A stretch of 64,000 bases of DNA from Paramacrobiotus metropolitanus. Taxonomy: Eukaryota; Tardigrada; Eutardigrada; Parachela; Macrobiotidae. Positions 1-64,000 of this stretch are shown in pieces; the stretch's first letter is position 1, and the number at the start of each line of letters is the position of its first letter. A program made the position numbers and the translations under genes. The notes beneath the pieces are model-generated. The model had not been told where the DNA came from. It saw only the letters and a list, made by a program, of their open reading frames with translations, and made no database searches. The stretch spans positions 248,001-312,000 of the forward strand of contig NW_026570340.1 in NCBI RefSeq assembly GCF_019649055.1, read 5' to 3'.

Positions 1-1921
1 ATCGGTTGCACCATACGACGCCTGTGCGGAAAGGTGATAAGTAAACGCGTTCAGTCTGAGTTGGGTGCATTTTTTCGCCCAGTTCAGTTAGGGTATGGAA
101 CTCGAGGTGGAGCGGAAGCTGCAGTGCATGCCACGCGGAAATTTATTAGAGCACACCCAGCCAGACCTAATGTGATTTTGAAACTGGACTTCCGTAACGC
201 ATTTAACACTATACGTCGGGATGTTGTTTTGAAGGAAGCAGCTGAAAGAATACCGCAATATTATCATTTTGTTTCTCAGTGTTATAAAGAGAGCTCGACG
301 TTGTTTTGTGGGGACACAACGATATTATCCGCCAATGGCGTCCAACAGGGCGATCCCCTCGGTCCGTTGCTGTTCTGCCTGGGATCTAGCCAATTAACCA
401 GAAGTCTCCGCGCTGATCTCAATGTTTGGTATTTGGACGACGGGACGGAAGGAGGTGACCCAGAAATTGTTTTGGAAGATTTGATCACTGTACAAAACGA
501 AGCCTCCAAACTCGGCCTGGAACTTAATTTTGCCAAGTGCGAGCTGTTTGTGTATGGCGGTACCGAAGAAGAACGACTGAGGATCTATGATCGTTTTAAT
601 GCGGTTGCACCCGGAATTCAACTGGTAACCCCAGAGACACTCGAATTGCTTGGCGCTCCTCTCACTGACTGGTCTATTGAGCGTGCCCTGGACTGTAAAA
701 TCAGTCAAGTTAAGAAACTGACAGAATCTTTGGGTGTTTTGCCGGCACATCAGTCTCTATTCTTACTCAGAAACAGCATGTCCCTGCCACGTCTCATGTA
801 CATTCTCAGAGCGGCGCCCTGCTACAAATACCCAGAGAAGCTCAGAGAATTTGACGATTTGATAAAGTCTAAGGCCGAGGAAATCACAAACGTCAAGATG
901 GACGATGTTACATACAGGCAAGCTTCTCTGCCGGTGAAATCAGGTGGGCTAGGTTTACCAAAAGCGGAAGAAACTGCAGCCCCAGCACATCTGTCTTCAC
1001 TTTATGCGACTGACGAGCTGGTCAGTAGTATTGTGCCCGAGGACTGCCCTGATGACCGGATCGAAGTCGAGTTTCGCTGGGAAGAATTAACTGGAAAATC
1101 AGCCCCTGCTAAAGAAGACCGAAGCAATCAACGCCTGTGGTCGAACATGCTGACTATCAGGAAGCTGGAAGCCTTAAGGAGGATGCCGACGTTATCGCCT
1201 CTGCTCGCTTGTTGGCCGCCTCTACTAAGAATGCCAGTGCCTGGTTGTTTGCTTTGCCGGTTGCTAGCCTTGGCACACTGTTGGACGACGCTGCGGTACG
1301 AATCGCTGTTGCTTTACGATTGGGAGTCCAGATCTGTAAGCAACACAAATGCCGTTGCGGGAAATGGTTGATGCTCTAGGTTTGCATGGTTTGTCATGTT
1401 CGAAAAGTCAAGGAGATTCAGGCGACACGCAAGTTTGAATAGCCTTATTCAACGCAGCTTGGGATCAAGTGCCTTCTATTCTGGAGCCACCTGGATTGAG
1501 CAGGTTAGATGGGAAGCGGCCGGACGGTTTATCTCTTTTCCCTTGGAAGAACGGCCTCCCATTGATTTGGGATGTTACAGTGTGCGATACATTCGCTATA
1601 TCGTACATTGCCGGCTCATCGGAGGAAGCGGGATCGGCAGCAGAAGACGCGGAAGAGCGAAAGAGGAACAACTACAGGGAACTGACTGATCGCTATTTTC
1701 TCCAACCAGTTTCCTTTGAGACTACGGGAACTTGTAGCGCCAGTACCCGTCAGTTCATCAGTGAAGTCGGCCGACGCAAAAAAGATCAAACAGGAGAAGC
1801 GCGCGCTACCGAGTTTTTGTGGCAGCGTATAAGCGTCGAAATTCAGCGCGGAAATGCCGCATCTGTTCTGGGTACTGTTGGTTGTTCAAAAGAACTGGAA
1901 GAGTTGTTCCATTTGTTTTAG
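1..1921 (+). pseudogene. Decayed non-LTR retrotransposon reverse transcriptase, 5' end cut by the window
   Basis: The first open stretch (about 34-1140) carries reverse-transcriptase blocks: LDFRNAFNT (fingers/palm), NGVQQGDPLGPLLF, and the catalytic-type box WYLDDGT. After about 1140 the homology moves to another frame (VIASARLLAASTKNASAWL, then a CxxHxCxCG-like Cys cluster near 1340-1365). It moves again near 1375 and continues at 1469-1921 with GLSRLDGKRPDGL, WDVTVCDT and the terminal motif QRGNAASVLGTV. These blocks are typical of a non-LTR polymerase family common in invertebrates. The frame changes and an internal stop mark it as a dead copy. The 5' part lies outside the window. A second remnant of the same family is at 57.7-58.2 kb. 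Confidence 0.85.
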
Positions 1922-3197
1922 CTATTCAATATTTGAGTTTTAAGTGTAAAACGGCATTTTGCTTGTACATGTTGAAATCAATAAAGTTATATCACTGTAC
2001 TAATTAATACTGCACTAATGCACAATGACATGAACATTAACTGCACCTGCTGCGATGTCGATTTGTGTCGAATAAAATAATGTTCAAACAATCTCCGTGA
2101 AGAATCTAATAAGAAAATGATGCGTATCACAGATCCACTGTCTAAGGTGACAAATTACCCTGCACTCGTATTGAACGAGATATTGTTCTCACTTCTCAGT
2201 TGCACATTATCCCACTTATTACCGGAAGTCGTAAAAATATAATTTACAGCAGGTATAAATCGGTTACGTGTCGGCTACTGCAAAACCGGCACTGTAAGTG
2301 TCGTTCAGAACTACAATACAAGACAATGAAGGCAGTCTGCTGAACACTAGACTAGTATGTACCGTATCGATTATTCGCACAAATGCTTAATCCATCAATT
2401 GGAATTAATTCTATCCTATCAAAAGATTGACCGGAATAGTAAAAATGCGGAGAATCTCACGGTCAGTTATTCTGCTCTGTGTGTAATGTTGGTATGCGCA
2501 TTACAGTGAGCATGTACTGTACGTCCGTATTGTTGATTTGAGAAGAAAACCGCTGCATCGGACTGGCACTTGGCAGGGTACTCTTCGAAGTGCCACTCGT
2601 AACAGGACAGCGCTTTATTCAGCTTGCTCTAGTGGCAGCTAGTGCTACACTGTATTTGGCATGCAGAACAGTTACTTAACTACTGGCGCAGGAAAAAGCT
2701 AACACGCAGGATGCAACCGTCAACGTGAGTTCATGTGCAGTGTGCATTATCCCAGAAAACGTCTACTGCGATTCGTCAGCACAACACACAGAGAAAGCAG
2801 TAGCGGGACGCAGAAAACAGCCAGGGACACTCGCGCGAGGAGCGTCGACAGGTAAAGGTTAAAAGGATAAAACTGACTGGACGAGAGACGCGGGGAGAAC
2901 GCCGTCCAGTCCGGCGTCTATCTATCCATCCAGATCACATGTGGCGTGAGATTAATAGGGAGTGAGTGTGCGAACACTGATCTTACGCGCAATCGGATCG
3001 GACCGGGAGCCAGTCCAACGGAATGCCCACAGCGACACAACCAAAGGTCACCAACACCGTCATCGTCATCACAGGCAACGGACCAGCGGCATCACGTGCA
3101 GCGTCAACAGGAGAAGGAAAGGCTCTGCTCTTTGGTTGCAGGGAATACTCTGAACGAGCCAGTAAGAGAGTGCAGGCCGGGTTGATCGGAATGCGGA
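1922..3197. other. Intergenic, no gene seen
   Basis: AT-rich non-coding DNA between the retrotransposon remnant and the 3' end of the galactosyltransferase gene. An AATAAA-like signal near 1980 may belong to the retroelement. I see no open frame with protein-like composition, no RNA gene and no clear repeat. Confidence 0.5.
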
Positions 3198-5469
3198 TCA
3201 GAAGCCGGCGGGCGGGTCGCCGATGTCGACCATGATGTGCGTGAACATGGGCTTCTCCACGAAAGAGAAGAGGGAGTACTCCAGACTGTTCAGGCCGTCC
3301 ACCTTGTAGCGGCGCAGCGCCGTGTACAGCAGCTTCTGCCGCTTCTCCACCGGCGTGCGCTTCACGTGCTTGATCATGGAGTAGCGCGCGATCTCCGGCG
3401 GCGGCCGGATCAGCTTCAGGCCCACGTGCCGGATGCGGTACGCTGCAACACACAACACATCAGCCACTGACCAGCTACTCGTTTCTCCCTCAACGCCGCT
3501 TACCCATGTCGTCGTCCTCCGCTCCCCATCTGCAATACAGCATAATAATTATAGCAGTTAGCACGAATAGAGAGCGGAGATGCGCAATAACGGTGTAACC
3601 ATGTAACTGACCCCCAGTAGAGGTTGCTGTAGCCGTTGACCTTGAAGAAGTGCTCGGTGCGGAAGGCCAGCACGCCGCCCACCAGGTCCTGGTACGTCAA
3701 CCTGTCACAAACGGGACATCACCGTGTTTGAGGGTTAAAGGGCGGCAAGAAGCGTTCAACGTACCGGTAGCCCAGCTCGTTCACTGTAAACATGTAAACA
3801 GATAACGACACCCGGTTAATCACTGCGACAGGGTAACAGAGTCAAGTCACAAGTGAGCAGCTTACCGGCGACGGACATGTGGCGCGGCTGCTCCGGGGCA
3901 GCCGTAGAAGTTGCGGTCGTTCTCGGGGATGAGATCCACGTCGTGGAAGATGAAGCAGTCGTAGTGGCTGCGCTTCAGCGCCTCCTTGAAGGCCGAGTTC
4001 ATGATGCGCGCCTTGTTGAAGGTCTTCTCGCCCTTCTGCACAGTAACAACTGTCACGGACTGATCCAACAACGACCAAGAAGTTACGCCGCTGACCTGCT
4101 CGATGACGACGATGCGGTACTCCAGCTGCTGGCGCTGCAGCACCGGGTGCAGGTAGTGCAACAGGCTCTGCAAATGCGCCTCGCGGTCCCGGTAGGGAAT
4201 GATGATGCAGATGCGGTAGCGGGCCACGCAGCCCGCCGGCCGGAAGGTGCCCCCGGGGGTCACCAGCGGGTTCTCGGCGATGAGGTGCTCCCAGGTGGGG
4301 ATGCTGTCCAGCTCCAGCACCATCTGGCCCTCTGCAATAAGAACACCTTAAATCAAATCAATCAACACGGACATTAATCAGTCGCGGCGTACGCAGATCG
4401 GGCGGCACTTCCGGGCACAGCTGCGTCATCATCGTCGTCCCGTTGATAACAGCCGCGGGGGGCGTCGGCGCGCTGCCGTTGGCCGGAGAGGAGGTTGTCG
4501 ACCGTCTCCTCCCCTTCCAGGAGGTCCAGCGCCCACTCGCCCGCGGTCGCATTGTCAGCCACCCCGAGGGGCTGCACCTGCTGCAGGATGTCGCGGATGC
4601 GGATCTGGTGGAACTCCTGGTACCACAGCCGCTTGCTGAGCTCCATGGAGGGCACGTTGCCGGGCAGGAGGGACTCCACCTTCAGGTGCTCGCTCTTGTG
4701 GTGGTCGTGGGCGTGCAGCGGGGGGCAGGACGCCCCCCGCGGCGCCTGACCCGGCGCCGGCGCCCGCCCCGGCGCGCCGCGTCATGTGGAAGCCGGCGCT
4801 CATGCCCATGCCCATGCCCGGCGCCACCGCCACGCCCGCGCCGCTGTGCTTCACCATGGCAATCTGTGCAAGTACAGGGAAACGATACAAGACAGATAGC
4901 TGGGTTATTCCACAATTATTCCGAAAGTCACCTGTGAATCGCTGTGATTAGCTATTACTGATACCGCTTTATTACTATTCATTTATTTTGAACTTTCTTT
5001 ATTATTTAGATGTTTTATTTAATATTCTTAACAGCGCTTTAGTATTATTTATGAGGTATTAAATTTTCATATTCGTTTATAATTTATTTCAGTTATTGTT
5101 TTACTGTTTTAGCCATTTTTAAATTTCATCTTAATACGCGATTTTTACTGCCAGATTGTTATTATATTTTTATTGATATAATTATTTTTGTGTTCTGCTA
5201 TTAACGATAAAGGAGAGCAGGTTACTTACCTCTGAGAGAGTGAGGACGACGAGGACTAGGATGAAGAGCATGAGCATGTAGAGGGGCGCGTCGCTGCGGC
5301 GCATCTTCTTGTTGCTGGTCTGCTGCGACAAAGAGGGCGCGAAGGCCTCGTTGTCCCCTTCGCGATCCCGTTCACGCTGAGTCTGGCGCAGAGTGGCTGC
5401 CCCGGTCCCGGTGCCTGTGGCGGTGCAGCACTCCTCGTCGCTGTCAGAACTCATAGCAGCCTGACACAT
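3198..5469 (-). CDS. Beta-1,4-galactosyltransferase, 8 exons, with three frame-breaking single-base insertions
   Basis: Type II Golgi enzyme that transfers galactose from UDP-Gal to N-acetylglucosamine-type acceptors. Exons (complement): 5230-5469, 4393-4863, 4096-4331, 3866-4035, 3765-3783, 3612-3701, 3504-3529, 3198-3442. The start is the ATG at 5469. A single transmembrane anchor (PLYMLMLFILVLVVLTL) follows a short cytosolic tail, then a low-complexity stem with N-glycosylation sites. The catalytic domain shows IIIPYRDREAHL, FNKARIMNSAF, the metal-binding FHDVDLIPENDR, then WGAEDDDM and SRPP-like IRPPPEIARY. Two exons are tiny (19 and 26 nt) but splice in phase. Three extra bases, in G runs at 4720-4725, 4457-4462 and 3905-3908, break the frame. 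If they are sequencing errors the protein has about 497 aa; if real, the gene is dead. Which beta4GalT subtype it is cannot be told by eye. Confidence 0.88.
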
Positions 5470-6791
5470 CGGCCGACCCCCCGCGGGAGCAGGCCCTCCG
5501 CGCAAATAACGCTGTCACTTTGACGCGATCCAGCCCCACAATCAAACCATCAACTTCCACTGGGGGACTGTTTTCCAAACACCCCACTCAGTTTCAACGC
5601 AAAACACTCGCCAGGATCTTGGCTCTAAGTATAAGCTGATAAAAGGCCAACTGCGAATCTGCGATCGATACAATTACGATTCAGTAACTCCAATCCGCAG
5701 TCAGATCAATCCTCCGTAAAGACAGTCAGACACAGTCACACCACCTACGCAACTCTTTGAAGCAGTACGCCTACGCTCCACCAACAGATAATTTACTGGA
5801 TACCACAGGCCGTAGCTATCACATTTCACAGACGACGACGAGATAACGAGTGAGGAGAACGATAAAAAACCAGCTGAAACGGCCAATTACGCAAGTCAGC
5901 AGTCCATGAATTTTGATGATTGATCAGTCGCGATGTTATCGCAGTGAAAATTCGACAGCCGAGTCGAGAAAGCTGACTGATGGCGAGCGTTACGTCATTA
6001 ATTTTAGCTTCCGGTTGTTGCTCATGTAACCAGCAGCACGGGCGGCTGCACCTTACCACAAAACTGCTTGCTGCCCTTATGATACTGTACTTCCGGTTAA
6101 GTTATCGTTTATGTTGTTCTTACGATTACTTAATTGAGGCCATTATTATTTTTTTTGTGGGCATTATATTCTTAGAATATTAATTATGTTATTCTTCTTC
6201 TTTTGATGATAATACCATGAGCATGTGACGGATGACTGCTGCAAATTGCTAATAGGAAATTATTCAAATGAAGTAACAATATGCCAATTTGAAACCATTT
6301 ACATCCTGTGTTTCAAATGTGCAGTGATCAACCGGAAGCGAAAAACCAGTTTATTTATGACATATTCCGTTCGTTGCAACACAAGTCATCATAAGAATAT
6401 TCCGTCTGTCATCAATCATCCAATAATACAGGAGAGGACATGTAAAAATAAAATACAAAACTGCGACTGACGATATAAAAGGGCAAACACACAAAAATAA
6501 TCGCTAATACTGCCCGAATAAGTTGGCCACCACGCTGCGCACGGATCGCAGTCACCGCCCACGGAGAAAAGCAAGAAGGGGGCGGGACACAGCCTCTGCA
6601 TCTGACCAAAGGGGACAGCTTTATAGGGTTAAGGACTACTACAGGAAACGCAAAACCAGTACAATCCGCCACCAAACTATGCTATCTATACTATTCGATT
6701 TTTTCATTTATTTCGGTAAGCTAAATAAAGAGTAGATCCTGTCGAGTATCGAATTACAAAAGGAGCACCAGCACTGCACTAGACGCTGCGT
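5470..6791. other. Spacer between galactosyltransferase and Lgl genes
   Basis: This holds the galactosyltransferase promoter and 5' UTR and the Lgl 3' UTR. A GC-box-like GGGGGCGGGAC lies near 6577 and a TATAAAAGG match near 6474, but no convincing + strand gene follows either. No other coding signal is seen. Confidence 0.45.
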
Positions 6792-9700
6792 TCAGTGCGA
6801 GACCACCGTGGCCTCCACCTCCGCGTCCGTCTCGGCCTTCCCGTTCTCCATCGTCGACACTTTGGCGAATTCCTGCACAACACCAATCCCTCGTTCAAAC
6901 GATATTTTCTGCTAAGTAAACGCCGCTTTACCTGGCCTAGCTTCTTGGCCGTCGTCTGCAGTTCTTCGCTGGATGCCGGCTCCTCGTTCCTACATCAACA
7001 TCAAGACACGCGCTCATATTCAGCAAATGCTACAGTATGCACCGCTAAACTAACCAAAATATTACAGAATAACAAAATATACATCAAAACAATGATCAGA
7101 AAAGCTATTAAAATTACAGGATAACGAAACATGCCATGCAAATGCTGGACTGCGCGAAAGAAAAGCCGCTTAATTAAGGCTTACGCCATGTGGTCGATAA
7201 TGCTGTCGGAGCTGAGATCGGCTGTGTTGACGTCGTTATCGAACTGCACGTCCATGCTGTCGTTGAGCGTCAGCTGCTCCATCTTCTCCTTCTCCAACCC
7301 CTCCGCCTCCTTCTCCGGCTTCTCTTCCTCGCCGCGCACCACCACCGCGTCGCCGCCGCCGACCAGACTCAGATCCTGCCCGGTGACCGGCTGCAGGCGC
7401 ATCTGCACTTCCTCCAGCACGCTGCTGACCAGCCGCTCGCCCGTCTCCTCCGTGACGATCTCCGTCGTCGTCGTCACCACCGTCACGTCGTAGCTCCCGT
7501 CGCCCGCCGCCAACTGCTGGTCAATCTCCGCCAACAGCGACGCCGGCTCCGTCGTCTCGGCGGGATGCGGACTGACCACCATCACGCTCTCCACGATGAC
7601 CTCCGTCGCCGCCGGCACTTCCGCCGTCGGAGGCGGGGGCGTGTCGCGCAGCTGCACCGTCTCCACGCCCGGCTCCACCGCCACACCCACGCGCTCCTCC
7701 GCCGCCGCCTTCATGCTCTCGTCCACCTACGCACCACGTTGTAGTCAGTACAATGAGTGACGCAATCATCTCCACCGGTTTCTGACCTTTTCCGCCACTT
7801 CTTCAACCCTAATTACGGGCAGATCCACCACGCAGCCGCGGCCGCCACTGGTCGCTGTCTCCGCCTCCGCCGTCAGCGCGAACACCTGCAGCTGATTGCC
7901 GCCCGACTGGTACACGCCCTGTCCGCGGCCGTTCAGGCACGCCCTGCAATAACATCACATTCGTCAAACGGTCGACACATACAGCGAAACAGGTACTTCA
8001 TCTACATCTCCATTTCAATTAAACCAATTACCCCAAATCCTCCTTCTTGCAGAGCGTGACGCGCAACTGCCGCTTCAACCCCGGCAGCGACATCACCTCC
8101 AGATCGCCCTTGCTGGTCACGCCAGCCACAAACCAGTCCAGCCGCTTCTCCAGCATCGGTTCCAGCGTGTCCTCTGCCAAGATACATGTTTGCACAGCGT
8201 TACGAGGGACATAAGCAGTCACGTTGGAATCAGGACTTACTTTCGTTGTGGCCCAGACCCGGCAACTGCACAACCTGTGCGCGAGTGAACTTGCCGTGCT
8301 GCAGTTTGTACTTGCAGATGGCTTTCAGCGTCGGCAATTGGAATAACTGCAAGCACAGTTCAATTGACCGACATAATCCGCACATTTACCATTAGAGCAA
8401 ATTAATTAAATCTGTACTTAACTGTAATTATGTGATAACCAATTAAATGTAATGATGATATCGATTTCGTTCAATTATACAAAGTACTGCGTTAAAATTA
8501 TAACGAAATAATTAAAAATTAATAACGAATTGCATAAATACCTAATTAATAGCAAAAACATAAATCTAGCGAATTAATTATAACTGCAAAGAATTAATTG
8601 TACAAACAGCGAATTTGCATTAAACCTTAGCGTTCATTATTAGCGACATTCAGCAACGCACCTTCATCTGCTCTTCGGACACCACCAAAAGCCGCCCGTA
8701 GGCCGTCTTGCTGAGCGGCGTGGGAGTGGGCGGCGGCGTCATGGGCGTCTCCGTGGACACGGGCGAGGCCACGTCCACTGGCAGCGGCTCCTCCGTGGCT
8801 CGCACGACGACCACGTCCCCCTTCTCTGCCGACGCGGGTTCCCCGGTGGTCTGGCTGAGCGCCGACAGCACCGGCATGGTCTTGGACTTGCTGGGCTTGT
8901 GGGCCGTCTTGTCCTTGTGGCTGCTGCACACCCACCCGGGCACCACGAACATGCTAATGACGGGGGCGCCGTGCCGCAGATGGATCTCCTTCAACAGCTT
9001 CACCGCGCTGAACGCCGGCTGTCCCGGTCCCTCCGCTCCCGTCGACGGCTCGCTGACACTTCGCGTCGCACCCAGATTCAGGCCGTAAATATACACGGCC
9101 CCGTTGTTCAGTCCCACGAACAGACAGTTCCCGCTGGGCGGCGACAGGCAGCCCTCGTCCAGCGCCGCTTCTTCCAGCAGCACACTGCGCACCGTCGTCC
9201 GCTCGTAGTCGTAGATCCGCTCGCGGCGCTCCTTCTCCTGCGCCTCCTTGGCCTTCTCCGCTTCCACCACGACGGCGGGCAGGGCCTCCGTCTCGTCCAC
9301 CGCCTTCCCGGCCTCCACCGTGATGGTGGTCTCCGCCAAATGAGTCTCCTTGATCCCGTTGACCACCTCCACCGTCTCCGTCTTGACCACGTCCACGCCG
9401 TTGCTGGACACGTGGATCATGCTGTTGCGGGCGGCGGTCTCCTTGAGGATGTCTTCCGTGGGAATGATGGGCGTCGGCGGTTTGATTTCGCTGGGAGACG
9501 GTGCGTTGATGCGCTCCTCCTCCACCACGGGACTGGCCAGCAACTCAGGCGACGCCGCTACCGCTGCCTCCGCTTCCACCTGGCGGTACTTGCCCGTTTT
9601 CCCGTTCTCCACCAGCGGGGAGGTGGGTGTCCGCAGCGGGAGGTGGGGCCGCGGAATGCGGCGCAGCGAACGGCGCAGGGTGTCGCCGGCCAGCCGCGCC

Positions 9701-12700
9701 TTCTGCTGCAGACTCAGACTGCCCCCGTTGGCGGCTGAGTGGAGGAAGCCGCCCTCTTCGCCGCGGTCCAGTGTGCACTGCGAGAAGACGCTGACGTTGT
9801 TGGTGTAGTCGATCAGCGCGAAGCCGTAGCCCGTTCCCACAGCCAGTCTGTCATGGGAATACCAATGCATTTATGACATTCCACATAGAGATATGCTTAA
9901 GGATCATTTGAAAGTATTATCCAATTACTTTTAATCAAATTTTGAATAATTTATTTACTTCCTTTCAGCCTTCGAAGGCTCGTAATTACTGTGTGTGACC
10001 TGTCCACTACAGAATAATACAGCATTTTTAATAATTATCGAGTGGATAATAACAAAGAACTCACAGTTTCCACTGCGGGTGCAGATCGAGAGCGGTGATC
10101 TGTGACGGCGGATACAGCTGCACATTCAACTGGCCTTGGAATCCGGCGAAATCTTCCAGATTGCCGTTGCGGTGCGGCAGCGGCTGGCATCCGCGCCACA
10201 CGTAATCGTACTCCTCGCCCACCAACTGCACGCCGATTGTCTGCAATCAGCCAACGAAATATTACAATTATTCAATTATGAAAACAATACAGAAGAATAG
10301 GATAGAATTTAGTCCAGAAGAGTAAATTAATAAATTGACACACTGTTCCTTTTATTAATAGGTCTTTGGATGAATTCGGTACAAACCTGGAAATCGACAA
10401 CAGCATACGCCGCGTTGAATGTGTAGAGCATGACCCGACCGGCTTGTCCGGCGACGGCCAAACTGCGCGAGCACGGATCGAAGGCCAGGTGCTCGATGCG
10501 CAGACGCTGGTCGCACATGTCCGCCGCATTCACACCGTACTGCAAAACACTCAATTCTATTTATTAAAACTAATTTTAATGCTATTAACACGTGCGCAAA
10601 CGCGTACTTTGCGGAACGGCGGCCAGACGTCGAAATTATCATCGGTATAGTCCACGTTCTCCTGGTCGAAGTAGTAATAGCGGCTGGGAGGCGACACCCG
10701 GTGCAGGAAGCGCACCCGTCCCTCGGACACCTCCCAGAAGCGCACGGAACCGTCACCATGCCTGTCAATACGCACATGTCGATTTCCTATAAAATACTGC
10801 GTCTTACAATGTTAGTGTCAACTTACGCGGTCAACAGGAGATCGCCCGAAGAGTCCGTGTCCGCGTTGCGACGCCCACCGCGAATCGGCCACTCCTGCGC
10901 AAAGAAAAGCGTCAGCAACATGGAATAAACGAGGCGAGTAAAGAAGCTAGCACCTACCCGCTGCGAGACTTTGTGGGAGAAGCCGCCGAAGGGACGCAGC
11001 TCGGAGGGCTTGGACGAGATGTCGGCCAGGTCCTTCAAGAGCGCGCCCGGCACCTGGCTGTAGTAGCGGAAGGCGGTGAGGGGCGCGTGCAGACTGAAGA
11101 GGTACGGCACGCTCATCTCGGGGAACTTGTCGGCGGTCAGGTCGACGGCCACCAGCTGGTTGGTCAGCAGCACCAACAGCGTGTGCGGCACGGACGTCGC
11201 GTCTGCAGCAGAAACGTTAAGGAATAAAATCACAAGAATCTGCTGGTGGAATTTACCGCCGGGTTGGTGTAAGAGAATGTAATCCACCACGGGCGCCGGG
11301 AACTCCAGCACGTCCTGTTTGTCGTTGCGCGAGATGGTCAGACTGCTGTGCTGGGTGAAGCGCGGCGGCAGTCCTCCCTCGAAGATGACCCACGAGGTCG
11401 GCTCACTGTATTACCAAACACATTCGCTTATCTAAGGAAGCAGGAAGAAAAAGCAGTCAACTTACTCGGGTGCGCCGTGCGAATGGACAATAATCTTCTT
11501 CAGCGGCAAGCAAGGAAATGGCCCTACGAGCAGCACACTGGATGGCGCAGTTCGATCAATTGTTCACCTAACCCCAACTCACCGTATGGGATAACTGGTT
11601 TGCCGCGGACCGAGTTATCCGCGGTGTCCCAACTCAGATAACTGCCGTCGCCAAACGCCGCGTACAGCGCTGCGCCGTTCGACATCCATGTCAAGCCCGT
11701 CACGTCCTGAAAATTCAATGCGAGATAACGTCACTGCGCAAGAAAACTATTGAATTCATAAAAAAACTGCTAAAAATAACGATATACCAGTAATTACTAA
11801 CTGATATGAGTATTTATAATAGAAAATTAGTGAGGGAATAAAATTTAAAAAGTTCATTTTTCTTCAGTCCTATGCAGCATACTGTTAGCCGGCTGACCTG
11901 GTCATGATGGAAGGAATTCAGGAGCACTCTGGCGGCCATGTCGCAGACGAGGACGCGTCCCCCGGCCATCCCCACGGCCAACACGTTGGACTGCAACGGA
12001 TGCCCGGCCAGAGCAATCACGGCCGCAGCCTTCACTTCCTCCGTCTTCTTCTCCACTTTCTCGACCGCAGCCCCGCCTTCGCTGCTGACAAGCGTTTCTT
12101 TCCTACAAACAGCACACATTGTCGGCATCTTGCTTAAAGAATAAAAGGCCAATTTCGTACTGGGTCACGGCGGCATAGTCCAGTCGCTCGCTGTCGTCTT
12201 GCACTTCCAACGACGGAATCAGCACGGACAGCAACGCGCCCTTCTCCGTCCCGATGTACGCGGTATCGGCAACCAGCGTAGCGCAGGAAATATGCTCCAG
12301 TCTAAGAGGAAAAAGATTATACAAAAGCGACATTTGGTTTAACAACAGATGGCTCTATACCTGGAGGAATGGGTCTCTTTAACGAGGTGCAGTTCCGAGA
12401 TCTCGTTGACGGTGCGCAGTTCCAACAGCTCCAACAAGCCATTTTCGTAGACGACCAACAAACGTCCCTGCATCAAGCACACAGCGTCGTCAAAATTACA
12501 GCACTTTAATAGTACTTGAGAACCGAAGATTTGCTTACCGCGGTGCGTAGAAAAAAGAGGAATTTAATGGGAGTATCTTTTTCCTGATGGTAATCGATCT
12601 CCACACCCGGTGCCCCCAAACTACAAGTGAATTTTTACAAAACTAAATTATGTTTCATCAAAGCATAGTAGTTTAAAGTGCGAGGAAAATAGGCGTCTAT

Positions 12701-14787
12701 GGATTATCTTTATTCACCACTGCTTTTATTACTCCGAAGTGCGGCAGTTGTCGCCGCTTTGCTGACGAGATGCTTTCTCTGAACTCACAGGATAAGGTCG
12801 AGCAGGAAGATGCACCATTAGCGCAATGATGGTTAATTTGCCCGAAGAGAGACAGCGCCTTGACGCCGGCCTGCGTTGCCGCTAGAGGAGAACTGGATAG
12901 AAAACGGCAAATAAACGAACTGGACCCTGCAGGCCTTTTGATGATGCTCTGGCTGGCAGGATTACACGCAATCCAGCACGCACACATGTGCAACAAGTAA
13001 ACAAAGACAGCCAACTAGCTCGCAGTGTCGACTATCCTGTCGAGTCGCGACAGTCGCCGCTGACACAGGGGTCATTGTGCAACAAGCCACGACAAGATGA
13101 GAAGCAACTTGTAGCCAGTAGTATCTGCATACTATCGCTGAATGCAGCAGTGGAGTGCGATTTCCGGCATCGGCAGCCGGCACGCAGCGATAAGCGGCCT
13201 GGCCTTACTTACTTACGCATGCCTCAGCCGCGACACAGAGCCCCCATTGACAAGACTCGCAATCGCATCGATCTCACGGAAGGCTGCCCGCCAACAATGC
13301 AACTCGATACAGCCGCGGCACAACCACAAAAACCACCTGGCAAACAACAATCCGGCCGTCAACAATCCCTCTCTATAACTACACAACAAGCAGGCAGCCC
13401 CGGTCAACGAGGAGCGCCGTTCTCCACTCGCGACGACAACCACCAGCTGGGCCCTTGTGCTCAGCAAACACGCCAGCGTCTTTAGACTCTTAGCGGGGAC
13501 GGCAGAAAGAGAAAGAAAACCTGTTTCACCGGCCCACTCCAAGCAAAACACGCGCCTTTGTGCCGGCTTTCACTCCCAAGCTTAACTTGTGTACGTTACA
13601 CACAAACCAAACCATTCACCAGCGCCGCTATTCATCGTGCTTCGTATGACAAGCCGCAACAAGTAACAACAAGGCAAGGCGCACACTCACATCTTGACCA
13701 GTCCGAAGGCCGTCCCAATGGCCAGCAAGTCCAGCGGCGCGTCGTAGGCCAGCGCCGTCGGGTGTTCGGGGACGCCGCACTGGATGTCCTGCAAGGATAC
13801 AATCATGTCGTTAGTCATGCCGTTTCTATGCGTCAACCATTAAGCATGCCACACGGTACACAACACCAGTGCAATACTTCTGTCAGCCAGCCACTCCAGT
13901 CCTGTTATCACTTTCTCCTTCAAGAATGTCACCAGATTACTACCGCTAAACCGCACCAAACCCTCAAAAGCATCTTGTTATCATTTGGCCTTACTTTTAA
14001 CCTTTTTCCTCCAACGAGTTCTGAGTGAAACCGATACATATTCGCAACAGCGTAACGAATGGGAAAGAAAGCACTGAGAAAGCGCAAATCAATGGTAATC
14101 AGTAATTACTGCACCGTGCACTCGTTTACGTAATCAACAATTATGTCTAATGATATCAGTAGTAATCGGAAGTCACAACCGGTGAAATATGAGCCATGCT
14201 GACGTGAAGGAAGACATATTTTTACATCAATACACGAATTACTGCTCGTAAATTTATGCATAAAATTTAGCTTTTTTCGGCAGTCTGTACCGACTGTAAG
14301 TTATTTGTGCAATATATCGATGTTAGTAAAAATAATTATCACATGTATAACCCATATTCTTTCCATCTGAACCGAAACAACATCCTTCCCGACCGTTTTG
14401 TTACATAAAGAGATAAAACGTTTTCTTTTAATATGCAGCGCGGACGCCTCCTTAAATACTAGGAGATGAAAGGCGCGAAACGGGCTGACTAACACGAGGA
14501 GGATGATTACGCAACGATCAGCAGCGATGAGCGCGCCGCATGGTGACGGGAAGAGAACAAAGACAGCTGGCTGTGTGTGAGTGAATGAGTATGCAAATTA
14601 CTCACTGGCAAGCGCGGAAATGAACAAGTGCGCTGCCGCCGCCATGGGCCCATGATCACGGCGGGAGCAGCGGGACGCTGTGACTAGTACGTACCTTCTG
14701 CAGTTGCAGCAGCGAGGCCGGCTGTCCGTGCGGCAGGGACACGCGCGACTTGAAGAAATTCCACAGACGACTTCCGCTGCTGGCCAT
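6792..14787 (-). CDS. l(2)gl: Lethal(2) giant larvae homologue (WD40 polarity protein), 21 exons
   Basis: Cortical cell-polarity protein with a double WD40 propeller that opposes atypical PKC. My exon model (complement): 14695-14787, 13691-13788, 12539-12620, 12361-12467, 12161-12301, 11898-12102, 11583-11706, 11466-11523, 11257-11405, 10958-11202, 10827-10894, 10608-10761, 10387-10539, 10065-10240, 8662-9847, 8241-8346, 8032-8173, 7787-7943, 7185-7726, 6932-6989, 6792-6872. All phases agree, giving 1374 aa. Family marks include KILGAPGVEIDY near the N-terminus, PYGPFPC, HGDGSVRFWE, DVWPPFRK and VGTGYGFALIDY. A short basic stretch RRSLRRIPR (about 676-684) sits where Lgl has its aPKC sites. 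I see no C-terminal R-SNARE motif, which argues against tomosyn. The acidic C-terminal 220 residues and a 200-residue low-complexity insert in exon 15 look lineage-specific. Intron 2 is about 1.07 kb. Confidence 0.92.
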
Positions 14788-17663
14788 CTTCCACCTGCAA
14801 CCACGCGGCCACAATTACTAACACGTCTAATACTACGATGCTTCTACTGCGATAATTCGCCCTTTACACACGCGTTTGCGCCACAATGCCCTGACGAAGC
14901 GATCCACTCAACGGGCACGCGTTGTGTCTGCTTACGTCAGCGCAAACTTATTCAACTACCCACTCACTACACGGTGCAGGGCTACAGGCCGCAGCGGCCA
15001 GTCAGCCTGCATTAAATGATCATGAACCGAACCCTGGAAGAAATCGCACACTGTTTGCACATCTATCTATCCGTCTAACGCGCCAGCTGCGATGGCCCAG
15101 GCCAAATAACTGCAACCGGAAGGAGGCCACTTGAGCAGCCATTGTCAGCAGCTTGCACCTTCCGTCCTGTCCTTATCGCACAACTTCGAAACGTCAGCAC
15201 TTTGCAACAGCAGCTACCAGTGCCGACACAGCTGGACACAATTTCCTGCCTCACTACTACGACTGCTACTGCTGGTACTTCCATTCACAAAACAGCTTCC
15301 CATTCCCCGTAACAGCGCATCTATGGGCTATGGCTGTGTGCACTGAATCTGCAGTGCCGCATTTTCTCCAAAAAACACCTTTCCAAATACAGGCACTAAT
15401 CTAGTTGTCATTTTAATTGACGAAAATTACAGTAATCGTTGTACTGAATCATTTAAAATAGCCGTATACCAGCGCAGGCTTTTCTGCTATGTATGCAAGC
15501 AATTTCTTGCGAAACACTACAGTAGAAATTTAATCAGATTCGAAATTTCAACGCCCTCCACAAAATACAGTACACCCGATTGCGATTAGTTTGCGCTATT
15601 CTGTTTTCTCACCTGTATCTCAGTATCTGTGTGATTCGTCAAAATTGCGGGACTCGACAGCTATAAATAAACCGGAGCGTCTGACACAACCAGGCTTCTA
15701 TACTCGGCGAAATCGTTCCGGAAAAAATCACAAATTTCTAGAATTATCAATTGTAATTATTGAAAGTATCTTGAAACGGTTACGCTGCTAATCGTGCGAA
15801 ACACAATGTTCGGTCACGGAAACTCCACGCAATAAATTTGAAAATGATTGTTCGTAAAAAAAACTGGATTCAGTATTTACACATTATAATTTATGAAAGA
15901 TCTTTCTGGTAGTTCGAAAAGAAGGTAAGAAAACAGTTGGCGCCTGACAGTTAACAACGCACCTGATCTCGGTTTCTGCAGCGAAAATATGGCGCCTGCA
16001 CAGAACAGTGCGCACCTGTTCGTCTAATTAACAACAACCTGCACGGTACAGGGAAACAGGCCCCGCACGCCAATTATCGCTCAGAAGGAGCTCAAGCGTG
16101 AAACAATAAAGAAAATCGGCATCCCAACCAACTCATTTAACGTGTCCTTACGCTCACCGCAATTCCTTTTCCGCCCGGGAGACGTATTAAATTATTCAGC
16201 AGAGACAGGAGGAGAAAACACTTGGCTGGCGGGAATTAGCCGCGGTTCGATGGTGTGCTGCGCGATGGCTGTGCTCAGCGCTGAGCAACGCAACGGAGCA
16301 GAACGGATTACACGCACAGCTTATAATTACTGACGAATAAATGTCAATTTCCAGTCCAGGTCGGCGTTCCTCGGCGCAATTTATAGTGGCAGCCAAGCCA
16401 GCACCGAGCGGATGAACACTAAAATCGTGCCAGGACAACGTGGAGAATTGGAAGACCAGGATGCGGATAAACAGGTCTATCGCTGTCGATCAATTTCATC
16501 CGAATTTTATTTTGACAGTGCACCGCTAATGAATGAGATAAACAAGCTGCTGCCTCTCGGCTCTCGGTCAGGCTCAATGCAAAATGCACGCTCATGCCCG
16601 CTCCACAGTCACACGAGCAGGCGATGCAAAGGCAACATGGACATTCTGACACAGTGGAGCGGGGCGGGGCTTCGCATTGGCCGGTAGCGTGGGCTCGGTG
16701 GGCGTGGCCAATCCGAGTGCGGCCCACGCTTTGCCGTTCCAGCCATTCACGAAGCTTCATAGCACAAATCGGCGAATTATAGTGCATTTAATAGCGCTAA
16801 CGGAAATCCATGTGAAGCGAGCGAACCGGAAGTTTTTAGTTAATACGGCTTATGGTTAGAACTTAGAAGTTTAGAACTTAAAATCGTTAGGAGTGACTGT
16901 TTTGCACTGCGTTTTTTAACTGTTATTATTAATTAATTTACATTTTTTTTAATTAGTGCCGCTGACAGTGCCTGAACTTTTGCCAAACAAACTATTTATG
17001 ACAGTATTGGTTCTTTTGCCTATTGACAAAACGTGTATAAAAATAATGTTGGCGATACGAACGCCGGCACTTAATACGAATGCTTGTTCTTACATGTAAT
17101 GATGTACGCAATTTCGTTACCATATTGTTATGACTTTCGACAACTATACGAGCATCAAGTTGCATTATCATCATAATTATAAAAACAAAATAGATGTTGA
17201 AATACTGTGCGCACTGATCTGCAGTGAAATTGCATCGTGATCATTTTTAATTCAACAGTCGACTGGGTTAATGCAATTACGCACCTTTATTAAGAGCACC
17301 TAGGGAATTTCAGCGTTGCACTGCTTATACGAGCCTACGGGACGTCATTATCATTAAAGCGCGACTCCAGGCAGAACAAAAAAACGTGCGAAGTCGGGCT
17401 GCTTCGCGAATCAAATTATAAACAGTTTTAGATTTTGTGTTTAAAAAACTGCCCGCTTTCGGGTAAAAGGGACACTGTAGGCTGGTAATGTGTATTTTAT
17501 CCACACGGCAGTCAGCGGAGAATCGGCAATTAAATCTACAGTAATAATTACCGGTATGCGCACCACTTAATGCACAGCTGCACTAGATGCTGTTAATTGA
17601 TGCAGTTCGTGCAGTGTCTCAGCTGATAGCATTCAGTTCACGATGTACATGTAGGCAAATCAA
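14788..17663. other. Intergenic between Lgl and the giant repeat gene
   Basis: Mostly AT-rich DNA with no protein-like open frame. It holds a compact GC-box/CCAAT cluster at 16661-16712, which could be the Lgl promoter if Lgl has an upstream non-coding exon. The rest has no feature I can support. Confidence 0.45.
16661..16712. promoter_or_regulatory. GC-box and CCAAT-box cluster, putative promoter
   Basis: Within 52 bp there are a GC box (GGGGCGGGGC, 16661-16670), an inverted CCAAT box (ATTGG, 16676-16680), a second G-rich box (GGGCGTGGCC, from about 16700) and a direct CCAAT (16708-16712). Such clusters mark proximal promoters of TATA-less genes. The nearest start on the minus strand is Lgl, 1.9 kb away. 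This is inference only. Confidence 0.35.
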
Positions 17664-20600
17664 TTAAGTGTCCACCCGGTAGAAGTGGTGGCCGAACTCC
17701 TGGCCGAGGAACTTCCAGGTATTGGTCTCCGTCGATCCCGACAGCAGCAGCGCCGCCGGACACACCTTGCCTTCCACCGGCACGAGGCGGACGCCGGTCT
17801 GGCCCGTCCGGTCGGCCTGCAGCTGCGGCTTGAAGAGCTGCACCTCGCCCGTGATGGGGTTCAGCCGGGCCAACCGGTCCGGTCGCGGTGCCGGCACGGC
17901 GCGATCCATGGCGGACACGTCGTAGCTAGCACACGGAGAAAGTTCAGGTAAAGGTCACTGGGCAGTACAATAACGACGTACCTCTTGAAGGCCTGCTGGG
18001 TGACGGAGGTGGTTGGCGCCTCCTTCCCACTGCCCAACTGCACCGAGTCCACCAGGGCCGGCGGCTGGGAATTGGCGCGCTGCCGGTAGCGCCTGACACC
18101 GGCCAGGTCCGCGCTGAAGTCACGGAAGGCCTCGTTGCTGGTGGTGGTCCCCCGGCCACCGCTTCCGCCGGCGGCCAGCAGCGCGCCGACACTGGTCTCC
18201 ACGTGCCGGATCGGCTGCACTCGGTCGGCCGTCTGCCCCGTGAATGCCGACTGCGTGACGCTGACCGCCGGTCCGATCGCAGCGCCCCCTGTCGTCTGGA
18301 TGACACCCGAGCTGGACTGCCGCATCATCTGCGCCCGGCTGCCAGCCGACGAGCGTACAACTGCTCCTGGATGCCCGTACGCCGACTGACTACTGGTCAA
18401 CATGGTGCGAGCGGGGCCTCCGTTCTCGATGGGAGGCAGTTGCAGCGGGTTGGCGTCCGAGGTCCGCGCCGACTGTCGCGTGTACCGTCCACTGCCGGCA
18501 CTGCGCACCGAGTTCGGCTCGGAAATCAGCTCCCGCCACTCGCGACGACGGCGGCGCTGGCGATCGGACGCCTGGGATCTGGCGTAGTTGGAGGCCGCAG
18601 GCGGACCATAGGCATCTTGCGACACCGACCGTTGCTGTGCGTTGTCCGTATCGGAGCCGTTGAGGAGGTTAGACGTTGACTGTTGACGGATGGCGGCAGG
18701 TCGGACGACTCCGTTGGTGTTCTGATAGGCCGACTGTGTCTCCGAGAGCACAGCCGCCCCGGGGACGTTGTCGGGGAAGATAACGTTCTGGTTGGGAAGT
18801 GGCCGTCGGGCTGGTGGTGGACGCCGCAACGGTCGCCCATTGACCACGCTGTACGCTTCCTGGGAGGATGATTGCGGAAAGGTCACCGCTGCGTCACTGT
18901 ACTGGAAGGACTGATGATTATCCTGTGGTCTGACCAATGTCCGACGTTCGCCAGTATCTCCATAGCCGGCGAAGGCGTCCTGACTCTCCGAGGTGGCCGG
19001 AGGGAGGTCCGAGCGGTTCAGGAGGTTGTCGGCGGCGTCGTAGCGGGTCAGACGATTACCCGGCACGCTGGGCATGTCGTCTTGCCGGTACGTGTAGGCG
19101 TCCTGATTCGTGGTGCGCGTCGGAGCGGCGCGGGTAGATTTGTTGAAGATGTCCCGGGCGGAATGCGGGCGAATAGGAGTGCGCCGGGCATTGGCCAACG
19201 CGGAGGCGTTGTATGCCTCCTGACTGACCGTCGACAGGGCAGTAGCGCCCATCGCCGTCAGCAGGCGGTCAACCGGACGGATGGCCCTAGCGGGCTGCGC
19301 TCCGGGAAAGGTCACGTAGGTGTCCTGCGCCAGGGACTGCAGGCGCTCATTGTTTTCCGTGCCGTCGAAAAGGTTATTCAGTTCTCCCTTGGAGATCACC
19401 GGACGAGATCGCGCCGGGAGATCCCCGGCCGTATAATCCTGCTGGGAGGTCGTTAGCATCCGGTCAGCTTCGCCTTGCGACGCTCTTCCAATCCGCTGCA
19501 ACTCATCCTGTGGAAGAAACGCCCTGGCCCGGTCATCTTGCTGTACCCCAGTATACGTCGTTTGCGAGACACTTTGATCAGCGCTGCCCTCTTTTGCTGC
19601 CTCGCTGCGCAAGTTATCCGCGTGAATGACCTTTTGTGCGCGACTTCGACCGGCCGCTTCCGCTGGGAATTCAACGTAATCCTGCTGCGAAGTAGATTGC
19701 ATCGACCCTCCCACGGTGGGCGGGAAGATAAGGTTAGCGTGGTCGGCGACCGGCAAGAAGGGCACTGCTCGAGCTTCCCGCATCTCAGCGTCGGTGAAGC
19801 GGCCGTAATCCTGGCGACCGATTGCCCCTCCCAGGGCGGCGGCGTCCGGGGTGTTATTAAAGGTCAACGTGGATTGCGGGCGGAATGCGTCGGGGCGCGC
19901 CTGCGCTATGGCGTCAACGGAATGCGCCGGGTACGCTTCCTGCATGCGTGACCTTTCTGCTGGACGGTTCTCGTTATCGGCGTCTCCGGGGAAGATACCG
20001 GGCAGTTTCTCTGGAGGCTTCCTCCCGTTAACCACCCGGTCAACCGCGCCAACGTCTCGGTATACCTGTCATAAGAAAGCCGCATATAAATAAAGCCAAC
20101 GCTGAAAAGCGTCCACTTACCTCTTGGGATGTTGTAAGCCAGCCCGTCTCAGCGTCAGCCGCCCCGAGAAGCGCTTCCGCTGACCGCCGCCGGACAGCGT
20201 TGGGTCTGGCTGCGGCTAGGACAGCAGGATCGAACGGATCAAACTGCCGAAACGCTGTGCTCGTCGAGGATTCGGCCGTGATGCCACTGCTCGGTCCGAT
20301 TAAGTCCGATACTCCAGCATCGCGCGCCCGGCCGGGACGCTGCGGACGGACAACATCCAGGCCGGTGTCCTTATAGGTCTCGGCGTTGGTCGTCATTGGC
20401 TCCCAGTCACTCATGTCCCGGTTGAAGATGTCGACGGCCAAGGGCGGTCGGAATGCCGGCGGTCGCACTGGGGCGTTGCCATTAACGGATTGATAGGAAT
20501 CTTGGGTCAGCGTCTGCGCCGGCTGCATGTCCACGGGCTGGTCGTTTAGGGAGAAGGAAGACTGTGGGATTACTGGCGCCTGTCGGGCTGCTTGCTGTTG

Positions 20601-23600
20601 TGCCGCATTGAAGGCGCCGTAGGCATCTTGGCTAACAGATCTGCCGGCCAATACAGCGCTCTCGTCGCCGATCCGGGTCAGTGCCGCATCCCTCCGGACC
20701 GGCACCGCACGCTCGACCTCCGACTGGCCTTGGTAAGCTTCCTGGCTAACCGACTTGTTGCTCATCGCCTGGCTCACCTCCCCGCCTTCTCCAATGCGCA
20801 GTGTGTCCGCTTTGCGGAAGGGAAGTGGTCGTTCCGCTGTCGACTGGTGCGCTTGGTAGGCTTCCTGGGAAACGGAGCTCCACTGTTGTTGACCGTTGGT
20901 CACGTCAGCCAGCGTATGCAGGGTGTCCGGTCTCGGCAGCGGAGAGGCTCGCTCAGCGTTCGTGGAATAGCCTTGATACGCCTCCTGCATTACGGACTGG
21001 GTGGCCGCTCCCGACGCCTGCGAGTCAGCCAGGCGGAGGGTGTCCTCCTTCCGCACCGGAAGTGCGCGCTCAACGCCGATTGAGTGCGCTTGGTAGGTTT
21101 GCTGGTTGACCGACTGATACGCAGCTGTTGCTCCCAACAACGCCGCATCGCCGAGACTCAGTGTGTCGCTCTTCCTAACGGCTGCTGGCCGCTCGAAGCC
21201 CGCCGGAAGTGATTGGAAGGTCTCCTGGGTTAAGGATCTCGCTGCTTCTTGATTACTAGTGCTGTCTCCAAGATGCAAGGTATCACTTTTTCGGATCGCC
21301 GCCGGCCGTTGCAGCCCGCTTCCTTGCGCTGCGTAAGCCTCTTGCGTAACCGATTGGCTCGGCATGGGCTGACCGGAAGTGTCAACCCCGAGGTTGTCCG
21401 GCCTCCGCAACGGAAGAGACCGCTCCATGCCGGCTTGGAACGTCTGCATTGTCGACTGGTTGACCGAGTGCCGGGGCTCTTCTCCGTCCCGGTCTCCTAG
21501 CACCCAGGTGTCCGCCTTTCGCCCGGCCACGACTCGTTCCTCGGGAAGCTGGAGGCCCTGGTATGTCTCCTGATTGGCCGACACGCCGGTCACTGCGTCA
21601 CTGCCCAGTCCGCCAACCGTTAAGTTGTCAGTCTGAAGAACCGGCTGTGGTCGCTGGACGTTTGCCAACCCTTGGTAAGTGTCCTGGCTCACCGAACGGT
21701 TGGCCACTTTTCGGTCGTCCGGCGCGACGTTGAGCACTTGGTTGTCCTGGGGGCGTATTAGTTGTGCCGGTGTTGCGCTGTAAGCCTGCTGCACGCTTTT
21801 CCTCTGGTCCGCCTCACTCTGACCCGGCTGGGCCAGGACCTCACCCAGCTGGCTAGCGGCCAGTTTCCGGTCCAAACTGTGCCCGCGCAGTCGATCTTTA
21901 TTCCCGTCCACCAATTCCCGCAGCGCGTAATCGTCTTTGGTGGTGGTCCGGCCCGGGAAGCCGGCTGTTTTGTCCAGCGTTAGATTGTCGGCATAGCGAA
22001 TGGGCTGCGTCGGCTGCCAGTCCGGGCCGACCGTCTGGTACTCCACGCGGCGCTGCTCGATGTGGATGGGCACTTCCGGTCCCGGTGAACGCGCTGGCTT
22101 GACTACGCCGGCTTCACTAAGTTCGGTCTTAACCGGGCCGGACCGCGGACTGTGCTGCACCGGCTGGCTGGTCACCTCGAAGCTGCCGGCCGGTGGGCGG
22201 GAGCCGCGGATACGGCGCCTGTCGCTGCCTTGCACCAGTGTCTTCTCGGCGAAGGCCTGTTGGCTCGTGGTGGTCTGCTCGGTGAAGCCGTGGTCCAGGA
22301 TGCCCTCCATCGCCGTGTGCCGCGGATTCTGGTTGCGCTGGCTGCTGTCGCCGATGCGTCGGCGACCGCGGCGGGCGGCCGTCGGACTGAACTTGCCGGT
22401 CTCCGCGCCCAGACTGTCGGCGCGCGATGTCCGCCGCGAGCGAGCGCTGACTGGGGCGTCGGTCGTCCCGGCTGCTTCCGCTTCTTTGCCGGTGATGGAC
22501 GTCGAACGCGACACCCGTCCTTTACCTACAATGCACCATCAAGTAATATGTATATTCCAGCGTCCATACATATATAAGTAACTACCTTTCTTCCGACCGG
22601 GACTGGTCGGCGCCTCCACCTGCGTTGCCTGTGCCGTCGCCTCCCGGTGGTCGGTGGAGGTCTGTCCGTCGGCCTTAACCGGACCTGGAACCGGGATCAA
22701 CCGCGGCAGCTGGATGCGCGCCCAGTCACGGCCGGCAGCGTCCGCCGAGGCCGCCCGTGCCTCCCGGCCGGCAGGGGAGCCCTGACCCGATTGCCAGGCG
22801 CTGCGGTCCCGCTCCAACGAGTCCAGGGCCTGTCCGAGGCGGCCGCTGTCCATGGAGTCCGGGTAGGGACTGGCCACGTCGCCTCTTTCACCGTCTAGCA
22901 ACACAGCATGAACATACAGAGTTTAGATTGCAGCCGGAAATCAAATTAGTATCTTGCTTTCGATAGGCAAATCAAACGCTAAGGCAGATAGAATGTAATT
23001 GTATCAATATCGTATAAAAAAACGTCTCCGTGAATGTATCCAGCTTGGAAGTTGAAAAGCCGAGACGTGCAATCGATCGATGTGGTCCATATAATATGAT
23101 ATGCGTGAGGACGCACTGCATATGTGCAGTCAGTGCAGACTAACTGCAGTATGTATGGGTAGATATTTATATGAGTACTGTGCAGATAAGAAGAAAGTAC
23201 GTGTTCGGTAGCGCATGAGAAAAATGCTAATGACTAGTGTAAGCAATCTTGTAAGTAGCCGGTTACAGTTGTTTTTGACTGACTCTCTCTGGCGGGCCAG
23301 GCAGCGGCTGCGTGTGTGGCTGGCTGGATAGATGGCAGTTGGCCAGGCGCGGCGCTGGTCGTACGGGTGTGCGTCACAGTGTGTATCGATCGGTCCCGCG
23401 GCGGCTCCACTCTAGCCTCGTCCTCTGTCGGCCGCCGCCCGCCGCCGAAGCTGGCCGCTCGCTTGCGCGTCTGTCTGTCTTCCGCTGCCGCCTGCGCCTC
23501 CCGAAGCGCCCACGCCGGCAGCAGCGCCTCCGCTTCACTGCGCTCCGCTCTTGACGCCATTCCGCTGGCTGCATCCTTCTCGTTTCTGCAACAGTTTTGT

Positions 23601-25113
23601 TATTGATCAATTCAGTAGCTGCCGATCGTGAAAGAAACAGGCAAGCAGCAAGCCTTACGTTTCCGCATCGGCGTCGGCGGATGAAATGGGAAACCACAGG
23701 AAGCCGTTGGCGTCCATTTTGCCCACTTTAGCCAACTCCTCCCGCAGCCGTTTCACCGTGCGCTGATGCTCCGCTGCGTCCAGTCTGTCGCGCTCGTTGA
23801 CCGCCCATGCATTCCGCGCATCCTCCGCCCCGTTTCGGCTCTCACTCTCAATTCGCCTGTAGATATATGCATTAAAGGTCACCACTAGCTGCTTAATTAT
23901 TCAGAACGAAGCGCCGCTGTTTTCGTCAAACAACAGTTAACTCACTTCAGCCACTGCATATATAGGTGACTTTTAGGCGGTACTAACCTCTTATTCGAAT
24001 AGCGGTATGCATCGGAGTAATTGTCTTCCTCCGCCTCCGAGCCGGCCTCTTCTCCAAACTGCACCGACGGCTCAAACAGCCGCCTCCGACCGAAGCCAGA
24101 CGCCACCCCCGCGGCCCTCTCCGCCACCGCCTCCGCTGGGCGGTTGCCTCGGAAGTCTCCACTGCGCGCCCTCCGCTCCTTTCCCAACCGGGAGTAGCGC
24201 GGGGATTCCTCGTCGTCCTCGTAGCCCAAGGCGAAGCCCTCCGTCTGCCGGAATAAATCGCGCTGCACCGGGCGGGCGCGTTCCGCCCCGGCCACGCCTG
24301 TAAAAGCCTGGGAAGCGGTCGTGCCTCCCATCGCGCTGGCTTCCTGTGGAAGCCTACCGAAAGCATCTTGGGTCTCCTGAAAGACGTTGCGGCCGCGGAT
24401 GGCAGCGTTCCTGTCACCCGCCGGTATCGATTGGTAGGCGTTTTGGGAAGTAGTGAGAAAGCGCGACGCTGAGCGGGCGCTGCCTCCAAAAAGCAGCCCA
24501 CTGCTGGAGCGGAAGAGATCCCGTACCGGCCGCTTCCGCCCTCCGGACACCGGCGTGCCCTTTTGGAAGTAGTCCGACGCGGATGTCCGGTATCGTTGGA
24601 GATCCACGGCGTCGTCGCCCAGCGCGAATCCGCTCTGGTTCAGCAGATCCACCGGCTTGTTTCGCAGCTGGGCGGTCACGCGGTACGCCGGGAAGTCGGC
24701 GTGGTTGGTCGAGGTCAGCGGCTGGCCACTGCCGAAGCCAAGTGAGAAAGCACTGTGATTGAGCAGATCGAGTGGCGCTTGTTTCTTCCGGCGCGCCACG
24801 TCGTACGGGAGGTAGTCTGTGTGGTTGGTGGAGACGAGGGCGTCCCGCTGGGAGGGGTCGCCGATCAGCACGTGGTCAGCGAGGGCGTCACCCACACGAT
24901 GCTGCCGTACGAGGGCGTCCGGCGGATGCGAGGGGTAGGTGTCCTGCAACGTGGTATGGTAGCTGGGCGACTCCGTGCCGAGCAGGAAGCCCTCGCTGGC
25001 GCGCCGGATTAAGCGGGCGCGCGACGCTCGCCCGGACGTCGAGTAGGCCGGGAACTGCTCGTGGGTTAGCGAGTCCAGCACCGCCGGGTCCGAGCCCGAT
25101 AGAATGTTGTTGT
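17664..25113 (-). CDS. Giant SAXO-like repeat protein (about 40 Ser/Thr-x-x-Asp-Tyr type repeats), first exon not found
   Basis: Seven exons join in phase (complement): 23988-25113, 23659-23856, 23284-23585, 22586-22894, 20121-22525, 17982-20065, 17664-17925. They give about 2228 aa plus a missing start exon, since the 25113 exon begins with two bases of a split codon. The protein is built from about 40 units of roughly 30-35 residues. Each has a core such as TTSQQDY, SVSQEAYQG or STNHADFPAY and a linker like RPxPxRxxDxLxLG. Units near the N-terminus (STNHTDYLPY) match the motif of SAXO, encoded just upstream. Known SAXO proteins bind and stabilise axonemal microtubules; a similar role here is inference. 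A charged, probably helical segment lies in exons 2-3 (RLREELAKVG). The last 60 residues (GEVQLFKPQ..., ending HHFYRVDT) are a distinct tail I do not recognise. The 23284 donor is the least certain border. Confidence 0.75.
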
Positions 25114-25333
25114 CTGAGCAAAAACAGGCACCCAATCAGAATTTGATAATTAATTTCGCCACTCAGTTGTGCACAGTACAGGTAACCGGTCGCTTCCGGT
25201 CAACACAACACTACACAGAACTCAAGGGAGTGAAGCTGATCGGGCGGAAACAATTATGCAAATAAAATAAAAATCACATGCAGAACAAGCAGGTGTACCG
25301 AACCACACCAGGGTCTGAATAAACAAAAATCCG
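25114..25333 (-). other. Junction between SAXO stop codon and giant repeat gene
   Basis: This 220-bp stretch should hold the promoter and first exon of the giant repeat gene if that gene is separate. The only minus-strand ATG is followed at once by TGA. The sequence before 25113 reads TGTTTTTGCTCAG, a good 3' splice site, so the true start exon must be elsewhere, possibly within or beyond the SAXO gene. Confidence 0.5.
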
Positions 25334-28300
25334 TTAAACCGGTTTGTCGACGTAGAAGCGGTGCTGGCCCTTCTCCTCGACGAAGTCGTGCGTCTTGTTG
25401 ATGGTCAGCACGGGGCACTGGTGCTTCTTGCGCTGGTAGTCCAGCTCGTACGTGGTCTCCCCGCAGAAGTCGCCGCCGCCCGCCACGGTCACCGCCGGCT
25501 TGGCGCTGTCGGCCGTCGGTCCTGCCTGGCCCTGGAAGCGCGATTGGTGCTCGCTCAGGTGGTCGAACTTGTGCGCCGGCACCGTCCACGCTTCTTGCGG
25601 TAGAACCTTCCGTGCCGGGTCGCCGGCTTTGGGCGTGAAGTCGGTGTGGTGGGTGGTGGTGTCTACAACACGGCGCGCGCATTGCACACTGCATTAATTT
25701 TGTATCTATATTACTCAATACATATACAAGCAGGGTATACAAGCTTCCACTTTCTTTAATTTCTTTATGATTTTATTGCCATCCTTAGCTGCGTATGTTT
25801 GCTTAGAGCCGTTAAGTTTGATCCCTTTCTTTAGCGTTATAACAAATGAAAACAATTTAGAATACGGTGGATTTTGCAAACCGACAAGGGTCTGTGCGCA
25901 ACACTGTAACATTTATAAATTTTTTCTTTGCATTACCATTTGCTAAAAATCGTCATCAATTCATAATCTATGGATAGGTTTAGTGAACTGTTACATTATG
26001 TGGCCTTCAGAAAACACCTGGCTTCGTAAGATTCTAGGCACTGGCACGCTGTGTTAGCTTCGTGAACTGGAAGATAGCCATTTTGACTGTTCCCCTTGCG
26101 TTCCTCCCCGTGCTGCAAATCCAGATTGCTTTTCCTGAGAAGTGTTTTTTGAGCGACTTTTTAATGTAGATATCTACGGTGGTTTTAACACTGGGAGAGA
26201 CCACAAGCACTGCATTATTGTCCCGGTAAATAATTTCGGAAAACAAACATCACTCGTTTTCATTTTTTACCAAATTTTGATTTTTTGTTAATACGACATT
26301 TAAAAGCGGCAGCACGGAATTTTGTATCTCCCGTCCGAATAAAGAAGCTACATCTGCGCCTCACCGATTGCGATGGTCTGTGTCAAATTTCAGAAAATAA
26401 GGAAACTGGCAAAAAGATTTCCTCGTCAAAAACTTGTTTTAGTTTGGAAAACTGGGCGTTCCGCTTTAAAATCACTTTTGAGTGCCACTTACTTTTGTAT
26501 TCGAATTCAACTAATCATGAATTATAAAGCACATATTGAAGTATTTTTAAGCGACAAGAAGTGAAGGAAAGAACAAGGGAGAGAATTACTGCAACTTTGT
26601 GTCCGTGCTGGAAGCATATTGCGAAATCACCCTCTGTACATTTTGTACAATATACTTACGTATATTCTGTACATAAAATTATTATGTCTATTGAATTATA
26701 TATTTGCATACTTGTTTACATAGTCATAATTATCATAATATATTGTAGCTAATATCTATATATTATGCAATACTCTGAGATATGCAATATGTACAACAAA
26801 AAATTATAATATGGATATGTGCATATATTATTTTGTTTATATATTATGTACAAAGATGTATTGCACGTTACATACGATATACAGTAAATACTGTACGAGT
26901 ACTTATGTATACGTATATAAATATATACATACTAATATATATTTAAATATATACTTATATATACGTATATATACGTATGCGTACATACATATCTGCATAA
27001 TACGAGTATATGTTTTTAAGTTAATTTTTTCGTATATGTTTTTAAGATTTATGTTATTTCGTATATGTTTTACTCGTGTAATATTATGTTTTTAAGTTAT
27101 ATTAATATTGAAGTTTAAAAATTCTGCGTAAGCCAAGACAGCCTACCGTAGAAGCGGCCCCCGCCCAGCCGACCCAGCTTGGGCCGGAAGGGCGCGGCCT
27201 GTTGGGCGTCCTTCCAGTAGGGGAAGTCGGTGTGGGTCATGGAGGCCAGGTCCATGGGGACATCGCAGGGCGCGTACACCTGCGCCTTCTTGGGCTCCTT
27301 GCTGGGCAGCGGCACCGGCACATAATCGTTCTGGTGCGTCGTGCGGCCCGTGGGGACGTCCGCGTAGCGGTAGCCAGCGGTGGCGGGCTTGCAGCTGTCG
27401 GCCGGCTTCGCGGGGATGCCCTGCAAGTACGATGGTCAAGAAACGGACACACTGACGCCGATGACGCCGGCTACCGTATAATTTTGTTGGTAGCAGGAGC
27501 TGGCGTCCAGGGGCACCGTGGGCGGCTCGTAGACGATCTGCGGCCGTTGGGCCTTGTCGAAAAGGGGCTTGGCGACGTAGTCGGCGTTGTGGGTGGTCTC
27601 GCCGGCGAAGGGGTCGCTGGAGTGGAAGACGGTGGTGGCCGGCTTGGCGCTGTCGGCCGCTTTGCCCTCCGGGAAGGGGACGAAGCGTGACTGCGCCTCG
27701 CTGGGGTTGCCGAACTTGGCCGTGGGCAGGGGAATGGCCGCGGGGGTCACCACGACTTCCCGCCGCATCACCGGCCACTGCTTAAAGTCCGCTGCAAAGC
27801 GCATGCACAAGCAACTCAGTCATAAGGCAGCCAGCCAAACATAATTAAGCAAGCACAAAAAATTAATGGACTTTCAGCCAAACTGCCAAAGCACGCAATC
27901 GCGGAGGGCGAAATAAAAAAATTTATTCCTGATAACAGAATGTTGCAGATAGCAGCTGAACTTGAGCCACTGAAAATAAATGCTAGAACGCTTCCATAAT
28001 AACGTTAAATAGCTACCATAATAACGTTAAAATTAATTCCCCAATAATAAAATAAATAAAGTTAAATTAGTACTAAATACACAAAGAACAAACTGGTTGA
28101 TAATGCTGATTTTGGTTGTTTTTTTAATTCTTAACTGTGCACTGATGGCCGTAGTTAATGGAACTATGACTGTAATGTCGCGATTTGAAAATTAAAATGT
28201 ACTACAAATACACAAATAAATTAAAATAAAACTGACCGTTATAGGTGGGGTCACCGCGGAATTTGCCGCCGCCGGTGCGCCTCGGCGCCGGTTTGTACGG

Positions 28301-28685
28301 CTGCGCGCGGGACATTTCTTTGGCTAAAGCGAAGGAAGCGAACATGATTACTTAGCACAGCGTACCGGCAGCGTAGAGTGCGGGACCTACGGAGGTACTG
28401 GGAGTTGTAGGTGCTGGTGAGGTCCATCGGCGTCTGGGCCTGCTGGTAGAGCTGCTGCGGCTTGAAGTCCTGCAGGCGCTGCAGCGGATGCGGCACGAAG
28501 TCCTCCTGGTGCGTGGTGCGGCGCTCCATCGGGCTGTCGTCGCGGACGGCGGCGGACGGCGGCTTGACGGGGTGGGCGTGCTCGCCGGGCTGGCCGGTGT
28601 AGCGCGAGCCGTACTCGCTGAGGAGGCAGGGGTGTCGCGGTCCGGCAGCAGACGCGGCGTCGGCTGGTGCGGGCAGCGGTGGCGT
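25334..28685 (-). CDS. SAXO family protein (stabiliser of axonemal microtubules), N-terminal exon not found
   Basis: Exons (complement): 28391-28685, 28237-28323, 27475-27791, 27147-27420, 25334-25662, all in phase, giving 433 aa plus a missing start. Near the N-terminus HPCLLSEYGSRY matches the conserved SAXO opening. Repeats follow: RTTHQEDFVPHPL, STYNSQYLP, TYNADFKQW, SQSRFVPF, ETTHNADYV, RTTHQNDYVPV, SMTHTDFPYW, TTTHHTDFTP and ETTYELDY. These are the microtubule-binding repeats of cilia, sperm tails and centrioles in this family. The length is typical of SAXO1/2. The intron at 25663-27146 is 1.48 kb and AT-rich; the others are short. The gene ends 220 bp before the first recognisable exon of the giant repeat gene on the same strand, and the two look like tandem relatives. 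Confidence 0.88.
26640..27110. repeat. AT-rich low-complexity tract (TATACGTATA / GTATATGTTTTTAAG) in the SAXO intron
   Basis: The tract is almost wholly A/T with alternating purine-pyrimidine runs (TATATACGTATATA) around 26890-26990. It then has three loose copies of CGTATATGTTTTTAAG at about 27005-27100. It fills the 5' half of the last SAXO intron. No coding or RNA signal is seen. Confidence 0.7.
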
Positions 28686-31600
28686 CTGCAGAATAAGCAA
28701 CCGAAATTAACACGTTACTTCCGCTTTACTGACCACTCTGCATGTGAACGGTTCTGTATCTCCAGTGACACTGCGAGCGGCGGATGTATTGCAAATACCA
28801 CTGTATATATCAACAGCGTTTTCTGCCAGTGTCCAAATGCATAATTGTACTTACAGCTACAAGGGCTTCACTTGCAGGCTTTTAAGTCACCGATTATGAA
28901 GGTTGCTTAACACGCAGGTATCGTTGTTAAAATATGCTCAGATAATTACAATGATATGCGGGACGCTTTAAGGACGCTTGTGTAACTCCATTGCACGCAA
29001 TTTATGTACGTATATAAAGGCGATGAAGAGCCTCTGATGACAACCTTTCTGTTATCTTGAACTGTAATTACAACTCGTAATAATTCGGGATAGCACCATA
29101 AACAGTTGTGCCGGGCGCCTTGAATCTACTATTAGTATGGCATTGATAGTACTGCACTGTGAACGGTTTTATCCGTGGGTTGCTAACTTGCTACTCGATG
29201 ACCGACGTACAAGCTTAGTACTGAATAAATTTGTTTAGATATTGTACGTACGAGTAATATTAGCCGATGTTGTGCTGATGCATTAATTTTAAGCAAGAGG
29301 TCGCGGTGCTGTATGAAATAATAATATTATGACTGTATGACGCGGTCAGCTATTGAAAAGGTCATAGTGACAATGAAGCGACAAAAGAAGCCAGCAGTTG
29401 TAAAAATCTCGACGGTATGGGATAGTATAATGGTATTCTAAGCTCATCTTACCCGCAGTTGCATATTTGGCATATGCACAGTTTGACGGGCATCTTCAAG
29501 GACTTGTTGTCTGGCCAAGGATGCACAAAGGTCCACAGCACGGTGATTAAGAACAGTAAAGGTCACTGATGTTGTGCTTGCCTTCAAGGGCGTCGTCAGC
29601 TCAGACTGACTGGCTTTTATCCAGCGGTCACTTGAGGGTCACTTTCAACGAACATTAGTTATCAACTGCATAATAGCTGAGCATTTGTCACGTTATTCTT
29701 AGTTCTTACACATAGTAATATAAAGGCATCGCTGTCGTTGCTGCACACGTGCGCACAAGGTCAGCGTCGGGAAAGGTCATCCAGCAGTAGCAAGGCCAAG
29801 GCAAGTGCAGAATGCAGAATTATACAGAACGGTTGTAATGATGGCAGTATCCATAGAGATTCCCGTGTAAACACGTACGTACAGTCTTCCACATACGTCG
29901 CACGCAAGCATCAACCACACTTTGTTGGTACAGTATTACTGTATTAACAAGAGTAAGTACTGTGTACACAGTAATTAAAATTAATAAAAAATAATAATTA
30001 ATTCGTCCCTGTATAGAATTAATACTGTACAAATGTACAAAATATGTACATTAGGGAAAAAGTGTGTGTACGTAAGATTGCAAGAAAAAGGAAAGCAACC
30101 TTAAGGAAGTTGAGCGGTATTTCCGATACAATACGCTGTAAATTATTATAGAAAAAAACTGAATAATCACCAACCGCAAAACTTAATAACTGATAAGCGC
30201 AGAAAATGTGTAAAACGGAACGACGTATTGTGCATAAGAGGATTGTGTAGAAAACGTACAAAACGTATTCCCATGGTTCATGAAGTGAACGTTAACACCC
30301 GTAGCAAACAGCCACTCGTAGTGTGGGTCTGCAAAGATAGTCCAGGTACTTGTAGGCATCCGCTGGTGGCTACCAAACACGTATAATTAGGTATGTTATA
30401 TTACTGCGATTGCTGTGCATAACTGTTCCCTCCATCTACAGATACGCAGCAGTCAGGATGATCATGAGCGTCGATCGAGGATTCGCCGAGAAACGATTGC
30501 GTAATTATCACTGCCTAGTGCCTGGCATAATAAACGGATAAACAAGCATGGAAGGATCCGGAGCGGAGAAGACCAGAGTCCCACAGCACGTTCGTCAACC
30601 CGCGGAATTAATTTAACCGGAAACCCAGCGCGTCCATCCGCTGTGATGCTTTCCCAATGGAAACGGACGTCTCCCATAATTCGACAACAATGCAGGCCTG
30701 CTTCCGCATCTCATTACGCAACGCCAACGGGTGCAGACAGTGGGAAATCACAGAAATTATGGCAAAGCACAGTGGCCTGCGCTTTAAAAAATCGCTTTAA
30801 AAAAGCAGAAAAAGAGCAGTGAAAGGTACGTAACTACTACGTACGGTCGGGCTGAGGAAATAACGGGCTGAATCATAAAACAATTTACAATTACACAAGA
30901 GCATGGACAGTGTGCTTATGGGCAATTATGGCGGGCCGGGCAACTTGGCAAGGGAAGAGGATGGGGAATGAATTGCGTAAATATTGACAGGTCCATAAAT
31001 ATGACAGAGCACAATTACAAGCACTGACAACACCTGCAGCAACTGCTGTACTCGTATCTGCACAGTTATATACGGTACGAGTATACACGTACGCGCATCC
31101 ACAGCAACGTCAATAAACACCCGCGGGATATATGGGATCACAGGAACGCTGGCTACATATATATATGCAGGCGCGTGTGCTGCTGTTTACGTGCATGATA
31201 TCTGGATGATGGAGGTGTCCCAGTTTCGGCGCAGTCGTAATCTCGCAGTCAAGTGCGTGGCCTGCGTCGCTCCATGCAGTCAGGCTGACTGGATAATGGC
31301 CAAATGCCACAGCACTCTCAGGTGCGACACGCGCTGAGATGCAGCCGGTCTTCCCGTCTTCCCGGCCGCCTCGCTCGCCGCGATGTGATGAAGTGATCGC
31401 ACTTATCAATTAGGCGCCCTTTCCCTTGCCCTATCCGATCCGCCTAGCCTGAACCTGAACCTGCGCGGCGTCTCTCTGCATCTTCGCTTCTGCATCAAAT
31501 ATCGACCGATCAGCAACTCTCTGCGCATGCCATACATGTATCACTCAGTCCGTGCATCGACCTGTGACCTTTGCAAAGCGGGCCACGAAAGCATTACCGG

Positions 31601-32284
31601 CCTGCATATGCCTGAGATCTAGACTGGAATGATCACAGCCAATCGATCCAGCTAATCGAACGCAGGGTACCCAGCCATTCATGCAATAATATGCATGTAC
31701 ACTACTAGCCGTAGATAATGCGCTTAACACCGTTCCGGCCGTAGTGTTGATCGTTCGATAAACTGTTATTAGTAACTACAAAAAAATGGGAAAAATCAAC
31801 GCTGAACTGTCTGACAAACTCTCCAATATGGCATGTACAAACTGAAGTATTACTTATTTATCGTCAATGGTGCTAAACCACGGTACGCGTCTCAAATCTA
31901 CCGACTTCTGGTGGCAACAGCATGGTCGGCAGCGGCGCAGACGGCAGTAAGCTTAGTAAATGCAACGCAATTGCTACGATGTATCTGTACATCGTTAATT
32001 AATTCAGTTTAGGTAATTGTTTGCATTAAAGTTTTTGCCAGTACAGTCGTAGTGTCAAGTAGTGCTGACTCGCAGAAATACGTATTAACTTTAATTGTTG
32101 CGTTAGCTTGGTTCCTGTATAATTATATCTTCCATTTAATTGAATATAAGCTTGCAGTCTGGCACTCTGGCATAGTTCAACTAACGTTAGTATTCTCTAT
32201 CTGATGCATGTACAGCAGCTACATGTACCTGTACTTTTGTATTCCTGATTTACGTTACTACAGAGTACATAATAATAATTATTA
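28686..32284. other. Long intergenic region, no gene assigned
   Basis: It lies between the first recognised SAXO exon and a small inverted-repeat element. It should contain the SAXO start exon and promoter, but I could not pick them out. Composition is AT-rich apart from a more GC-rich patch near 31320-31480. Short + and - open frames here lack family features. AAAGGTCA-type octamers occur at about 29355, 29562, 29774 and 31562. Confidence 0.45.
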
Positions 32285-32624
32285 TGTACAAGCTTGTCCG
32301 GTAATTTCCTACGTAAAGGTACAGCTAGCGCGAAGTTTGCGCTTATAACGATGGCCACTTCATTACGTTCATCAAATTTCCTAAATGCGCTCCGCAGGCA
32401 GATTGTCGCGTACTGCACTGACCATTTTCTAACCACCTTCCGCCAGGCAGTTACTATTATCCCCATACAATGTATGGCGTGTATTAAGCCACCAGCCAGT
32501 CAAATGCAAGTTACGTGTTTAAACAGTGTGGCGTCGCGCGCCGTAGTGTGAAGTTTGGCGTAACACGCAAATTTGTGCAAATCGCTGTATTGATTCGTCA
32601 GAAATCACCGGACAAGCTTGTACA
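32285..32624. mobile_element. 340-bp terminal-inverted-repeat element (MITE-like)
   Basis: Perfect 18-bp terminal inverted repeats: TGTACAAGCTTGTCCGGT at 32285-32302 and its reverse complement at 32607-32624. There is no internal open frame, so it is non-autonomous. The 75 bases at 32552-32626 recur with one mismatch at 34841-34915, showing a dispersed family. A target duplication is not clear. Superfamily not assigned. Confidence 0.65.
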
Positions 32625-32683
32625 GTGCTGTAGTATGTTGTGCATAGCATTTTCACACAGAAGATCACCAGTACGGAAAATAC

Positions 32684-32857
32684 GGAATTTCCCTAAAGAC
32701 CGGACACCAGCGCCACAGCGTACAACCTACACCGTAGGTTGTAGGTACCGTGTAGGTTGTACGCTGTGGCGCTGCAGTGCTCATCCGTCCGGTGGTTCCA
32801 CGATTTCCCCGAATTGTGGAATTTCCGGACGGAAATTCTGTGCTGGCGGTATATAAG
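32684..32857 (+). promoter_or_regulatory. Core promoter of the Diedel-like gene: TATA box plus kappaB-like sites
   Basis: A TATA box (TATATAAG, 32850-32857) lies 90 bp before the ATG at 32947, so transcription should start near 32880. Upstream, 32684-32693 reads GGAATTTCCC, which on the other strand is GGGAAATTCC, a full match to the NF-kappaB/Rel consensus. A second, shorter match GGAATTTCC is at 32818-32826. Rel-type sites suit an immune-regulated gene; use in vivo is inference. Confidence 0.5.
32708..32774. repeat. Perfect 25-bp inverted repeat (hairpin) upstream of the Diedel-like gene
   Basis: Arms at 32708-32732 and 32750-32774 are exact reverse complements over 25 bp, separated by a 17-nt loop. 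The right arm begins GTGTAGGTTGTACGC. It ends 75 bp before the TATA box. It could be a recent inverted-repeat insertion, a recombination structure or a cruciform-forming regulatory site. Confidence 0.8.
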
Positions 32858-32946
32858 CGTCAACCGCACCATCTTGCTTTACAGCATTTTGTTTCACATA
32901 CACTGTAGTTTTTCTATATTACACGCTAGTGACCTTTGATGAAAAA

Positions 32947-33195
32947 ATGTTCTCGTTTCTGGTAGTTGTCATGTTGGTGGCGGCGGCGCTCTTCCGTGGC
33001 AGCCGTGCGGAATGATGCGGTGGTAAACCGTTGGCGGTGTGTCGGATGGATGGGAAGCAGAGTTCGCTGTACACGACGATCTGCGGCGATTGTACGATCG
33101 GGACACCGTACTGCGGGCACGGGAAGTGCAACATCTTCGGCTGCAACTGCGAAGGAGGCTGCCGCACCGGACGCTGTGCCGATGGATGCTACTAA
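32947..33195 (+). CDS. Diedel-like small secreted Cys-rich protein with an in-frame UGA codon
   Basis: A single exon of 83 codons. The ATG at 32947 opens a hydrophobic signal peptide (MFSFLVVVMLVAAALF) ending SRAE. Codon 23 (33013-33015) is TGA, then the frame runs on to TAA at 33193-33195. After the TGA there are 11 Cys in 59 residues, including CGHGKCNIFGCNCEGGC (56-72), the signature of Diedel, a secreted immune regulator known from flies and relatives. The family carries a Cys pair right after the signal peptide; here the first of the pair is TGA and the second is Cys24. A Cys there would bring the total to 12, an even number. The UGA could be selenocysteine, a readthrough codon, or a recent nonsense mutation. 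TATA at 32850 and AATAAA at 33458-33463 frame a complete short transcript. I saw no convincing SECIS element by eye. Confidence 0.7.
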
Positions 33196-33457
33196 GCCGT
33201 GCCTGGTTGCCCGCCATCCATCCCATTGGAAACGGCCATCCTGCCTTCGGTGGTCCACAGCAGTACTGTGTCTAATTGCTGAAAACTGTTGTTTAATTAA
33301 CGCGCATCTGCTTTTGATGTCAGCTCATTTTTTTGTCATTTTTACTCTCAGTTTCTGTGCGCCTTTTTTTACCGCTTTCTAGGTTGTTAATTTCGGGTTA
33401 ATTTGCGGCATAAAAGCGTGATCAGACAAACTGAGACACTGTATAACCGGAATGCAA

Positions 33458-33463
33458 AATAAA
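33458..33463 (+). terminator. Polyadenylation signal of the Diedel-like gene
   Basis: AATAAA lies 263 nt past the stop codon on the coding strand, the only such signal between the stop and 33480. It gives a predicted mRNA of about 600 nt. Confidence 0.5.
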
Positions 33464-35167
33464 CGGTCATGTGGTGGACATCAACGCTAGCGTGTTACGG
33501 TGCAGTTTGATGACAACTTACTGATGAGCCACGCCTTGTATGTAGAATCAACTTTGGTAAGCGCAGTACCATAAAATACGTTGTTTTGAAATTAGAAAAT
33601 TTTCTCTCTGGAGCTGGAATTATCTGTGGTGTGAAATAACTACGCAGTAATTCATTGGTAGCACAAAAAGGGCACTTTATGAAACAACCTAGAAGCCATG
33701 GAGTACACTGTTTGTTAAATTTTGTTCTTGGTTCAATCGCTAATATGAGCATCCCTAAACAACCACTAATCTGTAGCATAAACGGTAAAGTATGTTTAAG
33801 CAACACTGAAATAATTTGCGAAGGCCAGTTGCAGTTTGAGATTTACGGGTGTCGATAGAAAAGCCACTCTCGACAACGGATACTGTACTAAGCCAGCGTG
33901 GTTCATTGCCAAACACCTGGATAATGCGACTGTGTATCCGAAACGGCAATGCAAATACTGACAAAATGACAAATTTATCCAAATGAATAACAGACAGATT
34001 ATAGTGTAGTTCAGTCACTTCAGCCGAATTAATGCGACGGTCGTTTCAGTTATAGCGGCTCGTCTAAGTTATAGTTGTTTCTGCTGGCAACGGCCGCGCA
34101 TTTGTACTAATGCCGTTTTGATTGGTGTATGTTCGTATCTACAATGTAGGATTTTTCATATTATGTTTTTTGTGAGCATTTCCATTTACATTCTCACGAC
34201 TACTACAGAGTACATGTACAATAATTAATAAGCATAGCCTGAATGGCAACAAATCTGTTAATACAGTCATACCATGACTAAACGTGTTCTGCGAATGTTT
34301 TGCACGCATAACAGTATTCACGGAAGAGATAGCATTACTGAAGCCACCAGATGACGAACAATTTTCGCTATGTAATCGAATGTTGTGCTCACTCTAGAAA
34401 TCATACTGTTTTGATCATAATCTAAATTGGCTTCGCGTGCCTTGTACCTCCTCGCAAGACGAAACGTGTGGTTGTAGACTCGTAGTTACGGACATGGGTA
34501 GTGTTAATGCGATAGAACCCACGTATTCCAGATTCTCAGATCTGTATTACTGCGTACCCGCTACACCAGTGCCATTCAACCAGAGAAGATCGACCACAAC
34601 CGATATTACGAGTATATGCTTATATTCCGGCCAGACAGTATCCATTTCTCATTCTCCCTGCTCTACCACCGCCAGTATACAGAGCATGACATGCAAAAAA
34701 TATTATTTCATATGGACGAATGTGGGTATATTTTCATTTTTATGTAACTCTGAACAAGAGATTAACCATTCTTACTGGCCGCGCACATTTCGGTCTGGAT
34801 ACGTTTTAATTTGGCGTAACACGGGCAGCAGTTGGCGGGCAGTTTGGCGTAACACGCAAATTTGTGCAAATCGCTGTATTGATTCGTCAGAAATTACCGG
34901 ACAAGCTTGTACAGTCTGCCAGAAACAGCTTTATTCACTTGCCTCAGAAGAACTACTAAAGAGTAATTAGTGAGCACAGTCGGCAATATGGCAAATCAAT
35001 GGCCAAACAAATAACAATAAAGAAAGAATGCCTTCGTACGTTTCGCGTACATTTAAAATTTTTTCCGATTTCAAGGGCAACTGGCTGACTCTACAGACTT
35101 GGCCGAGTGACAGCTTGACGACGCAGTCGGTGACCAGTTACTGCCTCACCGGTCTTGTTAGACCAGC
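33464..35167. other. Intergenic, mostly unassigned, with one dispersed repeat
   Basis: AT-rich DNA between the Diedel-like gene and the 3' end of the channel gene. A 75-bp copy of the right part of the 32285-32624 element lies at 34841-34915. An open frame at 34437-34970 on + has no plausible start or family features and runs into that repeat. Nothing else can be supported. Confidence 0.5.
34841..34915 (+). repeat. Second copy of the 32.5-kb element's right end
   Basis: 75 bases identical to 32552-32626 except one C/T change, starting AGTTTGGCGTAACACGC and ending in the inverted-repeat terminus. A partly similar box (TTTGGCGTAACACG) occurs 30 bp before it, so the element end is itself internally repeated. 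Confidence 0.75.
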
Positions 35168-38100
35168 CTAATCCCAGCGGTTGAGAACGGTGTCGTCGAT
35201 GTCGAAGCCGCGTCCCGTGTCGTGCCCCTGCCCCTGCCCCTGCCCCTGCCCCTGCCCGTCGACGGCTGCCCGCCCCTGGGCGTCGCGGTTGGCCTGGTCG
35301 ACGCGGATGAGGCAGAAGATGAGGTCGGTGGGGTGCAGGATGAAGTCGCGCGGCGGATTGCAGATGACGAAGCGCTTGGAGGGCGCCACCAGCGCGTCGT
35401 ACAGCGTCATGCGCCGGTACAGGCCCAGGCACAGGAAGCCCCACTTGGACAGCGCCTCCAGCAGCAGCGCGCCGTAGTTCATCTCCTGCAGTGTTAATAT
35501 TCAGTGACCTTTGTTAACTCTCGCCTCACACGCTAACAAAGTCCTTTATTCCAGTATGCTCACCGCGTAGCCGTAGAAGGGGCTGCTGGCCACGCCCAGC
35601 GGAATGTGCCGGATGATGACCTCGTCCTGCACGAAGGCCGCCTTCTCGCCGATCCCTTCCCCACCCAGCAGACCTGCAGCACAACTCGCCGTCAAGACAC
35701 CACATAATCAGCCTGGCTGATGATGGGAAAATGGCACTTGGTAACCCCTTAATCATTAAAACGAATAACTGATTATACAGTACTCGTATAATGGCTCTTT
35801 TATAGCAGCAGCATACAACAGTTTATGCAACAACGCGCACGTATTTATGCCACTTTCACTGCACTGCTGACCACCTGCAGACTGCGGCTGCAGATCTAGA
35901 GTGATAGGATACTTCCATTACAAGCCAACATGCAACATGCTCTGATGCACATATTTTACCAGTTTTCTTATCCTTCAAGTTATTAAGTACCTACATGTAT
36001 TTATGTTGTACAGAGTACAACATTTTTGTGAGGCTACTAATTAATTTACACAATATCCCTGTCACTCGTATATTTTACAATCATAACTCATGAGAACCAT
36101 CCTCAACGAACGACAACATTTTCCCAAAATATTTTCAAACCGATAGCCTATATTCATGCGTTTCATACGTTTTAACTTGTAATATTATAAGCCTGTCAAA
36201 AGTTTTTGAAAATTCCCGATTACTTCCACAAAAACTGGAGAAGACGTCCTCAACGATAATTATTTCCGAAATTATTTTGAAGGAATTACCACTGCATAGT
36301 TAATTAGAATAACAGTTTTCCGGAATACTTCCTAACTTTTAAGAAGGCTGTGGTGAAAGTTTTCTGAAAAGTATTTGACGAAACGTATATTGTGCAGCTG
36401 TAACAATAAGGTCAGTCCTGTTGGGACAAGGAACTGGAAAAGCGCTGTTAACTGCATAATTATAGTAACTGTATTTAAGCAAGAACGTAAGGTACTCTTT
36501 CTGAACAGTATGCGAGGGCGTGGCCACATCACATAAGGGTCATACCGGCGCCTTCGGTGACGATCTTCTCGACCTCCTCGCAGTGCTTGCCGAAGACCAG
36601 CGTGTTGAAGATGTTGTACATGGAGGGATTGAAGAAACTGCAGATGGTCAGGGCGTCCACGACGAAGGAGGAGAAGGCGCGCCCGCAGGCGTACACGTGC
36701 GAGAGGTGCGGCTCCAGCACCAGCCGCGGACTGCGGTCGTACAGGTCCAGGTAGCGCGTGTTGTTCAGCACGCCTGCAACGGGCAATTAACCGGCGACAC
36801 CAGGTGTAAATGACCATCATCAGTCGCGATCGGACAGTTGCGGCGGAGATATACATATACGTACAGAGCTGCGTGATGACGGGGATGTGGCTGCCCATGA
36901 GGTGGCCGACGGGGAAGCGCTCCAGCAGGCTGGACGTGGCCTTCCAGTCCATGTTGCCGCTCAGCTCCTCCTCGATGTTCACCTGCCGGCCCCCGCCTGC
37001 CCAAAGGTCATCAGTCCAATTATAGATAGTCGTAATATTGTGAGTACAGGTTAAACAACCACTGCTGACCTTCGTCGTCGCGGATGGCGAAGCATAATTC
37101 CTTCTCCGAGAATGACATGTCGCGGACGTTCTGTGTGGCGATGATGACCTCCTTGTCGATGAGACTGTGGTGCAGACCCTTGTACAGCAGGCTCTCGTGG
37201 ATGCCCGGCGCGCCCACAATCACCACCATGCGCGCGCTCTTCACGCTCACGGCGCGCAGATCCACACGGTTCAGGGCGTCTCCCTGTACAGAGATTTAAC
37301 CAAATTAGGACGCAGTTAATCCCTTGGAAGGAAAATCCGTCACGGCAACCGCATGCCCTAAGTCTAGTGTCTACCTTGACGACGGTCAGCTTGGGCATGT
37401 TGGTCAGCCACATCCACTCCTTCTCCATAAACTTCGGATCACTGCAACCAGTGCAAAGCAATCAGTTTCCGCTTTATGACGGTCAGCCTGATGTTATATC
37501 GGCCGGAGTACCACAGTATGACGATCTCGGCCAGTCGCTCCGGCCGGACGGTGCTGCTCCGTAGGGGCCACACGAAAGTGTGTAACCCTACAAAATTTAT
37601 TATACAAATATATGTATCTATTAATAATTAATATAGATACATGTACCTACATTATACGAACTACATATGTACCTACATTATAATTATGTACCTAACTACA
37701 GAATACTTCTACAATAGGATGCTACAGATATACTCGTACACATGTTAAATGAATTTAAAAATACATAAATTTGTATGTAATTACCTATACTTCTACCTAT
37801 ATATATAGAGCTAATTAATTTTATTAATATATAATTATGTATAAAGTATAGCTATCTGTGTACGTATATTATACAAAAGTTTAAGTGCTGCCACGAAAAG
37901 TGAATATGTACAGACCGATAGGTTGTGAGTCGGGTTTGGTGAGGATGCAGAGAACGATGTGGTCTTGCCAGTCGCGCATGGCAGCCTCTTGTCGATCCTA
38001 CCAGTCGGAATAATCAGTTACTAACTGCAAATTTGCTACACTCATGAGTCATGAGCACGCCAACAACAGGCCTCACAATGACGATATCGTACAGCCGCCG

Positions 38101-41100
38101 GCCAGGACTCCAGAAGAAGCAGCCGGTGGAGTCGTACAGATAATCCGTCGGCACGTGCTCGTTGTCCAGGTTGTCCAGCGAGGCGGCGGCGCTCAGCGGC
38201 GTGGACGCGGCCGCCGCCTCCTTGGCGCTCTTCCGCCGGAAGCGCAGCGCGGTGGGCGACGCCAGCTCCATGCTTCGCTCCAGGTCGGTGTCAGTGACCT
38301 TTCGACCCCTGCAACGGAGAGAAGGCGCGGTTAACAGCGATCATGATGGATGTAGGAGGCATCTGCACCGTTTGGTTGGAGGATGCGTGGACGCGGACGG
38401 CGTCAGGCGGATGTACTCCCACAACTTGTTGACGGTCTCCGGGGAGAGCGCGTGAGCACGGCGAGCCGCCTCTTCGTCGTAGTAGCTGTCGTCGTCGCTG
38501 TCGGCCTCCTTGGCCGGCTCCTTGGTCGTTACGTTGGCTTTGCCTGTAGGCGCACATAAACCTTATAATTATGTATACGTTGCAAGGAATTACTAGTACA
38601 GAATAACCACGGTGAGACATACTGTCGCACTGGCACTGGCGAATGCTCTTGGGATCGAGGGTGTCGCGGTGGCAGTGCGCACAGTACCTGCAAGCAAGAG
38701 AATTCACAAAAGGTCATCGGCCCCTCGACATGACGAAGGCTGCCTACAGCATGACCGGCGCCAGGTCGGCCACGGTGTCGGCGATGAAGAAGCCGATGCA
38801 GCCGGGAGTGATGCGCACGTCGTCGCCGGGGTTGATCAGCGGGTAGGCGGAGAGGCGTTGGTTCAGCTTGATGGCCACTAGCAGCACGTCGAAGCGCCGG
38901 TAACAGAACCTGCAGCATCAGTATATTTATTTAGCCGGCAGATTCAAATAACGCAGTGTTTGACAGGCTGGCCACTCACTCGGCCAGCTGCCGAAAGGTC
39001 ATCCCCACGAAGGACTCGCTGATGACCCGCGCCGACAACTCCAGGGCGGCACCGCGGCCGTAGTCGCTCTGCCAGGTGCCTTCCCACTGCGAAAGATACC
39101 ATGCAGCGGCTACTTGCTGTACTATCAGCACGGATGTGGCATATGACGGAACCTGCTCGTCTTCCTTGTGGATGCGCGACACGAAGAGGTTGGCCATGAG
39201 CGTGGAGAAGCCGGGCGCGTTGCAGCTCTGCGCCAGCAGACCCAGCCGGATCTCCGCGCAGCACAACACCGCGTCGCCCTTCTCGGCGTTCCATGCCGGA
39301 ATCTTCTGCACGTATTCCTGCGCAGATAGCTCATGTCTTGTCCACGCCCCGGCGCGTTCAGTGAACACAGCAACTTACTTTATTCTTGTAATGTAGAATC
39401 TGTGAAAGACAAGACTTGGCATTAAATGGAACACAGAAATACCGTTGCTTCTCTCATTTCACGATTGCCGCAAGCCAGTAATATAGTTCAAAGTTCCAGA
39501 AATGGATGAATTAGATGGGGCGGGCAAATCGGTTAGCGAGGCATTGAAGGTCCATTAATTTTCATTTCAATTAGTACTGGTACATTTCATTCAATATGTA
39601 GTTTAGCAAGCTTATATATACAGCTAACATTTTACGTATGAACAAGCTTATACCTCGTGTGTGGAGTTTATATATGAAGCGAGCATCTGCCTGCGTAGCA
39701 TTGTACTATTTGCCTGCTGAAGTGTTAACTGGGCAGCGCACCTGGACGAGGACGCGCATCTCGTTGCGGAGGTCCTTGACGGAGACGACGCGCATGACGT
39801 TGATGGCGTCGGCCGAATCCGGTTCGGGGCTCTCCACGTCGGCCAGCAGGAGGACGGCGGCAGCGTCGGCGGCCCGAATGCGGGCCAGATCCCGCGGTTC
39901 CATGACGGAGCCGCGCCGGTACTCGGCGCGGTTGTAATACTGCTTCACCATGCGCTCGGTGTCGGCATCCGGGGGCTGCCTGCAGCACTCGAACACTCGC
40001 ACTTAACAAGCTCTTTTGCAGACAGCTATACGTATCCGCGTTAAGTGGGCAGACGTACTCGCCGAGAATGACCACTCGCACGCGTCGCCCGACATCGCGG
40101 TCGGGATGGTAGAACTCCTGCAGGAAGAGCTTGATGGCGTCGTTCGACACCGTCCCGGACACCACCACATGCCTGCGCAGCAAACACTACTCGTAGGATT
40201 TAGTGCGTAGCAGATTGTACATATATAATTCTAATTTTGTACTTCATTCATCTAAACGTTAGAAAAAGAAAAGCAACGGCCTGGCTCAACAGCACTGAAA
40301 AGCACAACTTACAGGTAGTGTTTGGGAGGTTTGTAGTCTTTATCGTAGTCCGGTGTCCGTTTGACCAGGGACACGATTTGCGGGATCGTGCGACCGATTG
40401 TTGTCTACAGAACAAGCGATGGAACCAAACATATTATTCTACTCAAACCTCGAAATATAACAAGCTAACATGCGCCCTAAATTATTAACAAAATCCGCCA
40501 TTTATTAAAGCGAATTAAAATGTATTAAAATCAGCGAGCAAGAAACGCTGCGTGACTAACGAGTGCGGCCAGTTGGAAGAGGTAGACGGTGAGTTTGCCC
40601 ATGATGGTGGTGACTTTTAGCCCGCTGAGATCGATGAGGGTCAGTCGGCCGTACAAATACTGGAAGCACTTCCAATAGGTCACCGACTGCCCGTTGTAGG
40701 CCTTTTCCGACCACAGCGAGTGGTCGCCGGCGTTCTCAAACTGCAGCACAATAATATTCAACAAGATGCGTGCATGACAAAGGTCACTAGTAAGCGCTGC
40801 AGCCAGCGCCCAACCGAAATGAGCCTACCAAATGCAGGACGCCGGCCGACGTGGTCAGAATGACGACGACCAGCAGGACGAGGTAGGTCAGCTTCAGACT
40901 GCTCTGCTTCTGGAAGAAGCCGCGCTGCGCCACCAGCTCCAGCAGCCACATCAGGTTGTACCAGCGCAGGAAGCTGAAACCTGCGACACAAACAGATGAC
41001 CTCACATTTGGACGCTTCCTTCGATGCTTTGTACCGCGGACGTACCGGTGAAGTAGCGGTTCAGGCAGATACCGCCCACCACGGCCGGGATCACCTGTCC

Positions 41101-42542
41101 GAGCACAAGTGCACCGTTACTTCACTTTACCGGTCAGTAAAATCCGATAGTTATGCTGGTATATATCTCGATACCAGATAATCGACGAAGGAGTACGGGC
41201 TCATCAGCGCGTCCAGTTTGTCGTGCGTCCCTGCAACCTGCCATTAAGAGTAGCCGTGCTCGCATCTACCATTACACAGAGGGCGCTCCGCACCCCGCAC
41301 GAAGGGAGCACCTACTCGAATAATAAGGTAGGCCAGAAGGTAGGCGTTGGCCAGCAGGTCCAGGCACTGCTGCCCGTTGGGCATCGTTCCGCAGATCTCC
41401 AGACTGGGCAGCTGCCTGCACAACGAGTTAGAACGGAAAGGTCACACCTGCGAATTGAGCTGGAGGAGCAGCCGTACTTTGTGACGGACGCCAGGTAGAC
41501 TGCCAGGGAGACCATGGCGCACCCGATGGCCACCACCATCTGCAACAGCGGCCGCCGATTAACTGAGGCGTCTTGCGAACGACCACGTCACCCTTCCCTT
41601 CCCCTGGCGTGATTAACTGCCTACCAGCCAGAAGCCGTGCGTGCTGTTGGGCGAGGTGGCGTCGGCCACCCACTCCTCCAGCTGCGACCGGTCGAACTCG
41701 GTGCGGCCGGTCGTGCTCAGTTGCTTGAGTGCCTATAAGATAACATATATACCGTTTAAGATACCGTTTAGATACATATATACCGCATTTATCTTTCTAT
41801 ATACCGTTTACATGTACAGTACATATAAGCGCGCCGTTGTGTATTAATTAAGGCATACGATAATTTTCTGTATATTCCCTATGACTATAATAATTATTAC
41901 TCCTCGTAACATGAACATATATCTCATGCTCTTCTGACCTCGGTGCGCTGCTTGATCAGCTTCTCCTCCAGCAGGACGTCGGCGCGCACCCGCGCCTGCA
42001 TGTCCAGATCGGCGTCCTCCAGCACCTCGTAGCCGCTACGCGCCCCGCCGTACAACAGACGCCGGTAACGCCGCCCGAAGACGCGCCGGTCGATGGCCTT
42101 GAACAGCCAGAAGAGTAGCACGAACAGCGGCAGCACCAGGCCCACGACGAAGTAGATGCCCTTCAGCGGGATGGCGTTGTCCACGCCGTAGCAGGCCGCC
42201 GGCAGTCTGCAATGAACGCCTTACTACACACGATGCTGGACAGAGGGCCGAGGGGCCCGGATGCACGTACTTGACCGGCTCGCTGGCGTTGTGGCTGGCC
42301 GCGTACAGCTCGGAGACGGATCCCAGGACGGGCGCGGTGGCGGCCGTTGCCCCGGTCAGGTTGTGGTTGTCGTAGAACCACGCGATCATGCGGGCCAGCG
42401 GCGACGCTTCCCAGTCCGCGTCCTGTCTCTCTTCGGCGTCGGAGGAGGAGGACTGGCCGCCTTCCGGTCGGGCGCTGCTAGCGGGAGGCAGGCCGCTGTA
42501 CGGCGCCCAGCGCCAACCGCCCGAGTAGCCGTCGGACGCCAT
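35168..42542 (-). CDS. SLO/BK-like channel protein lacking the K+ selectivity filter, 27 exons
   Basis: Exons (complement): 42271-42542, 41939-42206, 41625-41732, 41478-41539, 41312-41415, 41175-41230, 41046-41094, 40829-40980, 40561-40740, 40313-40404, 40059-40172, 39742-39979, 39379-39399, 39153-39317, 38980-39086, 38748-38909, 38623-38687, 38369-38543, 38077-38308, 37916-37997, 37512-37587, 37375-37441, 37070-37283, 36865-36996, 36546-36773, 35564-35673, 35168-35485. All join in phase to 1282 aa. The order matches Slo1/BK: S0 (YFVVGLVLPLFVLLFW), S1-S4, S5, P region, S6, RCK1 (ADAINVMRVVSVKDL; AEIRLGLLAQSC), RCK2 (YDSTGCFFW; YKGLHHSLIDKE), and the C-terminal block PTDLIFCLI. The pore loop between TYWKCF and MGKL has the normal length but reads LTLIDLSG where BK has TVGYGD. 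The calcium bowl and S4 are also altered. A (GQ)n tail precedes the stop. Two exon borders (38369, 37512) are less sure. The open frame argues for a working protein, perhaps a regulatory or non-conducting subunit. Confidence 0.9.
35222..35258. repeat. GCCCCT hexanucleotide microsatellite in the channel C-terminus
   Basis: About six copies of the 6-bp unit CCCCTG, read on the minus strand as alternating Gly-Gln codons between VDGQ and HDTG. It lies in the final coding exon of the SLO-like gene, past the last conserved block, so copy number changes would alter only tail length. Confidence 0.85.
37588..37915 (-). other. AT-rich intron 20 of the SLO-like gene
   Basis: The 328-bp intron, one of the longest in this gene, holds several near-repeats of TGTACCTACATTATA at about 37640-37700. 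The flanking exons join in phase. No coding signal is seen. Confidence 0.5.
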
Positions 42543-43830
42543 CCGGCCAGTGTCGGCCACCGCGTCCCTCCGCTCGATTCAGTTGCGCTACAACTTCCGC
42601 TCCAACGTCAACGTACGATAGTGTTAGACAGGAAAAGTCAGGCACTTGGTACAGACAGTCTGTGGCAGCGAATCATGGTAAATTCATCTACCGGAACGAC
42701 AGGTTAATAGCATACGCATATACAGGCTCTGTTTACATCCTAGCCGAACCAACAGTCAAAAGGCCGTTTGCAACTTTTCACGGTGTGCGGCTTCATGATT
42801 TCATCCAAGTTTATCAGAATTATTTTATGATTATGATTACAATTCAGCACGGGCCTGCGCACGAACCAGTGGCATAAAAAGGCACATTTAACCAATTAAC
42901 CATATAATTTTCTCATCACTTTAAGGGATAAGTAACTCATGCAAAAGACAATCCGCTGTAACTGTTGATAATCGGCACATCCATCTCCTGACGTCGGGAG
43001 ATGAGAAGTAAGAAGCAGAAGCCGGAACAGCGCGCGTACTCTTGAGTACTTATGCACAATGTTTTCGGTGATTAGATACACAGTACACTATAAAAATAAT
43101 ATTTCTCCCGCCGGCATGCAACTTGCAGTGTTAATCACATAATTAATGTAGTTCCAAGTACTTTACCGTATTTAACTGCCTTGCGCGCGTTACCGATACG
43201 AGATGCTACTTTTACCGCATGACGCAGGTGTTGTACGTGAACCGGCGCTGCTTGCTGCATGCACACTTCCAACATCGCTGCAAAAAAACTGAAAAATGCC
43301 CCAGGAAAAATTGCAGTAGCATTTTTGCTTTCTTATTATGTACTGGTAAACATTGCAACTGTGCTTCCGATTTGAACATTAATCATAACCGCTCAATACC
43401 GAATTACAATGTGCTAATGCTCGTACAAAGTACTACGTACTGCACGTACTATCTTGCTACGATAATAATAATATTATTATTGCACTTTATTTTTATATAT
43501 GCCGCTGTAACGCAACGTCTTAAAGAAACCCTAAGGCGCTGAAAATATGAGAATGGTCAACATTAGACCGCGCGTATCACAAAATATATACGTACAAGCT
43601 ATCCTGCCATGCTGATAATATAATATTATTTTTATATGCATCAGATAATAATATACAAGGGAATCGGAATAATAAAAATCTGCAAATAGTAATGGTATTG
43701 GTCCATATGCCAGTCTGTTCGTCATTTTATTCAGTCAGAAAGTGTGCGCATTCTTGTCATACGCAAAAAACAGCGCGCCTTTTTTACGTTGTTCATGTTA
43801 CCCAAACCTGATATCAGGCTAATTGAGCAG
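42543..43830. other. Intergenic upstream of the SLO-like gene
   Basis: This contains the presumed SLO-like promoter and the 3' side of the secreted-protein locus. No TATA box or protein-like open frame stands out. A short AAT/ATT run is at about 43460-43480. Confidence 0.45.
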
Positions 43831-44114
43831 CTATCGTTTCATTAGAAGAATCTCTAAGCACATCTGAGCGAAGGCGGACCAGAGCAAAGCGTATCCAGTA
43901 CCGCTCAAATCAGCAAAGCGGAAGCGGTGGAAATTGACTACTGCACACCTTCCGTCGAACATGCCGGCACATGGGCGCAACTGCAAGCATGCAGGCACTG
44001 CAGATATTACAGTGGTTAAAGGTCCAGGATCCACGATAAAATGATCTGCAAATTCAGCAAGGGGAGAATTATTACTTGACGGCGAAGACGTTGACTCTTC
44101 AAAGCTGCGAATAC
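43831..44114 (-). pseudogene. 3' coding segment cut off from the secreted-protein gene by an inserted element
   Basis: On the minus strand this segment reads IRSFEESTSSPSSNN onward, about 94 codons to a stop at 43831. It has no start codon of its own. If the 185-bp element at 44115-44299 is reduced to one TA, this segment joins the upstream ORF in frame (1040 + 2 + 284 = 1326 nt). It was therefore probably coding before the insertion. Whether splicing or alternative ends still rescue it is unknown. Confidence 0.5.
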
Positions 44115-44299
44115 TATACAGTGAAACCTGTCTTTTACATACACCGGTAAATACATACACCTGGAAATTACATACGCGGAAAGTTTAACCGACGCGTCCC
44201 ATAGACTGTAATATAACTCTGTGTAATACATACACCTGGATAATACATACGCTTTTGCTTTAACCGAAGATGTATTTAGTAAACAGGTTTCACTGTATA
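44115..44299. mobile_element. 185-bp TA-flanked inverted-repeat element (pogo/Tigger-like MITE) in a coding exon
   Basis: Ends are TATACAGTGAAACCTGT (44115-44131) and its near-perfect reverse complement ending CAGGTTTCACTGTATA (to 44299). The CAGTGAAACC start beside TA is typical of pogo/Tigger-type Tc1-mariner elements. Inside are repeated sub-terminal motifs TACATACACC and TACATACGC plus TTTAACCGA boxes on both sides. It carries no transposase. It interrupts the open frame of the secreted protein. Confidence 0.75.
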
Positions 44300-45339
44300 C
44301 TAACCGTATCGGCGACCAATCCGTACAGCTGCTCCGCTGTCCAGCCGGGCTGCATGGGTGGCACGGGCGGTGCAGCGTCCGCGTAACCGTAACCGCCATT
44401 CGCCGGATAGAGAGGCTGCTGATAACTATTATCAACGCCGTGTCCTCGGTAGGCGGCCGCATCCGGCGCCATTTCCGCCGGATTGTAGAAGTCTCGGGTG
44501 TCGACGTTATTAGCGGCGTTGTAGTCCTTGTAGCCGGTGTAGATGCCGTTCGCCTTGGCCACGTCGATGTACGAAGACGGAGCAGCTTTGTCGATGCTGA
44601 CGGTGGCAGTGAATGGCTTAACGGCAGACACCGGCGCTGGATAGCCTTCCTCCACACTGGACACCTTTCCGCCACTGCTGCCCACGTACTTGTTGAAATA
44701 ATATCCCGGCAAACCAATCACGCTCTTTCCACCGGCGTAATCATATGGAGCGGCAGAGGGTCGTTGTAGGTCTTTTAACTGGTCCTGGTAATAGTTCTCC
44801 TGCGCGAACTGCTGACCAATTTGCCTGCCGATCCCCTTCCCGCTGTACTGGATTCCCTTCGCGGAGTAAGGAGGCGTTTTGTGAGCGTAATTATCGCGCT
44901 CTTCTGCGTCTCCCGCAGCTGCTTCAAACGGCTGGCTGAAATAATCGTTCCCACTGGAGGCGTGGTCCGCGCGCAAGCGCGAGGCGAACCAGTCAGCCGC
45001 TGCAGCCGGTCGGCCGTAGCCGTAAGTGTCTTCGGAGATGACCGCTTCTGCCGTGCTCTCCAGGAAGCCATCCATCAAGCCGTACACGAACGGATGCAGT
45101 ACCGGAACCGGCGCCGGATCGCCGCGATCCCGTCGTTTCCGGCGGCGATCCGGCACTTCCACGTGTCTGCTCACGAAGGATCCGCCTGCCGCTCCTTGCT
45201 GCAGCGACTGTCTAGGCACTCCGCCCACAGCACGCCCATCGCATTCAAGCGAAAATAGCAGCAAAACTAGCAGCGTGACCTCCGCCAGAAGCCCGCTACC
45301 GGCATTAGCGATATGAATTAGATGCCTTCGGCTTGGCAT
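44290..45339 (-). CDS. Secreted protein of unknown function, Tyr/Gly/Ala-rich, truncated by a transposon insertion
   Basis: ATG at 45337-45339. The N-terminus has a basic start and a hydrophobic core (LLAEVTLLVLLLFSLE) typical of a signal peptide. The chain has a strongly basic stretch (DRRRKRRDRGD, a possible furin-type site), then a low-complexity Tyr/Gly/Ala-rich body with GGYGYADAAPPVPP near the end. The frame ends with TGA inside the inserted element, after VADTVSIQ, at 349 aa. I recognise no family. Composition suggests an extracellular matrix, cuticle or secreted structural protein, which is a guess. A donor-like GTTAGT lies exactly at the insertion border, so part of the element might be spliced. 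A CRE (TGACGTCA) lies 9 bp before the start codon. Confidence 0.6.
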   Translation of the reverse strand: MPSRRHLIHIANAGSGLLAEVTLLVLLLFSLECDGRAVGGVPRQSLQQGAAGGSFVSRHVEVPDRRRKRRDRGDPAPVPVLHPFVYGLMDGFLESTAEAVISEDTYGYGRPAAAADWFASRLRADHASSGNDYFSQPFEAAAGDAEERDNYAHKTPPYSAKGIQYSGKGIGRQIGQQFAQENYYQDQLKDLQRPSAAPYDYAGGKSVIGLPGYYFNKYVGSSGGKVSSVEEGYPAPVSAVKPFTATVSIDKAAPSSYIDVAKANGIYTGYKDYNAANNVDTRDFYNPAEMAPDAAAYRGHGVDNSYQQPLYPANGGYGYADAAPPVPPMQPGWTAEQLYGLVADTVSIQ

Positions 45340-45347
45340 TGAGGCAA

Positions 45348-45355
45348 TGACGTCA
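45348..45355. promoter_or_regulatory. Palindromic CRE (TGACGTCA) just upstream of the secreted-protein start
   Basis: A perfect 8-bp cAMP-response element, ending 9 nt before the ATG on the minus strand. Such sites bind CREB/ATF factors. Its place so near the start codon implies a very short 5' UTR or a transcribed site. Confidence 0.4.
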
Positions 45356-47491
45356 CATGTATGCGCTTTACTGCAGCAGTCCAGTAATTATTATACACGG
45401 CTGAGGACTATTCGCCCTGCATGGTCTGACGTCGCTTCACTCGCTCCGGACAGCCACATCTCACGGTCACGCGATTATCGGCTCACTCTCGATTAGTCTC
45501 CGCCGGCGAAGGCAGGGCCGGGATCACGATGTTAAGCGTGCGGTAGGTCTCTTGTTATGCTGCTGGTACGTTTCCTTAACGACAGATACTCTACATCACA
45601 TATATATATCCAGAAACAACCACCAGGCAATTTCACTGCTAAAGGAGTGTTGAATCAGTCACTGAGTTTAAGTATATATAACACCGAAAGGTCATCCATC
45701 TTACTCGCGTATCCCCTCAGTACTTATTTATAAGAGCAGTGCATACGTGTTGTATCTACACATACATGCAGTAAGATATCGATATCAAAGAAGTAGAAAC
45801 TACTAGAAATCCAGATTTCTCTTTAGATTTCGAATTCATCGAAATCAGTGTACTGCAAGACTGCGCATTAAACCCAAATAAACCAATAGCAACTCATGGT
45901 CAGTCAAATAACAGCCAAGAAAACCCACTTACAGTTGGAATTATTTGCGGCTGGATGTTTCTGTACTTGTAGTGGTAGTGATAGCTGGTAAGTACTTACA
46001 GGCTGTACAGCCACGCTATCTGTACTGTAAAATTCGTAATCACACCACACATAAATCATAACAATAGCCTACTCCAGATTTGTCAGAAACCTACTCGCAA
46101 AATATAAAACCGATTTATGGCTTTCGATTTCATCCGTGCTGCGCATGTGTGCGATGGCAGCAACGGCACTGATGAGTGATACAACTGGCAAGAAAACTGT
46201 ATCACGTCCCACGCGAGTCCTATAAATGCATCCACGCGTACTAGCAGATTAACAATGTAAAGCATACAAACTACTCAGAAAAAAAGGAGCGCACGCGGTC
46301 ATACAAGAGTGAAACTTGTACGCTTGATAAAATTAAGTAACTAAAGCAGACCGAAAGCTATAATATTGCTGCGGCGCTGCCTAGTGCCTACCTAGTACCT
46401 ACAGAGTACTACCTACGCACTGCAACAGCCTGTAGAAAACAACAGCCGCACCTGGTGCGGAAAGCACATTATTATAACTTAGAAGTGGCACAGCCACCGC
46501 GGTCATCTAATTTCAACTTTCGACATTCGCTATCTAAGACGTAATGGTTACAAGGTGGTTTCCGGTGCCGCACACGCGAAGCGAAGGCGCTCACAACAGT
46601 CTGCTGCCAGATCTAGATTACCAGAGAAATTTTTTACTACACTTTGTTCTTCCTTCTTATTTATATATCAAGAATATGAACGGAGAAATTGCTTGTGTTG
46701 CGGACCTGCGGGAAATAAATTTAAAAAAAACAACAAAAACTAAGCAGAATTTGTGCAATAAAGCCAAAGAACGCTGCCACGCTGGGGAGGCTGCCATTTG
46801 CACACCCACCGGAAGCGGCAGAAATCAGATTTGTAGTTCCAGCAATCAGTTTCAACCGCTCATATAAAATTGTGCTAGGATGCTAGCACAACTGAAAAGA
46901 CGGAGAAATCAAACTAGCTGAACAGTAGATTCTAGATATTAAGAAATGCAGCGTTACGTTTTATGCATTTCTGAAGTAAATAAAAATGTGCCTCTCTGGC
47001 AATGGACGAGTGCGAGTGTAGGTAACTGCGAAGCTGCCTAAATGTCGCTGCACTGCAGTCCCAATAACCGATGCTAATGATAAGTAACTAAATAAACTAC
47101 TCTATACTTTGACATAAGAACTTGTCATGGCGGCCTTAATTAACTGAACTTAATTGGGTAGCGCATTATTACAGCATTGGCCCATTTATTTATTTATTCA
47201 TGTGAGCTTCAGCTAAAAACCTTTGATATTCTTCTTCCTTACTTCTAATGCGGCCGCGCAAACAAGCTGATATTCTCGGTCACACACCTGCGAAGTGGCT
47301 TTTTATTGCGCAAACGGCTGACGTAGAAAACTGCAAGAAAAAATGCCGCGACGAACTAAACGGTTCGATCTTGGCGAGAAACACAAATAACAAATTTCGC
47401 GACAAAGGGAAAAGTATGAATAAGTTAATGAGTGAGAAAGCACAAACAGGGAACGACGTGGTGCGCACTCTGCGCAGCACACGAGCAGAGG
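45356..47491. other. Intergenic, no gene seen
   Basis: AT-rich DNA between the secreted-protein promoter and the DAD1 stop codon. Short open frames near 46540-46870 on + have no start-codon context or family signature. No RNA gene or long repeat is visible. Confidence 0.5.
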
Positions 47492-48401
47492 CTAGCCGAT
47501 GAAGTTGATGACGACCAAGTGCAGGACGACGTGCGCGAAGACGAAGTCGGCCATGGCGCGCTCCTGGCTGATGTGGCCGAACTGGCTCTTGTTCTCCGGA
47601 TTGATCTGCATCCGCAGACACGCTGCAAGCCCACAAACAAGCAATGCATCAGTCTGCAACAGTTACAACTCCATCGACCTTACCACGGGAAATATTCATA
47701 CAAATGTTCAGGAGAGTACTTATCAGAAAATGCTCCAAAGCTGGTTTTAATGCACAAAAATAAAATAATAATCTTCTAAAAATACGGAACCACAATTAAC
47801 ATTTAACAACAGCAAACAGCAATAATTCTCTACTTATTTGAGAACCTGCGACGCACTACTGGCAACGGTCAGATGTGAAAGTTACAAAATTTACCAAGCT
47901 GAAAGTTTTATTTTTCTTAAAATAATAAAATTTTAATTTTACTATTTACTGTTTTTACAGCAGAGCTGCTACTCGTATCGGTACGGGTACTCAGTTAATT
48001 CATACAGTAAATAACGCTGAATTAAATTAAATAACTGAAACTGTTAAAACATATTAAATTAATAACAGTACAGTATTATTAGAGTACTTCGTAAGTTTTC
48101 GAATAGAATTCGAAAAACAGACGGAATTCAGAGCAACAGTAAACAGCATGCAGCGGTGCAAAAGCAAGGTTAGCGAAGAATCCAACCACTTACTCGCAAG
48201 AATGAAGGAAGCAACCGTCGAAATAAATCCGCTCAGAAAACTGTTGAAGGGGAATGTGCCTACCAGGAGGCAATAAAGAAACTGGATAATCCCCGTCATA
48301 AGCACGTAAACGAGGTACGCATCCACGAGCTTCAGCCGCTTCGGAGTTTTTCCGCGGTATTCCTCATACAGCTTCACGAGGATCTCTCCAAGGTGCGCCA
48401 T
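47492..48401 (-). CDS. DAD1: DAD1, subunit of the oligosaccharyltransferase complex
   Basis: Small ER membrane protein of the complex that moves the Glc3Man9GlcNAc2 glycan from dolichol to Asn of nascent proteins; loss triggers apoptosis in animal cells. Two exons (complement): 48194-48401 and 47492-47622, joining in phase to 112 aa, one residue shorter than the usual animal DAD1. The start is the ATG at 48401 ([15 protein letters not shown]). Conserved blocks are [14 protein letters not shown], the near-invariant [16 protein letters not shown], then [22 protein letters not shown] and the terminal HLVVINFIG. Hydrophobic segments cover the middle and the end. Donor GTAAGT and acceptor TTGCAG are canonical; the intron is 571 bp. 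It is head to head with FCP1. Confidence 0.96.
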
Positions 48402-48963
48402 GCTCGCAACGGGTCGTGAGTTCACTCAATTTTCAGCTCGAAGAAGGAAAGTAGCTCGCAACAACGGAGCAAAGCAAGAAGCTGAGAAGCAATAGAAGCA
48501 ATCAAATTTTATGGCAGAACTGAAGATGAGAAATGGCACTGCCAGAAATGAGAAATCAAAAAAAAAGAATTTTTCGAAATACTTACACTGCGTGGCAAAG
48601 CTGCGCTACAGGATTTCACATGTATGCGCAGTTTTGCATTCTAGACAGCGTCAAAACATTAAAAACTGCGCAGACATTAAAGTTCTGTCAGAAGCACAGT
48701 GGCTGTCCACCTCGATGTTTAGCTCGACGAAAAATTTATCCAGTTCCGGTTTGTACCACGTGATGCGTCTGCCTCGGCAGTGTACAGGCTGTATCACGTG
48801 GAAACTGTGACGACCGGGGTTAAAAATCCTGTGCTCAGGCAGTGTAGAAAATCCACGTGTACTGATCTGGAAATCCTTGGAGAGCTGGCCATGAAAGTTT
48901 TTGTGCGAGACAGGTGATCTTTTACGTTTTGATGTCGTTAATTCCTTATTTTGGGAGTTGGAA
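48402..48963. promoter_or_regulatory. Bidirectional DAD1/FCP1 promoter with three CACGTG boxes
   Basis: 562 bp separate the two start codons. CACGTG occurs at 48757-48762, 48795-48800 and 48854-48859, each in a slightly different context (CCACGTGA, TCACGTGG, CCACGTGT). This palindrome is the E-box of Myc/Max, USF and TFE-type factors. Three copies in 103 bp is far above chance. No TATA box is seen, as usual for shared housekeeping promoters. Confidence 0.55.
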
Positions 48964-51900
48964 ATGACGGAGGACAGGGGACTCGAGGAGAACACGAAAG
49001 ATCTGTTGTTCGACGGCCCGACAGGATCGACAATCGCCAAATTCAAAGTGCGCGTTGGAGAGCAGGTTTCTCGTGGCCAAGTGCTGTTTACTTATCGAAT
49101 TCCTGGCAAAGATGACGAAAAAATATCCAAATCTGACGAAGGAAAATTCAGATGCCCAGAATCTGCCTTGATTGTCCAAATCCCGACCGAAAACGCAGAT
49201 GTTCTCACGAGCAGGTAAACGCAGTACTTTGCGTCGTTTTGTGGCGCATTCAGGGGGGCTTCTGTTCAGGTGTTGGAGGCCTGGGTGGTATGGTACAAGG
49301 AACCGTTTTGGTGGCGTTTTTATTTTCTTTTTTACGTGTAGTGCAGATCTACCAAAGAAAACCTAGTGAATATTCAGTTGGGTTTTTTATTGTTGCCATT
49401 ATGGTTTGTTGGTAAATTTTTATAATTTCTAGAAATCTTTCGGAAGGTTTGGCGAGGTTTCCAGCTTTATATATTTCCAGAAAAATCATATTTTTGTGGA
49501 ATTTTCAGTGCGTAATTTTCAGTACGGTTTTGAATTTGCTGTACTTGTCGGGAGCCTGTCGCCCCAGGGTGGCAGCGCACGACAGTGCCGGCAGGACAGG
49601 ACAGCGATTTACTGTAACTTTTTGCATAATAATCTGATCACTGATGATAATAATAATTATTATTATTGGCTTAATTGAGTTGGCATAGCTCTGCATTTGG
49701 TCTACAGAACAAGTGATATTTGCAGAGCCGTCGTGATGCGGATAAAGCCTGGCTGTCCCCATGAAATACGCATGAAAGATTTGTGCGCTGCTTGCGGCGC
49801 CGACCTGCGGGTGGAAAGTGGATCCGGGAACGGCAACCGGAAGTCGGAGTCAGCACCGGGGGTGACAATGGTAAGCACTAAGCACCGTCAGTCATTCGCA
49901 TAACAGCAGTGCTTGATTTCTGGGTATGAGATACTGCAACAGTAGTCAGCATGCTTCTTGACAATCAACGCATAATTATTGAAAATGATATTCATTCATT
50001 CATTCATTCATGATATAAATTTATTTTGTGTACTGCACTTTTGCCTTTAACAAATCCCGCTCTGAAACGTGAAAGTTTTCTCTTATTTAAAAGTACGAGT
50101 ATTGCCCGGCGGCGAACGTATACGTAGTGCTGTAGTCTGTAGGTGCTGTTGTTTTGCGTAGGTGCACAATATATCGGAGCTGAAAGTGAGCAAGGAGATC
50201 GCTCAGCGCATTGGCGAGGACGACCTGGTGCACCTGATCGGCAAGCGGCGCTTGGCCCTGCTGGTCGACCTGGACCAGACCATCATCCACACGACCATTG
50301 CTCCCGTCAACAATAACTTGAAGGTTAGTTTGCGGTTGCTCGTTTTTGTGGGATTTGCTAATGAAGACCTTCAATGATGGCTGCAGGACGTGCACCATTT
50401 CCAGTTGTCCAAGGGCCACTTCAACAATCCCTGGTACCACACCAAACTGCGCCCGGGCACCCTCGACTTCCTCGCCGACCTCCTCAAGTATTACCAGCTG
50501 CACATTTGCACCTTCGGCAACCGCATGTACGCCCACAAAATTGCCGAGATCCTCGATCCCAAACAGACATTCTTCTCCCATCGCATCCTGTCCCGCGATG
50601 AGATCTCCGACCCCTGTCTCAAAACTGCCAATATCAAGTGCGCAGAGACTGCTAGGTTAACCGCATGTTTATGCGAGTGCCAGTAATAACTGTTGGCATG
50701 TATAGGGACCTGTTTCCGGTTGGCGACGACATGGTCTGCATTATCGACGACCGCGAAGACGTGTGGAATTACGCCGCCAATCTCGTGCACGTGCGGCCCT
50801 ACTCCTACTTCAAGAACACCGGCGACATCAACGCGCCCTTCCCCAAGAACGCCGTCGCTATCCAGCTGGATGCTGCCGCCCCCGAGAAGGCAGAAGCGCC
50901 CTCGGAAGCCACGAAGCACCAGTACGAGAACCGCTTTGCCGACGGTGCCGCGGAGGAGACGCAGGAGGACGCCGACGACTACCTCCTCTATCTGCGCACC
51001 ATTCTCATCAACATCCACGCCGAGTATTACCGCCAGTATGACGAACTGAATCCGGCATCCTCTGAGACGGCCAGCGGCGACACCAGCAACCGGAGACTGC
51101 CCAAAACCAAAGAAGTGATACCGGTGCTGCGGAAGAAGGTCCTCCAGGGATGCCGCTTGGTCTTCTCCGGATTCTTCCCCAGCGACACTCCCTCGCCCGA
51201 GAGAGACAAGGCCGAAGCGTTGGTACGGTCCTTTGGCGCGGTGCCGCAGCCCAGCCTGCTGGACAAAGCCGCCGAGCCACAGAACTACACCACGCACCTC
51301 ATTGCCGCCAAGGATGGCACGGAAAAGGTCCACAAAGCCCGCGAAATGTACGTAATTGTTCTTCATCGCAGTATACGGTGGAGTTAATCGGTGATTAACG
51401 GTGGTTGTTATGTGGTTATTGGCTTGCAGGCACGTGCATGTCGTCAACGCTGACTGGCTGGCCGAGTGCGTGCGACGCTGGGAGCGGGTTGACGAGAAAC
51501 TGTTCCCCCTCAGTCAGGCCAGCAGCAGTAGCAGCGCCGGTCTGGTTCTGGCGGCCAAGGTGGACGCGCACCGCAACGGGCGCCCCCAGCGCAGCGACGC
51601 AGCCGTGAACGGAGGCAAGGCGGTGGGGAAGGAAGGCGAGAGGAAGAAGAGTGAGGAGGCGGCGGACGGCGCCAGTTATTCTGCCGTACGGGAGCGCGAG
51701 GAAGCAGCGGGCCCGCGTCCCACGGCGGTGGAGCGGTCAGTCAGCTGTTTGTCGGGTCTGTCGGCCGACGACATCCTCTGCATGGATCACGAGGTGGACG
51801 ACGCCATCGGTGAGGAGGACGACGAAGAGGAATTCGCCTCTGAACACGCACCGTCCAAATCCTCCGGGCTGCCGCACGGTGCGTTGCTTTGTTGTCGTGC

Positions 51901-52244
51901 AATTGGAGGTGGCGCTACTGTACGATGTGGTGTTGATTGCAGAGAGCGCTTGGGCCGTGGGGCACCTGGAGAGCAGCTCCAGCTCGGAGGAGGCCGACGT
52001 GCTGCTGGATGAAGAGGAGCGGGGCGCCAAACGGAAGCGGGACTCGTTGGAGCTGGAGTCGAGCGAGGACGAGGAGGCGCCGGAAGTGCGGCTGGCCAAG
52101 CAGCTGCGACAGGAGGACCTGAGTCTGACCAGCTCCAGTGCGGCTGGCGATTCAGGCGAGGACGGGCCGCGCTTCAGCGACGACGACAACACGCTGGGCG
52201 AGATGGCGCGCGAGCTGGATGAGAGCCTGGAGGGCGGGGACTAA
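48964..52244 (+). CDS. CTDP1: FCP1/CTDP1, RNA polymerase II CTD phosphatase, 7 exons
   Basis: Nuclear phosphatase that removes phosphate from the Pol II C-terminal repeat and recycles the enzyme. Exons: 48964-49214, 49726-49870, 50162-50323, 50387-50637, 50706-51347, 51430-51878, 51943-52244, all in phase, giving 733 aa. An N-terminal lipoyl-like segment (GSTIAKFKVRVGEQVSRGQV) leads to GCPHEIRMKDLCAACG, a Cys motif of the family. The FCP homology domain holds the catalytic DLDQT (Asp168, Asp170, Thr172), then HTKLRPGTLDFL, FSHRILSRDE and VCIIDDREDVW. A BRCT domain follows at about 385-510 (GCRLVFSGFFP to VVNADWLAECVRRWE). The C-terminus is acidic and Ser-rich, as in other FCP1 proteins that bind TFIIF. 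Intron 2 has an ATTC microsatellite. An AATAAA is at 52586-52591. Confidence 0.95.
49989..50011. repeat. (ATTC)n microsatellite in FCP1 intron 2
   Basis: About five and a half copies of the tetranucleotide ATTC. It is intronic and has no evident role. Confidence 0.85.
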
Positions 52245-52601
52245 AGGCGATGGCACCGGCAGGTTGAGTGTCTCGGGAGCGGCATAAGATGTCCCGTGCT
52301 GTAGAGTATACATGAACCGGCGATTTTTGAGTATTAGCTACGCTTACCAATGCTCTGTTTTCTGCTGTCAGACGGAAATTGACTGACAGACTTCACTGGT
52401 TGGCAGCAGTGCCAGTACAACTTGTCAGTCAGTGTTGTTAGTGTTGTCCCTTCTTTTGGATTAGGCCAGAGCGATGCCAGTATTGGCGCTCCTGTACAAA
52501 GCACAACGTATAATGTACCTACATTTTCTGTTAATGTTTCCGTTTTGTTTCCCTATGGGTCCTACTCTTGCTTAGTTTTACTGTAAATAAATACTGTACT
52601 T
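52245..52601 (+). other. FCP1 3' UTR with poly(A) signal
   Basis: Non-coding run after the FCP1 stop. AATAAA at 52586-52591 is the likely poly(A) signal. A retrotransposon fragment begins about 10 bp later, at or just past the expected cleavage point. Confidence 0.5.
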
Positions 52602-53340
52602 GTGCGGTTGTACCAGCATCAGCATATCAAGTATCTAGGCGTTCACATTGATCGCAACCTGAAGTGGAGTGTGCATTGTGACCACATACTGCGAACAGTT
52701 AACTACGGCATCGCAATGATCAACCGCGCGAAAGACGGCCTGGATCTGCCTCAGCGTAGGAGCCTTTACCATGCCTGTGTGCAGCCACATCTGGATTACG
52801 GGTCAGATACGTGGTCGCCGGCATCTTCGGCTTTACGCGAGAAATTAGATAGGGCACAGCGGAAAGCACTGCGGGCGATTTCTGATTACAAGGAGCGGGT
52901 TACACCCGAGCTGTATCAGAAACTGCGCATCCTGCCGGTGTACGACCGTTGGAAGCAGTCTGAAGCGGTCTGGCTGTATAAGATCTACAACCACGAAGCA
53001 TACCATCCGCCGCGGTATATGGTCGGGATGATCGACTTCACGGATCTGGGAATGCTGTACAACCTGCGGAACCCAACGAGAATTGCAGCCAGAGCGAAGA
53101 AGAAGATCGGAGAAGGCACACTGGCCATGCGACTAAGGAACATCTTTGAGCGCATAAAAAAAGTTAACATGCAGATACTCAGTGTTGATGGTGTGGGATT
53201 TTTTAAATTTGCTCTCCGAACTGTTGATCTGTCTTAAAATTGTTTTTGTTTAGTTATATTTTGTTGCCGACCAGACGTTGAAGTCCCGTTTAGCGGGTTG
53301 TCTGCTCTTGATGTAATAATAATAATAATAATATAATAAA
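52602..53340 (+). pseudogene. 5'-truncated LINE (CR1/jockey-like): C-terminal part of reverse-transcriptase ORF plus (TAA)n tail
   Basis: The open frame to 53237 carries the post-palm region of a non-LTR polymerase: KYLGVHIDRNLKW, LPQRRSLYHACVQPHLDYGSDTW and RILPVYDRWKQSEAVWLYKIYN. The palm with its YADD/FADD box is missing, as in typical 5' truncation. The 3' UTR ends with GGGTTGTCTGCTCTTGATG and a TAA microsatellite at about 53313-53332. It shares the C-terminal layout and 3' end with the LINE at 59.0-60.8 kb but is a different subfamily. Confidence 0.85.
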
Positions 53341-53720
53341 TACGTAGCAGGGTGACGCATCCGTATTAACACGCAGTAGAGACGCAGTAAATAGGGAACT
53401 AATGAAACAATAAAAAAGCAAAATTTAATTGCATTAGCTTAGAGCTAGGAGTGGAGTGGATTCAGATTTCAGAGGGAGGTTGTGTGTGCATCTGAGTTGC
53501 TATAGACTGGGAAATATGCGACGGTAATTTGCGTTACTTCCTGCGTAAAAATTTCTTATTCTTTACTGTTACTTCTGTTGCTCGCGTTTGCGTTAACCGA
53601 AATACACTGAAAGCACATTGATCCAACAACAAGCACAAACGCCCTCCCAGAGAAAAAGGAGCACGACGGGAGGTAAAATCTCGTTCAAAGTGAACTGCAT
53701 CAAAGACCTTTACAAATGAA
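53341..53720. other. Intergenic, nothing recognised
   Basis: Spacer between the LINE tail and a tandem repeat block. No coding or repeat signal is seen. Confidence 0.45.
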
Positions 53721-54500
53721 CAATGGTGGCAGAACTGTCCCCGACAACCTGTACGCTCGAAGCACTTGGAACGGCCCGCTCACAGAGACTCGGGTGCCGG
53801 CCAGTCCTCCAAGAAACACGGAAAGGGGAACAGTCCGCCACCGCCCAGCACTGCCAATCACCGGCACACCTAGACTGGACAGCCGCGCTTTGTAACCGAT
53901 CCAAGACAGCAGACAAACCGAGATTGGGAACGATAAATTGCCCGGGTGTCCGTGCACTGTGACACGCCGGGAGTGGTGGCTGAACTGTCCCAGCTATCCA
54001 GTCCGCAAAAAGGACTTGGAGCTGTCCCTTATAAAGACAGTTGGAGACCAGTGCTTTAAGCGACTGGCCAGTGGAGCAGATCCGTCAGCGCTCCCAATGC
54101 GGACAGCCACCGGACGACCACGACCGAGCAACCAGACAAGATGGACATTGACCCCGTCCCGGGAGATAGCCGAAAAACCACCGCTGGTGGACGATGCGCT
54201 GTGAGCACACTGGAAGTGAGGGTGGCAGAACTGTAACCGCTAGCCGGTGCGCTCGAAGCACTTGGAACGTCCGCTCAAAAGGAGTCCCGGGTGCGGCCAG
54301 TGCTCCGAGCGACCGGTAAGGGGAACGGATCCGCAACCGCTGCCAATGTGGACAGCCACCGACCGGACGACCTCGACCATACGACCTCGACCGCAATGCC
54401 ACATCAGGCCGGGGATAAATCTCCCGGCGTGGGGAGACAGCCAAAAACCCACCGCATTTGGACGATGCGCTGTGAGCACATTGGGAGTGCTAAAATGATC
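53721..54500. repeat. Three diverged tandem copies of a 250-bp unit
   Basis: Units begin near 53723 (GTGGCAGAACTGTCCC), 53974 (GTGGCTGAACTGTCCC) and 54227 (GTGGCAGAACTGTAACC). Each contains CGCTCGAAGCACTTGGA or a variant, a CCAATGYGGACAGCCACCGG-like block, and in units 2 and 3 the end GGACGATGCGCTGTGAGCAC. Open frames on both strands are by-products of the GC-rich repeat. It could be a minisatellite or part of a larger repeat. Confidence 0.7.
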
Positions 54501-55044
54501 AGCACATTCTAATAAAACCTTAATAAAAACTGAACAGAATCGTCGCGTCGATACCGGATAGACGGCAAAAATCCTAATACTGAAATCTAAATAACTGACC
54601 ATTTTCTTCGCGGCCGGTTAAAAACGTGCAAGAGCTGGAGAAATTCGCCCCAACACCGGAGTTCGCGTAGCCATCATGTTGTTACAGACTTACAGCTACC
54701 AAATGTAACAAGGCGGAGTTACTCTCCAAAATCAGTAGCGAACCAGTCTACGTTTAACCGGTCGGTACGATACGTTTTCAAAGCTAACTGAATCGAAACG
54801 TTTATTTCATTATCAAAGACATCCGCGCATTTATTACGAGATTCCTCACAAACGTCAAACCATCGCTACGGCAGCATGTTCTCGTACCGATATAACCAGT
54901 ATCAAAAAGTACAACGATGGTTAATGATCAGTTATGTCACGGCTGCTTACCGCTGGTCGCTAGATAATTAGATAAGCGCCAAACTAGATAGAATAATATT
55001 TCAATCTCTCTCTGGGAATGAATGCGTAGCGCTGACTACAGAGG
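54501..55044. other. Intergenic, nothing recognised
   Basis: AT-rich DNA between the tandem repeats and an orphan terminal exon. No feature is supported. Confidence 0.4.
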
Positions 55045-55209
55045 CTACCATCGTTTACGGGCCCTAGACATGCGCAGTTCACCGAAGCAGTGCCGGGAGA
55101 TGCGCGACAGCTTCTCCAGCTGCACATCCTGCAGGCCATCTTCGCACCATCGCTTCTCGCGGTACTGCACCGAGGGACGCGGATACTCCGACTGCAGCGC
55201 GCATAGCAC
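55045..55209 (-). pseudogene. Orphan last exon of the F-box-like family
   Basis: Begins after a good acceptor (CTGCTGCAG) with VLCALQSEYPRPSVQYREK, continues WCEDGLQDVQLEKLSRISRH and stops at 55045. It matches the terminal exon at 57146-57301 (VLCATQTADPRPSTSYHGK) in splice site, phase, length and motif. No 5' exons of this family precede it within 1.9 kb. It is either a duplicated or alternative last exon of the gene starting at 63582, or the remains of a second gene. Confidence 0.6.
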
Positions 55210-55410
55210 CTGCAGCAGGGTGCAGCTCGCAGTTTCAAACCGTTTCACATCAAACAAACCTAGCTTCAACTCGGGCGGCCAGAGTTTCAAATACAAAACC
55301 ATTAGCAACGGATAACTTTAGCTTTCAGCTTTCACAATAGGCAATGCGGCATGCCAAGCGCTCACACGATCTAGATGAAGAATCCATTTCCATTACGTTT
55401 CCATTCGATT

Positions 55411-55761
55411 CTACAGTTTCATGCCGACTCCTTCTAACAAATTAACTGACGCGTTGCACCAAACACCAACAGTTTCACAACCCAAACAGAACAAAATAAC
55501 AACGATCAACGAAAGATTCGTATATCTACACAGCCAATCCGAAATCCGGATATAATTCCGAATCCAGTTAAAGGATACGTAAAACTCTGCCGGAACCAGG
55601 ACTTTGAATTCACGTGCTACCGGCAGCTTGTCTGGACAACCTACGCAATAATAGTACGTTTCCAATAAACTTAGCCGTGCGCTTGGCAGTGCCGAATCAC
55701 TGCCGATCGTCACGTCTATTACTGGGGTCTGTGGTGAACTCTCGAAGAACTCGGCAGGCAT
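55411..55761 (-). CDS. Hypothetical protein, 116 aa, one possible membrane segment
   Basis: ATG at 55759-55761 and an uninterrupted frame. The middle has RISDWLCRYTNLSLIVVILFCLGC, shown here only in part: the hydrophobic stretch LSLIVVILFCLG is a plausible membrane segment. Several Cys residues follow. I do not recognise a family, and codon use is AT-richer than the conserved genes here. A chance open frame is possible. Confidence 0.25.
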   Translation of the reverse strand: MPAEFFESSPQTPVIDVTIGSDSALPSARLSLLETYYYCVGCPDKLPVAREFKVLVPAEFYVSFNWIRNYIRISDWLCRYTNLSLIVVILFCLGCETVGVWCNASVNLLEGVGMKL

Positions 55762-55921
55762 GATCTGCGTTGCTATTACAGTAAAATGCTTCTGTTTGCC
55801 AGTCGCAGTCGCTTATTTGAATAGAATTTAGCGCACAGTACTGCATCGAATAATGTAAGTAATTATCGTTTCTTCATATTTACTGAGAACTTGTAATCCA
55901 TGTGCGGGTATGCAGGGGCTA

Positions 55922-56475
55922 CCGATCAATTCGGCCATTTTCATTTCGGCCGTGTTCATTTCGGCCAAACTTTTTCGGCCGCGATTCACTGCGGTCGTCG
56001 ATCACTTCGGTCGCACTTCATTACGGCCGACGCATATTTTGTTCTGATTTCTGCAAGAAAACGTTACTTTCCATGAAACTACGTTTCGATGGTACCATAA
56101 CCTTTCAAATAAATTAAGAAAACCTAAGAATAACCTCAGAAAACCATTAGAAACTATACTAATGGGCTATTAGCCGTTAGAAATATGCCATTAGAAAATT
56201 TAAGAAAGCCAAGAAATTGAAAAGAAAACTATATAACCCATAAGAAAACCTAACCTAATTTTTAAGCTAAGAAACGTAAACGCAAACGAAAACTTACGCA
56301 ACATAGCAAAAACTAGGATCACTTGGGAAACTGAAGATGGCCAGATTGTACTGCTGCCGAAATGAGCCGTAGCAGAAATGAGTGCTGGCCGAAATGAACT
56401 GGGCCGAAATAAACGTTGGCCGAAGGCCCGAAGTGATCGCTTGCGGCCGAAATGTAACGAGGCCGAAGTGATCGG
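55922..56475. mobile_element. 554-bp inverted-repeat element with many TTTCGGCC sub-repeats
   Basis: Ends CCGATCAATTCGGCC (55922-55936) and GGCCGAAGTGATCGG (56461-56475) are inverted copies with one mismatch. Each flank repeats TTCATTTCGGCC or its complement GGCCGAAATGAA several times at 55940-56030 and 56355-56470. The centre is A-rich with CTAAGAAAACC-like repeats. No transposase. This layout fits a non-autonomous DNA transposon with sub-terminal repeats; superfamily unknown. Confidence 0.65.
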
Positions 56476-57145
56476 ATGCGTATTGTAACGAGTGGAGGTA
56501 AGGCCCACTAGATTGTTTTGTGTGATTGGCTGAATTAGCGTTTCATGTTCGTTCATGGGTTCAGCTTGACGCTGCATGAGCAGCGGTCCGATGCGGCTTC
56601 GCTGCTTCCAGTCTAATAATTTCTCTGCTTGGGCCTTGCTTTGATCTTGGAATAAAGGATCTTTGTTCCCAGGATCGAGGCTCTGGGCAGTTTCCCCATT
56701 ATTTTAGGGTAACATTCAGGATTGTTTGTGACAGTATGCAAGTAAGTACAGTATGCACTGTTTTCGGTACGATAGCGGACATTTTTTGGTTGATATTTTT
56801 ATTCAATACGCCGATGTGCGACTTCGGTTGTTTGTAACCCGGTGATTCTTTCCGTCAAATGTCTTTTCCGCCAAATCTTTTTGTAACTGCGCTGCGGTCG
56901 CATCTTTGCCTTTCAGTTCACAAACTTATGTCATAAAGTGCGAGGCAGGGTTACGTTAAAACGGAATCCATCAAAACCAGAGGAATCGCTAGAAGCGGCA
57001 AAGGGCACCCAGGCCTCACAACTCGACCTGCCCACAAGAACCGGCAGACACGTGCCGTTACAAAAGTGCAAAAAACAATCTACATTTCCAATCGGAAAAA
57101 AAACTGGCTAAAATAATCCGACGACGATGAGACTGATTTGTCCAA
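56476..57145. other. Intergenic, nothing recognised
   Basis: DNA between the inverted-repeat element and the last exon of the F-box-like gene. No coding or RNA signal. Confidence 0.4.
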
Positions 57146-57301
57146 TCATCCGGAAGAACGAAGGGCATGGATAACGAGCAAATGCAGAGCCGTACGCGAC
57201 AATTTCTCCAAGCGGAGATCCTGCAGTCTATCCTTGCACCAGCGCTTTCCGTGGTAACTCGTTGACGGCCGCGGATCCGCGGTCTGCGTCGCGCACAACA
57301 C

Positions 57302-57738
57302 CTACACCCACATACAGAATGCGAACTGACTAGCCGATTAACAGGCGATGGATCAGAACGACATTACACCGTAGCAATTTAATTCTAAGTTGAGCTAGTT
57401 GCTCTGAGTTTTTATTGTATTTTATACTCCATTCTACTAAATTCTCTTCCTATTTTCCAGTTAATATAGAAGTATCTACCTATACAGTGCTTATTAAGTT
57501 ACGCGTTAAGGAGTTGCAAAGTTTCAAAGTTAGTTAGTTTAATGAGCTAGTTAGTTAGCCAGTCAGTTAGAAAGTCAGTAAGTAAGTTAGTCAGTCATAT
57601 ATAATAACCTAAGAAAACTAGTTTTACTGTTGGTTGAAGTGTTGATTCAGTTACTCTTAACTGCAGAGAAGGTGAATCGCCGCCAATTGCATTCTCTGCC
57701 GGTAGACACCCACGTCACGGAGGACTGAACAGCATCAT
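57302..57738. other. Part of the long last intron of the F-box-like gene, with TTAG/GTCA-rich simple repeat
   Basis: A degenerate tetranucleotide run (TTAGTTAG, CAGTCAGT, AAGTAAGT) lies at about 57528-57597. No coding signal. Confidence 0.5.
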
Positions 57739-58200
57739 ATGCCGATCTCTTGTGTCAGCTGGGATCCGGCGAAATTGAAGCCACGTGGCACGTCGCATAC
57801 GTCCGAACGATGTCCTGATGACTGCACAACATTCGCCTGGCAGGGAGGGATGTGCTTGGCAAGGGACGTCACTTGTGTGGACACGGTTGCGCCATCCCAC
57901 GTCAGGTCTACGGCAGCAAACGCAGGTGCAGCGGCATTGGAAGCGGATGAAAGGAAGTCCCGGCTTTATTTGTATCTAAATGGCAGATACATCTTCGCAT
58001 CGATAGCTTTCGAAACCATGGGCCATTGGGGACCGTCCGCTATCGCCATTACCAAAGCACTGGGTACGACTCGAGCAACACGCAGGCGAAGCCCGTTCCC
58101 ATGAATTTTTACGCCAAAGATTGTCACTGGAGATACAGCGCGGCAACGCGGCATCGGTTATGGGAACGATGGAAGGAGCGGACAGTTTAATGAAATTTTG
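57739..58200 (+). pseudogene. C-terminal remnant of the same reverse-transcriptase family as at 1-1921
   Basis: On + it reads FAWQGGMCLARDVTCVDT, PSHVRSTAANAGAAALEADE and SIAFETMGHWGPSAIAI, then in another frame a QRGNAASVMGT-like end near 58135-58170. These align block for block with the C-terminal part of the element at the window's start, ending at the same motif. It is broken by frame changes and lacks everything upstream. Confidence 0.75.
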
Positions 58201-59044
58201 ATGTTACTAGTAGACCCCGCGCAAACTGCGCGGAACAAATCAGCTGTAAATAATTTACGTTATTTGCAGGCTGCTAACCAGTAAAGTCGAAATCAGCGCA
58301 TATTCACCAAAATATGAGACTTATATCACCTTATAGAATAAAATGTGCAGTTTATTAATAAATATTTCATTTTTCGGCAAGTATTACTATTTTTGTGTAA
58401 TAATCAGCTAAAGTAAGTATGGAAGAACGTTCGGTGACGTGTACGCGCGCACATCAAAGATGCCGCCCACGCGCATCTGTTTTTTAGCGAGCTCCGCTCG
58501 CGCACCAGCTCCGCTTCGCCTTCTGTAAATATCCGTTTTTTATTACTAATTTTAAAAATACCGTTTTTCATCGGTATAATACGAAACTACTGAAACAGTG
58601 ACATCGGAGAAAGGGTTAATTTAAAACTACCGCAAAACATACCTTTTACCTAAATAAGTATCAAGCAACCACCGTTATCCCGCAGCTACTTGATAATTGG
58701 TACTGCCAGGCTGCCAGCAAGATTGAAGCTTGAAGACTCGCGACGCATGCAGTTCTCACTTGGGACACTTCCCTGGGTCGTTTGTGAGTTCGGTTGTCAA
58801 AATGACTTAAACCTTTCTTGAGTCTAAATTTTTATGATCTTTAATAATCTATTAAAAAAAGATTTCTTAAAACCATTGCAGACCGAAAACATCACAACAA
58901 ACAAAATTTGAAAAATTTTGTTTCACGATATAACCATATAACCCGCGCAAGCTCTGCAGCAAGGCAGTTACATTAAGTCTTCACTGATTGGTTGTGTTGT
59001 GGTTCCGTAGACTTTGTATGATAGGGTTTTTTAAAGTTTTCTCT
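58201..59044. other. Intronic/intergenic DNA, nothing recognised
   Basis: AT-rich with a GC-rich patch near 58430-58530. It lies inside the predicted last intron of the F-box-like gene. No coding, RNA or repeat feature is supported. Confidence 0.4.
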
Positions 59045-60755
59045 ATATAGTTATAGTTATAGTTTATTCAAGAGCAGACAAACCCTGAGGCACTCGCTAG
59101 TCTGGTCAGATAATAAGATAAAAATAACTAAAAAACAACATCCAGATGGCAGAACAGTCGGGGTAACATTATTACAGAAGATTATTAGAACGTAAAATAG
59201 CCAGGTAAAGGTCAATAGAACCACAACCGAACACCTCTTCCCCACGTAGTTTTTCAGTCTTACCATCAACAATTTCAGTAAACATTTTCCCCATTATTTT
59301 ATCATACAACTGCTTTAGCCTCATCTTCAGGGTTGTCTTCCCGATGCACAGCCGCGTGGTGGCATCGATCCGCTCTGTGCGGCGAAGCTCGTACCTCGCA
59401 CTTGTTTCCTTGAATGTCAGCAGGTTTGTCATGTAGGACGGCACATTAAAACTGCTCCGGTTACGTATCTTGTACAGCCATACCGCTTCCTTCTGCCGCC
59501 ATCGGTCGGTCGCTGGTGTGATGCCCAGCTGCTCGTACAGTTGCTGTGTTACCCGACAACTGCCGCCAGTGATGGTCCGCAAGGCTGCGTCCTGCCGTTT
59601 CTTCAGCTCCTTCTGCTCTCCCAAAGACGCCGTTGACCAAGCCAGTGCACAGTAATCTATGTACGGCTCGATGAAGGCGTGGTGAAGGGTGGCTCGCTGA
59701 GGGATGCTGAGACCGGTTCTAACTCGCTTGATCTTCTGTATACCGAAATTGATGTTTCGTTTCACTTTCTGGAACTGCTTATCCCATTTAGTTGTTGGTC
59801 AACTTCGACTCCCAGGTACGACACGTGTTGTTTTACGGCCAGCGCTTGACCGTTCAGCATTACCACTGGGTCAGTTTCCTTGGATTTGGTTCTGATGCAA
59901 ATAAACATTGCGGCGCATTTTTTTACGTTTAGAGCCAGGCTGTTGTCGTTAAACCAGGTTGAGACTTCCTCTAGTGCGGCATTCAATTTCTCAGCCGCTA
60001 TGGCTTTTGTTTTCCCGCGGCAATATACGATGGTATCATCGGCGAACGCGTCGATTTCAAAGTAACTGCCGCTGTTTCGTAATAAGTCATTCAGGTAAAT
60101 TATGAATAAAATTGGACCAAGCACAGTACCTTGCGGTACACCGGAAATTACTGGTAAATACTTTGAGGTCTTTCTGTTCGTCTTTACACGCTGCTGCCGG
60201 CCAGTGAGATAGGAGTGAAACCAATGCAGTGCCATGCCATTAATGCCGGCTTTTTCCAACATTAGCATTAGCCGCTGGTGGTTAACGGAGTCGAATGCTT
60301 TTTTGAGGTCAAGGAAGGCGACTGCTACTACATCACCGTCGTCCATCGCACACTTCCAAGTTTCTGTTACTTTAACCAGTAGCGTCTCGCATGAATGCCC
60401 TTTGCGGAAGCCGGACTGGCGTTGGGATAAATGGTCACACGCTTGCAGGTGAGTACTCAGTTGTATTTGTGCGCAACGTTCAAAGACCTTGGACATATTG
60501 CACAACAACGATATTGGGCGGTAGTCGTCTGGGTGCTGTGCATTGGCCACTTTCGGGATCGGACAAACATCTGCCATCTTGAAAACTGAGGGAAATATGC
60601 CTGACCGTAACGAGTTGTTAATCATGCAGGTTAATGGTGGGACCAGAATGGAGGCCACGGAGCCAAGTAAACCCGCTGGGATGCCAAAAGGACCAGATGC
60701 TTTCTTTTTCGCTCTTATGCTCTGTATTACGGACATTACGGCTCAAAGGATGTTT
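59045..60755 (-). mobile_element. CR1/jockey-like LINE, 5'-truncated, one frameshift
   Basis: Reverse transcriptase with PISLLCNMSKVFERC, FLDLKKAFDSVNH, SGVPQGTVLGPILF and the catalytic FADDTIVY at 59762-60736. Near 59795 one missing base moves the frame, and the thumb and C-terminal part continue to 59172 (LSIPQRATLHHAFIEPYIDY, TPATDRWRQKEAVWLYKIRN). The 3' UTR ends GGGTTTGTCTGCTCTTGAA plus a short TAACTA repeat at about 59045-59070. The endonuclease half is missing, so this copy is dead. It lies on the same strand as, and within the last intron of, the F-box-like gene. Confidence 0.88.
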
Positions 60756-63582
60756 GTTTTTTGAAATCCGAAAGCTGCGGGCTCATCTTCGAATTCAGCG
60801 CTATCGAATGATCCGTAAACGTTGAATATTGATCCATCCTCCGATTCTGGGGGATTTGACAGACACACTGGTCACGCTCCCTCTTAATCTTTTATTATAA
60901 AGGATAAGGAATTGTCGATGTTTTCAGTTATTCTAAAATTACGTTGTACCACAGGTGAAATAAAACACATCGCCAGACAAACACTGCTGCTTACCTGGCA
61001 TATTGTCTCCTGCAGTTCAAAATCCTCTTCATCATCCTTCACCGCAGTGCAGACAGACTGTAGTAACTCCGCTAGCTCCTGCAGCTGGTCGTCGCCAGGC
61101 TGCCAGGCACCGGCAGCGTGGCCTCCACGGGGTCCCACACCGCGCCCGGCCAGTCACCGCTCAACGGGAGACGCGCGTCCAGTGGCTGCGTGGCCGCCGT
61201 GCCATGCCACGACACCGCGACAGCCACGGTGCAGCGGACAAGATGGATGGCATCGCACGGTAGGGGCCCCCAAGGGGCCAGAAAATCACCCAGCGGCTCC
61301 GAGTCCTGCAGCTCCGGTTTGTGCACACCACAGTGCTCACGTCGCGCAACGCTCCAGAACCAGTCCGGTGAGCCCAGGACCGGCAGGACCTGCTTTCCGC
61401 GGACCAAATATAGCGCCGTCAGATGGATCCGGTTCTGGGCCCGCGCACCGCGAAGGCCATCACCTCCGTCACGGCCAGGAAGTCTTTCAGGTCGAACTGG
61501 AAGTCGCGGGCGATTATGATTTATGAGTAGACGCTTGGTGGAGCGACTCAGACAGTAGAAGATGGGAGCCACCAGGGAGTAGTGGTGAGTATAAGACTTG
61601 TCCTCCATGGCCACGCCCGTCTCGATCACCAAGTCAGCCGTCAAGGTGGGCGCGGTGAGGAGAGCGTTCGACGCTGGGCAGACCGTGCGCAGCTGCGTCT
61701 GCGTCGTCGTGTCCAAATGGGTCAGCACCTGCTGCCACATGTTCGCCGTCAAGACCCAACTGGCTTCCGCCTCCTCGCCATTCATCATCGCATCCCGCAA
61801 GATGCCGGGCAGCCACTGGATGGATGATATGATGGCCGTCTGCACGGGTCCGACGTACGTCTGCAGAATTACAAGAACAACAGGCAATTCAATGAACTCA
61901 TGCAACTGGGCCCGTCGGCCGCCGCTCGAAAATTTAGGAAATAATGTTACAAACGAACAAAAATTCGGTCAAATTGACGAAGAGGAAATGTGGAAACTTC
62001 CAGGAAAATAAAACTGTCACTTTGAAAGTCAAGCACGTTGTAGGAAACATGGGAGATCGTTGCGCTGAGTAGTACACCGAAAGTAGTCCGTGATCGGTTT
62101 GCAAATAAAGTCGCAGTTCGCGTTGAAACGAAGAATGTAGGTAAGTAGTAGGTAGGACTAGCCACTAGGTACTACCAGACCTGTGCATCGATTTTTAACT
62201 ATTTAACTTAGCATTTTCGAGTTATCCAGTTATAACGAAACTCCGAAGAGCTGCTTCCCGAAAACCTAACTCTACCGTAACTCGCACAAAAACTGCACAT
62301 ATCGTCAATGGTGAGTGACTGTCTAAAGCTAGATCCAGAATGAATCCAGGGACGGAGACAGAAACGGAATCTATCCCGTGGAGTGAGCAATACGATCTGG
62401 ATTGCGAGCTATGCGGAAACACAAAACGTCGCACCGTAATCGCTGACTTTTAATAATATTGAAAGTCTGGAAAACCAAAAATCAACACTGATCGGCGCAG
62501 CTCGATCGTAAAAGCGTAGAGCCAATTCAACAGTGTGTATCACTGTGCAGCACGTGCTATGCCGCGCCCACTAACACAACTCAAGCCAATCAGAAGAGAC
62601 ACAACACAGACACGTAATCCTAAGGCATAGCGCCACAGGCGTAGCGCCACTGACGTGAACGCTAGTGATCCCGGTCTCACAACTGAATAACTCGAAAAGC
62701 GGTTTACTTGGATGGATCGCAACTGGTAACGTAATTCGCACGCGAACTGTAAGACTTCTAATTCTAACTCTGTGTGAATTGTGAACTGCACAGTTCTGGG
62801 TGCTACTGCCACGAATTCAACATGACATTGAGGAACCTGCATTGTGCTGGCGGATTGCCCCATTTCCACTTCCTTGGTTTCCACAATATACTGCAACTGT
62901 CCATCCGCGACGCCGACGTACATCACAGCCCGGAAGTTGTCACTATCTGTAGCTGTCGCTAGTCGCCAGTGCATCTCTTTCACCCAACCATCCAGCTGTG
63001 ATGCTGACGCTCCCTGGCAGTCCTTTGGCAGGGACAAACTGCACTTGACAAAACTTCCCGGTCCCATGCGCTGGGGCAGCGTCACCCTTTGCCTGTCTCT
63101 GTCTCCTGACGCTCACGCGGCCTCGACGTCCACCAGTCGCGGGGAGCGGGCCAGCGGAGGAGATGCAGGGGGACCAGGTCCGTCCATGTGCCTTTGACGC
63201 TGTCATCCCGTCCCTGCACAATGACGACAGCATGCTGCAAATGGGGCGCTGATGACGCGGGGACCAGGTTCTGCGTCTCCGCGGGCCACCAGCGCCACGC
63301 GCCGCCCGGATATTCCCGGCGTAGAACTTCCACCGCACCGCTCGTTAGCGGGGCGGTACGCCGGTTCTTGTAAAAGCGCTGACACCAGCTCCTGGTCAGT
63401 CCAAGCCCGCGGATGGTGCGGAAGACGCTGTGGAAGGGGACGAGTTCGCGGCGCAGACGGGGACAAAGCAAATCGATGTACAGTCCGTTGTCAGCCACGT
63501 CCACCACGCGCCCGTACAGTAGGACACCGTCGTCGCCCACAACGTTGATATGACTGGGGTTGGGTGAAAACGAGGAAAACAT

Positions 63583-64000
63583 GGCTGACGATAAATGTGA
63601 TACCCGCAGTTTACAACCACAATCCACAGAGACAGCTGGACAACCAGCAGAAAGCGCTGGAAGGAAGTCTACGGTTGCTCAAGAAAGTGGTCAACAGAAC
63701 ACTGCCAAAAATTCAAAATGGAGTGTCTACAAATTAAAATAAACTTGCGGTTACTTGCCAATAGTTTTGATGAACAAAGGAAAAAAGTCGCACCGATGAC
63801 GACACTACAGCGAATTGCATGTAGTTGAACGACTGTACCGACGACTCGAGTTGCTACTATTTTATGACTCTTGACAGAAAACTGACAAAATGACTGTATT
63901 CAGTCAAACCACGAGCAAATATACTGGGAGCTAGGGTTGTCATCACGCCATCACACGCTATCCCAATTACGCCGATTTCCTGTTCCCAGTCCCATCATGC
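63583..64000. other. Upstream of the F-box-like gene, nothing certain
   Basis: A 53-codon + strand frame starts at ATG 63581, overlapping the start codon of the opposite gene by a CATG palindrome. It is Gln/Ser/Thr-rich with no family signature. I treat it as promoter or 5' flank. Confidence 0.35.

Follow-up and report, generated by a model that had tools for sequence, protein, structure and literature searches.

A tardigrade family of BK-type channel genes in which an aspartate motif stands in place of the K+ selectivity filter

The closest described relative of the gene reported here is Slo1, the BK channel (KCNMA1, slowpoke), with which it shares the S1–S6 segments, two RCK domains, the Pfam families BK_channel_a, Slo RCK and Slowpoke_C, and the Ca2+-site residues D367 and E535. 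The Slo architecture is common also to Slo2 (KCNT1) and Slo3 (KCNU1), both of which keep a K+ filter. KvS subunits and KCNK7 are paralogues of conducting K+ channels, as the present genes are, and are thought not to conduct alone; the KvS subunits differ from the present genes in that they retain TVGYG. We know of no filterless family of 13 genes among the silent or non-functional K+ channel subunits. The open-licence literature yielded one passing remark bearing on BK/slowpoke in tardigrades: Hypsibius and Ramazzottius have a duplicated Ca2+-activated K+ channel, a finding mentioned in the context of anhydrobiosis (PMC5531438).

The window analysed is a 64,000-nucleotide stretch of the Paramacrobiotus metropolitanus genome (contig NW_026570340.1, positions 248,001 to 312,000). 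Matches to CAHS proteins, at up to 71% identity, mark the animal as a eutardigrade. A filterless Slo1-type gene, rebuilt from its splice sites, lies on its minus strand, with 27 exons, GT-AG boundaries at all 26 introns and one open frame throughout (Table 1). Its product has 1279 amino acids rather than the 1282 given by an earlier sequence-only reading of the window, whose exon number and open frame both stand. The Pfam matches of the protein are BK_channel_a, Slo-like_RCK (two stretches in tandem) and Slowpoke_C. The part from S4 to RCK1 matches BK structures in the PDB with 243 bits (E 2.6e-71) and KCNT1 with only 55 bits, and in the tree the gene is nested among Slo1 paralogues. By these measures it is kin to Slo1, not to Slo2, and the kinship seen earlier is borne out by alignment, with Slo1 far above both Slo2 and Slo3. 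A 349-residue frame upstream (about 45341–44293) was considered as a first exon and rejected, since the gene's N-terminal exon opens with an ATG at 42542 and no Pfam family matches the frame. This minus-strand frame has a signal-like start, is rich in Tyr, Gly, Ala and Pro, and is probably a separate upstream gene.

Table 1. Features of the filterless Slo1-type gene, in positions of the window
Feature	Positions	Strand	Basis or remark
Filterless Slo1-type gene	35168..42542	-	ATG at 42542, stop ending 35168; splice model, PDB matches, Pfam
Exons 1-2: N-terminus and probable S0 helix	41939..42542	-	Gene model; S0 inferred from hydrophobicity and position
Exons 3-8: S1-S5	40829..41732	-	Gene model and alignments; S4 with R210 only of R207/R210/R213
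Exon 9: pore helix, filter position, start of S6	40561..40740	-	Gene model, PDB alignment
LIDLSG replacing TVGYGD, aa 389-394	40621..40638	-	Sequence and alignments
Exon 10: end of S6, Arg at the human S317 position	40313..40404	-	Gene model, column comparison
Exons 11-16: RCK1, Ca2+ site D367 and E535 kept	38748..40172	-	Alignment, Pfam
Exons 17-19: RCK1-RCK2 linker	38077..38687	-	Gene model
Exons 20-24: first part of RCK2	36865..37997	-	Gene model, Pfam
Exon 25: Ca2+-bowl region, acidic bowl lost	36546..36773	-	YLDLYDRSPR against FLDQDDDDLPG in sister
Exons 26-27: end of RCK2 (Slowpoke_C) and tail	35168..35673	-	Gene model, Pfam

In exon 9, TYWKCF...LIDLSG...MGKL aligns without gaps on TYWECL...TVGFGD...LGRT of the BK structures. 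The selectivity filter TVGYG/TVGFG is absent, and LIDLSG occupies its site. That a BK-like channel here lacks the K+ filter was the central claim of the sequence-only reading, and it holds; the six residues had been numbered 392–397 and lie at 389–394, and the accompanying statement that all K+ channels carry TVGYGD-type residues is a slight overstatement. Scanning the entire window in all six frames detected no K+-filter motif in or near the gene, in agreement with the claim that no frameshift or alternative splice restores one. A pore lacking the filter's carbonyl cage is very unlikely to be selective for K+.

The related loci were found by a Pfam search of the genome (25 BK_channel_a and 68 RCK matches, counted exon by exon), and genes were predicted with a GeneWise-like aligner using as seeds human Slo1, its letters checked against the PDB, and then the genome's own models. 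The Slo1 paralogues, massively expanded in this genome, comprise 12 genes with TVGYGD or TVGFGD, two with CNG-like filters and 13 filterless genes, counts that leave out one further pore match at C107:112.9 kb. The canonical Slo1 on contig C183 has TVGYGD, a complete bowl and the full set of three S4 charges, and the other eleven genes of its class carry TVGYGD or TVGFGD. The pore match on C107 lies within a tandem cluster of TVGYGD/TVGFGD Slo paralogues (81–132 kb), in which the gene at 81–90 kb is complete with TVGYGD and a neighbouring one lacks the membrane half. The two CNG-like filters read TIGSPD (L017, C14:1302491–1310601) and TIGGSE (L026, C3:425137–432360), resembling the TIGETP of CNG channels. 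Both genes are open and, like the filterless genes, have an altered filter, but they keep T-I-G and the acidic Ca2+ bowl. They are possibly non-selective cation channels and possibly intermediates.

The 13 filterless genes form clade A, with five members including the window gene, and clade B, with eight. In clade A the filter site reads LIDLSG in the window gene and at C14:1119487–1126250, LLDLSG at C11:547081–555889 and C11:463914–471761, and WLDLSG in a fifth member, the N-terminal half of which lies at C11:about 17.5–19.7 kb (L021). A C-terminal half (L029, C18:49.7–52.3 kb) is broken at the same intron junction as L021, both breaks being near contig starts, and the two are probably one gene split by assembly or rearrangement. 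Clade B genes, with sites such as FLDVTS, are located on C295, C46, C103 and C283, with four more on C105; several of their models contain a frameshift, possibly a modelling error. The C-terminal half of the filterless gene on C14 also has two almost identical copies elsewhere, at C84:176.5–178.5 kb (L032) and C323:45–47 kb (L033); both are degraded, with stops and frameshifts.

In the IQ-TREE tree of the S4–RCK1 part, all 13 filterless genes lie on one side of a branch with support of 100/98. With the pore columns removed, the group retains 88/90 and clade A alone 98/95; given the value of 88/90, a single origin of the filterless genes is likely, if unproven. In the tree built from the RCK2 half, clade A is found again (90/100), and a joint clade of A and B is neither shown nor rejected. 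Closest to the filterless genes is the CNG-like pair, which joins them with support of 96/95 in the full S4–RCK1 tree and 79/83 without the pore columns. As far as these trees tell, the K+ filter was probably replaced once in the filterless clade. With 13 genes sharing a conserved replacement, they look like old, maintained "silent" channels, not one broken gene.

The replacement has fixed residues of its own (human numbering). Y282, G283, K/R284, D289 and Y305 are present in 13 of 13 filterless genes and Q308 in 12 of the 12 that are readable there, and none of the six was found in the TVGYGD genes. W216 and K/R276 also occur in all 13 and are common to a few canonical genes. Position 317, a serine in human, is K/R in all five genes of clade A and Gln in all eight of clade B. 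Since the motif residues sit in the pore helix, at the filter position and in S6, the surroundings of the filter were rebuilt together, giving a new pore core: a K/R-x4-D motif with Y305 and Q308 in S6, to which clade A adds K/R317. The mean pair identity of segment 283–292 is 0.78 in clade A (0.57 overall) and 0.78 in clade B (0.60 overall), and in both clades none of the other membrane segments compared is as conserved as the pore segment.

The sensors have fared differently in the two clades. R210 alone of the S4 charges is kept in clade A, the window gene reading S, R and N at R207, R210 and R213. The RCK1 Ca2+ site D367/E535 is kept in the window gene and, where readable, throughout clade A. 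The acidic Ca2+ bowl of RCK2 is lost in the window gene and kept in the clade A members on C14, C11 and C18, so that the RCK sensor which the sequence-only reading took to be retained is present as regards the RCK1 site, gone as regards the bowl, and better preserved in the sisters. That reading had noted neither the loss of two S4 charges and of the bowl nor the existence of a family. In clade B, D367 is lacking and the bowl is unrecognisable, which means that the recognised Ca2+ sites are lost. Compared with Slo1, the window gene is thus without TVGYGD, R207, R213 and the Ca2+ bowl, and with K/R284, D289, Y305, Q308 and K/R317. Its branch in the RCK2 tree measures 1.26, against 0.25 for its sister; as it is the fastest-evolving member of clade A, its family has better representatives.

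Constraint on the family could be measured in L035/L036 of clade B, the youngest filterless pair whose dS can be measured. Its dN/dS is 0.10, or 0.08 for the pore by itself; the canonical pair L027/L028 gives 0.08. The value of 0.10 belongs to this one clade B pair and not to the window gene, for which a dN/dS comparison had been suggested. In an open frame of the window gene's length, neutral drift of as little as 0.1 substitutions per site would be expected to leave about 11 stops.

What, then, might a BK channel without a K+ filter do? We propose, with a probability of about one half, that these genes are an old, selectively maintained BK-type clade of non-conducting, Ca2+-responsive subunits, which would either regulate the Slo paralogues that conduct or work by themselves. 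The filterless subunits would assemble via the gating ring, conduct nothing themselves and serve as Ca2+-responsive silent subunits, poisoning or tuning tetramers formed with the conducting Slo1 paralogues, of which the animal has roughly 12; alternatively, they could signal through conformational change alone. A non-conducting subunit or a retained RCK sensor, the role suggested by the sequence-only reading, is still the likeliest. A regulatory subunit is favoured because positively charged residues lie behind the loop and within the inner pore, which speaks against a flow of cations, and because the gating ring, and in the sisters the Ca2+ sites, are retained. Several observations count against it or narrow it. 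The replacement loop is strongly conserved, which would be needless for a merely sealed pore; clade B has no recognised Ca2+ sites, so that a Ca2+ response cannot explain all 13 genes; and the window gene evolves fast and has lost its bowl.

The conserved loop could instead belong to a re-purposed pore, in which a ring of four Asp residues at the G289 position turns the BK scaffold into a cation channel, either permeable to Ca2+ or non-selective. This is possible, though distinctly less probable than a silent subunit. The Asp is invariant in 13 of 13 genes, and the clade A sequence T-(L/W)-(I/L)-D resembles the TRPV6 filter T538-I539-I540-D541, whose D541 ring binds Ca2+ (PMC5890290). A T-x-x-D motif is present at the tip of the pore loop in clade A as in TRPV5/6, and its Asp may face the pore, but Thr is missing in clade B (VFLD, VLLD), and the ungapped alignment places the Asp on G289, one residue off the TRPV6-like register. 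The flanking charges differ as well: one would expect cations to be repelled by K/R284 just behind the loop and, in clade A, by K/R317 in the inner pore. The likeness to TRPV5/6 is so far one of motif, not of sequence kinship. The CNG-like TIGSPD and TIGGSE of the nearest group would fit a selectivity that changed step by step. In a fuller version of this history, which we regard as rather doubtful, the tardigrade BK filter would have passed from TVGYGD through a CNG-like TIG-S/G to the Asp motif, yielding a 13-gene family on the Slo scaffold with non-K+ selectivity based on an invariant Asp ring.

Somewhat less probable still, and unlikely on the whole, is a membrane Ca2+ sensor or scaffold that is no channel at all, a homotetramer whose gating ring signals to other proteins without any link to conducting Slo. 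The retention of Ca2+-site residues in clade A while voltage sensing and the pore are degraded would suit such a protein, as would the strong divergence of clade B, which has neither filter nor recognisable bowl. However, the entire pore domain is kept, P-loop and S6 included, and conservation of the P-loop exceeds that of the other parts of the membrane domain.

It could also be asked whether the window gene itself, as distinct from its clade, is a relic slowly decaying after a relaxation of constraint, as its long branch, the loss of its Ca2+ bowl and the retention of merely 40 of 64 clade-A-specific columns might suggest. This is very improbable. The frame is intact over 27 exons with all splice sites canonical, and 58 of 69 universally conserved columns are retained. 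Against its sister the gene has pN 0.315 and pS 0.833; synonymous sites are saturated, so these values allow only the statement that dN is well below dS. Neither the broken frame nor the lost constraint of a pseudogene is thus seen, and the earlier judgement that this is not a dead gene is upheld and much strengthened by the 13 filterless genes, their conserved motif, a tree consistent with one origin and the dN/dS of 0.10 in the one measurable pair. An artefact behind LIDLSG (mis-assembly, wrongly chosen splice sites or an alternative pore exon that stayed hidden) has a negligible chance, since the same kind of replacement at 12 other loci, 13 on eight contigs in all, excludes sequencing error and chance, and a search of every frame of the filterless loci found no K+-filter exon.

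The family also has a bearing on the physiology of tardigrades: counts of Ca2+-activated K+ channel duplication in these animals would need conducting and filterless genes to be separated. Few motifs in biology are as conserved as the K+ filter, and a large, selectively maintained family that lacks it and has fixed a new pore core, with the CNG-like-filter genes as what may be intermediates, is a natural experiment on the BK scaffold without K+ conduction.
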